64,000 bases of DNA from the NCBI GenBank assembly GCA_945875845.1, contig CAMCMB010000034.1:1-64000 (forward strand), read 5' to 3'. The position numbers and the translations under genes were made by a program. Every line of letters begins with the position of its first letter. Position 1 is the first letter of the stretch. The stretch is from Pirellula staleyi DSM 6068 (lineage in GTDB: Bacteria > Planctomycetota > Planctomycetia > Pirellulales > Pirellulaceae). The notes below the pieces were generated by a model. The model ran no database searches. It was given only the letters and a program-made list of their open reading frames with translations, and was not told the origin of the DNA. Shown in pieces: positions 1 through 64,000 of the stretch.

Positions 1-167
1 AGTCCCAATTCCATGAGATAACCAAACATCTCTCGCTCGGTTTGATCCACCCGTAGTTTTTCTTCCTGCGACCTATCTAGGGTTTCAAACAATTTGGAGA
101 GCGATTCCCACGCATTGGCTGCGTCAAGCATCTTGCAAACCACATCCCTGTCTGACAACATACTCAT
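1..167 (-). CDS. Possible IS-type transposase N-terminus, cut by the window edge
   Basis: This reading frame starts with ATG at 167 and runs off the left edge, giving 55 visible codons. The start follows a strong SD (AAGGAGG, complement of 173-179) five bases upstream; an in-frame ATG at 161 is less well spaced. The visible peptide is acidic and helical, with motifs such as SQEEKLRVDQTERE and MFGYLMEL. It resembles the start of some ISKra4-like transposases as I remember them, but no catalytic residues are visible, so the family is a guess. The existence of a gene is better supported than its identity. Confidence 0.4.
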   Translation of the reverse strand, partial: MSMLSDRDVVCKMLDAANAWESLSKLFETLDRSQEEKLRVDQTEREMFGYLMELG

Positions 168-172
168 TATCG

Positions 173-204
173 CCTCCTTGGTTTTAAGCCTCCTTGGTTT
201 TAAG
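173..204. repeat. 16-bp tandem duplication carrying the ribosome binding site
   Basis: The 16-mer CCTCCTTGGTTTTAAG occurs twice back to back (173-188 and 189-204). On the minus strand each copy supplies an AAGGAGG SD, so the truncated gene starting at 167 has two ribosome binding sites in tandem; only the proximal one is correctly spaced. Confidence 0.85.
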
Positions 205-300
205 TCTGTCTTAAGTCAACAGACATTCGAACCAATGGAGGCGATTCTTTGGATATCAATTCAAATGCTAGCACCGAGATCGTTGAGTTGCACCCATTTC

Positions 301-330
301 GGATTTCGGATTTGGGATTTGGGATTTGGG
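301..330. repeat. 7-bp microsatellite (GGATTTG)n
   Basis: Four consecutive 7-bp units, GGATTTC once then GGATTTG three times, followed by GG. It lies in the spacer between the left-edge gene and the DUF1553 gene at 450. I see no coding sense in it. Confidence 0.8.
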
Positions 331-449
331 CCAGCATTGTTGTCTAGTCCACCGCCGAGGATTGTTTGGCTTTCCTTGCCGAAACATGCTAGACTACTTT
401 TGAACTTTTTCCCGCCTGTTCTCATCCGCGAGAGAACCAAAAACCCACC

Positions 450-3400
450 ATGAGCTTAATCACGCGAATCGCCGCCCTTGTTCTCTCGTGCACATGCTCG
501 CTCGAAGCGTGGTCGCAGTCGAATGCGGAACTTGAGTTCTTCGAAACGACCATACGACCCATTTTGGCAAATCAATGTTTTCAATGCCATGGGAAAGACA
601 CGCAAGAGAATGAGCTCAGGCTGGATTCGCTGCAAGCTATGATCCAGGGTGGTGACGCAGGGCCTGCCATCGTGCCAGGCCATCCGGACGAGAGTTTGCT
701 ATACCGAGCAGTGGCGCATTCCGGCGAACTTCAAATGCCGCCGAAGAAAAAAATCACGAGTCAAGAAATTGCATCGATTCGTCATTGGATCGAGATCGGT
801 GCACCGTGGCCAAAGGACATTGGTAACCCAGATGCTCGAAAGGATTCTTGGCAAAAACACTGGGCCTTTCAAAACATCATGAAACCCGCTGTACCCGCCG
901 TAATCAACGAGTCGTGGTGTTGGAATCCGATCGATCGGTTCGTCTTGAATGAGCTGGAGTTGCGTTCGCTGCAACCATCGAAAGAGACCGACCGAAGAGC
1001 GCTGATTCGACGTGTTACTTTGGATATCACCGGCCTCGTACCAAGCCTTGACGAGATCGAGCAGTTCGCAAACGATCCTGCTCCCGACGCGTATGAGCGC
1101 CTGGTGGATCGACTGCTTGCGTCCCCCGCGTATGGCCAGCAGTTCGCTCGCCAGTGGCTTGACGTGGCGAGGTACTCGGACACCAAAGGCTATGTCTATG
1201 CGCGCGAAGAGCGGTTTTTTGTGCATGCGACTGCCTATCGGGATTGGGTCATTCAGGCGTTTAATGACGACTTGCCCTATGATCGTTTTTTGCAATTGCA
1301 AATCGCAGCGGATCAAGATGCCTCGAAAGACCCCGCTTCGCTCATCGCGATGGGTTTCCTGACACTAGGTCGCCGTTTTCTAGGTGTCACACACGACATT
1401 GTGGATGATCGCATCGATGTGGTGACACGCGGAACCATGGGGCTGACCGCCTCCTGTGCTCGATGCCATGACCATAAATTCGATCCCATTCCGACCGCCG
1501 ATTATTACTCCTTGTATGGGGTGTTTCAGAACAGTATGGAGCGTCAGGTTGAGCTTACCCCCTCAGCACGCCGCCAAGAGGCAGAGTCGGATTTCGAAAA
1601 AGAGCTTCGGAAGCGTGTCACCAAACTTAAGGAAAAGACACTATCGAGCCGGACCGAAGCTGCGCAGCGAGTTCGGCAACGATTTGCAGACTACCTTTTT
1701 TCCCAGTCCGAATTGAGTCGATATCCCGAAGAAGGATTTGATCAGGTACTTGAGACGACCGATATCATCCCGGCGATGGTTCGCCGGTGGGAGAGTTATC
1801 TAGCAAGTCTCGATCGTGGTAGCGACCCCATATTCGGTCCTTGGTTTCTTTACGCCTCGATTCCCAGTGAACGATTTGCCTCGGAGTCCCCGAAAGTTCA
1901 TAGTGAGATTGCCGCTTCACCGAAATTCAATTCCATCCTTGTGGATGCATTGCGAACGCCCCCCACGTCGCTGCGCGAGGTGGCAGATCGCTATGGCGCT
2001 GTGTTTCAGAGTGTCGATGCCGAGGCCAGCACTTCGGCGAACAACGAACTGCGACAAGTCTTGTACGGCCCCAACGCGCCCTGTGAAATTCCAGATGAAG
2101 AAATCGTAACCACGGAAACGTACTTTGACTCGGCCACTTGCACCGAACTCTGGAAACTGCAAGGAGAAGTCGATCGATGGCGATTGCAGAACCGTCAGCA
2201 AGCCAGCGTTGCAGTCGCGTTGTTTGACCGAGATCGGATGGTCGAGCCGAGAGTCTTCAAGCGAGGCAATCCCGCGACGAAAGGTCAAACGATTCCACGG
2301 CACTTTCTATCTCGGTTTGCATCGCTTTCGAGTTCCTCGTTTCAACATGGAAGCGGTCGTCGCGAGTTGGCGGACGCAATTGTTCACCCGGATAACCCGC
2401 TCACGGCTCGCGTATGGATCAACCGGATTTGGCAACATCACTTTGGCGAGGGTTTGGTTCGGACGCCAAGCGATTTCGGGCTAAGAGCAGAACAACCAAG
2501 CCATCCTTTGCTTTTGGACTGGCTAGCGAGTCAACTCCTGGAGAATGGCTGGAGTACGAAAACCATCCACCGGCTCATCCTGACATCTGCTACATACCGA
2601 CAGAGTATTTCAGGTCCAGCGGATGCGAGCGTTCTCGATCGCGCCATTCAAGTGGATCCGGAGAATCGCATGCTGTGGCGAATGTCCCCTCGGAGACTTC
2701 GCTTGGAAGAGATTCGCGATGCTCTTCTAACCATCTCCGGCGATCTCGACCTAAGTCCCACCAACAAGCCGACGGAGATGTTTGGAGCCAAGGACGATAA
2801 CCATCGACGAACCATCTTCGGCTTGGTCGACCGGCAATTCTTGGCAGGTACGTTGCGGATCTTTGATTTCGCAAACCCAGATTTGCACATCGCCAAACGA
2901 AGCGAAACGTCTGTGCCTCAACAGGCTCTCTTCTTTATGAATCACCCATTTGTTGCGTCGCGATCGAAGTCGCTCGTTCGTCACCTTGGGTTACCCACGG
3001 GCAACTTCGACCGGCAGCGATGGATAGTCGACCTTTATGGCGCCGTCTTGCAACGCGTCCCCTCCTCATTGGAGATAGAACAAGCGATTCGGTTTCTTGA
3101 CGATTCCAAGGTGAACGAAGAGAGTCGACCTACGAAGGAATCGATGGCGTGGAAGTACGGTTACGGGGAAGTCGACGAGTCCGTCGGTAAACTCAAGGAC
3201 TTCAAGGAATTGCCGCACTTCACGGGTAGCGCATGGCAGGGAGGTCCAGCCTATCCGGAAAAGACGTTGGGTTGGGTCCAACTGACAGCCGCTGGTGGAC
3301 ATCCTGGTAACGATCAAAAACATGCTTGCGTTCGGCGGTGGGTAGCACCTGATTCGATGGAGATCCGTATTCGATCACGGGCAATGCATGAACCGGAGGT

Positions 3401-3713
3401 TGGGGATGGTGTTCGATTCCGGATTCTGTCTAGCCAGCATGGATTATTGAAGTCGGTGAATCTGAAAGCATCGCAAGAGGAAATGGACGTAGAATCCATT
3501 CGAGTCGAGACAGGGGACACGATCGATTTCGTAGTCGATATCTTCGACGGGCTCAATAGCGATCAACATCTTTGGGCGCCAGAAATTCGATCTGCGGAAC
3601 TTGTTTGGAATGCGAGTCGAGACTTTGGCGGCCCCGTGCAACCAAAATTAAATTCGTTCGAACAACTGGCTCAAATCTTGATGCTGACCAACGAACTCAT
3701 CTTTGTGGACTGA
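450..3713 (+). CDS. PSCyt1-DUF1549-DUF1553 (PSD1) exported planctomycete cytochrome protein with inserted domain
   Basis: An exported protein of 1087 residues. A signal peptide occupies about residues 1-22. A PSCyt1 cytochrome-c-like domain follows, with heme motif CFQCH near residue 43. DUF1549 spans about 160-370, with a second CxxCH (CARCHDH) near 335. DUF1553 begins near 635 (NPLTARVWINRIWQHHFG) and ends with the usual LTNELIFVD. Between the two parts of DUF1553 (about 913-1050) sits a beta-rich insert with the motif HEPEVGDGV, related to a segment of the protein encoded at 5275. The family is nearly restricted to Planctomycetes and relatives; its reaction is unknown, and heme binding is inferred from the motifs. 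The DUF1501 gene follows 18 bases downstream, the usual pairing. Confidence 0.93.
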   Translation: MSLITRIAALVLSCTCSLEAWSQSNAELEFFETTIRPILANQCFQCHGKDTQENELRLDSLQAMIQGGDAGPAIVPGHPDESLLYRAVAHSGELQMPPKKKITSQEIASIRHWIEIGAPWPKDIGNPDARKDSWQKHWAFQNIMKPAVPAVINESWCWNPIDRFVLNELELRSLQPSKETDRRALIRRVTLDITGLVPSLDEIEQFANDPAPDAYERLVDRLLASPAYGQQFARQWLDVARYSDTKGYVYAREERFFVHATAYRDWVIQAFNDDLPYDRFLQLQIAADQDASKDPASLIAMGFLTLGRRFLGVTHDIVDDRIDVVTRGTMGLTASCARCHDHKFDPIPTADYYSLYGVFQNSMERQVELTPSARRQEAESDFEKELRKRVTKLKEKTLSSRTEAAQRVRQRFADYLFSQSELSRYPEEGFDQVLETTDIIPAMVRRWESYLASLDRGSDPIFGPWFLYASIPSERFASESPKVHSEIAASPKFNSILVDALRTPPTSLREVADRYGAVFQSVDAEASTSANNELRQVLYGPNAPCEIPDEEIVTTETYFDSATCTELWKLQGEVDRWRLQNRQQASVAVALFDRDRMVEPRVFKRGNPATKGQTIPRHFLSRFASLSSSSFQHGSGRRELADAIVHPDNPLTARVWINRIWQHHFGEGLVRTPSDFGLRAEQPSHPLLLDWLASQLLENGWSTKTIHRLILTSATYRQSISGPADASVLDRAIQVDPENRMLWRMSPRRLRLEEIRDALLTISGDLDLSPTNKPTEMFGAKDDNHRRTIFGLVDRQFLAGTLRIFDFANPDLHIAKRSETSVPQQALFFMNHPFVASRSKSLVRHLGLPTGNFDRQRWIVDLYGAVLQRVPSSLEIEQAIRFLDDSKVNEESRPTKESMAWKYGYGEVDESVGKLKDFKELPHFTGSAWQGGPAYPEKTLGWVQLTAAGGHPGNDQKHACVRRWVAPDSMEIRIRSRAMHEPEVGDGVRFRILSSQHGLLKSVNLKASQEEMDVESIRVETGDTIDFVVDIFDGLNSDQHLWAPEIRSAELVWNASRDFGGPVQPKLNSFEQLAQILMLTNELIFVD

Positions 3714-3731
3714 CAGTACTAGGATTCGCGT

Positions 3732-5159
3732 ATGCAAGAGCAACTTTCGGAAATGATGGATCGGCGGGCATTGCTGCAGCGGTCAGGGCTGGGGCTGGGC
3801 AGCCTTGGTTTGATGTCGCTCATGCGTGAGCAAGGGTTGGGAATAGAAGGGTCAAAGGGCTCCCAACCGGAGAGCCTCATGGGGGCTCGTGTTCCTCATT
3901 TTCCTGGTCGTGCCAAGAGGGTCATTCATTTCTTTTTGAATGGGGGACCGTCCCACGTCGACACCTTCGATCCAAAACCTGCCTTGCAAAAGTATGCAGG
4001 GCAGCCAGTACCTACCAATTTGACCACGGAGCGGAAGACCGGTGCCGCCTTTCCATCGCCTTTTTCGTTCAAGAGATATGGGGAGAGCGGAATCGAGGTG
4101 AGCGAGTTATTCGCCAAGACAGCCGAACACATTGACAACATCGCGGTGATCCGGTCGATGTATGCGCAAGTTCCAAACCATGAGCCTTCGCTGATGTTGA
4201 TGAACTGTGGGGATTCCGTGCAACCGCGCCCAAGTGTCGGTGCTTGGGTGCTCTACGGATTGGGGGTTGAGAATCAAAACTTGCCAGGTTTCATTGCGAT
4301 GTGCCCCAATGGTTACCCAATCAAAGATTCCGAGAACTGGCAATCCGGATTCCTGCCGGGCGTATTTCAAGGGACATTTATCGATCCCAAGCATCGCGAA
4401 ATCGAGCAACTGATTGAAAACATTCGCAGTCCCCACGCTTCGTTGAAATCCCAACGGCAACAGCTTGATCTATTGCAAGCGCTCAATGAGAAGCATCAGC
4501 AAACGCGGATCGACCCACGACTGAATTCACGGATTCAGTCATTTGAATTGGCATTTCGGATGCAAATGGACGCAACGGATGCGTTTGATATTTCGAAAGA
4601 AAGCCAGCAGACACTAGAAATGTATGGTGACGGTGTCCATGGCAGGCAAACGCTCATTGCGCGTAGGCTGGTCGAGCGCGGCGTGCGATACGTTCAGCTT
4701 TGGCACGGAGCAGGGCAACCGTGGGACAATCACAATGACATCGAAAAAAACCATCGAAAACTTGCGGCGGAAATCGACCAACCGATTGCGGCCTTGTTAA
4801 TGGATTTGAAGCAGCGTGGCATGTTGGATGAGACGCTGGTCGTGTGGGGTGGAGAATTCGGACGTACACCCACGGTTGAATTGAGCGGTCAGGGGAAATC
4901 GCTTTTGGGACGAGATCACAATCATTACGGATTTTCGGTTTGGATGGCGGGTGGCGGTATTCGTGGTGGAACAGTCTACGGCGCAACAGACGATTTTGGA
5001 TTCAAGGCTGTCGACAAGCCAGTCAGTGTCCATGATCTTCATGCGACGATGCTTCATCTGCTGGGCTTCGATCACGAGAAGCTAACGTACCGCTATGCAG
5101 GCCGTGATTTTCGCTTGACCGACGTTCATGGCCAAGTGTTGCAGGATATCGTTGCATGA
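3732..5159 (+). CDS. DUF1501 family exported protein
   Basis: A 475-residue member of DUF1501, a family structurally related to sulfatases/alkaline phosphatases. The N-terminus has MDRRALLQRSG followed by a Gly/Leu-rich stretch, a twin-arginine-like export signal; translation may start at the first Met or at Met9 just before the RR. Family signatures visible are NGGPSHVDTFDPK near residue 72, GGEFGRTP near 374 and DHNHYGFSVWMAGGG near 397. It lies 18 bases after the DUF1553 gene and is presumably co-transcribed; these two families occur as pairs throughout Planctomycetes. Substrate and reaction are not known, and a sulfatase or phosphatase role would be guesswork. Confidence 0.93.
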   Translation: MQEQLSEMMDRRALLQRSGLGLGSLGLMSLMREQGLGIEGSKGSQPESLMGARVPHFPGRAKRVIHFFLNGGPSHVDTFDPKPALQKYAGQPVPTNLTTERKTGAAFPSPFSFKRYGESGIEVSELFAKTAEHIDNIAVIRSMYAQVPNHEPSLMLMNCGDSVQPRPSVGAWVLYGLGVENQNLPGFIAMCPNGYPIKDSENWQSGFLPGVFQGTFIDPKHREIEQLIENIRSPHASLKSQRQQLDLLQALNEKHQQTRIDPRLNSRIQSFELAFRMQMDATDAFDISKESQQTLEMYGDGVHGRQTLIARRLVERGVRYVQLWHGAGQPWDNHNDIEKNHRKLAAEIDQPIAALLMDLKQRGMLDETLVVWGGEFGRTPTVELSGQGKSLLGRDHNHYGFSVWMAGGGIRGGTVYGATDDFGFKAVDKPVSVHDLHATMLHLLGFDHEKLTYRYAGRDFRLTDVHGQVLQDIVA

Positions 5160-5274
5160 GACGTGAGAACAACCGGATTCTATTCTCCGCTACCGATCTA
5201 GCCCATTTCCTATTTAGCTTATATTAGCGATACCTTTATTAATCGCGAGAACTCCTGACCTGAGCCACACCCCT

Positions 5275-8200
5275 ATGTACTCTCCGAATCGCTTCGCTTA
5301 CTGTCTAGTCGTTGTTTTCTTTGCCTGCTCGTCCGTCCGAGGCGACGACGAGTTTATGTCGACGATCCAACCCATACTGCGTGAATATTGCCTCGAATGC
5401 CATTCGACAAAAGCCATGAAGGGAGAGCTTGATCTAGAGCAATTTACTTCGGGCGCGATCGTGACAACGCAACCCAAGATTTGGGAAGGTGTGCTCGAGC
5501 AACTCGCCAACAACGAAATGCCGCCGAAAGATCAACGTCAGCCGTCGCAGTCGCAAAAGGCAACCCTCACCAATTGGGTGCAACGAACGTTAGATCAAGT
5601 TGCGATGGCGAATGCGGGAGACCCAGGCAACGTGGTTCTGAGGCGATTGTCGAATTCGGAATATACTTACACACTTCGGGATTTGACCGGCGTCGAGTCT
5701 CTCGATCCAGCCCATGAATTTCCAGTAGATGGAGCTGCCGGTGAGGGCTTCACGAATACAGGCGCGGCGTTGGTCATGTCTCCGTCGCTGTTAACCAAGT
5801 ATCTCGACGCAGCCAAAAAAATTGCCGAGCATGCGATCCTGTTGCCCGATGGAATTCGTTTCGCCGCCAACCCAAGCGCACGCGATTTGACGGATGACAC
5901 TCTGACAAAAATCCGCAGTTTTTATGCTCGGTTTAGTGAAACCGGAGGCGCTACGCCTGTCAATCTTCAGGGCATCCAATTCGATACGAACGCGGGTGGA
6001 CGGTTGCCGCTAGACAAGTCGTTGGCTGCACTTTCGGGAGAGCGACTCGCAATAACGAACGGCAGCAAGTCGATCGCGGAAGTGGCCCGAGGTGGACGTG
6101 TCAATGCAAAGTACCTCGGTCTGCTATGGGCGATGCTGCACGACAAGCAGCCGTCCTTGGTATTGGATTCATTGCGAGCCAAATGGCGAGAGGGAACGCT
6201 GGTGGCCGCGGACGTCGAGGCTTGGCAAAAATCGTTATGGCGATTCGCCAGTGTTGGACATATCGGCAAGCTGAACGGTCCCAAAGGCTGGCAGGAACCG
6301 GTGACGCCGTTGGTTGCTCAGAATGAGATGCGTTTAAAACTTACGGCTCCCAAAGATGGGAGCGACTTTACGTTTTATCTTTCGGCTGGCGATGCGGGGG
6401 ATGGAAATGAAAACGACTTTGCCCTATGGGAGAATGCGAGGCTGGTCGCGGCTGGTCGTCCAGACCTGCCTCTTCGCGATGTCCAAACCGTTTTGCAGCA
6501 ACTCGCGGAACGACGAAAAACGGTCGTCGCGAGCTCCGTGAAGTGCTTGGCTGCCGCATCTGAGGCGGACCTGGCCAAGGAACGCACCGACATCCCGACT
6601 TTAGCGGATAAGCACGGAGTCGATCCTGAAATCCTTGCCGGCTGGTTGGATTATCTCGGAATCGGTTCTTCGGGAGCAGCAAAGTTAGGGACCTTGATTT
6701 CGAACAAAATGCTGAGCACCCCCGACTACAACTTCATCCAAGGTTGGAGCGGTGCGGACGCATTGTCCGTCCTTGCGAATTCGTCGGATACGTCTGTACG
6801 CGTTCCGGGCACTATGAAAGCGCATGGAGTGGCAGCCCATCCGTCACCCAAACTGGCCGTCGTCATCGGCTGGAGAAGCCCCGTGGCGGGTCAAATGACG
6901 ATCGAAGGCAGTATTCAGCATGCCCACCCAGAGTGCGGTAATGGAGTGACTTGGGCATTGGAGGTACGCCGAGGCCATACGCGTGAGCGGCTGGCCAGTG
7001 GTGTGAGCAATCGGGCAACGTTGGTCAATATGGGGCGATTTGAAAATGTCCGTGTTTTCCCTGGCGACGTTGTGGCCGTGGTCATCGGACCGCGAGATGG
7101 CGATCACACCTGCGACCTGACTGCTATCGACTTGGTACTCAATGACGGGCAACGCGAATGGAATCTCGCCAAAGATATTTCTCCGGATATCCTCGTAGGC
7201 AACCCACACGCGGATACTCAAGGCAACAAGGACGTGTGGCATTTTTGCGGAGAACCAACCGCGTCGGATTCCGCCCCCACCATTCCTCCCGGCTCGCTAT
7301 TGGGACAATGGCACAAGACGACTGACCTTGCCGAGCGACAAAGCTTGGCCGTTCAGTTGCAGCAGTTGCTTGAAAAGGAATGGGATACGGCGGATTCTGA
7401 ATCCCCGAATCGTGCGCTACGTCAGCAGCTACTCTCGTTCCAAGGTCCCCTACTCTCGGCGTCAATGCGCACCACACTGCGCAGCAGTCAGAAACCTGCC
7501 GAGGAAGGAAACATTACGCCGTACGGTCTTAATCCTATGTTGTTCGGCAAACATCCAAAGGGCGGCGAAGTGGATCCAATGAGCCTCTGCGTAAGTGCCC
7601 CCTCGCTGATCGAAGTGAAATTGCCGGCCTCGCTTGCTGAGGGTGCCGAGTTGGTTGTCACCGGCAAACTGGATCCCGCTCATGGCAAAGAAGGGAGCGT
7701 GCAGATGCAAGTGTTGACGACGAAACCGGAGACACTCTCAGGCATTGCGGCCAGCAAGTCGGAAACGAAAGTGGTGAATGGCCAGTGGTCCGACAATAAC
7801 TTGCGCACAATCTATAGTTCCGCAGTGATCGTGAATGACAACAGCCAAGCACGTCGTCGTTTCGAAAACGCGTTTGATGACTTCCGCAAGTTTTTTCCAG
7901 CAGCCCTTTGCTACACGAAAATCGTTCCAGTCGATGAAGTGGTTACACTGACTTTATTCTATCGGGAAGACGATCACTTGAAACGACTTATGCTGGATGA
8001 CCAACAGGCAGCTGAATTGGATCGGTTATGGGACGAACTACGCTTTGTCAGCGAAGCACCGCTCAAACAAGTCGATGTGTTCGAACAGCTATATCAATTC
8101 GCAACCCAGGACGCGAGTCCAGAAGCGTTCGAGCCGCTTCGCGAGCCGATCCAACGCGAAGCCGAGGCGTTTAAGAAACGTATCGTCGATGTCGAACCGA

Positions 8201-9447
8201 AGCAAATTCAAAGCGTGCTCGACTTCGCAGTGAGAGCGTGGCGACGTCCTCTCTCGAAACCCGAATGGAACCAATTGCAATCGCTCTATCAAAAGCTTCG
8301 CGAGCAAGAACTGTCGCATCCGTCCGCGGTTCGAATGTTGATCGCTCGCATACTCGTCTCGCCTGCTTTCATGTATCGCGAGGAAATAGCTGGACTCGGC
8401 CTGCAAGCCAAGCCCGTAAATGATTGGGAGTTCGCGACTCGATTGAGTTACTTTCTGTGGTCTTCGTCGCCCGACGAAGAGCTTCGGGCGATTGCCGCTG
8501 CCGGTAAACTTCACGATACCGAAACGCTTGTAGCCCAAACCCGCCGAATGTTAAAGGACCCGAAAGTCCGCCGGCTAGCAACCGAATTCGGTTGCCAATG
8601 GTTGCATATTCGCGATCTGGAAACATTGGATGAAAAAAGCGAACGACATTTTCCGACGTTCGTCTCGTTGCGGGGCGACATGCAAGAGGAGGCGGTCCGT
8701 TTCTTCATCGATTTGTTCCAAGCCGATCGTTCCGTGCTCTCGCTGCTCAACGCCGATCATAGCTTCATGAATGGTGCACTAGCGAAACATTATGGGATCG
8801 AGGTAAGCAGCCCCGACTGGCAGCGAGTGGATGGGCTGCGTTCCAGCGGGCGTGGCGGAATCCTGGGCTTTGCCAGCACCCTCGCCAAGCAGAGCGGGGC
8901 ATCTCGCACAAGCCCGATATTGCGGGGCAACTGGCTCTGCGAGGTTGTGCTTGGCGAAAAATTGCCACGACCGCCTAAAGATGTCCCTGTACTCCCCGAA
9001 GAAGCGCCGCAAGGACTTACGGAGCGCCAATTAATCGAACAGCACAGCGGCAATGTCCAATGCGCTCGATGTCATGAACGCATCGATCCTTTCGGCTTTG
9101 CACTGGAAGGCTTTGACGCTATCGGCCGAAGTCGCAGCCAAGACGCGGCGGGGCTACCTATCAATACACTTGCGAAACTGCCCGATGGAGGCCAAATCCA
9201 AGGTCTAGATGGGCTACGAGACTATCTTCTGGAGAAACGCGAAGATGATTTTCTCAGGCAGTTCTGCCGTAAGCTGTTAGGATATTCTCTCGGACGCAGC
9301 GTCCAGCTTTCCGACAAACCACTCCTTGAGACTATGCTCGCTCAACTCAAGGCCAACAATACCACAGTCACTACGGCTATCGAACTCATCGTCCGCAGCC
9401 CGCAGTTCCGCGAAGTTCGCGGCCGAGATTTCATTACAAACGACTGA
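5275..9447 (+). CDS. PSCyt1-DUF1587-DUF1595-DUF1592-DUF1588-DUF1585 exported cytochrome protein, with a large insert
   Basis: An exported 1390-residue protein with a signal peptide (about 1-23). In order: PSCyt1 with CLECH near residue 40, DUF1587 at about 122-200 (RRLSNSEYTYTLRDLTG), DUF1595 at about 975-1040, DUF1592 at about 1049-1175 (FATRLSYFLWSS), DUF1588 with a second heme motif CARCHERIDPFGF near 1263, and DUF1585 at the C-terminus. Members without an insert are usually about 700-900 residues. Here about 600 extra residues separate DUF1587 from DUF1595, including a beta-rich segment (about 505-625, motif HPECGNGV) that resembles the insert in the protein encoded at 450. Function unknown; two covalent hemes are inferred from CxxCH. 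The DUF1552 gene follows 41 bases downstream. Confidence 0.9.
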   Translation: MYSPNRFAYCLVVVFFACSSVRGDDEFMSTIQPILREYCLECHSTKAMKGELDLEQFTSGAIVTTQPKIWEGVLEQLANNEMPPKDQRQPSQSQKATLTNWVQRTLDQVAMANAGDPGNVVLRRLSNSEYTYTLRDLTGVESLDPAHEFPVDGAAGEGFTNTGAALVMSPSLLTKYLDAAKKIAEHAILLPDGIRFAANPSARDLTDDTLTKIRSFYARFSETGGATPVNLQGIQFDTNAGGRLPLDKSLAALSGERLAITNGSKSIAEVARGGRVNAKYLGLLWAMLHDKQPSLVLDSLRAKWREGTLVAADVEAWQKSLWRFASVGHIGKLNGPKGWQEPVTPLVAQNEMRLKLTAPKDGSDFTFYLSAGDAGDGNENDFALWENARLVAAGRPDLPLRDVQTVLQQLAERRKTVVASSVKCLAAASEADLAKERTDIPTLADKHGVDPEILAGWLDYLGIGSSGAAKLGTLISNKMLSTPDYNFIQGWSGADALSVLANSSDTSVRVPGTMKAHGVAAHPSPKLAVVIGWRSPVAGQMTIEGSIQHAHPECGNGVTWALEVRRGHTRERLASGVSNRATLVNMGRFENVRVFPGDVVAVVIGPRDGDHTCDLTAIDLVLNDGQREWNLAKDISPDILVGNPHADTQGNKDVWHFCGEPTASDSAPTIPPGSLLGQWHKTTDLAERQSLAVQLQQLLEKEWDTADSESPNRALRQQLLSFQGPLLSASMRTTLRSSQKPAEEGNITPYGLNPMLFGKHPKGGEVDPMSLCVSAPSLIEVKLPASLAEGAELVVTGKLDPAHGKEGSVQMQVLTTKPETLSGIAASKSETKVVNGQWSDNNLRTIYSSAVIVNDNSQARRRFENAFDDFRKFFPAALCYTKIVPVDEVVTLTLFYREDDHLKRLMLDDQQAAELDRLWDELRFVSEAPLKQVDVFEQLYQFATQDASPEAFEPLREPIQREAEAFKKRIVDVEPKQIQSVLDFAVRAWRRPLSKPEWNQLQSLYQKLREQELSHPSAVRMLIARILVSPAFMYREEIAGLGLQAKPVNDWEFATRLSYFLWSSSPDEELRAIAAAGKLHDTETLVAQTRRMLKDPKVRRLATEFGCQWLHIRDLETLDEKSERHFPTFVSLRGDMQEEAVRFFIDLFQADRSVLSLLNADHSFMNGALAKHYGIEVSSPDWQRVDGLRSSGRGGILGFASTLAKQSGASRTSPILRGNWLCEVVLGEKLPRPPKDVPVLPEEAPQGLTERQLIEQHSGNVQCARCHERIDPFGFALEGFDAIGRSRSQDAAGLPINTLAKLPDGGQIQGLDGLRDYLLEKREDDFLRQFCRKLLGYSLGRSVQLSDKPLLETMLAQLKANNTTVTTAIELIVRSPQFREVRGRDFITND

Positions 9448-9488
9448 CTATTCCACTTTTTCAATCGCAACCTAGCAACGGGGTCCAT

Positions 9489-10820
9489 ATGAACAACTAT
9501 CATTACGCTCGTCGTGTTTTTCTCCGCGGCATTGGCGTTAGTATGGCATTGCCATGGCTGGAGTCCTGCAACGTATGGGGGGACGAACCGCAACACAATG
9601 TGGCTGCGAGCGATGCACCTGTTCGATTAGCAGTGCTGTTCTCCGGCAACGGCTTCCATTCCCGAGAATGGTGGGCCAAAGGCGAGGGCAAGGCCATGGA
9701 GCTCGGCAAAGTGCTTGAGCCGCTTAGTGATTTCCGTGAGAAGTTGGTGTTCGTACGTGGTCTGTTTCATGAGGAAGCCAGAAAAGGCAATATCCATAGC
9801 TCGCAAACTGGCAATGTCCTCTCGGGTGCACCCATCGCCTCCGGCGGAGAGATTCGTTCGGGGACCAGCTTCGACCAGTTGCTTGCCCAAACGTATGGTC
9901 GTTCCACGAAAGTACCAAGCCTGGTGCTGGGATGTGAGCGTTCGAATCCGTCGGTACATAAAAACTATTCGATGCTCTATAGTTCGCACATTTCATGGAG
10001 CTCTCCCACAACCCCGACTCCGCTGGAGCTCTATCCCTCGTTAGCGTTTGACCGTCTCTTTAAGGACGAAGTTTCACCCGGCGACAAGAGCGTGTTGGAC
10101 TCGGTCTTGGCGGACGCTCAGGATTTCCGTCGCAACATCAGCATCGGTGACCAGCGTAAATTAGATGAGTATCTCGATTCCGTTCGGGATGTGGAGAATC
10201 GCATTGAGAACGCCGGCAAACGAGGCGAGCTCCAAGGCTGGCGCCCAACGTTGGACAAGCCAAACATGAAACGCCCCGACGACGGTATACCACAGGATAT
10301 CGCCGAACACATGCGATTGATGAGCGACATTCTCGTACTCGGTTTCCAAACCGACACCACTCGGATCTCGACGCTCAAGCTCAACAATGACCACAGCGCC
10401 CTGCGTTTCCCGAACCTTCCCTCCGTGCAACAACCCAACCACGGCATTGATTATATGATCCACCATCTGCTCTCCCACTCGGACGGCGAGGATTGGTTGA
10501 CGGTGAATCGATTCTTCATCGAGCAACTGGCCTACATTGCCCGTCGACTCGACTCCATCCAAGAGGGTTCGCGCACATTGCTGGACAACACCATGCTGCT
10601 GCACTGTTCCAGCATGATGGCGGGTGCCAAGCACGACAATGACCAACTCCCTGTCGTCATGCTCGGCGGTGGCGGCGGACGCATTCAAGGCGGGCGGGTA
10701 CTCGACTACAAAGACAAACCGGATCGCCAGTTGTGTCGCTTGTTCATGTCGATGATGGATAAAATGGAAGTGCGTCCAAAAACCTTCGGTGATGCCAAGA
10801 CAATGCTGAACGAAGTCTAA
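9489..10820 (+). CDS. DUF1552 family exported protein
   Basis: A 443-residue member of DUF1552, which normally lies just downstream of a DUF1592-type cytochrome gene, as here. The N-terminus carries ARRVFLRGIG followed by a hydrophobic stretch, a twin-arginine-like signal. Characteristic segments include LFSGNGFHSREWW, a long central helical region and HCSSMMAGAKHDNDQLPVVMLGG toward the C-terminus. The family is thought to share the alkaline-phosphatase-like fold of DUF1501, but no activity is established. It ends seven bases before the convergent gene on the other strand. Confidence 0.92.
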   Translation: MNNYHYARRVFLRGIGVSMALPWLESCNVWGDEPQHNVAASDAPVRLAVLFSGNGFHSREWWAKGEGKAMELGKVLEPLSDFREKLVFVRGLFHEEARKGNIHSSQTGNVLSGAPIASGGEIRSGTSFDQLLAQTYGRSTKVPSLVLGCERSNPSVHKNYSMLYSSHISWSSPTTPTPLELYPSLAFDRLFKDEVSPGDKSVLDSVLADAQDFRRNISIGDQRKLDEYLDSVRDVENRIENAGKRGELQGWRPTLDKPNMKRPDDGIPQDIAEHMRLMSDILVLGFQTDTTRISTLKLNNDHSALRFPNLPSVQQPNHGIDYMIHHLLSHSDGEDWLTVNRFFIEQLAYIARRLDSIQEGSRTLLDNTMLLHCSSMMAGAKHDNDQLPVVMLGGGGGRIQGGRVLDYKDKPDRQLCRLFMSMMDKMEVRPKTFGDAKTMLNEV

Positions 10821-10827
10821 CTTGCGA

Positions 10828-12360
10828 TCAAAGACTCTTTAGCAATTGACCCACTTTTGCTTCGAATATTTCTTGCCACTCGGGAGCCAAGATGCTGTCG
10901 CAGTCTTCTTGAGCGTTGCCTGGATTGAGCAATTGCTCTCGAGTTGGGGAATAGTAGATATACCCATTTGTGTATCCTGCGACAAAGGTCGATGGGTGCG
11001 GTGATGCGCTCTTGATATTCAATCCAATCTCGGCCGTCAACTCCCCTGGAAATGCAACCAGCACCATGTCGCCGATGCGTGTTGCCGAGACTTCGACGTC
11101 AATCGTCCTCTTTCCCGATTGAATCAAACTGGCATGGTGTTTCCGAAGCAGCGATAGGTTCGTCTGAACACGCGTAAGTTCCTCCATCACATGGATGTTT
11201 TCGACGTATTTCTTGAGGTTTTGCCGATTTTGAGCGTCTAGTTTTCGCAAATCATCTCTGCCCATCGCATCCTCTTGCAAATACCGATGGGAATAATAGG
11301 AGGGAAATTCGGCAGACGCGTTGTACTTCATAGCCAACGGGAGAAACGTCTTTAGATTCAGGCTTGTTCCTTGCAACGATGCCAACAGCCTAGTTTGCTC
11401 AGCCTCCAACGCAAAGATACGTTGCGTTTGATCCACGCGAGGCAGAGTCAGAGTTTCGGTTCTTTTTGAGAGTCGGCTATCGCGCCGGCAGACCAATTTT
11501 TTCGCAGCAGACAATGTGCTCAATCCGAGCATGTGCCCAAGCGGTTCGGCACTGCGTGGATGATCCACATCCTTGTAGAAAATAGGATTGATGTCGCCTC
11601 CACAGCCCTGAACGAACAATGCGAGTGTATCCTCGCTAAAGTTCTCTTCGATGACCTGAGACGCAAAACCGATGATGTCCGCTGTGTTGTTTCCGCTGGG
11701 CACACCTTGGATGGGATGGCACGCAAAATTGTAGACGATCGCCAACGTTCGACCGTCCATGCGATCAAGCCTTAATATACCAATCTGCGGATCTATCTTG
11801 CCGATTTGAGCCACTTCCTCATCCGGTGGCAGCGAGTAGGCATGCCGCACGTCGGCGACACGCCCACTCTTGAGAGTAAGTCTGCGGTTTTCACTGATCC
11901 GATCTTCACGCCCAGCGCCAACACCTACCATGACGGGTACCAAATTCCGCATGGCGATCGTGACCGCTTCGATGGTTCGCTCCGCAACATCCGAACGAAC
12001 AATCCCATGACAATGACTTGCGTTGACGATCAGATGGTTGTGCGGTATCGCAAATTGGCTCAACAACTCCGTTCTAACTTTGGAAAGATAGTCATTTGGA
12101 ATATGCCCTATTTCACCGATTGCAACTGCATCGACAGAGATTAAAACGATCGTAGTGCCGTTCGATTGGAGCACGAGGGCTTTTGCAAATAGCGGGTCGT
12201 TGACAGGTCCTGCTTCGCGATTCGTGATGTCGACTTTGCCCGTCCCAGCAAGCAGTTCCGCAGCATGGCCTACGTTCGTTGTGGCGACCGATACAACGGC
12301 AACGACAACGACAACGACAAGCCATGCGATCCGAGGAAAACAGGATAGATCTCGCAACAT
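10828..12360 (-). CDS. Neutral/alkaline ceramidase N-terminal-like exported protein, catalytic Ser not conserved
   Basis: About 510 residues from ATG 12360; a longer frame from TTG 12411 begins inside a tandem repeat and would bury the signal peptide. The signal (MLRDLSCFPRIAW, a run of Val, then GHA-AE) is followed by the ceramidase-like opening GTGKVDIT. The region of the metal-binding HTH motif reads NASHCHG, and the active-site loop reads GCGGDINP, where true neutral ceramidases have GDVSPN with a nucleophilic Ser. Ceramide hydrolysis is therefore unlikely. Many planctomycete homologues carry such a variant; their substrate is unknown. The isomerase gene upstream on the same strand suggests a shared catabolic role. 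Confidence 0.8.
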   Translation of the reverse strand: MLRDLSCFPRIAWLVVVVVVAVVSVATTNVGHAAELLAGTGKVDITNREAGPVNDPLFAKALVLQSNGTTIVLISVDAVAIGEIGHIPNDYLSKVRTELLSQFAIPHNHLIVNASHCHGIVRSDVAERTIEAVTIAMRNLVPVMVGVGAGREDRISENRRLTLKSGRVADVRHAYSLPPDEEVAQIGKIDPQIGILRLDRMDGRTLAIVYNFACHPIQGVPSGNNTADIIGFASQVIEENFSEDTLALFVQGCGGDINPIFYKDVDHPRSAEPLGHMLGLSTLSAAKKLVCRRDSRLSKRTETLTLPRVDQTQRIFALEAEQTRLLASLQGTSLNLKTFLPLAMKYNASAEFPSYYSHRYLQEDAMGRDDLRKLDAQNRQNLKKYVENIHVMEELTRVQTNLSLLRKHHASLIQSGKRTIDVEVSATRIGDMVLVAFPGELTAEIGLNIKSASPHPSTFVAGYTNGYIYYSPTREQLLNPGNAQEDCDSILAPEWQEIFEAKVGQLLKSL

Positions 12361-12410
12361 TTTTGCATGTACCTTGTGTAAGACAGGCTTGGAGCGCTTT
12401 GAGCCTGTCA

Positions 12411-12455
12411 ATTGATTGAATTGATTGAATTGATTGAATTGATTGAATTGATTGG
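12411..12455. repeat. 9-bp tandem repeat, about five units, upstream of the ceramidase-like gene
   Basis: The unit ATTGATTGA is repeated four times and a fifth copy ends in GG. The tract lies in the 128-base spacer between the isomerase stop and the ceramidase-like start at 12360, about 50 bases upstream of that start, where a promoter or leader would be. Copy-number change would alter promoter or leader spacing. Confidence 0.9.
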
Positions 12456-12488
12456 ATGGAAAGGCTGGAAGCGTGTCCTGCCCTTGGA

Positions 12489-13463
12489 TTACGACTTGGC
12501 CTGCAGGCCTGCAATGACGGTTTCAAGAAACTCTCTTGATCTGCGTGCTTGGACGTCGATGCGTTCTGGAGTGGATGGTCGGTCAAGCAATGGGGCGGAA
12601 ATATTTTCATAGGCGAGTGGCATGGTAAGCCCTGTGAAGAGCACGGGTTCGAGCAGTCGGTAGTGATCGATTTCTCCGAAGCCTGGCCCGCAATCTTGAT
12701 CTTTGGGCCAGTTGCGATGGTCTTTGATGCAGAAACTGCGGACCACCTCCGCACATTTTTGGATATCCGGTATCGGATCCAAGTTCAGATAGTCCATCAC
12801 GTTCCCTGCATCGTAATTGACAAAAACGTTGGGGTCATCGACCTCGCGCACAATGTCAGCACACGCTTGCCCGGTTCCCGTCTCACCGCCATGTTGTTTT
12901 ACGACAATCGTCACCGCATGGTCGCGAGCGATGGGGCCGAGGATCTTAAAGCGCTCGATCCATAAGGGACGGTTTCCGCCTTGCGTATGACCGAACGTAA
13001 GCAGTTGACCGATGCCGGCTGCCGACGCTTGCTTGATGCGATGCGTTAACACATCCAGCCCTCGCGGATGCTCAGGATAGATGGTAGAGAACATCATGAT
13101 TGGCTCTAGCCCGAGATCGCGGCATCGCTTTCCCAGCGATCGTGCCGATTCCACCGGTGCATCTTCTGGCATAACGGGCACTTGTTCGCCGTTGGATTCT
13201 CGATGCTTGACGCCCCACGCAACGTACGGATAGCCAGCGTTCTTGATACCCAAAAGCGCCCGCTCCAACGAGAAGTCACTATACGGGAGTGTCATGCAAG
13301 CATGCTGGAAAATAGTTAGTTTACCATCAGATTGTTTCGGTCCGTTCCGGCTCGGTTCGCGGCTGGACAATCGGGAACAAGCGTTCGCTAAAGCCGACGT
13401 CGCGGCGAGCATTGCCGAACTTACGACGAAATTGCGCCGCGTGATGGATCTCTGGATTGCCAT
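12489..13463 (-). CDS. Sugar phosphate isomerase/epimerase-like TIM-barrel protein with twin-arginine signal
   Basis: A 324-residue protein of the xylose-isomerase-like TIM-barrel (AP endonuclease 2) superfamily. The N-terminus has ITRRNFVVSSAML, then ALANACS, consistent with twin-arginine export, possibly as a lipoprotein (Cys near 29). The barrel follows from about residue 48, with VVKQHGGETG, NYDAGN and FCIKDHRNWPKD at positions where this family places its metal ligands, and GFGEIDHY and LAYEN near the end. Members are sugar isomerases, epimerases or myo-inositol enzymes; the substrate cannot be read here. It lies upstream of the ceramidase-like gene on the same strand, so the two may be co-transcribed despite the repeat between them. 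Confidence 0.85.
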   Translation of the reverse strand: MAIQRSITRRNFVVSSAMLAATSALANACSRLSSREPSRNGPKQSDGKLTIFQHACMTLPYSDFSLERALLGIKNAGYPYVAWGVKHRESNGEQVPVMPEDAPVESARSLGKRCRDLGLEPIMMFSTIYPEHPRGLDVLTHRIKQASAAGIGQLLTFGHTQGGNRPLWIERFKILGPIARDHAVTIVVKQHGGETGTGQACADIVREVDDPNVFVNYDAGNVMDYLNLDPIPDIQKCAEVVRSFCIKDHRNWPKDQDCGPGFGEIDHYRLLEPVLFTGLTMPLAYENISAPLLDRPSTPERIDVQARRSREFLETVIAGLQAKS

Positions 13464-14126
13464 GATTATGTCTGTAAAGTTCTAAAGTGGCATGAAGCTC
13501 TGCGATGTGATCGTAAGCCCGCAGTCCTAATATACCTCGCCAGCAACTTGTGGGTGAGCGACAGCAAACTCCGTAGCCACAACGCCTCCCATCGAATGAG
13601 CGATTAGGATGAACTTGCATAACAAACTCGATGCTCGCCTGCTTGCACGAATGGGATAATTGGATGATTCGATACGATTGATGGATGATCCATTGTCCTG
13701 TTGCTTCATCATTTGAAAATCGGGAACTTACCCCTGGGCCACAACCTCCGGGGGTGCTGATTTTTTTGAACTATCGCAACAATTCTATCGATTCCTTTAG
13801 AATAAGTGCTGCGAAGTGCCTGCATCGCCGTTCAAGTTCTACGATCCAAGCATGGCCTGTAATGCGTCAACACTCATTTGTCGGGCTATCTCGACGACAA
13901 AACGCTATGCTAAAACATGTTCGCCGCAAAATCGAACCCGAATGAATGTCTCGCCCCTTCTTTCTGCGGGTTCGCATCAGCCCTATGGACGCTATTTCAC
14001 TATACCCCGCGCGTGTCTGTCCTGTACCCGGACAATTCCTCGCAAAGATTTTGCGTTGCGCCATTCAACGGTTTGCGTCTAGGATGATGCCCACCTATCG
14101 CACTGGAATTAAATCACGAGATTTTC
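13464..14126. other. Non-coding gap upstream of the kinase
   Basis: About 660 bases between divergent genes. It holds the hydrolase-like fragment at 13530-13622 and a GC-rich imperfect hairpin followed by T7 (about 13730-13767). Short reading frames here lack family features. The promoters of the isomerase (-) and kinase (+) genes must lie here, but I could not pick a convincing -35/-10 pair. Confidence 0.6.
13530..13622 (-). pseudogene. Relic of an alpha/beta hydrolase (nucleophile-elbow fragment)
   Basis: An open stretch of about 28 codons on the minus strand encodes FILIAHSMGGVVATEF followed by AVAHPQVAGE and a stop. LIAHSMGG is the nucleophile-elbow strand of alpha/beta hydrolases (G/A-H-S-x-G-G) followed by the usual helix. 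Nothing upstream in the frame resembles the rest of the fold, and the frame closes within a few codons, so this looks like a decayed remnant. A chance match is possible because the recognisable part is short. Confidence 0.45.
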
Positions 14127-17100
14127 ATGCAACAACCCGACGATCAAGAAACACGCGACCTTGAAATTGCCGATGTCGTAGCCAAGTGGATGGAATTGCC
14201 CGTTCGCAATCGGCCGTCTCCGGATGAACTTGCGAGCCTGCATCCCGAGTTAGCCCCCGGCCTCGAAGAATGTTTGCGCGGTTTACAACTCATCCAAGGT
14301 GGGAAAGTTGAGGGGTTGCCCGATGCGGAATCCAAGGAATTTGAGGATATTGAATCGCATTTTCCAGAGATTCCCGATTTTGAAATAGAATGTGAACTTG
14401 GTCGTGGCGGCATGGGGGTTGTCTATCAGGCACGGCAAGCTTCATTGGACCGAATGGTTGCCTTAAAAGTTTTACCGATTGGCAGCGTTGATTCGCGATC
14501 CGTTCAACGCTTTCAGCGCGAGGCCGAAACGGTGGCAAACTTGTCACATCCTGGCATCGTGCCCGTCTATTCCGTCGGTGTCCACAATGGGTTGCATTGG
14601 TTTGCGATGCAAAAGATCGACGGTTGCCCTTCATCGCAATGGTTTGCCGAGACCACATTTGAGTCGCGCACCGCAGCCAACTACGAAGTGGTCCGCGTTG
14701 GCATCGAAGTCGCCGAGGCTTTGGATCATGCGCATCGACGCGGTGTGATTCATCGCGATGTGAAACCGGGCAATCTGCTGGTTGAGAAAACCGGCAAAGT
14801 TTGGTTGACCGATTTTGGATTGGCTCGCCGCGATGTCGATGTGACAGCCACGGCTACCGGCGCATTGCTAGGTACGCCTCGCTATATGAGCGCTGAGCAA
14901 ATATTCAATTCGGATGAAAAAATCGACGGGCGGACCGATGTGTACTCACTTGGGGCGACGCTTTACGAAATGGCCACCGGGCGACCAGTATTTGGCTCGC
15001 AGTCGCCGTTAGAACTTTTGACACAAATTCAACGGGATGAGCCGACTCCTCCTCGTCAGATTGACCCTGCGATTTCAAGGACATTGGAACTGGTCATCTT
15101 GAAATGCTTAGACAAGGAACCACACCGACGCTATCTGTCGGCGGCGGCATTGGCTGAAGACTTGAAAGCGGTTCGCGACCATCAGCCGATCACGGCCAAA
15201 GGCCTGCCAGTTTGGATTAAAGCATCTCGTTTTATCAAACGGAATCAACGGCAATTTGATGCAATTGCTTCATCGATTGCACTAACCTTGCTAACCCTTG
15301 CTGCACTTGCGTTGTTGTGGCGAGAAAACCAACAGTCGAAACTAGGCAAAGTGCAAATCATTTCGCCGGCTGGATTGTACGTCGCCAACATTCAGCAAAA
15401 GCCCATACAACCCGAGCGACAAGGGACTACCGCTCAATCTCGCCCGATTGAGACCAGTGGCGTTGCTGTCACCACCCCCATACAGCAGCCGATCACATTG
15501 CTCGCAGGGGAGTACCTTGTTCGAATGGAGGGACACGGCCGTCCTTCGCAAACCTTCGATTTGCAATTAGGGTCGGAAGATACGGTTGAAATGAAATATG
15601 TCGATCGCCGCGAAGCCTTACCGGAAGTTGACATCTATCGTAAGCTGGCGGTACCGCTCGTGGATAATGCATTGGCGGTTTTGGGACAAGATGCATTCGA
15701 AGTCTTGGATGCCGGAGGAGCGCGACGGTTCACTTTACAGACGGCACTGCTAGCCGATGGTCTTGATGATTCTGCCATAGGCAAGGAGGCAGTTCAAGAC
15801 GACCCGCCGTTATCATTTGGTTTCAACCATGAGCAAGCGTTCCAGGGCGACTTCAACGTACCACATAGCGGCTTTGCTCGCATCGAGCGCATATCTTCGA
15901 CGAATGTCGATTTAAACGCGGACGGCAAACCAGATGTGTTGCTGGCCGCTGAACGTCATGCGGCCATCGCGGCAGTTTCCCATGACGGAACGATACTTTG
16001 GAAGCGGCGTCTGAAAATGAAGTTCGAAGACCCCACGTCACTTAGCACTTATCCGAAAAAGCAAATGCCGAACGAAGCGATCGTAGGCATTACGCCCATC
16101 CGTGATTTGAACGACGACGGAGTGGTCGATCTAGTCGTCAATGCGGCTCTGTTTGATCCAAGCGGATTCAGCCGTCCTGCAATTTTCACATTGAGCGGTC
16201 GGGACGGAAGTGAGATTGCCGTCACCGACTTTCCTACGACAAACATGCAAACCGTAAAGGACTGGCCCTGGTCTGGTTTGCTTCGACATCGACGTTCGGT
16301 CAACGTGGATGATCGTGAAACGCGAATGATCAATCACAGCTTCTTCCCGAAGCCGAGCGATCTGAGCAATCGCCCGCAGAATCTCGACGAGGATTTTCTG
16401 TTACCGTGGCGATCAGGATCCAAGATTCTGAGCAATATGGTTTGGGGTGGAAACTCGGATGACTCGGCGCTCTATGTATTGCCCAGGTTGGTAATGGGCG
16501 ATCACGACGGTCAGCCCATCGCAGCCACCGTCATTGCCCGGTCGATTCACTTTCTTGATGTAACTAACGGGAAAGCCGTTGGCAGTCCGACTGCGTTGGT
16601 CGACCCAATCAACCGCGGCCCAACAAAAGTGCGTTTGTCCGACGGAAAACTTGGTGTGGTCGTGATGACTGGTGTTCCCGGTACCGAGTGGACAAAGTGC
16701 CATATTCATCTCTGTGTGTCGGGTGAATCGAAACCGAGATGGTCGGTGGCACAATACACTAACGCCGTGGATTTAGTAGCAGGAGCAGCAGAAAGCTCGT
16801 TTCCAATGGCTGTCGACTTGGACGAAGATGGCGAAGATGAAATCCTCTCCACCACCAATAATCTCGACGGTCTTTTCAAAACGCTCAACCTGCCGAAGAT
16901 GCACTGTTTCTCAGCCAACGGGACTCTGCGTTGGAGCACAGAAGGTATTGCGGGAATCTCGTCGCTTGCGGATCGAGCGATTTCAATTGGTGACATCGAC
17001 AACGATCGAATCGCCGATCTGGCCGTCATTGGGATCTCGGCGCAAAGGGTACCACACGAGTCAGGGGAATGGGAAGGGCTGCGGCTCGTAGTCGATTTCG

Positions 17101-19406
17101 TGAGCGGTCGCACGGGTCAACGGCTCGGTTACCGGCAGGAGAGGATTACTGGTGAATCCAAGACTTTCGACGTTGTCGAAATAGATTCTGTTGAGCGTAT
17201 TGGGAATGAACTGGTCTGTTCGGTGGTGTATGGATCCAAGCAAGAACTGAAACTCTCTTCAGCAACCGTAACGATGGAGTTGCAACAACTGGCACCGTCA
17301 ACCATAGCGAATGGACTAACCTCGTTTGACGGGCGTTGGCACCGCCGCCGCAGCGGTGAGTACGCTAACCCAGCCGACACCGCGGTTTGGATCGCTCCTC
17401 GGGCTCCACAATCGCAATACGGCAACGAAATGCTCATTGGAACTTGGAACTCCCCCGAGGGCGAACCACGCGTCCTGTTGTCAGGTACCCAATCTGTTCG
17501 CTGTATCAATCCGATGAGTGGCCTGTTGTCAGGTACCCAATCTGTTCGCTGTATCAATCCGATGAGTGGATTGACATTGTGGCGACGCGACAAGTTTGAA
17601 TTTGAATGGAACTACGTGTTTGTTATTCCTGCTACAAACGGCCAGACGGATCTCTTGGTATCCAAGAGCAACTTCTACGAAGCAGAGCCGGCCTTCTTGG
17701 ATGCAGAGACAGGCCAAATGCAATTTCAAATCCATTCGCCCGACATGGGTATCATCAAGAAAATCGAGTTGGACCCTATAATACCCGATCGATACGTCTA
17801 CGCCTTTGCCCGCGCTGAATTCCATAAATCGGGACAAATTCCATCATGGACACAACAAGGGTTCCTGTTATCAAAAATTGACCGGCAAGAGAAGCGGCTT
17901 GTTTGGTCGAAGCCTTATTATAACACCCTCAAGTATAACTTTTATCAGCCTTCGCGATTGTTCCATGTCGACGTGAACAACGACGGAGTTTCCGACGTGA
18001 TCACCGGCAACATTGGTGATGCTTATGAGGTTGTTGAAGCCCTCGATGGTCGCAATGGAAATACGATTTGGTCGTCGCAACTTGCACTAAAGTCCGCCGA
18101 AAACGAGTTGCCTCAGTATACTCCGTGGCCCATGTTGACCGTTGTTTCCAATGGCAACAAGAAGTATCTAGTAGTGATCGATTCGGTCGCAGGTGACAAT
18201 CGCTCTATCGAGCTAAAATGCGTCGACCTGCTAGGTGGCAATATTGTCTCAAGACTAAAGCTACCGATTCAAATGGACCTCAAAATCGTTATTCAGAACA
18301 AAAGTCTCTCGCTGCATGTCCTTGCTCCTACCAAGCGTGATGGGCTACTCGGTTTGAGAACTTTCCAACGCAAACGCGGGCAAGAAGTTTGGTCGGTTAT
18401 CCGCGTCGAACAGGACGGAAACTTCACGGAGGTCGATCAATTTGGTGCATTTCCAAGCACCCTTGCGTCGGATATTGACGGAGACGAAACGTTGGATCTC
18501 ATCCATGTGCAAGGCCGCTCGGTCGAGATTCACCGAGGTGACACAAACGACTTGATCAACTCGTTCGAGATTCCTGAGGAGTTGATGGTTCGCGGAATCG
18601 AGAGGATCGGGGACAAATCCCACTTGGTTGCCTATCGTCCGTACCAACAAGGACACATATGGTTCGAACTGCCAAGCGGAAAAGTTGCCGTAAGAAGTTC
18701 TCACGGACTCCAAGAAATCCAGCAACAAAACATCCACTATCCGCGTTTGTTGCCGCATGCGAGTGGTACGTTGCTGGTTGGTTCAACACCTGAGGCTCTT
18801 ACCTGCATCGCCGTGGACTTTGGGGAGTCGATCCAGCAGGTTCAGCCGACACGTAAGTTGGCCGTTGCCATGCATTCCCCATCGACTGACCACCGCAAAC
18901 GTGAAGCAGCCAAGCTTCTGGGAATATACGTAGGTCGAAACCTAGAGGATGCTATCTGGCTGGCAGTGCTTGCCACCGGTGCGATCCTGATCCCAGTGTT
19001 TTATGTAGTTCAACTTGTTCGCAACAGACAATGGTCCTTGCGTCAAGTTTTATTTGGCTTTGTCGTAACCATGGTAGCTATTTTCGCATGGCGTTCACCC
19101 TCACTTGAAATTGGTGCTGGATTGTTCATAGCCTCGAGCATTCTATCGGTCGCCTATCTGTTACGGCACCTTAAGTGGAAGCTCCTTGCAGTCGGAATAG
19201 TACTCAGTATGCTCTATGGGACCATAATGATGGCTACTGGCGCCGGAACGCTCACGGAAGGGTCGGTGGGCTATTGGACGTTTAACGAATGGCTGAGAGC
19301 GTCAGCATGGTCAGTATCCCAATGCATTCCTCCGCTGGCCTGGGGAGATTGGTCTGTTGGGAATCTTTACCCCAAATACCTCAAACGCGCATCACAAATC
19401 CCGTAG
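14127..19406 (+). CDS. Membrane Ser/Thr protein kinase with FG-GAP/VCBS-like repeats and C-terminal membrane helices
   Basis: 1759 residues. A Hanks-type kinase domain spans about 85-345: glycine loop GRGGMGVVYQA, Lys in VALKVLP near 112, HRDVKPGN near 208, DFGLA near 229 and GTPRYMSAEQ, all intact, so it should be active. A transmembrane segment at about 378-401 separates it from a long extracytoplasmic part with at least six Asp-rich calcium-loop-like motifs (DLNADGKPD, DLNDDGVVD, DLDEDGEDE, DIDNDRIAD, DVNNDGVSD, DIDGDETLD), typical of beta-propeller FG-GAP/VCBS repeats. Four hydrophobic segments close the protein (about 1608-1710). A perfect in-frame 48-bp duplication lies near residue 1117. 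The ECF sigma gene follows 112 bases downstream, a common planctomycete pairing; sigma regulation by the kinase is inference. Confidence 0.9.
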   Translation: MQQPDDQETRDLEIADVVAKWMELPVRNRPSPDELASLHPELAPGLEECLRGLQLIQGGKVEGLPDAESKEFEDIESHFPEIPDFEIECELGRGGMGVVYQARQASLDRMVALKVLPIGSVDSRSVQRFQREAETVANLSHPGIVPVYSVGVHNGLHWFAMQKIDGCPSSQWFAETTFESRTAANYEVVRVGIEVAEALDHAHRRGVIHRDVKPGNLLVEKTGKVWLTDFGLARRDVDVTATATGALLGTPRYMSAEQIFNSDEKIDGRTDVYSLGATLYEMATGRPVFGSQSPLELLTQIQRDEPTPPRQIDPAISRTLELVILKCLDKEPHRRYLSAAALAEDLKAVRDHQPITAKGLPVWIKASRFIKRNQRQFDAIASSIALTLLTLAALALLWRENQQSKLGKVQIISPAGLYVANIQQKPIQPERQGTTAQSRPIETSGVAVTTPIQQPITLLAGEYLVRMEGHGRPSQTFDLQLGSEDTVEMKYVDRREALPEVDIYRKLAVPLVDNALAVLGQDAFEVLDAGGARRFTLQTALLADGLDDSAIGKEAVQDDPPLSFGFNHEQAFQGDFNVPHSGFARIERISSTNVDLNADGKPDVLLAAERHAAIAAVSHDGTILWKRRLKMKFEDPTSLSTYPKKQMPNEAIVGITPIRDLNDDGVVDLVVNAALFDPSGFSRPAIFTLSGRDGSEIAVTDFPTTNMQTVKDWPWSGLLRHRRSVNVDDRETRMINHSFFPKPSDLSNRPQNLDEDFLLPWRSGSKILSNMVWGGNSDDSALYVLPRLVMGDHDGQPIAATVIARSIHFLDVTNGKAVGSPTALVDPINRGPTKVRLSDGKLGVVVMTGVPGTEWTKCHIHLCVSGESKPRWSVAQYTNAVDLVAGAAESSFPMAVDLDEDGEDEILSTTNNLDGLFKTLNLPKMHCFSANGTLRWSTEGIAGISSLADRAISIGDIDNDRIADLAVIGISAQRVPHESGEWEGLRLVVDFVSGRTGQRLGYRQERITGESKTFDVVEIDSVERIGNELVCSVVYGSKQELKLSSATVTMELQQLAPSTIANGLTSFDGRWHRRRSGEYANPADTAVWIAPRAPQSQYGNEMLIGTWNSPEGEPRVLLSGTQSVRCINPMSGLLSGTQSVRCINPMSGLTLWRRDKFEFEWNYVFVIPATNGQTDLLVSKSNFYEAEPAFLDAETGQMQFQIHSPDMGIIKKIELDPIIPDRYVYAFARAEFHKSGQIPSWTQQGFLLSKIDRQEKRLVWSKPYYNTLKYNFYQPSRLFHVDVNNDGVSDVITGNIGDAYEVVEALDGRNGNTIWSSQLALKSAENELPQYTPWPMLTVVSNGNKKYLVVIDSVAGDNRSIELKCVDLLGGNIVSRLKLPIQMDLKIVIQNKSLSLHVLAPTKRDGLLGLRTFQRKRGQEVWSVIRVEQDGNFTEVDQFGAFPSTLASDIDGDETLDLIHVQGRSVEIHRGDTNDLINSFEIPEELMVRGIERIGDKSHLVAYRPYQQGHIWFELPSGKVAVRSSHGLQEIQQQNIHYPRLLPHASGTLLVGSTPEALTCIAVDFGESIQQVQPTRKLAVAMHSPSTDHRKREAAKLLGIYVGRNLEDAIWLAVLATGAILIPVFYVVQLVRNRQWSLRQVLFGFVVTMVAIFAWRSPSLEIGAGLFIASSILSVAYLLRHLKWKLLAVGIVLSMLYGTIMMATGAGTLTEGSVGYWTFNEWLRASAWSVSQCIPPLAWGDWSVGNLYPKYLKRASQIP
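17474..17569 (+). repeat. Perfect 48-bp tandem duplication inside the kinase gene
   Basis: Two identical 48-base units (17474-17521 and 17522-17569) encode the 16-residue block LLSGTQSVRCINPMSG twice in the extracytoplasmic propeller part. The absence of any difference, even at third codon positions, implies a very recent duplication or an assembly artefact. Confidence 0.95.
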
Positions 19407-19518
19407 GCTCGTCCTGCGGATCGTTAGGCTTTTTTGATACAAACAAAACGCTTCCCTCTATGACGCAGGGTAAACCTGAGGGATTGATTGTGCCCAAAGG
19501 ACACGAGCGGATGACCAC

Positions 19519-20097
19519 ATGAAGCCAGATCCCGAACAAGAACTCTGCAAAAGCTGGTCGATTGGTCGCCTACGACCTTGGTTGCAGATGATCGCAGATC
19601 GTGAGTTACCTGCTCAGTTGCGTGGTCGAGTGGATCCTTCGGATATTGTTCAGCAGACACTCATGAAAGCCTGGCAGGGCGAATCGGATTTTGCTGGCAG
19701 CACGCACGAACAACGCTTGGCTTGGCTCCGCAGCATTATGAAGAACGCGATTCGTGACCAACATCGTCGATTGTTTGGGGCTGACAAACGCGGTGCGGGG
19801 CGCGAGCAATTGGCAACCGACGTTGCCATGGCTGGCAATAACGGCCTAGACTTTCTAGCGATGGCTCGCGACCCGAACGCCAGTAGCGAAATGGCAGCGG
19901 CCGAAGATGCTCTGGCGCTTGCAAACGCCATCGAAAAGCTGCCACTCGATCAGAGGCGTGTCATCGAACTTCGCCACTTCAGCAACTTGTCTTATGCCAT
20001 GATTGCGGAACAGTTGAACAAGTCGGAACCTGCAGTCCGCATGCTCTGGGTTCGAGCCCTGCGAAATCTACAGAGCGTGGCCGCATCACCGAGCTGA
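19519..20097 (+). CDS. ECF-type RNA polymerase sigma factor
   Basis: A 192-residue sigma-70 family protein of the ECF group. Region 2 lies at about 15-85 (LRGRVDPSDIVQQTLMKAW, then RLAWLRSIMKNAIRDQHRR) and region 4 at about 135-190 (LPLDQRRVIELRHFSNLSYAMIAEQL, ending AVRMLWVRALRNL). The sequence fits the planctomycete/verrucomicrobial ECF subgroups that lack a classical membrane anti-sigma factor. It follows the kinase gene on the same strand, suggesting control through protein phosphorylation, which is inference from similar gene pairs. Its promoter target is not evident. Confidence 0.9.
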   Translation: MKPDPEQELCKSWSIGRLRPWLQMIADRELPAQLRGRVDPSDIVQQTLMKAWQGESDFAGSTHEQRLAWLRSIMKNAIRDQHRRLFGADKRGAGREQLATDVAMAGNNGLDFLAMARDPNASSEMAAAEDALALANAIEKLPLDQRRVIELRHFSNLSYAMIAEQLNKSEPAVRMLWVRALRNLQSVAASPS

Positions 20098-20161
20098 TCC
20101 AAGGTTGTCGATGGACGGCAGAGTTCTTGACGGGAACGTCTCTGCAAGCTTCAATATTGCC

Positions 20162-21034
20162 ATGAGCAAACCAAAAATCTTAATTCAACTGGACACCGAT
20201 TCCCAGGCTAGCGTTTTTGATGCCGTGGTGGCGATCGATTCGGGCGTCGACAGGTTACTCCAATACTCCAACGTGAGTCCTGACGAAGTTCGGGCATTGG
20301 TCCACGGTGCCATGTATACGCGTGGACCTGCCGACCTAAAGAATACGGCAATTTTTGTGGGTGGCAGCAATGTGAGCGAGGGGGAGGCCGTCGCAGCCGC
20401 CGCCAAAGCGACTTTGTTCGATCCATTCCGGATCTCAATCATGCTCGATAGCAATGGCGCGAACAGCACTGCGGCTGCAGCCGTGCTTTGTGCAAAAAAA
20501 CACCAGTCGCTCGAGAAGTCGACCGCACTGGTGCTGGCCGCAACAGGCGCTGTCGGTCAACGTATCTGCCAGATTTTGGCGAGTGCGAACTGCAACGTCA
20601 TCGTCGCCTCACGACTGCTCGAACGTTCCCTCGAATGCATCGAAAGATTGGTAGCCAACGGTATCGCATCCGATCGCTTCACCCCGATTTGTTCCGCAGA
20701 TACGCTCGCTCTAGGCCAAGCCCTAAACAATTGCCACATGGTGTTTGGTTGCGGTGCAACCGGCGCAAGGCTTCTTTCATCCAAACAGCTCTCTGCTGCA
20801 AAGCAACTACGGGTTGCCATCGACCTCAACGCAGTTCCACCGAGCGGCATCGAGGGGATCGAGTTGATGGACAAAGGAACGCAACGAGGCGACCGATTCG
20901 ACTACGGGGCGCTGGGAGTTGGTGGATTGAAGATGAAAATCCATAAGGCTTGCATCTCCTCGTTGTTTCAATCCAACAATCAATTCCTGGATTGCCGAGA
21001 GATGCTGGCGATAGGCGAACAGATTCTTGGCTGA
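20162..21034 (+). CDS. mtdB: NAD(P)-dependent methylene-tetrahydromethanopterin dehydrogenase
   Basis: About 290 residues from ATG 20162 (MSKPKILIQLDTDSQ), the family's usual start; an upstream in-frame ATG at 20105 would add 19 unconserved residues. MtdB oxidises methylene-H4MPT to methenyl-H4MPT in the archaeal-type C1 pathway also present in methylotrophs and Planctomycetes. Visible are the N-terminal substrate domain (GAMYTRGPADLKNTAIFVGG) and a Rossmann domain with LVLAATGAVGQR as the dinucleotide loop, then CGATGARLL and DLNAVPPSGIEG. A second gene linked to this cofactor system, mfnB, lies 6.5 kb away. The gene ends exactly one base before the convergent propeller gene's stop. Confidence 0.88.
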   Translation: MSKPKILIQLDTDSQASVFDAVVAIDSGVDRLLQYSNVSPDEVRALVHGAMYTRGPADLKNTAIFVGGSNVSEGEAVAAAAKATLFDPFRISIMLDSNGANSTAAAAVLCAKKHQSLEKSTALVLAATGAVGQRICQILASANCNVIVASRLLERSLECIERLVANGIASDRFTPICSADTLALGQALNNCHMVFGCGATGARLLSSKQLSAAKQLRVAIDLNAVPPSGIEGIELMDKGTQRGDRFDYGALGVGGLKMKIHKACISSLFQSNNQFLDCREMLAIGEQILG

Positions 21035-24000
21035 CTATTCGTCGAGTTTGGTGATCTCAACGCCGGACAAGAGGGTTGAGCCCCGCTTGGCCGTAAAATC
21101 CAATTCAAGTAGATCGCCGAGCATCACTCGATCCATGGTTCGGACCAACTCTCTTCCTTTTGCGGGATCAAGTTCTATCTCAATAGGCTCCTGATCTCCG
21201 CCGACCGACACAGCGAATTGGCGAGTTGCATCCCCGACACCCTTGGGCATCCCGAAATACAACCGAATTCGATAGGGACTTCGTGCGACATTGGGATCCT
21301 GTGCAACCTGGACTTCGTCTGCATCCGTGGCAACAGGAATGCCCGTGCTTAATTTAGCTGAGTCTACCGATTTTAGCCCGACGCGCAGCTTGGAAAGCCC
21401 TTGCACCCCTGAAGCGGATATCCAAGGCGTTTGGGCACCATTCATGGTTGCCGGATGGTCCTGAAAGGTGGTGAAAGGACCAACGACTTCGATCCCAAGA
21501 CTTGGGGAATCCCCAGCGACGACGGGGAATTCAAGCCAGGGGACGCCGTTCGAATCTCGGCGATCACCCGGTGCGCCCAAATTGATCCCAAGACGTTCCA
21601 CTCGATCTGAGTCTTTCTGAGCAATGGCCGCGTTATCAATCGTCCAGGTCTCGAGTTCGGGCATATGCACCAAGCCGATGGAAGTTTGGTTTTGGTAAGA
21701 ACAAGAGCACGTACGCGTAAGGTCGGGTGCGTTCAAGATCCCGTTGGCAGCCACGAGATTGGATGTACAGCCCGATCTAAATCCGCCAAGATTTCCCGTC
21801 CCGCTCTCGGTAAGAAGGTCGTAATATCCTGCGGCGCCCGATCGAAAAGTCAATAAGTTTTCGCTAGCAGAAATGGTATTGCAACCATACGCTCGCGTGA
21901 TTTTCCACGGTTGCATTCGACCGGAGACCGGGTTCTTGACCATCTTTTGCGAGCCGTCGCGCAGATAGAACGCTCCAGCGGATTCGGCGTATGCGTTTGC
22001 ATTCGTAATGATCAAATCGTTGTGCAAGATACACGGTCCAGAATAGGCCAATGAGCTCTTGGACCAAGCGACGGAACCGTCCGCGGCTTTATAAACGGTC
22101 ATACCTTGTCCGACTTCTGCTGTGAGACGGTCGCTTGCTGCCGCACCTGCTTGCAACAGCATGTCATGGTCCTCGGAGTAGCCCAACCAAGTCCCAAAAA
22201 TGCCTTCGTTGACTTCCCATGTCTTGCTCCCTGTTAGCGCGTCCAACGCGATGATTCGATAGGTCTTGGGAGGCTCACGGCCTCGACGCTTTAAAAGATC
22301 CTCGACCGTCTTGGGATTGCGATCGAGCGCAAAGATTTTACCATTCCCAGCGACAATTCCGTTATGCCAGAAACTATGCAATGCATCGACTTGCCACAGT
22401 GGCTCGCCTGTGTGGCGATTGAATCCGACGATCGACATGCTTGCAGCTCGATCCAAGCTCTTGGTTCCGAACCCTCCCTTGCTCTTGATCAAGGCGGTAT
22501 CCTCATCCTCTTTCAACTCAAGTCGCGATCGATACTTGGCAAATCCAACACCGCCGATCAATACGTCCTTATAGATACCGATATAACCCCACTCCTGCGG
22601 ATCTTCTTTGTCCTTCTGGGGCAAGGCGATGTCGCGAACGTTTTCCCCGGTCGCCGTGCTCAACACGCGGCATAGATTCCCCTCGACTAGATAAATCAAG
22701 TCTTCCGTTACAACGTAGTTCGTTCCCCGACCGTTTGCACCCGGGATATGCACTTGATTGTAGGCGGGATCCAAGGGTTTATCCGCATACGTCGAATCAT
22801 AATAGACGTCAAACGTACCGAGGTTGTCAAAGGATCGATGCCATAGCACTCGTCCCGTATAAACATCACGAGCAGTCAACGAGTTCATGCCTTGGAGAAT
22901 GAGGCGTCCACCCACCACTTGTTCGGGCGGCCCGTGGCCGTGGCGGGGAAGGACATCGACATTGCTATTCCCGCCGAACCACAATACGCCCAACGGTAGT
23001 TTCACAAGCCGATCATCGGATTTGATGGTGTTGGCAACATTTCCGTATTGATGCGTCCAATCCGCTGAGCCAGGCAATGGGCCAACTCGCTTGATGACTA
23101 CGCTGTTTGGCGTGCGACTGACTTCTGCTTGGTCCAATGCAATGGCCCTGATGTCCGCAAAACATTTTTCCAACTTGTCGGGTGAGGACAGAATTTGCAA
23201 CACCCCACCATACGGTCGGACAGAGTTGTAGATCTGACGAATGCACTTTTGATCTTGAATGACAGGATCGGCCAACTCTTCATTCACAAAAATCATGTTT
23301 GCGATGTACGGGGGGGCATGAAAATCGATTGGCTTGGCAACATGAGCGGCACCTCGCATTCCATACCAGCCGACCTTGTCCCAATCGCGTCGTAATTGAT
23401 CCACTCGGCTCGCATCCTCGTCCACAACGACCAATTGTTCAAACGCGCCGGATTCTACGATGGCATCGACGGTAGTCCTATCGTGTGCGCCGAACCAAAT
23501 GGCATACCCAGTCGCATCACCGGGAGACAGCAACTCTTTCGCCTGCTTGCGTACCGCTGCAGATTCGTTGGACGTCGGCGGCACCGCCGCAGCGGCAGAC
23601 GCTACGTCCGACTCTGGCTTGCGTGGATTGGCGGAGGCATCTCCCAAGATAAAAATGTGCCCCTCCAAGGAAACAGCGATCAGCTTTCCATTTCCTGCGA
23701 TGAGGCGCTCAATTTGACCATCGATCGGCATCGACCAAAGAGCCTTGGCTGCTTCATTCACGGTTGGCAATCGAATTGCGGTAAGAAGACTCTTTTTCTC
23801 CGAGGAGTCCGCTTGGGGCCCGGCAGCATAAAGGACTCCTCCAGCCAGGATAAGGTCGCCGCGCCCATCACCTGGAACATCCCATAGCTTGGTTCCATCG
23901 GGATTCCAGGCACAGATTGTGGCGATGCCCTTTTCCATTTCAGCCGAGAAAACGACGTCGCCAGCAAGGACCGGTTCGTTGGGCATGAATGCGGTCTTGA

Positions 24001-24940
24001 CCCCATTGCCAAGTGAAAATTGCCGAGTTCCTTTCAGACGAGTGTGAACGTAGAAATGGTCATCGTTGGCCGTGACAAAGGATCCACCTGTCCCTTTGCC
24101 ACCTGCGTTGAGTTCGAAGTAGCGCTGCTTGCCGGTAAGTCGATCGAAAACAGCGGGAACGGACCTCCCACCCGGGACGATTAACATATCCTTTGTCGCC
24201 AGCAAAGCACCTTGCGGACCAACGCCGGCAAACGAAGGGGCGCTGTGAGGTTGCTTGATGTATTGAGAACCTGTTTCGTCGTTGGCCCAGGTAACTTCAC
24301 CGGACTTCTTATCGAGCGAGTAGATGAATGTCCCCATGAATGGCCAAATACTCGACGCAAAATAAACCTGATCACCATAGAGGACAGGCCCGCCGCGAGC
24401 TGGCCAAGCGGAAATCAACCGACTATTTCCAATCGCAAGGCGATCAAGCGGTGCGCCGCGAAATCGCCAAAGCAATGTGCCGGTCGCAGCATCAAGCGAA
24501 TAAAGATGACCATCATCGCTTGAGAAAAAGACAGCGCCGTCGGCTGCCGCGAGGGGCAGTCGCACGGGGCCCTCTGCAAAGAAGCTCCAATTGACCTCGC
24601 CCGATTTGAGATCGTAGGAAACCACTTTGTCCGAGTCGTTGAATCCGACAAGCAACTGCTCTCCCAAAATAATCGGCTCCAAGATGCGATCGTAGGACAT
24701 GACGTCTGCATTCAGAGGGTCTTCCCACGTTGGTTTGCGGCCCGTCCCCTTTATTACATGCTCGATGTGGAGCGTCTTACCAAGCGATTCCGGAGAAGAA
24801 GCACTTCTCATGGAATCGCATCGCCACATGGGCCAATCTGACGACTGCAAAGTCCCGTGCATCAACCCCAGAGCCAACACGGCGAGGGATGGAACCGATA
24901 GGCGATATCGCCGGTTGAACGTGTGAGTCATCGAATCCAT
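21035..24940 (-). CDS. Exported PQQ-type beta-propeller protein with inserted methyltransferase-like domain
   Basis: 1301 residues with an N-terminal signal (about 1-33; Met4 is an alternative start). Residues about 60-445 and 640-1060 contain repeated blades of the PQQ-binding-like propeller type (SLDAATGTLLWRF, SLDKKSGEVTWA, DVYTGRVLWHRSF, ALDALTGSKTWEV). Between them, at about 472-620, is a Rossmann-like segment resembling a class I SAM methyltransferase (YAIWFGAHDRTTVDAIVESG, VVVDEDASRVDQLR, PPYIANMIFVNE). A beta-rich tail follows. Whether PQQ is bound is doubtful: such propellers are often structural. An exported SAM-dependent methyltransferase would be surprising, so the insert may be non-catalytic. 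The gene is monocistronic and convergent with mtdB. Confidence 0.88.
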   Translation of the reverse strand: MDSMTHTFNRRYRLSVPSLAVLALGLMHGTLQSSDWPMWRCDSMRSASSPESLGKTLHIEHVIKGTGRKPTWEDPLNADVMSYDRILEPIILGEQLLVGFNDSDKVVSYDLKSGEVNWSFFAEGPVRLPLAAADGAVFFSSDDGHLYSLDAATGTLLWRFRGAPLDRLAIGNSRLISAWPARGGPVLYGDQVYFASSIWPFMGTFIYSLDKKSGEVTWANDETGSQYIKQPHSAPSFAGVGPQGALLATKDMLIVPGGRSVPAVFDRLTGKQRYFELNAGGKGTGGSFVTANDDHFYVHTRLKGTRQFSLGNGVKTAFMPNEPVLAGDVVFSAEMEKGIATICAWNPDGTKLWDVPGDGRGDLILAGGVLYAAGPQADSSEKKSLLTAIRLPTVNEAAKALWSMPIDGQIERLIAGNGKLIAVSLEGHIFILGDASANPRKPESDVASAAAAVPPTSNESAAVRKQAKELLSPGDATGYAIWFGAHDRTTVDAIVESGAFEQLVVVDEDASRVDQLRRDWDKVGWYGMRGAAHVAKPIDFHAPPYIANMIFVNEELADPVIQDQKCIRQIYNSVRPYGGVLQILSSPDKLEKCFADIRAIALDQAEVSRTPNSVVIKRVGPLPGSADWTHQYGNVANTIKSDDRLVKLPLGVLWFGGNSNVDVLPRHGHGPPEQVVGGRLILQGMNSLTARDVYTGRVLWHRSFDNLGTFDVYYDSTYADKPLDPAYNQVHIPGANGRGTNYVVTEDLIYLVEGNLCRVLSTATGENVRDIALPQKDKEDPQEWGYIGIYKDVLIGGVGFAKYRSRLELKEDEDTALIKSKGGFGTKSLDRAASMSIVGFNRHTGEPLWQVDALHSFWHNGIVAGNGKIFALDRNPKTVEDLLKRRGREPPKTYRIIALDALTGSKTWEVNEGIFGTWLGYSEDHDMLLQAGAAASDRLTAEVGQGMTVYKAADGSVAWSKSSLAYSGPCILHNDLIITNANAYAESAGAFYLRDGSQKMVKNPVSGRMQPWKITRAYGCNTISASENLLTFRSGAAGYYDLLTESGTGNLGGFRSGCTSNLVAANGILNAPDLTRTCSCSYQNQTSIGLVHMPELETWTIDNAAIAQKDSDRVERLGINLGAPGDRRDSNGVPWLEFPVVAGDSPSLGIEVVGPFTTFQDHPATMNGAQTPWISASGVQGLSKLRVGLKSVDSAKLSTGIPVATDADEVQVAQDPNVARSPYRIRLYFGMPKGVGDATRQFAVSVGGDQEPIEIELDPAKGRELVRTMDRVMLGDLLELDFTAKRGSTLLSGVEITKLDE

Positions 24941-24964
24941 GTTTTCTTGTCACTGACGAAAAAG

Positions 24965-25041
24965 GGTGGCATAGGCTTCCAGCCTGTGGGCAGACTTGAT
25001 CCCAGGGACGAACTTGATCACAGCTGGAAGCCTATGCCACC
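24965..25041. repeat. Long inverted repeat GGTGGCATAGGCTTCCAGC
   Basis: Perfect 19-bp arms (24965-24983 and 25023-25041), extendable with one indel to about 23 bp, enclose a 39-base loop. It lies in the 265-base gap between the divergent propeller gene (-) and the DUF6263-like gene (+). The palindrome could form a long stem in RNA or a cruciform. A dispersed repeat is likely, but no second copy occurs in this window. Confidence 0.9.
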
Positions 25042-25159
25042 TGCCCACTCGGGATCTGCAAGCGTACTCCAATATATCTAAGTTCGAACGGGAAAATGGA
25101 TGCCCAATGCATGAATTGTTTAACGGCGCCTTAGACTGGCAATGGAGGGCGCATTCCCC

Positions 25160-25165
25160 TATAAA
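25160..25165 (+). promoter_or_regulatory. Candidate -10 box (TATAAA) for the DUF6263-like gene
   Basis: TATAAA lies 40 bases upstream of the ATG at 25206. The hexamer 17 bases further upstream (TGGCAA, 25137-25142) is a poor -35. The position is right for a promoter but the support is weak. Confidence 0.3.
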
Positions 25166-25205
25166 AAGAATCTTCCACTCGTATCTGTCACTTGGGATTT
25201 GTATC

Positions 25206-26114
25206 ATGAACCTTTGCGTTCGCTTTCGCTTTCAATCGCTCCGAGCATCCATGCTTATCGCGATTTTTTTTGTGGGCTTTCCGTCTCTTTGCTTCGCTCA
25301 AAAGCCTTTGGCTTGGCAGTTTCCAAAGGACCGTGTCATCGACGTCGCCATGGAACAAGATACCAAGATGAAGCTGACCGGTTCAGCGTCAACACCCATT
25401 AGAGATATTAATACCCTTCAAAAGACAGACCTGATTTGGACTGTCTTGGAGGGTCGCCCCGATGGATCTGTCATTGTCCAGCAAGCCATCCGTCGCATCG
25501 TTTTAGAGATGAAATCTCAAAATGCCAACTTTGTGATTGATACGGACAACGACCAGCCGATAGCAGGCGTCGGTGAAATCATGGCCAAAGAGATACGACC
25601 GCTAGCCGGCTCGCGGTTCTTTGTTACTACCAACAAGAATGGGGAAATTTTGGATGTCAAAATTCCGGATGATTCGTCGAAAAAAGCCAATCCGGATGGG
25701 CTTGCCGAAGCAGGCTTGCGCGAGATCGCGGTCAATAGCTCGCTCCAATTTCCAAACAAACTTGTCAACGTCGGTGATACTTGGCAGAAGCAATTCGAAC
25801 TGGATATGCGTACCTTTGGAAAACTAAATGTGAGTACTACGTATCAGTATCTTGGCGAGGAACTGGTAGCGGGCCAAACGTTAGACAAAATCCGTGCGAC
25901 CACCGCCATGAGGGCATCGGATCCAAAAGACAATTCCGGCCTGAAACTGTCGCAGCAAGAATCGGCGGGTACGATTTGGTTCAACAATGCACAAGGCTGC
26001 ATCGAGCGTTGCGAGTACAAGCAAGCGATGACCATGGACGTCCAACAAGCGGGGCAGCAAATCAAGCAGATCGTCAATCAAGACCTCAAGCTCAAATTCA
26101 CGCTACGCCCGTAA
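25206..26114 (+). CDS. Secreted DUF6263-like planctomycete protein
   Basis: 302 residues from ATG 25206, chosen because it begins a clear signal peptide (MNLCVRFRFQSLRASMLIAIFF to CFA-Q); the longer open frame upstream runs through the inverted repeat and lacks a signal. The mature part is mostly beta with recurring patterns (DVAMEQDTKMKLTG, VQQAIRRIVLEMKS, GDTWQKQFELDM, AGTIWFNNAQGCIER). This matches a secreted planctomycete family now called DUF6263, of unknown function; the family assignment is from memory of its pattern. No enzyme motif is visible. Confidence 0.7.
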   Translation: MNLCVRFRFQSLRASMLIAIFFVGFPSLCFAQKPLAWQFPKDRVIDVAMEQDTKMKLTGSASTPIRDINTLQKTDLIWTVLEGRPDGSVIVQQAIRRIVLEMKSQNANFVIDTDNDQPIAGVGEIMAKEIRPLAGSRFFVTTNKNGEILDVKIPDDSSKKANPDGLAEAGLREIAVNSSLQFPNKLVNVGDTWQKQFELDMRTFGKLNVSTTYQYLGEELVAGQTLDKIRATTAMRASDPKDNSGLKLSQQESAGTIWFNNAQGCIERCEYKQAMTMDVQQAGQQIKQIVNQDLKLKFTLRP

Positions 26115-26444
26115 TCGGACGGTAGAAAATTAGCCCCATGGCTTGGGAGTCTTAGCAGGGCCGTCTCGCTTTTGGACCCAACGAATTAAGAAAAATGGCT
26201 GGAGCGAGGCCACCCCACCGATGAAATTGCAAAGCAATTTCAAAAAGAAAGCGACGGCCTCTTAGGACCAATGGCCAGGCGTTTGACTCTTCACCTAGCT
26301 TGCCAAGGTGTTAGCCGGACTGAATGGCTAGACACAGGCCCAACGCCGTTGTTGTCATTTGCGGTTTCGGTTACCTTAAGGTGATTCCAAGAAAACGCTT
26401 GGCTACCGACAATTTCTTATCTTTTCCTTTTGAAGGCCGAATCG
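26115..26444. other. Non-coding gap with a small perfect hairpin
   Basis: 330 bases between two plus-strand genes. It contains a perfect 9-bp stem with a three-base loop (TGAAATTGC at 26222-26230, complement at 26234-26242), followed by A-rich rather than T-rich sequence, so it is not a classical terminator for the upstream gene. A looser inverted pair lies near 26310-26335. No reading frame of interest is seen. Confidence 0.6.
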
Positions 26445-27239
26445 ATGTCTTTATCACCGCAAGAAATCCGAGAGCTTTGTACTAAACAGGAGTTGAGTTT
26501 GGTGTTGGCGAGCCAAATTCCCGCTTTGGAGAAACTGTCCAGTACGGAGCTTAAGAAGCATGCTGTGAGTGCCCGAAAACTTGTTGATAAGTGGCAGGAT
26601 TTGTCACGTGCTCAAGCGAGAATGGAGGGTCGCAAGAGCGGTTCGCCGAGTCTCGACGGACGTACCGATGCGAAGCACGATCTATTCCGAGCCGCGATGG
26701 AATCGTTCGAAGCCCGACTGAATTCAACCGCAGCCAAGCCTCCGATGCCTGCTTCGAAACGTCCTATTAAGTCTACTGTGAGGGCCGCCGAAGCGAAGGC
26801 AACGCGTCAATCGACCCGAAAGGAGTTGCACGGAACAAAGAAGAAAATCAATGCCGCTGCGGTTAAGGTTCCAACTACCGATGCACCCGCGGTAACGGTG
26901 ACCGCTGCAAAGATCACGCCGAAGAAAGCTAAGCCGAAAACATCCGCACCCAAGAAGGCCACAGCCAAAGCAACCGCTACCAAGCAGGCGTTGGTGAAGA
27001 CTGCTGGCGCCCGTGCGGCAAAGCGAACGACCGTTTCGGTCGATGCCCCATTGAAAACGGCCACCAAGAAGAAGCCCACCAGCCAAGCCGCGCCGGGAAC
27101 CGCAGCCCAACGAGCAACTTTGGGCGGAAAAGCGAAAGCCAATCGCGTTGCAATTTCGAACCGCACCTCGAACATCGCGGGCCATGTGTCCTCAAAAGGA
27201 AAGCTGACCCAAGCGAAGCGAGACTCAAAAGGCCGATAG
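26445..27239 (+). CDS. Histone-H1-like Lys/Ala-rich basic protein
   Basis: 264 residues from ATG 26445, preceded by GAAGG about eight bases upstream; an in-frame TTG at 26430 is less likely. Residues 1-100 form a compact, mixed-charge helical domain (SPQEIRELCTKQELSLVLAS, LSSTELKKHAVSARKLVDKW). The remainder is a disordered Lys/Ala/Thr/Pro-rich tail with repeats such as TPKKAKPKTSAPKKATAKATATK. The tail resembles histone H1 and bacterial H1-like proteins, which bind DNA non-specifically, so a nucleoid-associated role is likely. The N-terminal domain differs from Hc1/HU and I do not recognise it. Confidence 0.7.
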   Translation: MSLSPQEIRELCTKQELSLVLASQIPALEKLSSTELKKHAVSARKLVDKWQDLSRAQARMEGRKSGSPSLDGRTDAKHDLFRAAMESFEARLNSTAAKPPMPASKRPIKSTVRAAEAKATRQSTRKELHGTKKKINAAAVKVPTTDAPAVTVTAAKITPKKAKPKTSAPKKATAKATATKQALVKTAGARAAKRTTVSVDAPLKTATKKKPTSQAAPGTAAQRATLGGKAKANRVAISNRTSNIAGHVSSKGKLTQAKRDSKGR

Positions 27240-27257
27240 CAATATTGCGAATCTGGA

Positions 27258-27509
27258 CTATTTTGAACCTGCATCTCTGGAATGCCACACATGTCGGAAC
27301 CACATGGGCAAACGAAAGGAATGCGGGTTCGCGTTGGTTGGCGAGCTCTCTGAAATCGGCTGAGTGAGTTCCAAACGAAGCTGTCCGTAGCAATGATTGA
27401 ACTCCTTGATAAAGACCTCACTCGCATCCGGCATGCAAACGCAACCGACCACTTTGGTCCCTTGGCGAAGCACCCCACAAGGTCGATCTCGTTCGCTGCC
27501 GGAAGACAT
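27258..27509 (-). CDS. Possible small protein directly downstream of mfnB
   Basis: An 83-residue frame whose ATG lies one base after the mfnB stop codon, the spacing expected for translational coupling. The peptide has three Cys (one before GVLRQG, two in VVGCVCMP) and one more in NHCYGQLRLEL, plus a charged C-terminus. I do not recognise a family and no SD is obvious. It could be a genuine pathway partner or a chance frame. Confidence 0.4.
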   Translation of the reverse strand: MSSGSERDRPCGVLRQGTKVVGCVCMPDASEVFIKEFNHCYGQLRLELTQPISESSPTNANPHSFRLPMWFRHVWHSRDAGSK

Positions 27510-27510
27510 A

Positions 27511-28269
27511 TTATTGGGACTCGTTTTTTGAGTAAGTCGGAAGCAAGGATAGCGCCGTCTTCAATTTATCTCGACACAGCGAACTCGTTCGCTCGTTGGT
27601 TTGGCAAACGCAACCGCGAACGCCTAGCCATTCTGCCCCCAAGTGCGTCAAGGATTCAAGCTGCGTCAGTTTCAATGAACCCGCCAAAGCAACACTCAGC
27701 CCAGCATCGCGCGCGAGTTGTATCAATTCTCTCAATCGCGCGAGCGAAAAATGATCAAGCAGTCCACCTGTCCGTTTGTTGTGGGTATCGATCAGTACGT
27801 AGCGACAGTCAAGCGAACGAGCCGCTTCAATCACTTGCGTCCAATCGGGTGAATGTGCTTCCGCTGAATCTGCGTAATGTACCAAGATCAGCTGAGAAGG
27901 ATGCTTCAAGGATTGGGAAATTCGTCTAGCGGTTTCCTGCCATTTTTTCCCATTGCAGTTTGCCAAAGCCAGCTTGAGATGAAATCGCACAGGCAAAATG
28001 CCTGCCAGAGCTTCGTCTAGTTCGAACGGCCATTCTCCGAGTTCGCCTCCCGCCACGCTTACTTGAAGGTCGCTGGAAATCTCCATTCGGGTCAACTCCA
28101 AAATGGTTTCAAGTTTCGGTCGGCCAAGCGAACCGTAGTCTGGTTCCTTGAGGTCGAGCCACTTCGCGCCCGATTCGATTACCCACTCCGACTCAATCGC
28201 CGAACGAGCGCTGACGAGCAATTTCGATGTTTCTGGCATCACGTTGAGATTTTTCCAGACCGTAGCCAT
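27511..28269 (-). CDS. mfnB: (5-formylfuran-3-yl)methyl phosphate synthase (DUF556)
   Basis: 252 residues, or 242 if translation begins at Met11 (28239), which matches the family start (KLLVSARSAIESEW) better. MfnB condenses two glyceraldehyde-3-phosphates to the furan phosphate that founds methanofuran, the C1 carrier partnering H4MPT. Signatures seen: GAKWLDLKEPDYGSLGRP with the Schiff-base Lys of DLKEP, a KLAL strand whose Lys is also typical, VLIDTHNKRTGGLLDH and VALAGSLKLTQL. Its presence with mtdB indicates that this organism makes its own C1 cofactors. It is divergent from the RNase D gene with only a few bases between the longest frames. Confidence 0.85.
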   Translation of the reverse strand: MATVWKNLNVMPETSKLLVSARSAIESEWVIESGAKWLDLKEPDYGSLGRPKLETILELTRMEISSDLQVSVAGGELGEWPFELDEALAGILPVRFHLKLALANCNGKKWQETARRISQSLKHPSQLILVHYADSAEAHSPDWTQVIEAARSLDCRYVLIDTHNKRTGGLLDHFSLARLRELIQLARDAGLSVALAGSLKLTQLESLTHLGAEWLGVRGCVCQTNERTSSLCRDKLKTALSLLPTYSKNESQ

Positions 28270-28293
28270 TGGATGTTAACGTCCCGGCATTGG

Positions 28294-29616
28294 ATGAACT
28301 ACCCTCACAATACCCCACCCGTTGTTGTGGTTGCACGCGATTCGGTGTACAAAGATCGCTGGTTTGCAAGCATTTCGCGTTGGATTGCAATTCGGAGAAT
28401 CGATTATGGGACAGGGCAGCGGTTGAACGCACAATTCAGTTATATCACAAATCAGGAATCCCTTCATCAGCTATGTGACAAGATAGCTGCCCAGAAACTT
28501 GTCGCATTTGATACGGAATTTGTCGCAGAGGATTCGTATCGACCCGAACTTTGTTTGGTCCAAGTAGCGACGGAGGATGAAATCGCAATCATCGACCCTT
28601 ATACTTGCGGTGATTTGAATCCGTTTTGGCAATCGCTGATTGATCCATCTACGACGGTGATTGTTCATGCGGGACGCGAGGAGACGCTGTTTTGCTACCG
28701 GGCGACCCAGAGCCTGATTCCGAATTTGTTCGACATTCAAATTGCTGCTGCCTTTTTAGGTTTCGAGTACCCGGCCTCCTACGGCAACCTAGTCCATCGC
28801 TTCACAGGCATGATTCTCGACAAGGAGGAGACGCGATCCGATTGGCGAAATCGACCCCTTTCCAATCAACAGCTTCAGTATGCGGCCCAGGACGTTCGCG
28901 ATTTACCAAGGCTTTTCCAAACAATTAAACAGCAAATCGAAAGACTGAATCGTCTTCCTTGGCTGGAAGAAGAGACCAAGCAACGGCAGGAAGAGCTGGC
29001 GGAATTTGAGACCAATGAAAACTGGTATCGCATCAGTGGAATTCAAGCTCTTTCCGGTAACTCGCTAGCGATTGTTCGAGGCCTTTGGAATTGGCGTGAC
29101 GCCAAGGCAAAGGAACGAGATATTCCGCCTCGCAAGATCCTTCGAGACGACTTGCTGATCGAACTGTCGCGGCGAGGTACTTCGGACGTGCGGCGGATGA
29201 CATCCTTGCGAGGCATGGAGCATCGTCACACGAAACAGTATTTACCGGAGCTCGCAAAAACCATCGAAGTCGCGATGACTCAACCGCCGCCAACCTGGCC
29301 CAAGAAAAACCGGTATGGTAAGGGTCAACCCGCTGGAATGCTCACGCAGTTTCTATCGGCTGCCCTCGCCTATATCTGTCGAACAAAACGCATCTCCCCC
29401 GCCATCGTGGCCACATCCGATGATCTGAGGGATTTTGTCAGGTATCGGCTCGACCCGATCAACGATGGCTCCTCTCCACCTTGCTTAACGGTTGGCTGGC
29501 GAGCAGAAATCGTCGGTAAGGAACTCGATGAATTGCTGACGGGCAAGCTAGCCATGGTTCTCGACGATCCAGACAGCGACATGCCAATCAAATTCTGCCG
29601 CCCCCAACCCAACTAG
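28294..29616 (+). CDS. rnd: Ribonuclease D (DEDDy 3'-5' exonuclease with HRDC domain)
   Basis: About 440 residues from ATG 28294. The first 40 or so residues are not family-like; an in-frame ATG at 28273 and a TTG at 28423 (giving LNAQFSYITNQ) are alternatives, the last fitting the family best. The exonuclease domain has LVAFDTEFVAED (Exo I), VIVHAGREETLFCY (Exo II) and YAAQDVRDL (Exo III with catalytic Tyr/Asp). An HRDC domain follows (IVRGLWNWRDAKAKERDIPPRKIL). RNase D trims tRNA and other structured RNA 3' ends. It is divergent from mfnB and overlaps aguA tail-to-tail by four bases. Confidence 0.9.
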   Translation: MNYPHNTPPVVVVARDSVYKDRWFASISRWIAIRRIDYGTGQRLNAQFSYITNQESLHQLCDKIAAQKLVAFDTEFVAEDSYRPELCLVQVATEDEIAIIDPYTCGDLNPFWQSLIDPSTTVIVHAGREETLFCYRATQSLIPNLFDIQIAAAFLGFEYPASYGNLVHRFTGMILDKEETRSDWRNRPLSNQQLQYAAQDVRDLPRLFQTIKQQIERLNRLPWLEEETKQRQEELAEFETNENWYRISGIQALSGNSLAIVRGLWNWRDAKAKERDIPPRKILRDDLLIELSRRGTSDVRRMTSLRGMEHRHTKQYLPELAKTIEVAMTQPPPTWPKKNRYGKGQPAGMLTQFLSAALAYICRTKRISPAIVATSDDLRDFVRYRLDPINDGSSPPCLTVGWRAEIVGKELDELLTGKLAMVLDDPDSDMPIKFCRPQPN

Positions 29617-30719
29617 AGGCGAGTCACCGCTGGTTGCTGCTGTGTGGCGCAGTGAAATGCACCAAGCCCAAAGATGAAATCGGATGCGTCCAAGCATACG
29701 ACCCGGCGTTCCGGCATTAAGTCCTGCAGGATGCCTGCTGCTGCATCGTCTGTTTCCCGGTAGCCAAACGTGGGCATCAACACGATCTCGTTCGCAATGT
29801 AAAAATTGCAATAACTCTCCGGCACCCTTCGTCCCTGGATCACACGGGGTGGGGGTGTCATCAATGGAATCACATCGAGCGTTCTGCCTCGCGAATCAGT
29901 CATGCCTATTAAATTCTGGCGTTGCAGTTCCAACTTGTCTGCATTGGTATCGTTGCTCGAGTAGGACACCGCTGCCAATACGAGCCCCGGACGAACAAAC
30001 CGAACGAGTTGATCGATGTGGCTGTCAGTGTCATCTCCGGCTAACGCACCACCGTCAACCCAGAGCACCTTGCGAACATCCAACATTCGCATCAATTCCG
30101 ATTCGACCAACTCGCGTGTCCAGTGAAAGTTCCTGGTCGATGATAACAGCACGCTGCTCGTTGTCATCAATGTCCCTTGACCATCGGTCTCAATCCCGCC
30201 ACCTTCTGCGACGAGACTGCTGGCGAACGAATCCATGGGAGAATCTCCCTCAGTGCGCAGTTTTCCGACTGCATTGAGCAATTTACATACTTTTTCGGAC
30301 GCGGCTGCATCCTTTTCATGGGGATACTTGTTCCCCCAAGCGTTGAACCGCCACCGCGTCGCTCCGAGCTTCGTCCCGTCCTTGTTCAACAAAAACGTCG
30401 GACCAAAATCCCGGATCCACGTGTCGTTTGTGGGAATGTCGTGAATCGTAACATTGTCTACGTCGCTCAAGCTATGTTGGGCTTGATCGATCGCTTCGGG
30501 AGTTCCGCCAAGAACGTGAACATGTTCGACTTCGGCAAGGATCCGTACCATGCGCTCGGTGACAGCCGGGATGTTCGTAAATCGATCAGGCCAGGTTTTC
30601 AAGTTGTGCGGCCAGGATATCCACGTGGCTTCGTGGCGCTCCCACTCGGCAACCCATCGATAGCCTGCCTCCACGGCCGATCCATTTATTGCTTTCCCGT
30701 TTTCCGTTCCGTCGCTCAT
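29613..30719 (-). CDS. aguA: Agmatine deiminase
   Basis: 368 residues, the usual length. AguA hydrolyses agmatine to N-carbamoylputrescine and ammonia. Guanidino-group-modifying fold signatures are present: EWERHEATWISWPHN, NDTWIRDFGPTFL, AEGGGIETDGQGT, GDDTDSHIDQLVRF and the C-terminal catalytic segment GLGAFHCATQQQPA with the nucleophilic Cys. Its ATG overlaps the aguB stop (ATGA at 30716-30719), so the two are translationally coupled, aguB being upstream. Together they form the plant-type arginine-decarboxylase route to putrescine. Confidence 0.95.
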   Translation of the reverse strand: MSDGTENGKAINGSAVEAGYRWVAEWERHEATWISWPHNLKTWPDRFTNIPAVTERMVRILAEVEHVHVLGGTPEAIDQAQHSLSDVDNVTIHDIPTNDTWIRDFGPTFLLNKDGTKLGATRWRFNAWGNKYPHEKDAAASEKVCKLLNAVGKLRTEGDSPMDSFASSLVAEGGGIETDGQGTLMTTSSVLLSSTRNFHWTRELVESELMRMLDVRKVLWVDGGALAGDDTDSHIDQLVRFVRPGLVLAAVSYSSNDTNADKLELQRQNLIGMTDSRGRTLDVIPLMTPPPRVIQGRRVPESYCNFYIANEIVLMPTFGYRETDDAAAGILQDLMPERRVVCLDASDFIFGLGAFHCATQQQPAVTRL

Positions 30720-31597
30720 TCGTCAATCCATCTTTTCGTGAGATCCGAATAGGCGTCAATCCTTCGATCGCGCAGGAACGGCCAATAGGTTCGTTGTGTG
30801 TTGATCTTGTTCAAATTGCAATCGACGATGACGATTTCCTCATGGCTGTGACTGGCTCGATGGAGCAAATTGCCGGCTGGATCGAATGCAAACGAAGCTC
30901 CCCAAAACTCGATGGAGTCCTCGACACCGACACGATTTGACGCTCCGACAAAAACGCCGTTTGCGATCGCATGGGACCTCATCATGGTTTCCCAAGCTTC
31001 GTGCTGGCTTTTTCCAAAGACAGGTTTATCCGGTACGGTCCATCCGATGGCTGTGGGATAAAGAAGTATTTCTGCACCCTTTAATGCGAAAAGTCTTGCG
31101 GCTTCGGGATACCACTGATCCCAGCACACGCCGACACCCAGTACCCCAAAACGAGTTTTGGCGACGGTAAAGCCCGTATCTCCGGGTGTGAAATAGAACT
31201 TTTCGTAGTAGAGCGGGTCGTCTGGAATGTGCATCTTGCGATAAAGGCCGACCTGGGCTCCATCGGCGTCGAAAACGACAGCTGTGTTGTGATAAAGTCC
31301 GTGAGCCCGGCGTTCGAAGATCGAGCCGGTGACGACCACGGAGCAGTCGCGAGCCGCGTCGCTCATGGCTTGGCTAGTAGGCCCGGGGATCGTTTCGGCC
31401 CATTCAAATCGAAAGTGCTCTTCGCTTTGACAGGGATAGGGAGCGTTGAAAAGTTCTTGCAAACAAACGATGTTGGCCCCTTGTGAGGCAGCTTGTCGCA
31501 CGCGATCGATCGCTTTGTCGGTATTTTCTTTTTGGTTTTCCGAGCAAGTCATTTGCACCATCGCCAATCGAACAGTGCGATCTTTCTTCGCAGTCAT
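30716..31597 (-). CDS. aguB: N-carbamoylputrescine amidase
   Basis: 293 residues of the nitrilase superfamily. It converts N-carbamoylputrescine to putrescine, CO2 and ammonia. The Glu-Lys-Cys triad is visible in IVCLQELFNAPYPCQ, LYRKMHIPDDPLYYEKFYF and LGVGVCWDQWYPE. The HIPDDP and KFYFTPGDTGF segments are specific to this subfamily. It is first in the aguB-aguA operon. The upstream intergenic region begins with the plus-strand repeat block of 31672-31820 rather than a clear promoter. Confidence 0.95.
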   Translation of the reverse strand: MTAKKDRTVRLAMVQMTCSENQKENTDKAIDRVRQAASQGANIVCLQELFNAPYPCQSEEHFRFEWAETIPGPTSQAMSDAARDCSVVVTGSIFERRAHGLYHNTAVVFDADGAQVGLYRKMHIPDDPLYYEKFYFTPGDTGFTVAKTRFGVLGVGVCWDQWYPEAARLFALKGAEILLYPTAIGWTVPDKPVFGKSQHEAWETMMRSHAIANGVFVGASNRVGVEDSIEFWGASFAFDPAGNLLHRASHSHEEIVIVDCNLNKINTQRTYWPFLRDRRIDAYSDLTKRWIDE

Positions 31598-31671
31598 CTG
31601 GTTTCCTTTGAAAAAAGGGTTGCAATTCTGTAATTCGTTCGGGTTATCTTGGGTTTTTCACGCAAGGATTT

Positions 31672-31748
31672 AGCGGAACAGCGCGAGCTGTCCGGTGAAT
31701 ATCCAAGTGATTTGACTACGGACACCGGACAGCTTGCGCTGTTCCGCT
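31672..31748. repeat. Dispersed inverted repeat, copy A
   Basis: 26-bp arms (31672-31697 and 31723-31748) with one mismatch, core GAGCTGTCCGGTG, and a 25-base loop. Related arms occur at 53646-53726 and 59975-60050. It is followed by AAAGTGAGTGCC, which also follows the copy at 60 kb. Confidence 0.92.
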
Positions 31749-31771
31749 ACAAAGTGAGTGCCATTTGGCTA

Positions 31772-31820
31772 GCGCCGCTCCGCTATACAATCCCCGGGCG
31801 GCTCGCGCCGCTCCGCTATA
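31772..31820. repeat. 16-bp direct repeat GCGCCGCTCCGCTATA
   Basis: Two identical 16-mers at 31772-31787 and 31805-31820. The second lies in a stretch whose complement matches the left arm of the repeat at 53646, so this is a further, partial member of the same repeat family next to copy A. Confidence 0.85.
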
Positions 31821-31966
31821 AGTACACCTTAAGTCGAAGCCTTTTCGATCGGAAGCACATGCAAGAAGCTTAGCAAGCGGCGCGAACCGCTGCTAGCAGT
31901 CTTCACCAAATCCAACCTACACTTTTGGTTTTGACCAAGCACCTGCCTGCGAAAGACTTCTCGGGA

Positions 31967-31975
31967 TGATACAAT
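31967..31975 (+). promoter_or_regulatory. Extended -10 candidate for the MoxR operon
   Basis: TGATACAAT combines a TG extension with a near-consensus TACAAT hexamer, 65 bases upstream of the MoxR start. The hexamer 17 bases upstream (CTGCGA) is a weak -35, which extended -10 promoters tolerate. Confidence 0.4.
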
Positions 31976-32039
31976 TCGATCTCCCTATCGAGTCTTCAAC
32001 TATTGATTTCATGGATTTGCCCCCTTTAGAAAGAACGGC

Positions 32040-33086
32040 ATGACTACAGACGGATCAGCCAAAGCGGATTTGGATCGCTTGCAACATGCTCGCGAACAGA
32101 TCATCGGTCAACTGTCCAAAACCATTGTCGGACAAATCGATGTGGTCGAGCAACTCCTCATCTGCGTGTTCGCTCGGGGTCACTGTTTGCTCGAAGGGGT
32201 ACCTGGATTAGCCAAGACGTTGATGATCAGCACGCTTGCTAAATCCCTGAACCTGTCCTTCAGCCGTATCCAGTTCACGCCCGACCTGATGCCGGCGGAC
32301 ATCACAGGTACCGAAGTGCTTGAGGAGAATCGTTCGACTGGCACACGCGAACGTCGATTCATGGAAGGTCCACTCTTTGCCAACGTAGTACTGGCGGACG
32401 AAATCAACCGGACGCCACCTAAAACCCAAGCCGCTCTCTTGGAGGCCATGCAAGAGCGACAAATCACCGTTGGTCGAGTTCGCCACTCGCTGTCCGACCC
32501 GTTCTTTGTGCTAGCCACACAAAACCCGCTTGAACAAGAGGGAACGTATCCGCTCCCGGAAGCCCAACAGGACCGATTCATGTTCAAGGTCCTTGTGGGC
32601 TACCCCAACTTTGCGGACGAATTCGAAATCGCTAGGCGGACCACAGGACGGGGCATCGCGGAAATCCAATCCGTGTTGTCCGGCGAAGAGATTCTCAATC
32701 TGCAAGAATTCATTCGAGGCATCGAAGTCTCCGAAAACGTGATCCGATACGCTTTGGCCATCGTTCGTCAAACACGCGTTGGACAAGAGGGCGTGCCTGA
32801 CTTTGTGCGCGAGCAAGTCGCATGGGGAGCTGGGCCTCGTGCCGTCCAATTCCTTATTCTCGGTGCCAAAGCCCGAGCCGCAATGTCCGGCAGATCCCAC
32901 GTCGATCCTGCCGACATTCAATTTTGCGCCAAACCGGTCCTGCGACACCGCATGGTTGTGAATTTCGCAGCCGAAAGCGACGGCATCACGAGCGATGCTG
33001 TCATCGATCGAATCATTTCCTCCACACCGACCGCTCAAGACGAATTGCTACGCGATGCCCGATTCCAAAGAATACTTGCATCCTGA
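32040..33086 (+). CDS. MoxR-family AAA+ ATPase
   Basis: 348 residues. Walker A (GVPGLAKT near 59), Walker B ([12 protein letters not shown] near 119), sensor 1 ([25 protein letters not shown]) and the MoxR lid domain ([18 protein letters not shown]) are complete. MoxR ATPases act as chaperones that insert cofactors into, or remodel, vWA-domain partners. The next three genes encode such partners (DUF58 and two vWA membrane proteins), the classical arrangement. It overlaps the DUF58 gene by 32 bases, indicating coupled translation. Confidence 0.95.
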
Positions 33087-33957
33087 GGCCATTCGACGCA
33101 TTGCGTCGATGGAGCTGAGGGCACGCAATATCGTTGAAGGGTTTATGTCGGGCATGCATCGCAGTCCCTACTTCGGCCAATCGGTCGAGTTTGTCCAGCA
33201 TCGCCAGTATGTCCCCGGCGATGACTTGCGACACATCGATTGGAAAGTCTGGAGTCGCCAAGACAAACTCTACATCAAGCAATACGAGGAGGACACGAGT
33301 CTTCGGTGTACGCTTTTGTTGGACGCTTCGGCGAGCATGTCTTACGGTCGGGGTTCGCTCAACAAGTTCGACTACGCCGCCACGATTTGCGCTTGTATCG
33401 CGTACCTTACGCTTCGCCAACAAGACGCGGTGGGTCTGACCGTCTTCGACCAGAAGATCAAGTCGCGGCTACCTTGGCGTTCTAGCCGTTCCCATTTGCA
33501 AAGTATTTTCAAGGCCTTGCAACAAACGACGCCAAGCGAAAAAACAAACTTGACGCAAGTCTTTCGAGAAATCAGCGATACCTATCCAAAGCGTTCGTTG
33601 ATGGTTGTCGCTTCCGATTTGCTGGGTAGCGAAGCGCAAACGCTCAAATCACTCGCTGCGCTCAAGCACGCGGGGCACGACATTTTGGTTTTCCATGTAC
33701 TGGATGATGACGAACTTGATTTTCCGTTCAACGACCCGACTCGCTTCGAAGGCATGGAATCGATGGATCACTTGAACTGCAATCCGCGTGCGCTTCGCGA
33801 AGGCTACCTCGAGTCGTTGCAGCAATTCTTAGATCGAGTGCGACACGCTTGCGCAAGCTCTCAAATCGACTATCAGTTGATTCGAACTAGTAAGCATATC
33901 GATGCCGCCTTGGTCGCCTACCTTACCTCGCGTATGGCTCACATGAGGAAGAAATAA
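33055..33957 (+). CDS. DUF58 (vWA-like) protein
   Basis: 300 residues from ATG 33055 ([20 protein letters not shown]); the longer frame would overlap the MoxR gene by about 90 bases. DUF58 signature: [14 protein letters not shown] and [17 protein letters not shown]. The vWA MIDAS motif DASASMSYG lies near residue 93. It has no membrane segment, so it is probably cytoplasmic and the direct substrate of the MoxR ATPase. It is followed six bases later by the BatA-like gene. Confidence 0.93.
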
Positions 33958-33963
33958 ACAGCG

Positions 33964-36408
33964 ATGCAATTTTTATTTCAACCGCTGGCGTGGGGGTTTT
34001 TGTTGGTCTTGCTCCCATTGTTGATCCACTTGATCAACCTCGTGCGACATCGACGCACCCAATGGGCTGCCATGGAGTTCTTGCTGGATAGCTATCGCAA
34101 GCACCGACGCTGGGTTTGGCTCAAACAAGCCTTGCTCATCGCATCGAGGATGTTGGCCGTCGCGATCGCGGTCGCCATGTTGGCCCAATGGGTCAGTGGC
34201 TCCCGTTGGCTTTCGCTCATCAGTCAAACGACGACCCATCATTATGTGGTGTTGGACGATTCGGCTTCCATGGGTGACACTTCCTCGAGCGGCTCGGCTT
34301 ATCAATCGGCGTTAAAAGCCGTTCAAGCTATCGCATCTGCCACCAATACTCAGGATGGCTCACACCTGCTCACGGTGATTCGCGCTTCGAGAGGGACGCT
34401 CGCATCTGCTCGTGCGAAAGAGGCCAAAGCTAGCGAATCCACTGCCTCAACCTCAAAGCCTGGTGAGGCTTCGGCAACATCAACGTCAACCACACCGCAA
34501 GCCGATACCGTGGCGGACATCCTTTCCCGTACGATCCCATCCGATCCTACGGCATTGCTCAGCAAGATCAGTTCGACGCAGACAAGCTCGCTCGATACCG
34601 GCCTGAGCGATTCGCTGGAATTGATTTCCCCTTTGATCCAACAGGCATCGACCGAAAAGCCGATCGTTTATTTGATGAGCGACTTCAGGAGCAAAGACTG
34701 GACCAATGCCACGCTACTGAAGCAGCAATTGCAATCGCTACCGGGAAGCGATCTAGACTTGCAGCTCATCGATTGTGTTCCAGATCGACATGAGAATTTG
34801 ACCTTGGTATCCATCTCGCCACAACAAGAAGTGTTGGCGGCCGGTGTGCCTGCCATGATGAACATCACAGTCCGCAACAATGGACTAGCGCCCGTTCGAA
34901 ACGTGACCGTGCGTGTTCTAGCCATTGACTACGGCGATCGTCAGCCCGATCAAAAGCCGACCGCCGCCCATTCTGGATTGGTGACAGAGCTTCCCCCAAT
35001 CATCCTCGAACGCTTGGAACCTGGCGAGTTGATCACGAGGCACGTTCAAATCTTGTTTCCAAGAAGTGGTTCGCATGTGGTCGAAGCTCAACTGCCACCC
35101 GATTCGTTGATGTCGGACAATTCCGCACGTTGCGTGCTCGATCTTCAAGAGGGCATTCGAGTCCTTCTCGTCGATGGGGATGCAGCAGGGAAGCACTCGT
35201 TCTTTTTTGAATCGGCACTCAATCCAGGTGGCAGTGCGAAGACGGGCTTGACCATGGCTCGCGAAGGTCCAGAGTTCCTCCGCGATTCCGATCTGACCAC
35301 GATTCAGAACTATGCTTGCATCATCATGCAAGCGGTTCCATCGCTCGACGCTCGCGCCTTGGAAAATCTGCATCGCTATGTTTCCCGTGGGGGTGGGTTA
35401 GCGGTATTCTTTGGCGAACAAATGTCGGACGTAGACTACTTGCGATACAACTCGATTTGGACCAAGCCGATCAGCGGTTCCGACAACGCCATTCCGCTCA
35501 TGCCGTTTTCAATGAAAGGCGTGAAAGACTTGCCGATGAAGCCGGGGGATACGACACCCGACTTGATCGCGGATAACCATCCGATCTTTGAGCCGTTCCT
35601 CGGCTTGAGCAACTCGCCTTTTCAATTCGTGCGGATGCAGCGCTACGTGGAGATAGACAAGGAATCGATCGATACCGCTACCTTGAGTCCTAAATCCAAC
35701 GCAGCCCATTGGAAACCGGTCGCGTCGCTTCGAAACGGTCAACCGATCATGATCGATCATGCGATCGGTGACGGCCGAGTTTTGTATGCATTAACGGCAT
35801 TGGATCGACAATGGACAAACTGGCCACAGGACCCCACGTTTGTTGTGGCTGCCTTAAAAATGGTGGGCTACCTTTCCTCGTTCCGAATCCCTGAGTCATC
35901 GCGATTCGCCGGTACGCCGATGCGATGGGATTTTTCGTCGCAAGAGATGTTACCCGCGATCCAGGTACTCTGTCCGCCACCCACCGGTTCCAACGTGAAA
36001 TCCATACTTAATCTCAACGCGGTGCCAGCAGGTGAGTCCGCTTTCCGCGCCACGCTCGACTCGGCTGCCAGTCAAGATACCGACGATACGATTCGCGCGA
36101 TTATGGCTGCCGGAAACTTTGAGTGGTGGGGCACGACGACCCAAGGCGAACGTATGGTCAAGAACATCGCCAGGAACACACCCCCGATTGAAGGCGAATT
36201 GGAAAAGATCAGTGCTGTCGATCTGAACCGTAGTTTGAGCGGTGTCAAATTCACTACCAAGTCAGCCGAATCGCTAGGCTCAAGTTCCGCTTTGGCTGGA
36301 TTTGCGAATCGAAACATGCTGTTGATGGTATTGCTGCTCTGTTTGTTGATGTTCGAGCAATGGCTTGCTTGGAGCGCTTCGTACCATTTGCCCATGAAAC
36401 GCTCGTAG
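33964..36408 (+). CDS. BatA-type membrane protein with vWA domain
   Basis: 814 residues. The N-terminus is the BatA/aerotolerance-regulator type: a first helix (PLAWGFLLVLLPLLIHLINLVRHRR) and a second near 50-72. A vWA domain follows with DDSASMGD near 98, a low-complexity Ala/Ser/Thr stretch at about 155-182, and a MIDAS-like YLMSDFRSKDW near 238. A long beta-rich periplasmic part and a final helix (about 778-800) close the protein. In Bacteroides, Bat genes relate to stress tolerance; the role in Planctomycetes is unproven. Third gene of the MoxR operon. Confidence 0.88.
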   Translation: MQFLFQPLAWGFLLVLLPLLIHLINLVRHRRTQWAAMEFLLDSYRKHRRWVWLKQALLIASRMLAVAIAVAMLAQWVSGSRWLSLISQTTTHHYVVLDDSASMGDTSSSGSAYQSALKAVQAIASATNTQDGSHLLTVIRASRGTLASARAKEAKASESTASTSKPGEASATSTSTTPQADTVADILSRTIPSDPTALLSKISSTQTSSLDTGLSDSLELISPLIQQASTEKPIVYLMSDFRSKDWTNATLLKQQLQSLPGSDLDLQLIDCVPDRHENLTLVSISPQQEVLAAGVPAMMNITVRNNGLAPVRNVTVRVLAIDYGDRQPDQKPTAAHSGLVTELPPIILERLEPGELITRHVQILFPRSGSHVVEAQLPPDSLMSDNSARCVLDLQEGIRVLLVDGDAAGKHSFFFESALNPGGSAKTGLTMAREGPEFLRDSDLTTIQNYACIIMQAVPSLDARALENLHRYVSRGGGLAVFFGEQMSDVDYLRYNSIWTKPISGSDNAIPLMPFSMKGVKDLPMKPGDTTPDLIADNHPIFEPFLGLSNSPFQFVRMQRYVEIDKESIDTATLSPKSNAAHWKPVASLRNGQPIMIDHAIGDGRVLYALTALDRQWTNWPQDPTFVVAALKMVGYLSSFRIPESSRFAGTPMRWDFSSQEMLPAIQVLCPPPTGSNVKSILNLNAVPAGESAFRATLDSAASQDTDDTIRAIMAAGNFEWWGTTTQGERMVKNIARNTPPIEGELEKISAVDLNRSLSGVKFTTKSAESLGSSSALAGFANRNMLLMVLLLCLLMFEQWLAWSASYHLPMKRS

Positions 36409-36415
36409 TCCTAAC

Positions 36416-39253
36416 ATGAATGACCCCTCGATCGAACCTATCCCATTCTTTGCCCAAGAAGACATGCGAGTCTTCTATCAGTGGATGCGCATCGAACAGA
36501 TGGATCAATGGCTGCATTGGTTTGTCTTTGCTTGCCTCCTGACTGGCTTGATCTCGTACGTCGTCTACTGGTATCGAAAGGATTGGTCGGAGGTCCCCAA
36601 AGGCATCGGCTGGACGCTCCTCATGCTCAGGATGCTTGCACTGCTTGGAATCCTCATTTTCTTTTTTGACTTGCAAAAGCGAACTGAGCAAAAGGTAACA
36701 CGCTCCTCAAAATTGGCCGTGCTTGTCGATACTTCTTTGAGCATGACGATGCCTCAGCTAGATGAGTCCGAGACTGGACTCGCAGGTTCGAGTCCGTCGT
36801 CCACCAACCGGATATCTAGCGTTCAGAATACTTTCGCCAAATCTCCATTGCTCACGCAATTGCAACAGCGCCACGATGTAAGTGTCTTTCGATTCGACCA
36901 AAGTGCTCGTCCTAGCGCAGTCGCCTCGTTCTCGAAACCCAAGGAGACCAAGAAGGGGGACGATCCGGATTCGGCGAGACTTGTTCTATGGCGATGGCTG
37001 ACTCGCGTGGTTTGGGCCGGAACGGTGATTGGAATAATCGGCGGAGCCCTCATGGCTGTCTCGCTACTGGCTCGAGTCTACGGCGATGTTCGATCGTTTT
37101 GGCCATACGTTCTCATGGCGGCCGTGATCGCAGTTGTTTCTGGTTTTGTGTTGATCGCGACTGCGATCTTGCGAGCAGATCAGTTGCCTTGGCAGAGCCT
37201 TTGGAGTTTCACGCCACCCTCGGCGAGCACCGTCACCCCAGGAATCAAAGACGGCACTGGAGATAGTCCGGATAGCGCGCAACCGATCGCACCCAACGCG
37301 GTCGCCTGGGAAGTTCAAATCGCAGCCACGGGAACAGAGTCGCGGATTGGCGACGCAATCAACAGTATCCTAGAACAAGAGCGAGGCTCGCCCTTGGCAG
37401 GTATCGTGGTGATCTCCGATGGGCGCAGCAACGCGGGTCTCGATCCCTTAGTCACGATCTCCGAAGCAACTTTGCAAGGCGTCCCGATTCACACCGTCGG
37501 AATGGGTACATCCAAGAATCCCGTCAATGTCCGAATGGTCGATATCGAAACTCCGAAACGTGTCTTTCCCGGCGACCGATTTCGCTTGACAGCACTGTTG
37601 CAAGCCTCCGGGTTGCAAGGAAAACAAGTCACGATTCAATTGCGGCGCCGTCCGGGCGGGCAAAAGAATGCAGGCATGGCCATCGAAGAGGAGCGAATCG
37701 TGACTCTCGACGGGGACGAAGCGATGTCCAATTTAGTCTTTGACATCCAACCTCGCGAAATCGGATCATGGATTTATGAGGTCAAAGCGTTAACGCCGGA
37801 GCAAGATTCCAATCCGCTCGATAATGCACTCGAAAGCGAAGTCCGCGTGGTGGAGCCCAAGTCGACGGTCTTGATTGTGGCGGGTGGACCAACTCGGGAG
37901 TATCAATTTGTTCGCAACTTGCTCTTTCGAGACCCTACGGTTCAATCGCACGTTTTGTTGCAATCGAGCGGCCCAGGTGTTTCGCAAGAAGCCAAGAAAC
38001 TGCTGACGGAGTTTCCTCGCACGCGAGCCGAGATGAGCGAATACGATTGCGTGATCGGGTTCGATGCCGATTGGTCCAAGCTAGACATGGATCAAGTGGA
38101 AAACCTTGAGAAGTGGATCAGTGAACAAGCAGGTGGACTCGTCATCGTCGCGGGCCCCGTATCCACGCCTGCATGGGCGGGAAGTCAAGGCAACGGCAAT
38201 CGCAAGGCTGAGATACTTCGCAATCTCTCGCCGTTGGTGGTCAATACCCGGGGGGCGAGAATGGTTTCGATCGGTCGCTTTGAATCCGAGACCGCTTGGC
38301 CACTCAACTTTGCTCCCGACGCTTGGCAAACGGACTTTATTCAAATTGCCAAGACGCTCGAGGACAGTCGCAAGGCTTGGGAACGATTTCGAGGAGTCTA
38401 CAGCTTCTACGCTTGCTACGAACCGAAACCGGGCGCAACGCCGGTCGCTTATTTTTCCGACCCGACGACCGCGGTCGGGAGCAAGCAACCGATCTATTTG
38501 GCAACTCAGTTTTACGGGGCTGGCCGCGTTGCGTTCCAAGGCGGCGGCGAGTTTTGGCGATTGCGTGAAGTCGGCGAAGGATACTTTGATACGTATTACA
38601 CCAAACTCGTTCGCTGGGCGGGCCAAGGTCGTTTGTTGCGAGATTCCGATCGAGGGATTTTGCTTTTGGACAAACAACAAGCCATCGTGGGCGAGCAAGT
38701 CATGGTGCGAGCCGTATTGCGCGATGCTCAGTTTCTACCAACCATTTTGCCGGATGCTCAAGCCAAGTTGGTTGATCCGTCCGGTCGAAGCACACCGCTG
38801 GTCCTGGCCCCGATCCCAGACCCTTCGCAACCTGGTGTTTATCTTGGACAGTTTTTCACCAAGGCGACCGGTACCTACGAAGTGCAATTGCCCGTAGGCG
38901 GTTTGGCCGATCAGCAGTTGCTGACGCAACAAGTCTCCGTGCGAGTGCCGGCGCTCGAAATCCAAAGGCCACAACGAAACGATCCTTTGCTCAATGAACT
39001 GGCCACGCGAACGGGTGGCAAGTACTGGGTCGGCATGGATTCGATTGCAAGCATTGCCAGTGAAACAAACAGCGCAACGAATGCAGCGCTTTCGCCACTG
39101 GTTCAGTCCATTGTTCCGCGCGATCAAACGAACTACCTTCCAGGAGCTCCGGACAAAGAGTTCCAGCAACGGCTGATGGGGCTGTTGATGGCCATGATTG
39201 TCGGCTGTCTGTCGATGGAATGGCTCATCCGGAGGCTCAGCAAGCTGGCGTAG
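36416..39253 (+). CDS. Membrane vWA / glutamine-amidotransferase-like protein with split vWA domain
   Basis: 945 residues, seven bases after the BatA-like gene. Two N-terminal membrane helices (about 31-52 and 64-84) precede a vWA start (LAVLVDTSLSMTMP near 99). Two further helices (about 195-221 and 227-252) interrupt the vWA fold before it resumes with VVISDGRSNAG near 328. A class I glutamine-amidotransferase-like domain follows at about 480-740 (TVLIVAGGPTREYQFVRNLL), lacking an evident catalytic Cys, and a C-terminal helix near 920-940. Homologues with amidotransferase-like parts commonly end MoxR/DUF58 operons in Planctomycetes. The two-helix interruption is the unusual point. Confidence 0.83.
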   Translation: MNDPSIEPIPFFAQEDMRVFYQWMRIEQMDQWLHWFVFACLLTGLISYVVYWYRKDWSEVPKGIGWTLLMLRMLALLGILIFFFDLQKRTEQKVTRSSKLAVLVDTSLSMTMPQLDESETGLAGSSPSSTNRISSVQNTFAKSPLLTQLQQRHDVSVFRFDQSARPSAVASFSKPKETKKGDDPDSARLVLWRWLTRVVWAGTVIGIIGGALMAVSLLARVYGDVRSFWPYVLMAAVIAVVSGFVLIATAILRADQLPWQSLWSFTPPSASTVTPGIKDGTGDSPDSAQPIAPNAVAWEVQIAATGTESRIGDAINSILEQERGSPLAGIVVISDGRSNAGLDPLVTISEATLQGVPIHTVGMGTSKNPVNVRMVDIETPKRVFPGDRFRLTALLQASGLQGKQVTIQLRRRPGGQKNAGMAIEEERIVTLDGDEAMSNLVFDIQPREIGSWIYEVKALTPEQDSNPLDNALESEVRVVEPKSTVLIVAGGPTREYQFVRNLLFRDPTVQSHVLLQSSGPGVSQEAKKLLTEFPRTRAEMSEYDCVIGFDADWSKLDMDQVENLEKWISEQAGGLVIVAGPVSTPAWAGSQGNGNRKAEILRNLSPLVVNTRGARMVSIGRFESETAWPLNFAPDAWQTDFIQIAKTLEDSRKAWERFRGVYSFYACYEPKPGATPVAYFSDPTTAVGSKQPIYLATQFYGAGRVAFQGGGEFWRLREVGEGYFDTYYTKLVRWAGQGRLLRDSDRGILLLDKQQAIVGEQVMVRAVLRDAQFLPTILPDAQAKLVDPSGRSTPLVLAPIPDPSQPGVYLGQFFTKATGTYEVQLPVGGLADQQLLTQQVSVRVPALEIQRPQRNDPLLNELATRTGGKYWVGMDSIASIASETNSATNAALSPLVQSIVPRDQTNYLPGAPDKEFQQRLMGLLMAMIVGCLSMEWLIRRLSKLA

Positions 39254-39469
39254 TTTCGCAGTTAGCAGTTAGCAGTTAAGACGACCATGAAAAAGATTTA
39301 ATGAAAAAATTCAATCGTATCTGCTAAAGTGCAACCGATAATAAAAGGAATGGGTTCCAAACGGAATGAATTCGACCATTTCAGAAGCGTTTTTAGTCGT
39401 GAGTATTTTTCGAAACCGTCAACTGAAAACGCGGGTCGAATTCCCGCAAAGTCGGATGTGGAACGGAGC

Positions 39470-40168
39470 ATGACTCGGGTACTGATTGTTGAGGACAACC
39501 ATCGGATGGCCGAGGCTATTCGGCGGGGGCTGGTGGAGCAAGATTTCTTAACCGAGGTTGCGAACGATGGAGCGGAAGGCTGTTCGCTTGCCCTCAAAGG
39601 CGGTTTTGATGCGATCGTGTTGGACATCATGTTGCCTGTGCAGGATGGACTTGCCATTTGTCGTTCCATTCGAGAAGGCGGGATCCTAACGCCTATCTTG
39701 CTACTGACTGCACTAGGCTCAACTGTAGACAAAGTGAAAGGTCTCAATTGCGGTGCCGATGACTACTTGACAAAGCCATTTGAATTCGACGAATTGATCG
39801 CTCGTCTTCGTGCATTGACCCGACGTGTTCATTCGACGATCGCGAGAAGAATCAGCTATGGAGCTCTTGAGCTCGATCTCTATTCTCGAGAGGCGATTCA
39901 TGGTGACCGCCGGCAGTTGTTGTCAAACAAAGAGTTTTCGCTTCTCGAGTTCTTCATGAATAATGCAGACAAAGAGCTGTCTCGCTCCATTCTGTGCGAT
40001 CGAGTCTGGGACATGCCGTTTGAGTCGGAGTCCAACGTGGTCGACGTCTACGTTAAGACATTGAGAAAGAAGATTGAGAGTCTTCGACTTCCACCTCTCA
40101 TCCATACGCTACGTGGAATCGGCTATGTGTTCGGAATGCAATTGGAAAGGAAACCAAATGCAGGTTAA
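39470..40168 (+). CDS. OmpR/PhoB-type response regulator
   Basis: 232 residues from ATG 39470 (TRVLIVEDNHRMAEAIRRGL); the longer upstream frame adds about 47 residues with no receiver homology. The receiver domain has the acidic pair in VEDN, phosphoacceptor Asp in IVLDIMLP near 53, Thr in LLLTALG and Lys in LTKPFEFDEL. The C-terminal winged helix (LLSNKEFSLLEFFMNN, VDVYVKTLRKKIE, HTLRGIGYVF) binds DNA. Its 3' end overlaps the kinase gene by 11 bases; with the downstream RND pump this is a CusR/CopR-like or drug-sensing two-component unit. Confidence 0.93.
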   Translation: MTRVLIVEDNHRMAEAIRRGLVEQDFLTEVANDGAEGCSLALKGGFDAIVLDIMLPVQDGLAICRSIREGGILTPILLLTALGSTVDKVKGLNCGADDYLTKPFEFDELIARLRALTRRVHSTIARRISYGALELDLYSREAIHGDRRQLLSNKEFSLLEFFMNNADKELSRSILCDRVWDMPFESESNVVDVYVKTLRKKIESLRLPPLIHTLRGIGYVFGMQLERKPNAG

Positions 40169-41282
40169 GCCTTTGCAAGCTGTTCGCAATCAATGGGTGT
40201 GTCTGTCACTTCGTATGCGGCTTGCACTTCTTGTCTTGGCGATGTCTACGGCGATCCAGATAACTCTCAGTGTTGTTCGGCACTTCTTTTTGGAGCGTTC
40301 GTTGCGAGCGGTTGCCAACGAAAGCGAGGCAATTCTGAGTGAGCGAATTTGGCTATTGATTGTGACCACGCCATTGGGATTGATTGCAGCAGGTTTCGTA
40401 GGCTGGATCATTGCAGGTAAGGCCGTTGAGCCACTGCTACAGTTGGGAAACGCAGCCAAGGAAATCGGCCCGAGTACTTTGACTACCGGATTCGATCTGC
40501 CGCTGGTAAGCTCGGAGACGTTGGAATTGCAGTCCCAGCTCAATTTGGCCTTACTCAGGATCGACGAAGCATACGAGCGACAGTATCGATTCATATCTAG
40601 TGTTTCCCATGAATTGCGAACTCCGATTGCAACTTTGTTAACGGAATCTCAGACCTTGGGTGATCTAAACCGATCACCCAAGGATGTTCAGAGTTTTGTC
40701 GAGTCGTGTCAGAATGAAATGCGTCGTCTCGGCCGTCTGGTAGAAAGTTTTCTGACATTGACGCGTCTCCATGATGGGCAGCCTCGTTTGCTTCAAAGTC
40801 GCTGTTCGGTCAACGACTTTGTTTTGGAATCGATTGCGAACAATCGGAAGTTGACGGCAGTGCGAAACGTGCGAATCATTCCGCACTTGGTGGAAATCGC
40901 TGATGGAACAGTGGCGGAAGTGATCGGAGACCCTGAGCTGTTGTGCTCCATGTTGGAAAACATTATTCGCAACGCGATTCGCTTTTCCCCTGTCGGCTCA
41001 TCCATTCAGGTCAATGTCATTGAAGCAGGAACAACATTAACGATCTCTGTCATCGACGACGGCCCAGGAATTCCCGAGGAGCTGATGACTACGATCTTCG
41101 AGCGATACTCATTTTCATCTGTTCCCAGAGACGTTCCCTCAGGGATGGGAATTGGATTGTCGATCGCCCAGGGTGTGGCGGAATTACATGGAGGGAGCAT
41201 TAGGGTAAAAAATCGGCCGAATGCAGGCAGCGATTTCTCTATTTCCCTCCCGCGTCACTTTCCTTCTGGCGAAAACAGCTAA
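40158..41282 (+). CDS. Membrane sensor histidine kinase
   Basis: 374 residues from ATG 40158 with SD GGAAAGG. Two membrane segments (about 22-40 and 70-93) enclose a short periplasmic sensor of about 30 residues, so sensing may occur within the membrane. A HAMP-like linker, the H-box SSVSHELRTPIATL near 150, N-box NIIRNAIRFSP near 270, G1 box DDGPGIPEE near 300 and G2 MGIGLSIAQG are all intact. Its partner is the overlapping response regulator gene; the regulon probably includes the downstream efflux genes. Confidence 0.93.
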   Translation: MQVKPLQAVRNQWVCLSLRMRLALLVLAMSTAIQITLSVVRHFFLERSLRAVANESEAILSERIWLLIVTTPLGLIAAGFVGWIIAGKAVEPLLQLGNAAKEIGPSTLTTGFDLPLVSSETLELQSQLNLALLRIDEAYERQYRFISSVSHELRTPIATLLTESQTLGDLNRSPKDVQSFVESCQNEMRRLGRLVESFLTLTRLHDGQPRLLQSRCSVNDFVLESIANNRKLTAVRNVRIIPHLVEIADGTVAEVIGDPELLCSMLENIIRNAIRFSPVGSSIQVNVIEAGTTLTISVIDDGPGIPEELMTTIFERYSFSSVPRDVPSGMGIGLSIAQGVAELHGGSIRVKNRPNAGSDFSISLPRHFPSGENS

Positions 41283-41357
41283 AGAAACAAATCAACTAAC
41301 ATGACTACGATTTCAGTAAATTCATTCGTATTCGAGAACGGGCAACAGGTCTGATTT

Positions 41358-44300
41358 ATGGGGTTAATCAAACTCGCGCTCGGAAACGTCTATGGAGTGA
41401 TTGTCTTCGCTCTCTTCATCGCAATTCTAGGAGGAGTGTCGCTCGTATCGATCCCGGTGGATATTCTACCGCAATTCAAGACACCCGCTGTTCAGGTCTT
41501 GACCTACTTCAATGGGATGCCTGCCCGTTCGATTGAAAGGACCATTACGGATCGTGTTGAGCGATGGGTTAACCAAGCGCCAGGTGTGGCGAGTGTTGAA
41601 TCACGTTCTGTATCCGGGGTCAGCGTCGTTAAACTTTATTTTCAGGATGACATTGATCCCAGCACGGCGCTTACTCAAACGAGCTCACTGACTGGGGCCG
41701 CAATGCCCTACCTGCCGACGAATACGTTGCCGCCGGTCTCTCTTCCGTTTGACCCAACAGGAACTATTCCACTTGGTGTTCTTACCGTAAGCAATCCGAA
41801 CATGTCCGAGCAAGCCGTGAAGGACTTGGCTCGGGTTGAGGTTAGGAATCGATTGGGTGGAGTACGAGGATGCGTCGCTCCCGTTGTCGTTGGAGGCAAA
41901 GACCGACGTATCATGGTCTATTTGGATCATCAAAAACTTGAGGCAAGAGAACTTTCGCCTGTCGATGTCGTTAAGGCTTTGGATCAAGGCAATTTAATGG
42001 TTTCGCCAGGCATTGCTTACATCGGTGACAATCAGATCGCCTTAGACACCAATGCAATGTCGCGGACAGTTGAGGAAATCGGCGATATTCCAATCGTTTT
42101 CGACTCCGAACGTCAAATCCTGCTACGGGATGTTTCCACGACGCTCGACGACGCAGTCATTCAAAAGTCTCGCGTGCGGGTCAACGGTAGGCAACAGGTT
42201 TTCGTGCCTATTTATCGACAACAGGGAGCGAGCAGTCTCGTTGTTGCAGACGGAGTCAAGCGAGCCATTCCTGAAATGGAAGCCGAGTTGCCCGAGGGGA
42301 GTAAACTGGATTTCGTTATTGACCAGACGGAATATGTTCGCATTGCAATAGAAAGTCTAATTCACGAAGGGATCATCGGTGCGATCCTGGTCTCGATCAT
42401 GATACTAGTGTTCTTAGGCGACTGGCGAATGACTGTCATTGCAACTCTCGCATTGCCTTTGTCAATTCTCGGAGCGATTATAGGACTTTCTGTTTCAGGC
42501 AACACGATCAATGTGATGACGCTCGGTGGCTTGTTCTTGGCCATTGGTCCATTGGTGGACAATGTTATCGTCGTGCTCGAGAACATTCACCGCCATATGG
42601 GAATGGGAAAGTCCGCATTTCAAGCCTCTTTGGACGCGACAAGCGAACTGACATTGCCTGTCGTAGTCGCAACGCTTGCTCTAATCATTGTATTGTGTCC
42701 AGTTGCGTTAACACCGGGCGTAGGTGGCTTCTTGTTTAAGCCGCTCACGCTTGCCGTTGGATTTGCGATGATCGTGTCGTTTCTACTGAGTTGGACTTTT
42801 GTTCCCGCACTCTGCTCGAAAATGCTGCGCGGACATGGACAACACGGACATGGGCACGAATCAGAGCATCGCCGGGAGCACCATCAGGAGCCAAAACCAA
42901 AAGGTGTTTTTGGCTTGATTTATGCCAAGATCGATGGCTTTTTGAATTTGCTTACGCGGTTTTATTCCACGCTGCTCGCTTGGGCACTTGGCAGACGACT
43001 GACAGTGCTTGGATTGATTGGTTTGCTGTTTTTGGGCTCGCTTGGGTTGCTGAATTTTATCGGTCAAGCGTTCTTCCCTGCAGTCGATGCTGGTCAAATA
43101 TCGATTCAAGTTCGTGCACCGTCCAATCTGCGACTTGATGCAACGGAACGCCGAATTGTGGCGGTTGAGAAAGCAATCACAGAAAGCATCCCTCATGAAG
43201 AGTTAGAGATGGTCGTTTCGGAGATTGGTTTGAACAACGACTGGAGTGCTGCCTACTCGCAAAATGCAGGTCAGCAAGATACGGTTATTCGACTTCAACT
43301 AACACCTGAGCGAACCAAGTCAGCGCAGGAGTATGCAATAGTCTTGAGAAAGATTTTTGCTGAAAACGCTGACTTTTCAGACCTTGAATTTAGTTTCGAT
43401 ACGGGCGGAATGGTTTCAGCGGCCTTGAACTTTGGCGCCTCCTCGCCAATCGACATACAAATCACTGGAGGTACACCAGAGCAAAAGTTGCAGCTAGCTC
43501 AAAAGGTTCGCAAAACGGTCCAACAGGTAAAGGGAACTGCGGACGTTCGTGTGCTACAGCGAAACGATGCACCCTATCTAAACATTGAAATCAATCGTGA
43601 GAACTCAGCTGCGGTGGGATTGTCTGCCAGAGACGTTGTCATGCAAGTGGTTACGGCGATGAATTCCAGTATCGCGTTGACTCGAAATTTTTGGATTGAT
43701 CCGAAAAGTGGCAACCAGTACTTCATCGCTGTTCAATATCCCGATAATCCGTCATTTAGGATCAATGACTTGAATAATATGTTCGCTACCGGAACAAATC
43801 AGAAGTCACCGGTCCGACTAAGTTCGCTTGTGACTATTCGCGAGTCAACACAGTCTGTTGAATTCAACCACGTTGGTCTTAAGCGAATTGTTGACGTCTT
43901 GGTGAACACCGAGAATCGCGATATCGGAAGCGTCGCGTCGGACATAGAAAAAGCCTTGAGACCAATCGAGATTCCCAAAGGGTTAAAAATCGAACTGAAA
44001 GGGGAGTATGCGAGAATGACCGAGTCGTTCCGAAGTCTTGGAATTGGTTTGGCGTTAGCATCTGTTTTGGTCTACTTGCTCATGGTTCCACTCATGCGTT
44101 CGTTCGTAATGCCAACGATCATCATGGCAGCGGTGCCGTTGGGACTCATTGGCGTTCTTACGATGCTGTGGGTAACCAACACCACTCTCAATGTTCAGTC
44201 AGAGATGGGCGTTATTTTTTTGGTTGGCATTATCGTCTCGCAGGGAGTCTTGTTGCTGGATTACGCAAACCAGTTGAGAAAACATGGCAAATCGGCTTAC

Positions 44301-44567
44301 GAAGCTATCACCGAGGCTGCAAGTACGCGGTTTCGTCCAATCCTGATGACCTTTTTAGCGACCTTTCTAGATTTGCTTCCCATGGCTCTCGGACTTGGCC
44401 GGGGAAGTGAGTCGTTGACCCCACTTGCGCGAGCCGTTGTCGGTGGACTGCTTACCAGTACAGTTCTAACGCTCTTTGTGGTGCCGATTCTGTTTACGTT
44501 ACTCATACGCGACAAACATCATTCCCCTCACACCCATGCGCATGAAATACCAATCGATACACACTAG
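41358..44567 (+). CDS. RND-family efflux pump inner-membrane protein with His-rich cytoplasmic segments
   Basis: 1069 residues of AcrB/CusA architecture: a first helix at the N-terminus, porter domains, helices 2-6 at about 335-490, a second half-repeat and helices 8-12 at about 870-1050. TM4 reads AIGPLVDNVIVVLEN, keeping one of the two acidic proton-relay residues of HAE1 pumps. The TM10 equivalent reads VGIIVSQGVLLLDY, without the usual Lys. Unusual are a His-rich loop after TM6 (about 494-515, RGHGQHGHGHESEH) and a His-rich C-tail (HHSPHTHAHE), both on the cytoplasmic side, hinting at metal binding. Substrate unknown. Adaptor and outer-membrane genes follow. Confidence 0.9.
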   Translation: MGLIKLALGNVYGVIVFALFIAILGGVSLVSIPVDILPQFKTPAVQVLTYFNGMPARSIERTITDRVERWVNQAPGVASVESRSVSGVSVVKLYFQDDIDPSTALTQTSSLTGAAMPYLPTNTLPPVSLPFDPTGTIPLGVLTVSNPNMSEQAVKDLARVEVRNRLGGVRGCVAPVVVGGKDRRIMVYLDHQKLEARELSPVDVVKALDQGNLMVSPGIAYIGDNQIALDTNAMSRTVEEIGDIPIVFDSERQILLRDVSTTLDDAVIQKSRVRVNGRQQVFVPIYRQQGASSLVVADGVKRAIPEMEAELPEGSKLDFVIDQTEYVRIAIESLIHEGIIGAILVSIMILVFLGDWRMTVIATLALPLSILGAIIGLSVSGNTINVMTLGGLFLAIGPLVDNVIVVLENIHRHMGMGKSAFQASLDATSELTLPVVVATLALIIVLCPVALTPGVGGFLFKPLTLAVGFAMIVSFLLSWTFVPALCSKMLRGHGQHGHGHESEHRREHHQEPKPKGVFGLIYAKIDGFLNLLTRFYSTLLAWALGRRLTVLGLIGLLFLGSLGLLNFIGQAFFPAVDAGQISIQVRAPSNLRLDATERRIVAVEKAITESIPHEELEMVVSEIGLNNDWSAAYSQNAGQQDTVIRLQLTPERTKSAQEYAIVLRKIFAENADFSDLEFSFDTGGMVSAALNFGASSPIDIQITGGTPEQKLQLAQKVRKTVQQVKGTADVRVLQRNDAPYLNIEINRENSAAVGLSARDVVMQVVTAMNSSIALTRNFWIDPKSGNQYFIAVQYPDNPSFRINDLNNMFATGTNQKSPVRLSSLVTIRESTQSVEFNHVGLKRIVDVLVNTENRDIGSVASDIEKALRPIEIPKGLKIELKGEYARMTESFRSLGIGLALASVLVYLLMVPLMRSFVMPTIIMAAVPLGLIGVLTMLWVTNTTLNVQSEMGVIFLVGIIVSQGVLLLDYANQLRKHGKSAYEAITEAASTRFRPILMTFLATFLDLLPMALGLGRGSESLTPLARAVVGGLLTSTVLTLFVVPILFTLLIRDKHHSPHTHAHEIPIDTH

Positions 44568-44630
44568 ACGATTCTCCTCGCCAAAACAAAAGCAATCACT
44601 TCATTAGACCACTCGGTAAGCTCAGCAACT

Positions 44631-46190
44631 ATGACAACCCCAAAACCTAAAGCCAATAGAATTCGCGAACGCAAACGGCGGTGGCTAACGGTCACTTTAC
44701 TGACAACAATAGCCCTTGTCGGCGTTAGCGTCGCAGCAGCAGTCCTTTCAGGTCGCGGCCCTGTTTCGTTTTACCCAAAGGAGAAGAACGAGGCATCTGG
44801 GGGAAAAGTCGAACTTCCTATGGTTATTGCAAAAGTCGTACGACCCAAGAAGGAATCGACAGTTGCAATAACGATGGACCAAATAGCGTCCGTCGAGCCG
44901 TTTTATCGGGCCGACTTGAGAGCAAGAGCGTCAGGACTCGTAAGATCCGTCAACCATGATATAGGCGAAAAAGTTACGGAAGGCGAGGTGCTTATTTTGA
45001 TCGATGTACCTGAATCCGATCAGGACGTTTCCAGATGCGAGGCCATGATTTTGCAAAAGCAGCAGGAGCTGAAGGTATCGGAGGCCAAACTCCAAGATGC
45101 GAAAGCAGGCAAAGACGTCTCCGCAGCGACAATCAAACAGAAACAGGCCGACGTCCAAGCCGCGACGGCAACTCGAGACTTGCGAAAACGAAAATTTGAA
45201 CGCTTTCAATCACTTGCTGAGCGAGGTTCTGTGGTTGGGAGTATCGTCGAGGAGGAAGAGCGAGACTATTTAGCAAGCGAAGCGAATGTTTCAGCTGCCA
45301 ACGCAAACGTTGAGAGGGCTCGAGCGGATTATGCCGAATCGGAATCAAAAATCGATGCAGCCGCTGCCGATATACAACTGAAGTCCGCACAGATTGAGGT
45401 AGCTAGGAAAGATCTGGATCGGGCAAAAGCCATCCTAAATTATGGGAAAATCATTGCTCCTTTTGATGGCGTAGTTGTTCGAAGGTCGGTTGACCCCGGC
45501 TCCTTTGTTCAAAACGCGACGACTGGGACCAGCGAAGTACTCATTTCGATAGCAAAGGTTGATCTCGTAACCGTAAGTGCAAAATTCCCTGATTCCGTTG
45601 CGCCGTCCATCCAGAACGGTATGCCTGCCTTGGTGACTGTCGATGATCTTCCTGGTGTGACCATATCGGCAAAGGTCACGAGGTTTGCACCGACGCTTCA
45701 AAATGCAGACAGAACGATGAGGATCGAAGTGGATTTGTTCAACGGTGATGATGCGGATTACCTTCGCATGACCAAGGAATTCGGCTCGAGTCGATTTTCA
45801 AAAGGCTCCGCCGACAAGGTTCCAGTACGGGCATTCCCAGCCGACGCGTCAATCTCCCGAAGGTTGATTCCAGGAATGACCGGGAGCATCAAGTTGACTA
45901 TCGGTAACTTTGGTGATTCGTTCGTCCTACCAAGCGTATGTGTATATTCACGAAGTGGAGTCAGTTACATCCTCGTGGTTCAGGATGGGGTGACAAAGGA
46001 ATTGCCTGTTCGTGTGCAACTCAACGACGGAAAGACTGTACTCATTGCAATTCTAGCGAATCGACAGCAAAGCGATGGTATTCGGTCGGAGGTATCCTCC
46101 GAGTTAAAGGGCGACGAACAGGTGGTTGTCGCACGGCAACTAGAAATTGGTACAGATACGCCCGTGCAATCTGGGTTAACTGATTGGTAA
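44631..46190 (+). CDS. RND efflux periplasmic adaptor (HlyD/MFP family)
   Basis: 519 residues. An N-terminal membrane anchor (about 20-43) is followed by the lipoyl-like half (RADLRARASGLVRSVNHDIGEKVTEG), a long helical hairpin (about 125-262, rich in Ala/Glu/Lys heptads) and the second lipoyl half (IIAPFDGVVVRRSVDPGSFV). A beta-barrel and membrane-proximal domain complete it. The adaptor links the RND protein to the outer-membrane factor encoded 30 bases downstream. The hairpin is long for the family, in keeping with direct contact to a TolC-type channel. Confidence 0.92.
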   Translation: MTTPKPKANRIRERKRRWLTVTLLTTIALVGVSVAAAVLSGRGPVSFYPKEKNEASGGKVELPMVIAKVVRPKKESTVAITMDQIASVEPFYRADLRARASGLVRSVNHDIGEKVTEGEVLILIDVPESDQDVSRCEAMILQKQQELKVSEAKLQDAKAGKDVSAATIKQKQADVQAATATRDLRKRKFERFQSLAERGSVVGSIVEEEERDYLASEANVSAANANVERARADYAESESKIDAAAADIQLKSAQIEVARKDLDRAKAILNYGKIIAPFDGVVVRRSVDPGSFVQNATTGTSEVLISIAKVDLVTVSAKFPDSVAPSIQNGMPALVTVDDLPGVTISAKVTRFAPTLQNADRTMRIEVDLFNGDDADYLRMTKEFGSSRFSKGSADKVPVRAFPADASISRRLIPGMTGSIKLTIGNFGDSFVLPSVCVYSRSGVSYILVVQDGVTKELPVRVQLNDGKTVLIAILANRQQSDGIRSEVSSELKGDEQVVVARQLEIGTDTPVQSGLTDW

Positions 46191-46220
46191 TGAAATTAAA
46201 GAGGCAGGAGGCCTTCGCTA

Positions 46221-47831
46221 ATGAGAAACTCAATTAAATCCAACGCAGGATTCGCGTTTGCAATTACCTTTGCGCTGGCTGGCTGCCGATCGACTACCGC
46301 AGACCAGACACGTAGGTATATCGCGTTCAAGCCACCCGCATCACAATCTTCCGTTGGGTATTCGATAGCTTCAAAAAGCGATGCTGTTCAACTTGTGTCT
46401 CACGTCGTCGTCGACGGTCAAGATACAAATAACACGTTGAAAAAGTCCATTGCGCAGGGTGCTGTCGTGGAAGCTCTCGAAACGACTATTCCTCAACAAA
46501 ATTCCGCACCATTCGATGGCAGCGGCCGCGTCCGACCAGCGTATTCTGAGTTGGTTGAATTGCCGATCGACCTACCGACTGTTATACGTCTTGTCGATGC
46601 CAACAGCCCAGCAGTTAGCCTTGCTCAAGCCAGAGTGCGTGAAGCACAAGCGCGACTCGCACGCGCGGAGGTTCAGTGGCTTCCAAACTTAACCGCAGGT
46701 GTTGCTTACAATCGTTTTGATGGTCAAACACAGAACCAGAGAGGAGATGTATTCGGCGTATCAAGATCCAATTTGTTCGCGGGCGGCGGTCCGTCGCTCT
46801 CACTTGACCTGTCTGAAGCAATCTATCGTCCACTAGTCGAACGACAACAAGCGTCTGCCGAACAGTTGCGTGCACAGGCCGTATGCTTGGGATCCGAGCT
46901 GGAGGCAGTGCTAGCATATTTGGATCTTCTGCAAGTCTATAGTTCGATTGAAATCAATGCTGATACCACATCAAAAGCAGAATCGATGTTAACTGCCGCT
47001 GAGAACGCTAAGGATGCGAAACTGGATCGGACCGCAGGCGACGTCAACCGAGCGAAAACCGAAGTGCTTTTTAGAAGGATCGAGCGAATTGAGTTGATTG
47101 GCAAGACTGGGGCGGCAAGTGCACGTTTGGGAAAACTGCTTTTGTTGGAACCAAATGTAATGCTGGTTCCTGCGGATACCGCGGTTGTTCCAATAAACTT
47201 GATCGACCCTCGTTCCACGATGGACGAACTTGTATCGACTGCGATTCGCAACAGACCCGACTTAGCGGCTATGCGCAATCTGATTGGTGCCGCTTGGGCG
47301 AATGTTAGAAAACAGGAGGAAGGGCCCCGACTTCCAAAGTTGGGGGTAACTAACCAGACTGGAGCGTTTGGAGGAGGTTTGAATAGTGATCTCGGTAACT
47401 TTGATTCGCGAAACGCTTTGAGTGCTCAGCTATATTGGGAGTTAAAAAACCTTGGTTTTGGCAATCGATACGAGATCAATGAGCGAAGAGCAATTTTGAG
47501 TCAGGCACGGATGCAGTTGGTTGAATCTCAAGCAAGAGCCTGCGCCGAAATCGTCGAGGTTGCGCAGTCTGCCGCGGCAAAGTACGAAAGTCTTGCACTT
47601 GCCGAGCAAGCCATCCAACAAGCAACCGAACTATACCGAATCAACAAGGAGGGAACACTCAACGTTGTCGATACCAAGAACTTGTTCGACGCGTTGCGTC
47701 CATTGCAAGCTATTCAAACGCTGAATCAAGCACGCCAGAACTATCTGAGCTCAATGGTTGAATACAATCGAGCTCAGTACCGACTGTACACCTTAATTGG
47801 AAACAATTTAAATCTTGCCCTGGCAAACTAA
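46221..47831 (+). CDS. TolC/OprM-type outer-membrane efflux lipoprotein
   Basis: 536 residues. The signal peptide ends in a lipobox (LAGC near residue 22), typical of OprM-type channels. After a roughly 85-residue non-conserved lead comes the OEP core: DLPTVIRLVDANSPAVSLAQARVREAQARL and, in the second half, STAIRNRPDLAAMRNLIGAAWANVRKQEEG, giving two helical-hairpin repeats. It ends the five-gene regulator-kinase-pump-adaptor-channel unit, so the export apparatus is complete. Confidence 0.92.
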   Translation: MRNSIKSNAGFAFAITFALAGCRSTTADQTRRYIAFKPPASQSSVGYSIASKSDAVQLVSHVVVDGQDTNNTLKKSIAQGAVVEALETTIPQQNSAPFDGSGRVRPAYSELVELPIDLPTVIRLVDANSPAVSLAQARVREAQARLARAEVQWLPNLTAGVAYNRFDGQTQNQRGDVFGVSRSNLFAGGGPSLSLDLSEAIYRPLVERQQASAEQLRAQAVCLGSELEAVLAYLDLLQVYSSIEINADTTSKAESMLTAAENAKDAKLDRTAGDVNRAKTEVLFRRIERIELIGKTGAASARLGKLLLLEPNVMLVPADTAVVPINLIDPRSTMDELVSTAIRNRPDLAAMRNLIGAAWANVRKQEEGPRLPKLGVTNQTGAFGGGLNSDLGNFDSRNALSAQLYWELKNLGFGNRYEINERRAILSQARMQLVESQARACAEIVEVAQSAAAKYESLALAEQAIQQATELYRINKEGTLNVVDTKNLFDALRPLQAIQTLNQARQNYLSSMVEYNRAQYRLYTLIGNNLNLALAN

Positions 47832-48020
47832 GCCCTGGGACATTCAGTTCGTCATCGCAGACTTCTTCGGTAGGTGCCAGGCTCCATTATCTACTTTCTT
47901 CGGCTTTATCAACGTGTGCCTGTGCTATCGTAAGTCGCGAAGCGACGGCATGTGTTGCAATCGCTGCGCGGGAGATCTAACATCAATACCGTTCCACGAA
48001 ACGTACTAACGTAGCGGATC

Positions 48021-48056
48021 TTGCCAAAGCTCTCCGTGCCGCAGGAAGTTTGGCAA
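48021..48056. repeat. 8-bp inverted repeat TTGCCAAA
   Basis: TTGCCAAA at 48021-48028 pairs with TTTGGCAA at 48049-48056 across a 20-base loop, downstream of the efflux operon. It may be part of a terminator or a degraded repeat. Confidence 0.5.
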
Positions 48057-48096
48057 CTTCCACTACATTCGTTGATTGGTATTACTGTTCAATAAG

Positions 48097-48119
48097 AATT
48101 CTCTGTTAAACAGAGAATT
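48097..48119. terminator. Perfect 23-bp palindrome, possible bidirectional terminator or operator
   Basis: 11-bp arms (AATTCTCTGTT and its complement) around a single central base. It sits between the stop codons of two convergent operons, which suggests transcription termination in both directions. The near-absence of a loop and the lack of a T tract make a protein-binding palindrome equally possible. Confidence 0.4.
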
Positions 48120-48175
48120 TAAGAGTTGCAGACGGGGAGCCCTTCGGGCGATGCTGGCCGGTTGATGGATTGATG

Positions 48176-49168
48176 TCATGCGTTCATAACAGAGATGCGC
48201 AAATGCGAGTCATAATGAGCCGTTGCCACCATGTTGCTCTCCAGATGAATGTCCATGTCCCGCGCCAACGACGGCAACTTGAATCGATGGATTTCTTTTT
48301 CTTGCGAATCGTTGAAGAACAATAACAAGCCTCCGGTCGACCCACCCGAAATGCCGACTGCGGTGCCATCCTTTAACCACTGCACTCGCCATACCAGTCC
48401 GCCGGGTATTCCCTCGCATGCATGCGACTTACGCAGCGCCCCGTCCTCCCAGCCAAACCGCAGTATCAATGGTTCATGAACCGCACCGAACGGATTCGTG
48501 GCTTTGTGGGTTCCGCCTGCAATCAGCTCCTTTCGCTCCGCATGATAGGCCAACGATCGAACTCCGCCATACTCTGCCTGCTGGCCTTTGTTCTCCGTGT
48601 AAAGTGGTGTTCCCTCGATCGTTCGCTCAAGTTTTCGGTCTGCAACGTTCCAAACGTGAATCTTGCCGAGCAAATCGCCGGTGATCAGTTGATTTCCACT
48701 TGGATGAAACTCAACGCTGTAGATGTGTCGCTCATGTCCGCCCCATTCGGCGATTTTCTCGCCGCTGGCCATGCTCCACAGCTTGACCAACATATCGTTC
48801 CCAACCGATGCAAGCGTGGTTCCATCTGGCGAAATAGCCACGCCTCGAATCCAACCTGAATGCGCGTCGGACTTGCGCACCAAAGCCGGCGCCTCGGCTC
48901 GTACGGCCCACCACATCAAGCTGCCTTCACAACCACCCGAAACAAGCTGCTGACTATCGGGACTATAACACAATGCATGTACCCAGCTTTCATGCCCCTT
49001 GAGAACGGTTTTCTCTCCACCTGGAATACGCCACAATTGCAAGGAAAAATCCTCGGAACTGCTTACGGCTTGTTGACCATCTGGCGAGATCCGGCATGCG
49101 ATCAAGGGTCGGTCGTGTTTCCACTGATGAACCACATGCGTCTTGGTGATATCGATGGGTAGACTCAC
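48176..49168 (-). CDS. WD40-repeat protein
   Basis: 330 residues forming about seven WD40 blades, for example ACRISPDGQQAVSSSEDFSLQLWRI, WVHALCYSPDSQQLVSGGCEGSLMWW and GVAISPDGTTLASVGNDMLVKLW. No signal peptide or membrane segment is seen, so it appears cytoplasmic unless exported otherwise. Its start lies one base after the stop of the DUF1501 gene, so it is the last gene of a three-gene operon whose other two products carry export signals. In Planctomycetes, WD40 genes accompany DUF1501/DUF1549 pairs, sometimes fused to the cytochrome domain; the joint role is unknown. Confidence 0.9.
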   Translation of the reverse strand: MSLPIDITKTHVVHQWKHDRPLIACRISPDGQQAVSSSEDFSLQLWRIPGGEKTVLKGHESWVHALCYSPDSQQLVSGGCEGSLMWWAVRAEAPALVRKSDAHSGWIRGVAISPDGTTLASVGNDMLVKLWSMASGEKIAEWGGHERHIYSVEFHPSGNQLITGDLLGKIHVWNVADRKLERTIEGTPLYTENKGQQAEYGGVRSLAYHAERKELIAGGTHKATNPFGAVHEPLILRFGWEDGALRKSHACEGIPGGLVWRVQWLKDGTAVGISGGSTGGLLLFFNDSQEKEIHRFKLPSLARDMDIHLESNMVATAHYDSHLRISVMNA

Positions 49169-49169
49169 G

Positions 49170-50471
49170 CTAGGTTAGCACTTTCCAAACAGGGGCAGCG
49201 GCTGGATCTGCAATCGGCAATTGTCGTCCATCGACCGCAATCGATTGCGTCGAATCGATCCCTACGGCCTGGAGGTACGTATGAAAAAGGTCTCCATGAT
49301 CGACTTTCCCATCGACCACTTCGGTCCCCTCGTCGTTCGTCTTGCCATAGACTGCCCCTCGAGCGACCTTGCCACCTGCCATCACGATCGACCAAGCCTT
49401 TGACCAGTGATCGCGACCGTAATACAAATTGATATTGGGAGTACGGCCGAACTCGCTCAGGACAACCACGAGAGTTTTCTCTAGCATTCCGCGATCGGAC
49501 AAGTCCGCAACGAACGTAGCAAACGCTTTATCAAACTCGCCGAGTTGCTCGATGTGAAAGTTAAAGTTGTCGTTGTGGGTGTCGTAGTTGGAATGCGTTA
49601 CTTGCACAAACGAGACGCCGTTCTCCAACAATCGTCGAGCCATTAGGCACTGTCGACCGAGGTCGTGTTTGCCGTATCGGTCTTGGTCGGCTTGTGGCTC
49701 TTTGGAAACGTCGAATACATCGCGGCGCTCCATCAATCGCAGGGCTTGCTCGTAACTGTGGGTGTAGGCGTCGGTGATGGCCGTTCGTCGTCGCGTCAAG
49801 AATTCTGCGTTTAGCCGACGCCGAAAGTCGTGCCTTCGCAATTCAGCCTCATCGTTGATTCCATCCGGTTTGGTCGTATTGGGAGGGGGTTTGGATCCCC
49901 CCAACGAGATGCTTGAGTATTTTGGGCCCAGGTACGCTGCTTCGTTTCCTTTGCCTCCGCCGCCACCCGGTGTGACCACAATATGCCCGGGCAGCCCGCG
50001 GCTTTCGTCGTTAAGCATGCGAGCCGCGACCGCACCGATTTGCGGATACTCTGCCGCCGCAGTTTGGCGACGCCCCGTCAGCATCATATAAGCACCCTTG
50101 CCGTGATCGTCCTCTGAGGTATTGACACCTCGCAGCACACAAAGGTGATGCATCTGCTTGGCCGTGTAGGGGAGCAGATCGCTCACATGCGTGCCAGGAA
50201 CGGAGGTTGGAATCGAACGACAGGGGCCACCCGTTTTTGTGCCTGGTTTGGGATCCCAGCTTTCCAGTTGGCTCAGTCCGCCATGCATGTTGAAGACAAC
50301 GAGGCGCATATCTTGGGCCTTGAGTTGCTCCGCGGCAAAGCCGGTCGTGAGACTGCCTAACCCACCCGCGATCGCAGTGCCCGCAACGCCGCTCAGACCA
50401 GAGCGTTGCAGAAATTGACGACGATTCAATCCATGTTCTCTCGAACCGCATGCATAATGTGCTAGGCCCAT
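49170..50471 (-). CDS. DUF1501 family exported protein (second copy)
   Basis: 433 residues with a twin-arginine-like signal (LNRRQFLQRSGLSGVAGTAIAGG). Family landmarks are VVFNMHGGLSQLESWDPKPG, LPGHIVVTPGGGG, VTHSNYDTHNDNF, VVLSEFGRTPNIN and GRDHWSKAWSIVMAGG. It differs clearly from the copy at 3732 and belongs to another subgroup. It lies 24 bases after the DUF1549/DUF1553 gene and one base before the WD40 gene, forming an operon. Confidence 0.93.
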   Translation of the reverse strand: MGLAHYACGSREHGLNRRQFLQRSGLSGVAGTAIAGGLGSLTTGFAAEQLKAQDMRLVVFNMHGGLSQLESWDPKPGTKTGGPCRSIPTSVPGTHVSDLLPYTAKQMHHLCVLRGVNTSEDDHGKGAYMMLTGRRQTAAAEYPQIGAVAARMLNDESRGLPGHIVVTPGGGGGKGNEAAYLGPKYSSISLGGSKPPPNTTKPDGINDEAELRRHDFRRRLNAEFLTRRRTAITDAYTHSYEQALRLMERRDVFDVSKEPQADQDRYGKHDLGRQCLMARRLLENGVSFVQVTHSNYDTHNDNFNFHIEQLGEFDKAFATFVADLSDRGMLEKTLVVVLSEFGRTPNINLYYGRDHWSKAWSIVMAGGKVARGAVYGKTNDEGTEVVDGKVDHGDLFHTYLQAVGIDSTQSIAVDGRQLPIADPAAAPVWKVLT

Positions 50472-50495
50472 TCGACAGTCTCCACTGAAAGCAAA

Positions 50496-53447
50496 CTAAG
50501 GGTAAACTCGAAACTCGGAACTCGTCAACAATCCCCAAACTAACTCTTGTGCAATAGCCACCTTTTTGTCGGCAGCATTGGCAAGTTGTTCGCCAACCCA
50601 TTGCAGTTCTTGTGCAGTTGGCTCACGCGACAGCAAGGATCGATACATTAATTGAACGGCTGCCATCGCGTCGGACTGTTTGACGATCAAATCCGTCACG
50701 TTGCTGCCGCTGGCCGCTGACCACTGATAAACAGATCCGCCGTTCGCCATGAACAACGCTTGATCCGGAGACGCAAAGAACTCGTCGCTTGTTTGTCCAA
50801 CGCCCGATGCATACAGATTTGCAAACACGTCCACGTTCGGACGGAGTTTGTCAATCGCTTGGCGAGTGGCTTGCAGGGTTCTAGCCTCCCGTTGCGCGGG
50901 CGTTGCGTCCGCCGCCAATGGAGCTTGCTTTTCAAGCTCTGCCACCTCGGCGGCAATATAGTTATCGAGGACCTTGGTTGCCCTCAAGATGCTCAGACCC
51001 AACTGTTCTGGAGACAACGCTCGGAAGGGAGCGGCAGCCAAATTTTTCTGCCTGTCTTCCAGCACTTGTTGAAATGCAGTTCCGCATGTGTCGATCGCTT
51101 GTTGAATGGCAGTCGCCTTGACCTGAACGGTTTGTTCGGCTTGCTCGGCCAATTTTGCGGCGGCGACTCGCATCGTCTCCATGGATGTTTCTTCGGCGGA
51201 TAACGCGAGCAATTTCTGTGATTGGGCCATGAGTTCCGCGTCGATCGAAGTCAATTCCTTCTCAAGAGCGGATTGGGTCGCTTGGCGCGTTTCGCGACTG
51301 GCAGCAACAGCTTGTTTGGCCGATTCAAGCGAGTCGGTAGCGACAAGCGATGTAGACTTATTGAGAGAATCGAATGTGGTTTGAAGCAAAGCGAGTTCAG
51401 CGGCGAGACTTGTCCGCTTCTCTTGGGAAACGGTTTTTTTGGACTCGATGGAGGCTAATAAGGCTTTTGCTTCCGCCACAATCGGTTGGTGCTTGGACTG
51501 CTGCGCCATGTAATTGGCGACCACAACTTTTTGTTGATCGCGAGCTTCCGCAGCAAGCCGATGCTCGGATTCTTCCTGAGACACCGTTTGCGAAAGAGTG
51601 ATCCAAGATTGAACGTTCGATAGGGCAACCATACTTTTCACAGTCAAGATATGTTCGGACTGAGCTGCTTGCCATTTCACTCGTGATGCAAGAAACGTTT
51701 GATCGGCGATTGTGAGCGATTGCTCAATTGGCTTCAAGCGATCGACGACTTCTTGGATCTTGCCTCGCTCGGTTTCAAGAGCGACATTTTGGGTATCTCG
51801 TAACGCGGTTGCGTCGACGACCCCTTTTTCGCTCGCGGGTTGAGCCGCTTTGGATGCATCGGCTTTCGCCTTCGCGGTGGTAATCGCTTGAACGAGTTCA
51901 GGATCGTCGCCAGGTGCCAATGTCTTGGCTTGTTCTAGTTTGCTGGCCGCTTCCTCAAGCAGAGCGATCCTGGTGTTCAGGTCTGCTCGCAGTTTGTCAG
52001 CTTTGATAAGCGCCGCATTCGATTCATCGAGCTTCTTTTTAACATCATTGAATGTGGCTTCGGCTTTGTCGAGATCGGCACGAATTGCAACACGTTCCTT
52101 TTGTACCGCTCGCCAGGCGGTTTTCGAATCATCCATCCCTTGCTTGGCAGCTTCCGCAGCCGATGCGAGTTGCGGGAGTTGCGAATCCATCGCTTGTTTA
52201 CGAGCGTTGATTGCATTGGTCAGGTTATCGACCGCGTCCTTGGGCAAGTTCAAGACGGTGCCGTTTCGGAGCGATGATTCGACTGGCAACCGACTGCCGC
52301 GTTGATAGACTTCGCTCAAAGCAATTTGTTCGACCAAAGAGCGCAGGTCGTATCCGGTTGCAACAAACGACTGGGTGAGTGCAGTCAACAGCTTAGGGTT
52401 GGATGGCGGATTATCCGCATGATGCATGTCAAGCGGGTGCACGATTCCTCGGCCCGTCATCATGGCCCAAACGCGATTGGCCCAATTCTCTGCGAACGCT
52501 TGGTTTGCCTTCGACAACTGAGTCACCAGGGAAGCGCGGCGACTCGAGGATGGTGGCTTGGGCGCACCTTCGAGCGAGTCGGGCGAGGGTGTTGCTTGGT
52601 ATCTTTGATCGGGCACTTCGTAGGTTTCGATTTGTTCCGTTCCGCCTGGGACTCGCGTTCCCGTTCGAAACAGTACACCCTTGTCGAACACGGATTCAAA
52701 GGTTGCGTCACCCGAGGCGCGTTCGGCGTAGATTTGAATTTTTTGCTCGGCACCTTTTTCGTCCTTGAATTTCGCTTCCGCCAGTGAGCTTGGGGACACA
52801 AAGGCAAGCAGTCCGTGATAGTCGATTTGGAGATAATCATCCACATTCGGATGATCGTGACATTGAGCACACTGCATATCGCGACCGAAGAAAACTCGCC
52901 CTATATCGCGAGATACGGCGTGCGAATCCCCCTCGCGCTCCAAAAAAAAGCGCTGCTGAGCACGCTGGGAAGGATTCCACCATACGCTTGCGATGGATTC
53001 CTTCACGATGGCGTCGAGAGGCTTGTTTTCGTCGACAACCTGCCTGAGGTAACTGAGCCACTTAGCCCGATCCACGTATTTATTCGGTCGACGTTGCATC
53101 AGTGTTTTGTCGAGCCAATCGACCATTCGTTCTCGGTGAAGAGGGTCGTTTAGGAAGCGTTTTACCCAGCGAGGCCAACGATCATCCGGCGAGGGGTCCG
53201 CTAGGAATTCATCGAGTTCAAGCTGGGTCGGGACCACAAGCCGCAAATCGAGCGACAATCGACGAAAAAGCTGACTTTCGGATTCACGAGGGGAGATCAA
53301 AGCGTCGAAATCTCGGTCGACGAGGACGTCGATCGAGGTTGATAGACTTGTTTGTCCATGAACCGACGGCGGAACGCTTAGGTGGCTGGTGAGCAATAAC
53401 CCGAGGGTCAGCATACAACGAAACAACAGGCTTTGGCCGAGTCTCAT
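50496..53447 (-). CDS. DUF1549-DUF1553 exported cytochrome-type protein with a 395-residue coiled-coil insert
   Basis: About 983 residues from ATG 53447, the first ATG, which opens a clear signal peptide (MRLGQSLLFRCMLTLGLLL to VHGQ); the longer frame begins at TTG 53501. DUF1549 spans about 35-290 with heme motif CAQCHDHPNVDDY near 205. DUF1553 begins near 325 (NQAFAENWANRVWAMMTGRG) and breaks off after SEVYQRGSRLP. From about 400 to 795 the sequence is almost entirely charged, Ala/Gln/Glu/Lys-rich heptads predicted as long coiled coil. DUF1553 resumes with FRALSPEQLGLSILRAT and ends at SSEFRVYP. PSCyt1 is absent. The insert could form a stalk or oligomer. First gene of the operon with DUF1501 and WD40. 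Confidence 0.9.
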   Translation of the reverse strand: MRLGQSLLFRCMLTLGLLLTSHLSVPPSVHGQTSLSTSIDVLVDRDFDALISPRESESQLFRRLSLDLRLVVPTQLELDEFLADPSPDDRWPRWVKRFLNDPLHRERMVDWLDKTLMQRRPNKYVDRAKWLSYLRQVVDENKPLDAIVKESIASVWWNPSQRAQQRFFLEREGDSHAVSRDIGRVFFGRDMQCAQCHDHPNVDDYLQIDYHGLLAFVSPSSLAEAKFKDEKGAEQKIQIYAERASGDATFESVFDKGVLFRTGTRVPGGTEQIETYEVPDQRYQATPSPDSLEGAPKPPSSSRRASLVTQLSKANQAFAENWANRVWAMMTGRGIVHPLDMHHADNPPSNPKLLTALTQSFVATGYDLRSLVEQIALSEVYQRGSRLPVESSLRNGTVLNLPKDAVDNLTNAINARKQAMDSQLPQLASAAEAAKQGMDDSKTAWRAVQKERVAIRADLDKAEATFNDVKKKLDESNAALIKADKLRADLNTRIALLEEAASKLEQAKTLAPGDDPELVQAITTAKAKADASKAAQPASEKGVVDATALRDTQNVALETERGKIQEVVDRLKPIEQSLTIADQTFLASRVKWQAAQSEHILTVKSMVALSNVQSWITLSQTVSQEESEHRLAAEARDQQKVVVANYMAQQSKHQPIVAEAKALLASIESKKTVSQEKRTSLAAELALLQTTFDSLNKSTSLVATDSLESAKQAVAASRETRQATQSALEKELTSIDAELMAQSQKLLALSAEETSMETMRVAAAKLAEQAEQTVQVKATAIQQAIDTCGTAFQQVLEDRQKNLAAAPFRALSPEQLGLSILRATKVLDNYIAAEVAELEKQAPLAADATPAQREARTLQATRQAIDKLRPNVDVFANLYASGVGQTSDEFFASPDQALFMANGGSVYQWSAASGSNVTDLIVKQSDAMAAVQLMYRSLLSREPTAQELQWVGEQLANAADKKVAIAQELVWGLLTSSEFRVYP

Positions 53448-53645
53448 GTCGCACGTTTTGGTAGGAGGGATCGTCCTCCCGTTTAGGGAATTGGACGGCA
53501 ATCAGGTAGGGTAAAACACGAGTTTACATGGATGGACCCCATTTTTCGTGTTCTACACATGTTATCGTCTAAAATAATGCAAACGTCAACTTTTGAACAC
53601 AATTCCGCTTAGGAAAGGATTTTGATCGGGTTCTGTAAGTTAATT

Positions 53646-53745
53646 TATAGCGGCGCGGCGCGAGCCGCCCGGTGAATACCGAAGTTATTTGGGAATCCTC
53701 ACCGGACAGCTTGCGCTGTTCCGCTACCAGCTTGCGCTGTTCCGA
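53646..53745. repeat. Dispersed inverted repeat, copy B, with partial tandem duplication
   Basis: The left arm (53646-53675) and right arm (53699-53726) pair imperfectly. The right arm contains the same CACCGGACAGCTTGCGCTG as copy A, while the left arm matches, in complement, the sequence around 31795-31820. The right end is duplicated (CAGCTTGCGCTGTTCCG again at about 53728-53744), followed by AGTGCCAATTGG. Confidence 0.9.
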
Positions 53746-53782
53746 TAGTGCCAATTGGCTGCAACCCGCGCGGCCGGTGGAG

Positions 53783-53788
53783 TATAAT
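53783..53788 (+). promoter_or_regulatory. Consensus -10 box TATAAT for the PAS kinase gene
   Basis: A perfect TATAAT just downstream of repeat copy B. The best -35 at 18-bp spacing is CTGCAA (53759-53764), which is weak. Transcription from about 53795 would leave a 50-base leader with an SD (GGGAG, 53833-53837) eight bases before TTG 53846. Confidence 0.45.
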
Positions 53789-53845
53789 CCCGAGCATATC
53801 GTCATCTTTCACGTGTTGCATTGGAACAGAGCGGGAGTCTCAGAT

Positions 53846-55831
53846 TTGGTCTCTGAATTTGGTAAACGTCAACCCTTAATCGCGTTGAATACGGAGTTAC
53901 TTGCTGCGACATTGAAATCGTCTGCGGAGTCGATCCTGCTCAAGGATTGCAATGGAACCATACTGATTGGCAGCCAAGGCGTAGCCAATTTCTACGGATG
54001 TAGCGTCGACGAATTACCAGGACTAGATGCGTATTCGGCACTGCCGCCCGATCTCGCCGCAAGAATCCAGGAGCGAGATCGCATTACGGTCGAGACGGGC
54101 GAAACCGAGATAAGCGAAGAAACATGGGACTTAGGGTACGAGCAAAGAACGCTTTTGGTTTCGCGTTCTCCAGTTCGCGGCAAGGATGGCACGATCCTAG
54201 GTGTTGTGACGGGCTACAAAAACATTTCCGCAATTAAGCAAGCGTATTTGCTTTTTGAACAAAATCAAAAGCGCTTTTTGGCTTTGGCAGACACTTGTCC
54301 TGTCGGCATTTTTGAATGCAATCCCTATCACCAGATTACGTATGTGAATCCCGAATGGGAACGCATCATGGGGCTACGAATGAGCGACGTGATAGGCCAA
54401 AAATGGACCGAATTTGTCGCAGAGGAACACCTGCATCTCGTCCAGCCATTGATCGAAGGCAGAGTTTCGGCACGAGGTGACGATCGCGTTGATTGCCAGT
54501 TACGAGGCAAGAATGAGTGCATGGTTGAGTTGTCGTTGAACCGAGTTGCCAACTTGGGCAACCACACGGTGTCTTACATTGGCAGTGCCGTGGACCTGAC
54601 CTATCGCTTGGCAGCTGAACTACAGCTGCGAGAAAAAGCAAATTTGATGCGGGACTTAACAAGTTCCGTGCCTGCAATTATTTGGCAACTGTCGCACGAC
54701 GCTCAGTGCATCTTTGTAAGCGACTTCTGGGAAGAGTTAACCGGCAAACCCATTGCAGCAGCCCTTGAACGCAACTGGGAGGATGTCATTCACCCGGAAG
54801 ACTTGAACGATGTGGTGGCCCAATTTCAAGCCGTGCTAACGCAGCAAAAAAAATCTGCATCCTTCGAATTTCGACTTGAGGGCCGAACGGGTCAATGGCG
54901 GTGGGTCTTGAGCACCTTTCAACAACTTCACAATACCGAGGGCAAATGTATAGGTTTGGCTGGGCATTCGATCGACATCACGGATCGCAGACAGGCAGAG
55001 ATCGAATTGCTGCACTATAGTTTCGTGCTAGAAGAACGCGTCAGCGAGCGCACGATTGAGCTAAGTCGGGCAAACGAATCCTTGCAGGGTGAAATCGAGA
55101 CTCGCCGTCACGCGGAGGAAATGCTTGAAGAGAAAAGGTCTGAGCTCGCTCATTTTTCTCGCATCGCAGTGATGGGAAAACTTTCGGGCGAATTGGCGCA
55201 TGAGTTGAATCAACCACTCAATGCAATACAAAACTATGTAGGCAGTTTGGAAAAGATTCTCAGTTCGTCGCCCGCTTTGAATGCTGCCACCAGCATCCTG
55301 GAACAGCTCAACAAAGAGATTGTTCGAGCGGCCAAGATCATTCGGCGTACACGCGACTTTGTATCTACTGGAACACACAGGTCCGAGGAACTCGACGTTT
55401 CGGAACTTGTAGCGGATACGGCATTAATGTTGAGAGGGGAAGCACGTCGACGTGGTTTGACGATTCAAATTATCGATAATGCCAAACACTCTTTATTTTT
55501 AGGAGATCCCATTCGATTGCAACAAGTACTCGTGAACTTGGTCTTGAACGGATTGGAGGCGATGGTCGACCATGACGGTTCGAACAAGCTTGCTGTCGTA
55601 GAAATTGCCAAAACATCTCAGGGAATATCCATTTCGGTACATGATTCCGGACGTGGGGTTGAAGAATCGGAGCGAGAAAGACTCTTCGAGGCCTTCTTTA
55701 CCACCAAAGCGACAGGGCTTGGAATGGGTTTGGCGATCAGTCGAGGCATCATTGAAGACCACGGCGGAACGCTCACCTATCAACCACGTGAATCGGGTGG
55801 CAGCACGTTTGTCATCGAATTACGGTTCTAG
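53846..55831 (+). CDS. Multi-PAS sensor histidine kinase (soluble)
   Basis: About 661 residues if translation starts at TTG 53846, chosen for its SD; the longer frame from GTG 53672 starts inside the repeat and crosses the TATAAT. Three PAS domains (about 15-120, 141-252, 268-381; the third has the PAC motif WRWVLSTFQQL) are followed by a coiled coil, HisKA with GELAHELNQPLNAI near 449, and HATPase (NLVLNGLEAM, DSGRGVEESE, GLGMGLAISRG). The H-box type is NtrB/FixL-like. No membrane helix is seen, so signals are sensed in the cytoplasm. No response regulator gene is adjacent. The next gene starts 12 bases downstream. Confidence 0.87.
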   Translation: MVSEFGKRQPLIALNTELLAATLKSSAESILLKDCNGTILIGSQGVANFYGCSVDELPGLDAYSALPPDLAARIQERDRITVETGETEISEETWDLGYEQRTLLVSRSPVRGKDGTILGVVTGYKNISAIKQAYLLFEQNQKRFLALADTCPVGIFECNPYHQITYVNPEWERIMGLRMSDVIGQKWTEFVAEEHLHLVQPLIEGRVSARGDDRVDCQLRGKNECMVELSLNRVANLGNHTVSYIGSAVDLTYRLAAELQLREKANLMRDLTSSVPAIIWQLSHDAQCIFVSDFWEELTGKPIAAALERNWEDVIHPEDLNDVVAQFQAVLTQQKKSASFEFRLEGRTGQWRWVLSTFQQLHNTEGKCIGLAGHSIDITDRRQAEIELLHYSFVLEERVSERTIELSRANESLQGEIETRRHAEEMLEEKRSELAHFSRIAVMGKLSGELAHELNQPLNAIQNYVGSLEKILSSSPALNAATSILEQLNKEIVRAAKIIRRTRDFVSTGTHRSEELDVSELVADTALMLRGEARRRGLTIQIIDNAKHSLFLGDPIRLQQVLVNLVLNGLEAMVDHDGSNKLAVVEIAKTSQGISISVHDSGRGVEESERERLFEAFFTTKATGLGMGLAISRGIIEDHGGTLTYQPRESGGSTFVIELRF

Positions 55832-55842
55832 ACGGAAAGCCC

Positions 55843-57666
55843 ATGGAACTTCTTCGCGTATTGGGTAAGGGAGGCATATTCGTCACCTTCGTCTCGGCGT
55901 TGTATCTCTCCTTTTTTGCCTACAGCGGCTGGATCCCGCACGATCAGGGCACGCTTGCACAAAGTGCGGAAAGAGTCTTGAATGGAGAATTGCCGCATCG
56001 CGACTTTGATGACGTCTACACAGGCGGCCTAAGTTTCTTTCATGCGGCAGGCTTCTGGTTGCTTGGAACGAACATGACGACCATTCGTACACTCTTATTC
56101 GTAAGTGCAATCGGTTTTGTCTGGGCGCTCCATCGCATCGCTTCTCGTACAATGTCCGCAAAGCTCGCGCCACTGGTTGCGTTAACTTGCCTCGTATGGA
56201 GCCTACCTAACTATTTCGAAGGGATGCCATCCTGGTATACGCTGTTTCTTTCGACATCCGGTATTTTCGCAATACTGAAATACTACGATAGCGACCTTCG
56301 ACGCTGGCTATTTCTGGCAGGCTTGTGCGGTGGACTGGCGGTCACTGTCAAGATCGTAGGGCTATATTACATTGCTGCAATCGCTTTTGTCATTGCCTAC
56401 CGAGGGCAAATTCGTGGTGACTCCGAGCCGACGGCAACGAAGGGTTTTTCCTGGAGTGCGATTGCCATTGCAATCGCCCTGAACGCGCTGTGGCTAGGGC
56501 TAGTTGGTTTGATGGTTCGTCGCCATGCTACTTTCATGATCTGCATCCAATTCATCCTCCCATCGCTGGCCGTCGGAACCGTTCTTGTTGTCAATTCTCT
56601 TCAACGCCCGACGAGTGCGGATGCCGCGATCCGCGTCCTTCGCGAGATAAGTATCTACGTGTTAGGAATACTACTTCCGGTCATCCTTTTTCTCATTCCC
56701 TACACGACTTCGGGTTCGTTGACGGACTTATATCAAGGTGTTTTCATCAGGCCATTCGTGCGTGTGGATGCTGTTGTTTTTTCATTGCCGCCCGCATCTT
56801 ATCTTGCGCTTGAGCTGCCCGTCGCGGCAGTCCTTTTGCTTGGGTTAACGTCACTTGGCAAACGGGATCGTATGATCAGCCTTGTGGTCCTACCTTTGTC
56901 AATCCTTGGATTGGTACTTTCGTTGAACTTCAGCGTGTTCCATTTGGTCGTCACGATGGTACGACTGTCGCTGCCAATAGTCGCAGTGATCGCTTCGTGG
57001 ATGCTACTCTTCGATGAGAGCTTAGAGAATCGCCGAAAGCTTGAAATCTATACTGTGTTGACCGTAAGTTCATTTATGACTCTCGTGCAGTTTCCTTTCT
57101 CGGCCCCAATTTACTTTTGCTACGTCGCACCCCTGGTCATTCTTTCCGCACAAGTCACCTGTGCATCGCAGCCTCACGCTATCGTTCGAACACAATGGAC
57201 GATAGTGCTGTTTGGTTTGCTGTTCGGGGCAACCCTTCTCAATCATTTTCAGTTCTTCGATGATCCGAATTTGGCGCGGATGGATCCCGCGGTGAACTTG
57301 CTCGAGTTGCCCCGGGGCGGCCTCTTCCTGACGGAGCGCGATAGGCAAAAATACGATCGGCTTGTGACTGCAATACAGCGGAATTCACCACCTAACAGCA
57401 GTATTTATGCAGGCCCGGATTGTCCAGAGGTCTATTTTCTCTCCGACAGAAAGAACCCGACGCGGACCCTTTTCGAACTGTTCGACGAGCCCGACCCGGA
57501 CGACACAAAGCGATTGCAATTTATCTTACAGCATGACCTCTCGCTGGTAGTACTCAATTTGAATCCGAGCCACTCACGCAAATGGACTCAGCCATTTCTT
57601 GATGCGATGACCGCGCATTTTCCGAACGCAATGACCGTCGACAATTTCCTTGTCGTATTCAAGTAG
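55843..57666 (+). CDS. GT39/ArnT-like polytopic membrane protein
   Basis: 607 residues with about eleven to twelve hydrophobic segments. The first extracytoplasmic loop has acidic residues (SGWIPHDQGTLAQSAERVLNGELPHRDFDDVYTG), as in lipid-linked-sugar transferases of the GT39/ArnT/PMT type, where an acidic pair in this loop is catalytic. The C-terminal soluble part has YAGPDCPEVYFLSDRKNPT. It would transfer a sugar from a polyprenyl-phosphate donor at the outer face of the membrane; acceptor unknown. It is convergent with, and overlaps by 93 bases, a methyltransferase gene of a GT2/methyltransferase cluster that could make the lipid-linked donor. Confidence 0.75.
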   Translation: MELLRVLGKGGIFVTFVSALYLSFFAYSGWIPHDQGTLAQSAERVLNGELPHRDFDDVYTGGLSFFHAAGFWLLGTNMTTIRTLLFVSAIGFVWALHRIASRTMSAKLAPLVALTCLVWSLPNYFEGMPSWYTLFLSTSGIFAILKYYDSDLRRWLFLAGLCGGLAVTVKIVGLYYIAAIAFVIAYRGQIRGDSEPTATKGFSWSAIAIAIALNALWLGLVGLMVRRHATFMICIQFILPSLAVGTVLVVNSLQRPTSADAAIRVLREISIYVLGILLPVILFLIPYTTSGSLTDLYQGVFIRPFVRVDAVVFSLPPASYLALELPVAAVLLLGLTSLGKRDRMISLVVLPLSILGLVLSLNFSVFHLVVTMVRLSLPIVAVIASWMLLFDESLENRRKLEIYTVLTVSSFMTLVQFPFSAPIYFCYVAPLVILSAQVTCASQPHAIVRTQWTIVLFGLLFGATLLNHFQFFDDPNLARMDPAVNLLELPRGGLFLTERDRQKYDRLVTAIQRNSPPNSSIYAGPDCPEVYFLSDRKNPTRTLFELFDEPDPDDTKRLQFILQHDLSLVVLNLNPSHSRKWTQPFLDAMTAHFPNAMTVDNFLVVFK

Positions 57667-58407
57667 CCTACGGCCTCCCACGGCGAGGAGTGAACTCCCG
57701 ACCGGAAATGGATATCGTTCACAAATCCGTTGTTCCAAACGCGAAATCGCTAGCATGGCGCGGTTGACACTAGGTGTTGGAATTTTCGGCGGCGTCGGCT
57801 GCGTTGGGATAATCATCTCTTTGAGCCGTACCGCTAACTTGAGCGGGACCAGCCAATGAAAAAAGTACCGCATGAGATCGATTCGAAGACCTGCCGACGT
57901 CGCAAGGCGATTCAAGGTCTGCTTGGTGTATCGCACATAATGATGATTGATGTCATCGTGGGTGGTCCAGAGACAAGGAAAAGCTGGGACGGTTATCAAG
58001 ACGAGGCCGTCCGAATCGAGCAATTCAACCGCCTGCTTCAAGGCTTCCTCCGGCTCTGGCAAATGCTCTAGTACGTCCAACATTAGGATTAGCCCGTATT
58101 GTTTATTGGGCTTGAACGTGCGATCAAACGGACCGATGTGAATGCGATGCCGATTGGCCGAATCTCGCGAGACAAGGCTCGCATCGGACTCAAGCCCTTC
58201 GACGATGCCCCCGAACTCGGAGAGGCTTTCCAAGAACAGACCGTCACCACAACCGATGTCGAGAATACTTGGCCTGATCGGTAACTTCAGGCCTTGAATA
58301 ACCTTTCGCAGAAATTCCTCACGCGAGCGCCACCACCAGTGTTCGCGGTAGAGTCGCTCGTAGGATTGCCCGTAATCACGATCCACTATTTGTTTTCCTG
58401 ACGACAT
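57574..58407 (-). CDS. Class I SAM-dependent methyltransferase
   Basis: 277 residues. SAM-binding motif I is SILDIGCGDGLFLESL near 48, followed by the acidic motif in VEGLESD, LILMLDVLEHLPEPEEAL and LVLITVPAFPCLWTTHDD, typical of small-molecule or glycan methyltransferases. The C-terminal 30 residues overlap the convergent GT39-like gene. Its start overlaps the preceding GT2 gene by 32 bases, indicating one operon. The substrate is likely a sugar or lipid-linked intermediate, inferred from neighbours only. Confidence 0.88.
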   Translation of the reverse strand: MSSGKQIVDRDYGQSYERLYREHWWWRSREEFLRKVIQGLKLPIRPSILDIGCGDGLFLESLSEFGGIVEGLESDASLVSRDSANRHRIHIGPFDRTFKPNKQYGLILMLDVLEHLPEPEEALKQAVELLDSDGLVLITVPAFPCLWTTHDDINHHYVRYTKQTLNRLATSAGLRIDLMRYFFHWLVPLKLAVRLKEMIIPTQPTPPKIPTPSVNRAMLAISRLEQRICERYPFPVGSSLLAVGGRRLLEYDKEIVDGHCVRKMRGHRIKKWLSPFA

Positions 58408-59326
58408 GCTTGACGACGTAGTGTGGACGCTGCTTGACTTCCTCGTAGATGCGGCCGATATATTCGCCGATCACCCCCAAGAACAATAACTGAACCCCCG
58501 ACAGGAAAGTGATCGCAAAAATCAACGCCGTAAACCCTTCAGGCGAATGACCCAAGAAGACTTTGACAATCAACGAGTAGAGCGCAAACAGTGCGGAACA
58601 CGCGACAACGAATGCACCAAAAGCGGTCGCGAGTCGAATGGGGAGAACCGAAAAAGCGAAGACACCATCCAAGGCGAGTCGAACTAGGCGGCGAAAACTA
58701 TACTTGGAATTCCCAGAGTGTCGCGCATCGCGTTCGATCTCCAGTCCCTTCTGTCGGAACCCGTACCAAGTCCGCAGTCCGCGAAGATAACGCTGCCGCT
58801 CGGGTGATTGGCGAATCAAATCGCACACGCGACGCGACAGGATCGCAAAATCACCGGCACCGATAGGTAAATCGAGATCGGCCAGCGAGGCGATCAGACG
58901 ATAATAGACGGCGTAGCACACCCGCAGCCACATACGCTCCTTGCGTTTAATGCGAATCACGTAAACCACATCAAAACCTTTTTGTGCTTCCACCAGCAGT
59001 TCCAAAATCACTTCCGGTGGATCCTGCAAATCACCGTCCATCACCACGATATAGTCCCCGGTCACGTGGTCCAACGCAGCCCCAATGGCGGCTTGGTGGC
59101 CAAAATTTCGCGATAGAGAAACCCCCACGACTCGAGGGTCCTGGGCGGCCGCCTGTTCGATCATCGACCAAGTTCGATCGGAACTGCCGTCATCCGCGAG
59201 AACGATTTCATGAGGACCGCCTGGCAGTGCATCAAGGACCGCCAAAACCCGCCGGAGCAATTCATCAACGATCGACTCTTCGTTATAAACCGGCACTGCA
59301 ACAGAAATCTTCGGCACCCAAGTCAT
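58376..59326 (-). CDS. GT2 glycosyltransferase, GtrB/DPM1-like with C-terminal membrane helices
   Basis: About 316 residues from ATG 59326 (MTWVPKISVAVPVYNEE), preceded by GGGGGAG nine bases upstream; its ATG overlaps the stop of the upstream methyltransferase (ATGA). Motifs: DDGSSDRTW, SRNFGHQAAIGAALDH and DGDLQDPPE, then two helices at about 225-260 and 268-290. Such enzymes transfer a sugar from UDP/GDP-sugar to polyprenyl phosphate on the cytoplasmic side, producing the donor used by GT39-type transferases, one of which is encoded convergently at 55843. Confidence 0.92.
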   Translation of the reverse strand: MTWVPKISVAVPVYNEESIVDELLRRVLAVLDALPGGPHEIVLADDGSSDRTWSMIEQAAAQDPRVVGVSLSRNFGHQAAIGAALDHVTGDYIVVMDGDLQDPPEVILELLVEAQKGFDVVYVIRIKRKERMWLRVCYAVYYRLIASLADLDLPIGAGDFAILSRRVCDLIRQSPERQRYLRGLRTWYGFRQKGLEIERDARHSGNSKYSFRRLVRLALDGVFAFSVLPIRLATAFGAFVVACSALFALYSLIVKVFLGHSPEGFTALIFAITFLSGVQLLFLGVIGEYIGRIYEEVKQRPHYVVKHVVRKTNSGS

Positions 59327-59934
59327 ACCCTCGGCTCCCCCTTGAAGTAGACGAGATTCCATAACTCGGCTCCCAGAAGTTTGATCGGATAGGGTTCGAA
59401 AATGGTGGTGTGAAAATGAGTACCGAAGATATCTTTCCATGCCGCTAACGATCTAGGAAAATCCCCGCGATCATTGACTGCCAGCCAACGCGGAATCCCG
59501 CGATGTTCTGGTAGCACCAACTCAACGATATGCACGTAACCACCTGGGCTAACCAAGTGGCTGAGCCCCCCAAGAACGCGATGCGTCTCAGGATCGGTAA
59601 GATGATGCAAGAGGCTATTGAGCAGGACGAAATCAAATCGTTGTTCCATCGGTGCCTCAAATGTACATACGTCTTGAACCCTAAAATTGCGACCGTACTT
59701 TCGACACGCATAGTCGATGTATTTCGGATTGATATCGAATCCCGTGTAGTCTGCTTTTTCGAAGTAGCGGCAATTGGTACCCGGTCCACATCCGACGTCG
59801 AGAACGCGTTGTATCTTGGAAAAGTCATTGTGATGCAATACCGGTGCAAGCTTTGCATCGGCAAACGGAGCTTGCCAAAGTCGGTAGGCAGTCGTGTTCT
59901 CCATCAGACCGCTCATGTTCTTAAGTATTTGCAT
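59323..59934 (-). CDS. Class I SAM-dependent methyltransferase
   Basis: About 203 residues from ATG 59934, which has GGAG five bases upstream; the longer frame starts at TTG 59958. Motif I is VLDVGCGPGTNCRYF near 43, then YTGFDINPKYIDYA and FVLLNSLLHHLTDPE. It is first in the operon with GT2 and the second methyltransferase. The substrate is not evident. Repeat copy C lies immediately upstream. Confidence 0.88.
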   Translation of the reverse strand: MQILKNMSGLMENTTAYRLWQAPFADAKLAPVLHHNDFSKIQRVLDVGCGPGTNCRYFEKADYTGFDINPKYIDYACRKYGRNFRVQDVCTFEAPMEQRFDFVLLNSLLHHLTDPETHRVLGGLSHLVSPGGYVHIVELVLPEHRGIPRWLAVNDRGDFPRSLAAWKDIFGTHFHTTIFEPYPIKLLGAELWNLVYFKGEPRV

Positions 59935-59974
59935 AGTTCTCCAGCCGGCTAAGGCCAATTGGCATCCACTTGTT

Positions 59975-60050
59975 TAGCGAAACGGCGCAAGCCGTCCGGT
60001 GAGTGCCTGATCAACGTAGCGAAACCGGAGGGCTCGCGCCCAGCCGCTAC
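59975..60050. repeat. Dispersed inverted repeat, copy C
   Basis: Arms 59975-60000 (core AAGCCGTCCGGT) and 60024-60050 pair imperfectly. The outer flanks also pair (GGCCAATTGGCATCCACTT on the left; AAAGTGAGTGCCCAATGG on the right, complementary with gaps), so the whole element is about 130 bp. The right flank matches the AAAGTGAGTGCC following copy A. Confidence 0.85.
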
Positions 60051-60249
60051 AAAAACACAATCGAAAGTGAGTGCCCAATGGATCCGCAGCACATTGGAAA
60101 ACAGTTCAGACAACTGTTCGAAATTCTGTTTCATAGTAGCTCAGCTCGCCAGCTTTCCCACTTAGCCCAATTGTACACTCCCATTTGAGTTGGGGTTGAA
60201 TCGTGAGTGGACTTTAATCTATATGCGATCTTTGACGAAAAAATTTTGG

Positions 60250-60267
60250 CAGCGAGTGGTCGCTGCT
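60250..60267. terminator. Small GC hairpin with flanking T/A tracts
   Basis: Perfect 7-bp stem GCAGCGA/TCGCTGC with loop GTGG, with CCCTTTTT a few bases downstream on plus and AAAATTTTTT near it on minus. It lies 34 bases before the gene at 60301, so it may be a leader hairpin rather than a terminator. Confidence 0.3.
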
Positions 60268-60300
60268 TGTCCCTTTTTATGAGCGATCGAATCCCCATCT

Positions 60301-61020
60301 ATGGCAGGTCGAAAGAACGGGAAAAAAGAACTAGTGCAGATCGATGCGGATTGGCTGCTCGGCGAATCGATGGATCGACCGTTGCTACGTCGTTCATGGT
60401 TCCTCCGCATCGTCTTGCTGCTAGGCTTCGTGGTCGCGGCTCTTTGGAGCTGGCCCTATGCATCGAAGCAATGGCTTCCCTGGGTCTGGAAACAGCAATT
60501 GAGCCGATTCGAAAGCGAATCATTCGATGCTATCTTGCCAATCCGCCTGGCACGCAATGCCACCGATCCAAAACACAATGAACCCGCTATTACGACCATT
60601 CGCGGTATCGAAAAACTTCCGAACGAAAAATTGTTCCCGCTTCTGTCGAGCACGCTTCCGAAAATCGTTCAAGAGGCATCGAAGGAACTGGTCCAACGAG
60701 GAATGACCACACCGCAGCTTGAATTGGCAATCGATTTGGCCCAGGGAAACATCGAGCAACGAATGATGGCAATGGATCGATTGGTTCGCGATCAAGATCT
60801 AGATCCGATCCCATGGCTTATCTGGATGGCCGAACAATCAGATCTCAACGTGCGAAGGAAAGCCGTTTCGCTATTAGGTTCTGTGTCGAATCCCAACGCG
60901 ATCCAAACGCTGCGCAGGCTGAAGTTGCGGGAACCAGATAGCGCAATCGTCGAACAGATCAGTCAAGTGTTGTTGGCTTTTGGAAAAACCGACAACAGCC
61001 GTCGATATAGGAATCCCTGA
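60301..61020 (+). CDS. Single-pass membrane protein with HEAT-like repeats
   Basis: 239 residues. A charged cytoplasmic lead of about 30 residues is followed by one membrane helix (WFLRIVLLLGFVVAALWSW, about 33-51). The remainder is helical, with HEAT-like repeats at the C-terminus (NIEQRMMAMDRLVRDQ, LNVRRKAVSLLGSVSNPNAI, AIVEQISQVLLAFG). These imply a protein-interaction role; no catalytic motif is seen. The SH3-like gene starts two bases after its stop, so the two are translationally linked. No clear SD precedes the start. Confidence 0.72.
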   Translation: MAGRKNGKKELVQIDADWLLGESMDRPLLRRSWFLRIVLLLGFVVAALWSWPYASKQWLPWVWKQQLSRFESESFDAILPIRLARNATDPKHNEPAITTIRGIEKLPNEKLFPLLSSTLPKIVQEASKELVQRGMTTPQLELAIDLAQGNIEQRMMAMDRLVRDQDLDPIPWLIWMAEQSDLNVRRKAVSLLGSVSNPNAIQTLRRLKLREPDSAIVEQISQVLLAFGKTDNSRRYRNP

Positions 61021-61022
61021 AA

Positions 61023-63278
61023 ATGCATACACTACCGGCGTACCTTGGACGCATCGCACTCATTTCAGTTCTTGCGACGGAAATGTCTGCCATCGCATTC
61101 AATGGGTCAAGCGTCCGAGGCGGCGAACCCGAGGGAAAAGCCCAACGCCAATCGGTACCGGGGTATGTTACCGTTGAGCACGAAAAACCGCGAGTTCGTG
61201 GCGTTCATGCCAACAAAGCCATTGTGCGTTCTGGCCCTTCGGATCAATACTACGCAACGCTCACGCTGACGAAAGGTGCGGTCGTCGACGTTTATCTGGA
61301 AACGTCCGATGGATGGTCCGGTATTCGTCCCCCGGCAGGAAGTCACGATTGGATTCCTGCAAGTGTTGCCTACCTTTTGCCCGGGGGCAAGTCGGCTGAG
61401 ATCATCGAAGTCGACACACCCGCTTGGATCGGTAGCGACTCACCCAACGTGTCGGAATTCATGTGGCAATCGTCCCTCACGAAGTCACAGCAGGTTCAGG
61501 TCTTGGGCGAAGAGATGCAAATGAACGACGATGGCAAAAAAATGCTCTGGTATCGTATCGCTCCACCTCAGGGCGAATTTCGATGGATCAAGAGTTCGCA
61601 ACTATCGGATTCTATCACTCCCGTCGATCCGCCAAGTCTTGCCATGCAACGACCGGACAACACCCAATCCTCGCCACCCAAAAAGAAGGCGGATACGGCT
61701 CAACTGGCAAGCTATGCGGAGCCATTGCCCGCGGACGACGAGGCAAACAACCAAGTCGACGGGGAAATCGTTTGGTCGGACGAACAAGAAGTTCTCGCAC
61801 AAGTCCAACAACAGATCAAAAAAGAGCAAGCGGATGTTCAACGCAAAATGGCGACGAATGGCGTTCCAATCGAAGCAAACCAGCAGGAAACATCCAAGGC
61901 TAAATCCAAGTCCTCCGGGACAAAACTGCGACCCATACCCGTAAATTCGAATCGTAACAAGCAGCTTGCATCTGCACATCAAACCGATTCGATGCGCCAA
62001 TGGGATTCTATGCAAACCAGCCAGAATTCAAAACTGCGCGTGGGTCCTGTGAGCAGTGTTCTAGGACTCATCGGTATTAGCGTGGTCGAGGCAGATCGAG
62101 CCCCTGTCAACTCACAAATCGCACGACAGTCTCATTCGACCCCATCTCAAGGAGACCTTGGTCGCATCGGCCCGGTCGTCGCGAACCGTCTCGATCGATT
62201 GCCGAGACCTGGTCGTCGCGGACCCATCATGGCAATGCCTGCCGATGAACTGCAAATGTCTACGAACGGAATTCCGCAGGGGCATGTCGCTCCCGAGGTA
62301 TATCCCATGAATCCTTTTGGGCAAGCCGAACGGTTCGACTCATCAACGCCTCAGCCAACCTCCTCTCGTAAAGTCGAGAGCACATTTTCGCGATGGATCA
62401 ATAGAAATGAACCGCTCTTCGGAGGGAATCAACCTTCAACGGGCCCCTTGCAAGTGATACCCAACGGACGCCCTATATCCGGTCCAATCATCCATGGATA
62501 TCCTTTGACGAATGGAACCCAAGCAACACCGCCAGTTCCGTTCCACTCGATTGCTCAGGACACGTCCGCTTGGCATGGTTTGAGCCCATCAATGCGAATT
62601 TCCCATTCGTCTCCATTAAACAGTCCAGTGCATTCCAACGATGCATTAGACAACATGGACGGTCCGCCCAATCCGGATGAGTTTCAAACTCCGGAGATCC
62701 AAACGGCTCTTGCAAGATTGACCCAAGAAATCGCAAATCCAACCGAAAACTGGAACTTGACTCCTTTTCGAAATCAAGCCGCCCAGTGGATCGAGAATGG
62801 ATCGACCGCCATGGTACGCGGAGAAGCCCGATTACTGATGGAACGAGTTGATCGATTCGAGTCGTTGCGTCAACGGACGCTGGGAATGGTTCCAGACACC
62901 TCGCTCATCGCTCAACGAACGGTCGGCAACGCAGTCAATCCCTATCTCTATCCGTCGAGCCAGCCAAACAACGTGGTTCCAGCCTCGACTGCCAGCTTTA
63001 GCAACAACGCTCCGGTCATAGGCGCAGCAAGCGAGGTCGTCGGCCAAGCCGGCGACGCATCGGGGTGGCTTGTCCAAGTCCACACTTCGAATCCGGGCCA
63101 ACCCGAGTTCGCATTGACCGACGATACGGGCAACGTGATCGCCTACGTGCAGTCGTCCGCAGCATTGAATCTAAGGAGATATCTTCAACAGCCTGTGACG
63201 ATTCAAGGAGTCCGAGGCTACATTCCGGGTTTGGCTGCCAAACAAATCCTCGCGGAACGCGTGGTGCGCATGCGATGA
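61023..63278 (+). CDS. Exported SH3-domain-like protein
   Basis: 751 residues, with a hydrophobic N-terminus that looks like a signal peptide or anchor (about 1-25). A bacterial SH3-like domain lies at about 58-120 (ANKAIVRSGPSDQYYATLTLTKGAVVDVYL, then GWSGIRPP). The middle (about 200-600) is low-complexity, Ser/Pro/Asn/Gln-rich and probably disordered. The C-terminus (about 675-751) is a compact beta domain (GWLVQVHTSNPGQPEFALTDD, VTIQGVRGYIPGL). SH3-like domains in exported bacterial proteins often bind cell-wall or other surface polymers. Coupled to the HEAT protein upstream, it may form a periplasmic complex with it. Confidence 0.78.
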   Translation: MHTLPAYLGRIALISVLATEMSAIAFNGSSVRGGEPEGKAQRQSVPGYVTVEHEKPRVRGVHANKAIVRSGPSDQYYATLTLTKGAVVDVYLETSDGWSGIRPPAGSHDWIPASVAYLLPGGKSAEIIEVDTPAWIGSDSPNVSEFMWQSSLTKSQQVQVLGEEMQMNDDGKKMLWYRIAPPQGEFRWIKSSQLSDSITPVDPPSLAMQRPDNTQSSPPKKKADTAQLASYAEPLPADDEANNQVDGEIVWSDEQEVLAQVQQQIKKEQADVQRKMATNGVPIEANQQETSKAKSKSSGTKLRPIPVNSNRNKQLASAHQTDSMRQWDSMQTSQNSKLRVGPVSSVLGLIGISVVEADRAPVNSQIARQSHSTPSQGDLGRIGPVVANRLDRLPRPGRRGPIMAMPADELQMSTNGIPQGHVAPEVYPMNPFGQAERFDSSTPQPTSSRKVESTFSRWINRNEPLFGGNQPSTGPLQVIPNGRPISGPIIHGYPLTNGTQATPPVPFHSIAQDTSAWHGLSPSMRISHSSPLNSPVHSNDALDNMDGPPNPDEFQTPEIQTALARLTQEIANPTENWNLTPFRNQAAQWIENGSTAMVRGEARLLMERVDRFESLRQRTLGMVPDTSLIAQRTVGNAVNPYLYPSSQPNNVVPASTASFSNNAPVIGAASEVVGQAGDASGWLVQVHTSNPGQPEFALTDDTGNVIAYVQSSAALNLRRYLQQPVTIQGVRGYIPGLAAKQILAERVVRMR

Positions 63279-63336
63279 TTGGGAATGGCCGCATTTCCTT
63301 TCACTAAGCCGAGCGGCCGTACTGTACCGGGAGAGC

Positions 63337-63381
63337 GAGGCTCCTGCCGAGCTTACGACGCCATGGTTCGGCAGGAGCCTC
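63337..63381. repeat. Inverted repeat GAGGCTCCTGCCGA
   Basis: Perfect 14-bp arms at 63337-63350 and 63368-63381, extendable outward with mismatches through a CGGGAG block to about 25 bp. A further fragment of the right side (GCCTCACCCTCCC) recurs near 63441-63455. It separates the convergent SH3-like gene (+) and the ferredoxin reductase operon (-) and may act as a terminator. Confidence 0.88.
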
Positions 63382-63480
63382 ACCCTCCCGAGTAATCTAT
63401 TGGATGGGCAATGCCTATGAAAACATGTTTACAGGAATGGCCTCACCCTCCCAAAGCCCCCCGGTTCGCAACGTCAACAC

Positions 63481-63651
63481 CTACTTCTGCATTCGAGTCA
63501 CTGGGGTCAAGGCGATGGAGTCCGTGTCGTTGCTCAAGTGCAAGTCGCCATCTTGAATCGTTGCACTCAATCTCATGGTACGTTGCAACAAACGCGTCGC
63601 TTGGTCTAAAGGTGCAGGATCGAGATCGATCACGGTGGATTTAGTTGCCAT
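63481..63651 (-). CDS. Small hypothetical protein downstream of ferredoxin-NADP reductase
   Basis: 56 residues from ATG 63651, twelve bases after the reductase stop. The sequence (MATKSTVIDLDPAPLDQATR and on, with TMRLSATIQDGDLHL) looks like a compact alpha/beta peptide rather than random translation. I do not recognise a family. The longer frame upstream overlaps the reductase out of frame and is rejected. Probably co-transcribed with the reductase. Confidence 0.5.
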   Translation of the reverse strand: MATKSTVIDLDPAPLDQATRLLQRTMRLSATIQDGDLHLSNDTDSIALTPVTRMQK

Positions 63652-63662
63652 CGAGAAGTGCC

Positions 63663-64000
63663 CTACCAATAGCGTTCCACAACGATGTGGCCAGGGGCTG
63701 ATTTCTTGTGGCGAGCCATGCCGCGCGCGCCGAGCAGTTTCTCCACGTCGTCGAGCATCTGTGGATTGCCGCACATCATGACCACGCTGTTCGATGCCGA
63801 TAGGGCTTGGTTTGCTTGCGATTCAAGCGAACCATTCTCGATGGCAGTCGTAATTCTTCCCGAGATGGCGCCCGGCACTTCGGCTCTGGAGACAACCGGT
63901 ATCGAATGGAAGCGTTCGCCATACCGAGCATGCACTTCCAACAACTCGTTGTGATACGCCAGATCCGTCGCAAATCGAACACCATGCACCAAAACGACAT
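63663..64000 (-). CDS. Ferredoxin/flavodoxin-NADP reductase, C-terminal part
   Basis: The 5' end lies beyond the window; about 112 C-terminal residues are visible. They match the NADP-binding half of plant/bacterial-type ferredoxin-NADP reductase (Fpr): LVHGVRFATDLAYHNEL, IPVVSRAEVPGAISGRITT, VVMMCGNPQMLDDVEKLL and the terminal HIVVERYW, where the last aromatic residue stacks on FAD. The enzyme moves electrons between NADPH and ferredoxin or flavodoxin. Confidence 0.92.
   Translation of the reverse strand, partial: VVLVHGVRFATDLAYHNELLEVHARYGERFHSIPVVSRAEVPGAISGRITTAIENGSLESQANQALSASNSVVMMCGNPQMLDDVEKLLGARGMARHKKSAPGHIVVERYW

Follow-up and report, generated by a model that had tools for sequence, protein, structure and literature searches.

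A duplicated helical hairpin predicted within the DUF1553 domain of a planctomycete heme-motif protein

Antiparallel helical arms are familiar from several proteins: the dynein stalk and the seryl-tRNA synthetase arm are single antiparallel hairpins, and in spectrin repeats one helix continues unbroken into the next repeat. The closest described relatives of the protein considered here are the planctomycete proteins with PSCyt2/DUF1549 and DUF1553 (PSD1) domains. Genes of the PSCyt type are numerous, and an account from 2017 gives their functions as unknown (PMC5615132); Rhodopirellula baltica is credited with 41 copies of each of two domains, PSCyt2/DUF1549 and DUF1553 (PMC2754498). The window analysed here, a stretch of 64,000 nucleotides from Pirellula staleyi DSM 6068 (contig CAMCMB010000034.1), encodes a protein with the same two domains and a CxxCH motif, which differs from these relatives by approximately 400 residues of duplicated hairpin within DUF1553. 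No description of a duplicated hairpin in this position was found among the titles and abstract openings of the literature searched.

The gene, its conserved domains and its operon

The arm gene is encoded on the minus strand (ATG at 53447, last codon at 50499, stop codon at 50496-50498) and is followed by two further genes:

50499..53447, minus strand: PSCyt2/DUF1549-DUF1553 gene with inserted arms, 983 aa (open frame and translation; Pfam)
53355..53447, minus strand: N-terminal hydrophobic stretch, likely Sec signal peptide, covering residues 1-31 (read from the sequence)
52791..53297, minus strand: PSCyt2/DUF1549 domain, residues 51-219 (Pfam E 1.7e-23)
52857..52871, minus strand: CAQCH, a CxxCH c-type heme motif, residues 193-197 (conserved in alignment)
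52284..52523, minus strand: DUF1553/PSD1 portion ahead of the insert, residues 309-388 (Pfam E 9.8e-23 for the whole protein)
50499..51032, minus strand: DUF1553/PSD1 portion behind the insert, residues 806-983 (directly continues the first part in aligned insertless homologues)
49170..50471, minus strand: DUF1501 gene, 433 aa, with the RR motif of a Tat signal and alkaline-phosphatase/sulfatase-type likeness (Pfam DUF1501 E 4.7e-99)
48176..49168, minus strand: WD40 gene encoding a beta-propeller of 330 aa in which no signal peptide is seen (Pfam WD40 E 1.6e-32)

Three Pfam families match the arm protein at E<=1, namely PSCyt2/DUF1549 (84.1 bits, cut-off 29.8), PSD1/DUF1553 (81.2 bits, cut-off 28.5) and DUF4214, and the first two exceed their Pfam cut-offs. 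PSD1/DUF1553 is found as two stretches, the best of which covers residues 309-388 (profile positions 7-88 of 244), and the domain restarts at approximately residue 806. Neither PSCyt1, which the preliminary description of this DNA had also reported missing, nor an ABC-type ATPase head is among the Pfam families at E<=1.

A hydrophobic N-terminal stretch is present in 96 of 105 homologues by a simple hydrophobicity threshold, which argues for export of the arm protein, as opposed to the cytoplasmic location of SMC-type proteins. In the CAQCH motif the C, Q, C and H are invariant in all 64 aligned sequences, the A being present in at least 90% of them, and the motif would be expected to bind heme. 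The earlier designation of the product as an exported heme-motif protein thus agrees with these sequence comparisons: export is probable, and both cysteines and the histidine of CxxCH are invariant.

The three genes form a tight operon, as first described, with gaps of 24 nt (arm gene to DUF1501) and 1 nt (DUF1501 to WD40). Among the 84 loci with at least 2300 nt downstream, DUF1501 is the next gene in 83 and WD40 the third in 79, and both follow all three classes of insert distinguished below; the DUF1501 neighbour is a habit of the PSCyt2-PSD1 relatives surveyed here, not a published definition. The DUF1501 protein also matches PF01663 (24.9 bits, cut-off 23), and its NCBIfam Tat signal score (16.1 bits) lies just below the cut-off of 16.7. 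Among the WD40 proteins a hydrophobic N-terminal stretch is found in 0 of 66 rows, four of which are fragments. A promoter scan returned 1 site, against 3.1 in shuffles. A co-occurrence of the arms with the WD40 gene, proposed as a check in the preliminary description, was not borne out: the WD40 gene follows in 18 of 19 armless loci and in 52 of 55 two-arm loci, and an association of this gene with the arms is rejected. Since the insertless forms retain the same operon, the arms are not essential to the role of the operon.

Extent and predicted structure of the insert

By profile boundaries the insert comprises residues 389-805 (window 51033-52283), 417 residues of which approximately 400 are rod, close to the segment of about 395 residues (51050-52235) first described as splitting DUF1553. 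It is rich in Ala, Gln, Glu and Lys, and the strongest hydrophobicity period is 3.46-3.52 residues in each of three predicted helices (family profile of 27 inserts), so the period of approximately 3.5 residues expected of the proposed heptad region runs across the insert. Insertless homologues have at most 15 residues at the insert site (23 frames); because they carry both DUF1553 parts within one frame, the region of approximately 400 residues is, by sequence comparison, an insertion into a single DUF1553 domain, and a fusion of separate genes, which the preliminary description had named as the contrary outcome, is ruled out. A profile of the insert (five rows) found no other match in the genome of the window at E<=1e-6. 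The elements predicted within the insert are as follows:

51918..52241, minus strand: helix 1, residues 403-510, 108 aa, outgoing half of arm 1 (AlphaFold2 model; indel map)
51903..51917, minus strand: turn 1, the tip of arm 1, residues 511-515, family consensus approximately LPxDxEL (model; indels; conservation)
51351..51902, minus strand: helix 2, residues 516-699, 184 aa, the central helix common to both arms, completing arm 1 and starting arm 2 (unbroken in the model; covarying with helix 1 and, weakly, helix 3)
51336..51350, minus strand: turn 2, the tip of arm 2, residues 700-704 (model; indel map)
51045..51335, minus strand: helix 3, residues 705-801, 97 aa, return half of arm 2 (AlphaFold2 model)

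The AlphaFold2 model of the window protein (pLDDT 91.0, pTM 0.83) gives the insert as three helices of 108, 184 and 97 residues (374-481, 487-670 and 676-772 in model numbering, to which 29 is added to obtain protein residues), with hairpin tips near residues 513 and 702. The model of a one-arm relative, L031 (pLDDT 88.7, pTM 0.86), has a full hairpin of 94 + 109 residues and a 24-residue stub; both proteins are modelled as ordered, rather than as the disordered region for which the preliminary description had allowed. Indels concentrate at the two predicted turns (510-516 and 700-707): per substitution they amount to 0.0013, 0.0021 and 0.0004 in helices 1, 2 and 3, to 0.011-0.015 in the folded body, to 0.097 and 0.050 in the two turns, and to 0.063 at the base of the insert. 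Of all 9-residue stretches in the insert, the one at tip 1 is best conserved (2.32 bits, mean 1.44).

Covariation was computed three times. The first run, on 64 sequences, gave no more than a suggestion, its highest antidiagonals (929, 1012 and 1002) being the exact register of no model. In the second (122 inserts) a gappy column at residue 512 distorted the result: through its pairs, 8 of the top 50 fell in the single-arm class and none within the hairpins, and this column (a gap in 117 of 128 inserts) was removed for the third and final run. With 122 inserts, the two highest separate peaks among the 633 antidiagonals fall at i+j=1027 (z 3.6) and i+j=1412 (z 2.8), on or close to the hairpin registers of the model (approximately 1026 and 1404). 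Hairpin 1 holds 19 of the top 100 covarying pairs (1.7 expected); the signal of hairpin 2 is weak (2 of the top 100, 1.7 expected; 14 of the top 500, 8.4 expected), and its peak is offset by 8 positions from the modelled register. The prediction of two antiparallel hairpins sharing one unbroken central helix is well supported by the model and the sequence comparisons together. Because the central helix is unbroken and the confidence of the model is high, the arms, of approximately 16 and 14 nm, should point in opposite directions.

The two halves of the insert, each holding its own turn, are in-register duplicates by profile comparison (E 3.4e-16 over 181 columns; other registers E 0.0005-0.005). 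In the offset test, for which 27 of 53 inserts were used, the best internal offset is 190 (z 5.5); heptad periodicity was rejected as the cause of this internal repeat, because 190 is not a multiple of 7 and remains the best offset without the turn motifs (z 3.6). Computation thus supports a duplicated helical hairpin in a loop of DUF1553.

Arm number among relatives and possible function

A survey of the presence and length of the insert among homologues, suggested at the outset, yielded three discrete length classes, namely none (at most 15 residues), about one arm (238-305) and two arms (398-422), with exactly 402 residues in 74 of the 128 distinct two-arm inserts, a uniformity that, like the rarity of indels in the helices, goes beyond chance. 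Because the full two-arm protein was the query for the collections, the proportions of the classes are not natural frequencies. Singulisphaera acidiphila has a homologue of the protein (L060). Of the 66 non-redundant two-arm sequences, alignment A1 contains 64, two truncated at contig ends having been dropped; alignment A2 draws on the 12 one-arm sequences collected by then, of which it contains 11, and on 20 armless ones, of which it contains 13; and the tree contains 83 of 119 rows, thinned at 85% identity. Nine of the 14 one-arm inserts match the first-half profile over its full length and better than the second-half profile; the other five are L102, equal on both halves, L096, matching in pieces, and L089, L090 and L094, matching weakly. 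When five one-arm genes were aligned pairwise, the best match started at the base of arm 1 in each, and stopped in the partner's first half for L128, L031 and L133, but extended to position 318 of 442 for L085 and 365 of 442 for L096. The best explanation of these sequence comparisons is that arm 1 is the better conserved arm, which most one-arm relatives would resemble, and that arm 2 is optional.

The insertion, the helices, the two hairpins, the duplication, the fixed length and the operon are supported by computation; the opposite direction of the arms, export, heme binding, a pairing with DUF1501 and a spacer function are what we infer. It is moderately probable that the protein is a two-armed periplasmic spacer or scaffold, with a duplicated hairpin in a DUF1553 loop and a body paired with DUF1501. 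The chain would exit the folded body, extend approximately 16 nm as helix 1 and reverse at the conserved LPxDxEL tip; one unbroken helix of 184 residues would pass the body and extend on the opposite side, after which the chain would turn again and come back approximately 14 nm to the body as helix 3, the product being a T-like two-armed molecule spanning approximately 27 nm, with the heme-motif body near its middle. The partner of this body would be the Tat-exported product of the DUF1501 gene in the operon, and the arms, especially through the conserved tip at the end of arm 1, may keep these units at a fixed spacing from each other or from another component of the cell envelope.

Surface coiled coils often self-associate, and those of such composition can bundle between molecules in a manner compatible with a monomer prediction; the helices might then be an oligomerisation domain, the arms of two or more molecules bundling as a dimer or filament of which the monomer hairpin model depicts only part. 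The fixed length and the near absence of indels also fit intermolecular packing, but hairpin 1 covaries in a way that fits antiparallel pairing within one molecule, although a domain-swapped partner would look identical, and we consider oligomerisation somewhat unlikely as the explanation of the arms. It is unlikely that the arms serve to dock a single partner, or to confer specificity for it, at the tip of arm 1, with distance being irrelevant, as could be suggested by the conservation of this tip above the rest of the insert and by the resemblance of the majority of one-arm relatives to arm 1: strict arm length amid sequence drift is more than a mere docking site needs.

The single antiparallel SMC-like arm of the preliminary description, with a length of approximately 30 nm and a tip close to residue 606, is very improbable. 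Entry and exit at one point of the folded domain and the long heptad region are in its favour, NCBIfam SMC-type models do match, at chance level (E 0.44 and 0.88), and pairs of the single-arm class make up 6 of the top 100 in covariation (3.5 expected), though 14 of the top 500 (17.3 expected). However, the model has no turn at residue 606, which sits inside the unbroken helix of 184 residues; 606 is not an indel hot spot, an insertion at 614 occurring in only 2 of 63 relatives; antidiagonals 1205, 1213 and 1221 rank 366, 229 and 575 of 633 in covariation; the region at 606 is the least conserved of three compared; each duplicated half bears its own turn; and the one-arm relative is modelled with one such turn and a stub. 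The antiparallel coiled coil is therefore retained, by prediction, whereas the single arm is rejected in favour of two turns and three helices on the model, the indels and the covariation antidiagonals. The Ala/Gln/Glu/Lys-rich composition of the insert and the mean pairwise identity of 16-22% in its helices might suggest a spacer of no defined structure, whether low-complexity, disordered or slowly drifting. This is extremely improbable in view of the high confidence of the model (pLDDT 91.0), the heptad period, indels per substitution approximately 5 to 38 times below those of the folded body, and the covariation seen within the insert.

A broader extension of the two-armed spacer, which we offer tentatively and regard as improbable, is that one class of planctomycetes builds a fixed-spacing envelope lattice or bridge from a two-armed heme protein, the arms setting the distance between heme/DUF1501 units or membranes and the number of arms (none, one or two) being switchable as whole hairpins are gained or lost. 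Rigid arms of fixed length that are gained and lost while the body and the operon stay conserved provide a structural handle on an unexplained protein family; the series of none, one and two arms in matching operons appears to show cleanly how a protein evolves when a hairpin is duplicated and a helix fused and, lying in the same gene trio, to be a natural series for learning the function of a large family.

Comparison with known helical arms

When solved structures were searched with a profile of the whole alignment, 281 sequences matched, and among the 60 of these that were listed all are coiled-coil proteins (e.g., myosin, SMC and tropomyosin) matching in the insert region; a search with the folded-body profile (N-terminal part) gave one match (E 0.48). 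Foldseek found no match in the PDB at E<=0.001 for the model of the window protein or of L031. Helices fill the re-aligned lists of structural matches for both models, which therefore tell little about the fold of the body, and the Z values obtained in the fold comparison (9-13) are ones that the tool describes as common for long helices.

Within these limits, structural alignment superposes an Smc5/6 arm on model residues 558-775 (8i4x, 3.0 A over 218 residues), overlaying arm 2. The arms of SMC and Smc5/6 are likewise antiparallel coiled coils that leave and re-enter one folded domain; in contrast, the arm protein has two shorter arms on one body, has no ATPase head found by Pfam, and is probably exported. 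Dynein motor and seryl-tRNA synthetase chains are among the structural matches to the hairpins, and the same region of the dynein motor domain, which we take to be the stalk hairpin, superposes on both of them, at model residues 435-535 (8pqw, 2.3 A over 100 residues) and 611-739 (5nug, 2.5 A over 129 residues); the dynein stalk and seryl-tRNA synthetase have one arm each, whereas the arm protein is predicted to have a duplicated hairpin with a fused central helix. With spectrin repeats it shares an unbroken helix between units, but spectrin consists of three-helix repeats in a linear chain, whereas the arm protein would have two two-helix hairpins meeting on a globular body.

The gene and the insertion in its DUF1553 domain

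The PSCyt2 (DUF1549)/DUF1553 protein, whose residue numbers are used here, and the genes that follow it have this layout:

50499-53447, minus strand: PSCyt2/DUF1549-DUF1553 gene, encoding 983 residues
N-terminus of the protein: hydrophobic stretch
Residues 51-219: PSCyt2/DUF1549 domain (Pfam)
Residues 309-388 and about 806-983: the two parts of DUF1553 (Pfam, homologue alignment)
24 nt downstream of this gene: DUF1501 gene, with an RR motif
1 nt after the DUF1501 gene: WD40 gene

PSCyt1 is absent from the Pfam matches of the protein at E<=1. All 64 aligned sequences keep both cysteines, the glutamine and the histidine of its CAQCH motif (residues 193-197). The DUF1501 protein resembles alkaline phosphatase/sulfatase-type families (PF01663 above the Pfam cut-off). 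Past the WD40 gene, on the opposite strand (44631-47831), lies an efflux gene pair whose translations were judged by eye to be membrane-fusion-like and outer-membrane-channel-like. A search of the genome with the protein gave 108 matching stretches in total, and one of the many paralogues, a 1087-residue frame at 450-3713, matches it in two separate pieces.

Insert lengths in 207 frames, near duplicates included, are at most 15 residues (23 frames, armless), 238-305 (14, one-arm) or 398-422 (170, two-arm), with no values in between; because sampling was done with the two-arm protein, these proportions are not natural frequencies. The 23 armless frames join both DUF1553 parts within one frame through at most 15 residues, with boundaries set by profile, which bears out the preliminary description of the region as an insertion and not a fusion of separate genes. 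At least three armless paralogues (L115, L116, L117) occur in the window's own genome, each followed by a DUF1501 gene and two by a WD40 gene as well. Among 128 distinct two-arm inserts, 74 have exactly 402 residues; the window's clade (11 relatives listed) has about 15 additional residues, which in the alignment fall outside the rods, at helix 1's base.

Evidence for two hairpins

The AlphaFold2 model (64 sequences; pLDDT 91.0, pTM 0.83) folds the insert into three long helices with two five-residue turns between them. The helices have 108, 184 and 97 residues, about 16, 27 and 14 nm at the helix rise of 0.15 nm per residue. There is no break in the middle helix, and the chain is therefore predicted to come back to the body in the insert's first half and to continue past it in the second, so that the two arms, each an antiparallel hairpin, would point in opposite directions. 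This two-hairpin architecture is considered highly probable.

The preliminary description proposed a single SMC-like antiparallel arm, which needs a tip near residue 606, within helix 2. Indels per substitution amount to 0.0013, 0.0021 and 0.0004 in helices 1-3 and to 0.015 and 0.011 in the body parts; for turn 1, turn 2 and the base the values are 0.097, 0.050 and 0.063. Indel starts in helix 2 are few and scattered (two sequences at 614), which argues against such a tip. Covariation (122 inserts below 90% identity, 390 of 391 columns) puts the two top separate antidiagonals of 633 at 1027 and 1412, where the model expects 1026 and 1404; the single-arm antidiagonals 1205, 1213 and 1221 rank 366, 229 and 575. 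Of the top 100 pairs, six are single-arm (3.5 expected); of the top 500, 14 are (17.3 expected). Where 1.7 of the top 100 pairs are expected, hairpin 1 has 19, which is strong covariation support, and hairpin 2 has two. In the top 500 hairpin 2 has 14, against 8.4 expected, and its covariation support comes only from the antidiagonal peak. The halves of the insert are duplicates, matching each other's profile over 181 columns (E 3.4e-16), with a best self-offset of 190 (z 5.5; 3.6 without turn motifs) in the 27 of 53 non-redundant two-arm sequences that have a 402-residue insert. The indel, covariation and duplication checks were made without the model, but their alignments overlap those of the model, which makes them only partly independent as data.

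One-arm and armless relatives

The one-arm label rests on a model for L031, whose 251-residue insert is predicted to form one hairpin of 94 plus 109 residues along with a 24-residue stub, and on insert length and profiles for the others. Nine of the 14 one-arm inserts (L031, L085, L128, L131, L132, L133, L134, L220 and L221) match the first-half profile along nearly its full extent, and more closely than the second-half profile; L102 is even between the two. The longer inserts (286, 293 and 305 residues) may keep part of arm 2. The marine-type L089, L090 and L094, with 242-residue inserts, hardly match either profile, which may mean that their arm has diverged strongly or has a history of its own. 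L096 (5959-8619; 305 residues) matches the half-insert profiles only in pieces, and its contig is labelled Verrucomicrobiia while other loci of the same set are titled planctomycetes; this may stem from mis-binning or transfer, or the arm may be laid out differently.

On an unrooted tree built only from the body, with 53 two-arm, 12 one-arm and 18 armless rows (83 in total), the arm labels take nine changes. One-arm L128 (9173-11578) adjoins two-arm L027 with starred support, and is a likely candidate for having recently lost most of one arm; WD40 was not found downstream of it. In one genome of the window's genus (G436:C89:5247-8037) the gene lies in two adjacent matches in separate frames, perhaps through a frameshift or assembly error. 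A phylum sample of 294 genomes, with two candidates scored in each at E<=1e-45, gave matches in 21. Only in the window's class did frames match along most of the two-arm protein; the four genomes with matches outside that class have frames of 535-700 residues whose match is confined to the part ahead of the insert.

Operon partners and possible role of the arms

Gene order was counted, with near duplicates, at loci that have 2300 nt or more downstream. DUF1501 comes next in 54 of 55 loci with two arms, 10 of 10 with one arm and all 19 without arms, and WD40 third in 52 of 55, 9 of 10 and 18 of 19, respectively. The operon is independent of the arms, because both genes follow in all three groups, and the suggested co-occurrence of WD40 with the arm is not borne out by 52 of 55 two-arm versus 18 of 19 armless loci. 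Two-arm loci L079, L103 and L082 have DUF1501 and no WD40 match downstream, although there is room, which means that loss or relocation of the WD40 gene can happen. A hydrophobic N-terminal stretch was found in 96 of 105 PSCyt2 proteins and in none of 66 WD40 rows (four fragments, one without the N-terminus), and therefore the WD40 protein probably stays in the cytoplasm and is not likely to meet the arms. Of 98 DUF1501 proteins, 96 carry RRx[FL].

The tip of arm 1 is the most conserved nine-residue stretch of the insert (2.32 bits versus a mean of 1.44), and the centre of helix 2 is the lowest of three regions compared (1.11 versus 2.09 and 1.58 around the turns). To judge from the alignments, arm length is strictly kept while arm sequence drifts, which, with the conserved tip, favours a spacer or scaffold. 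The tip of arm 1 would touch a partner, the length would set a distance, and the body would work beside the DUF1501 protein. A spacer role is tentative; the structure and a spacer or scaffold role taken together are, with moderate confidence, the best explanation. Heme binding by the window protein, its partner and its location are predicted.

PSCyt/PSD domain combinations occur in Verrucomicrobia, with functions stated to be unknown, in a paper whose main text does not contain the word 'coiled' (PMC5615132). Passages in other papers place DUF1501 among the neighbours of planctomycete WD40 genes (PMC5587647), link a Rhodopirellula baltica gene with both domains to stress (PMC2754498) and mention signal peptides in DUF1501 clusters (PMC4452313). 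Among the openly licensed papers listed, titles and abstract openings yielded no description of a DUF1553 insert of this kind. Structural alignment overlays the same dynein motor domain region on both hairpins (model residues 435-535 with 8pqw and 611-739 with 5nug; model numbering plus 29 gives residues) and an Smc5/6 arm on model residues 558-775; these alignments serve for geometry alone, because Z values of 9-13 are common for long helices according to the tool, and as such they fit antiparallel hairpins.
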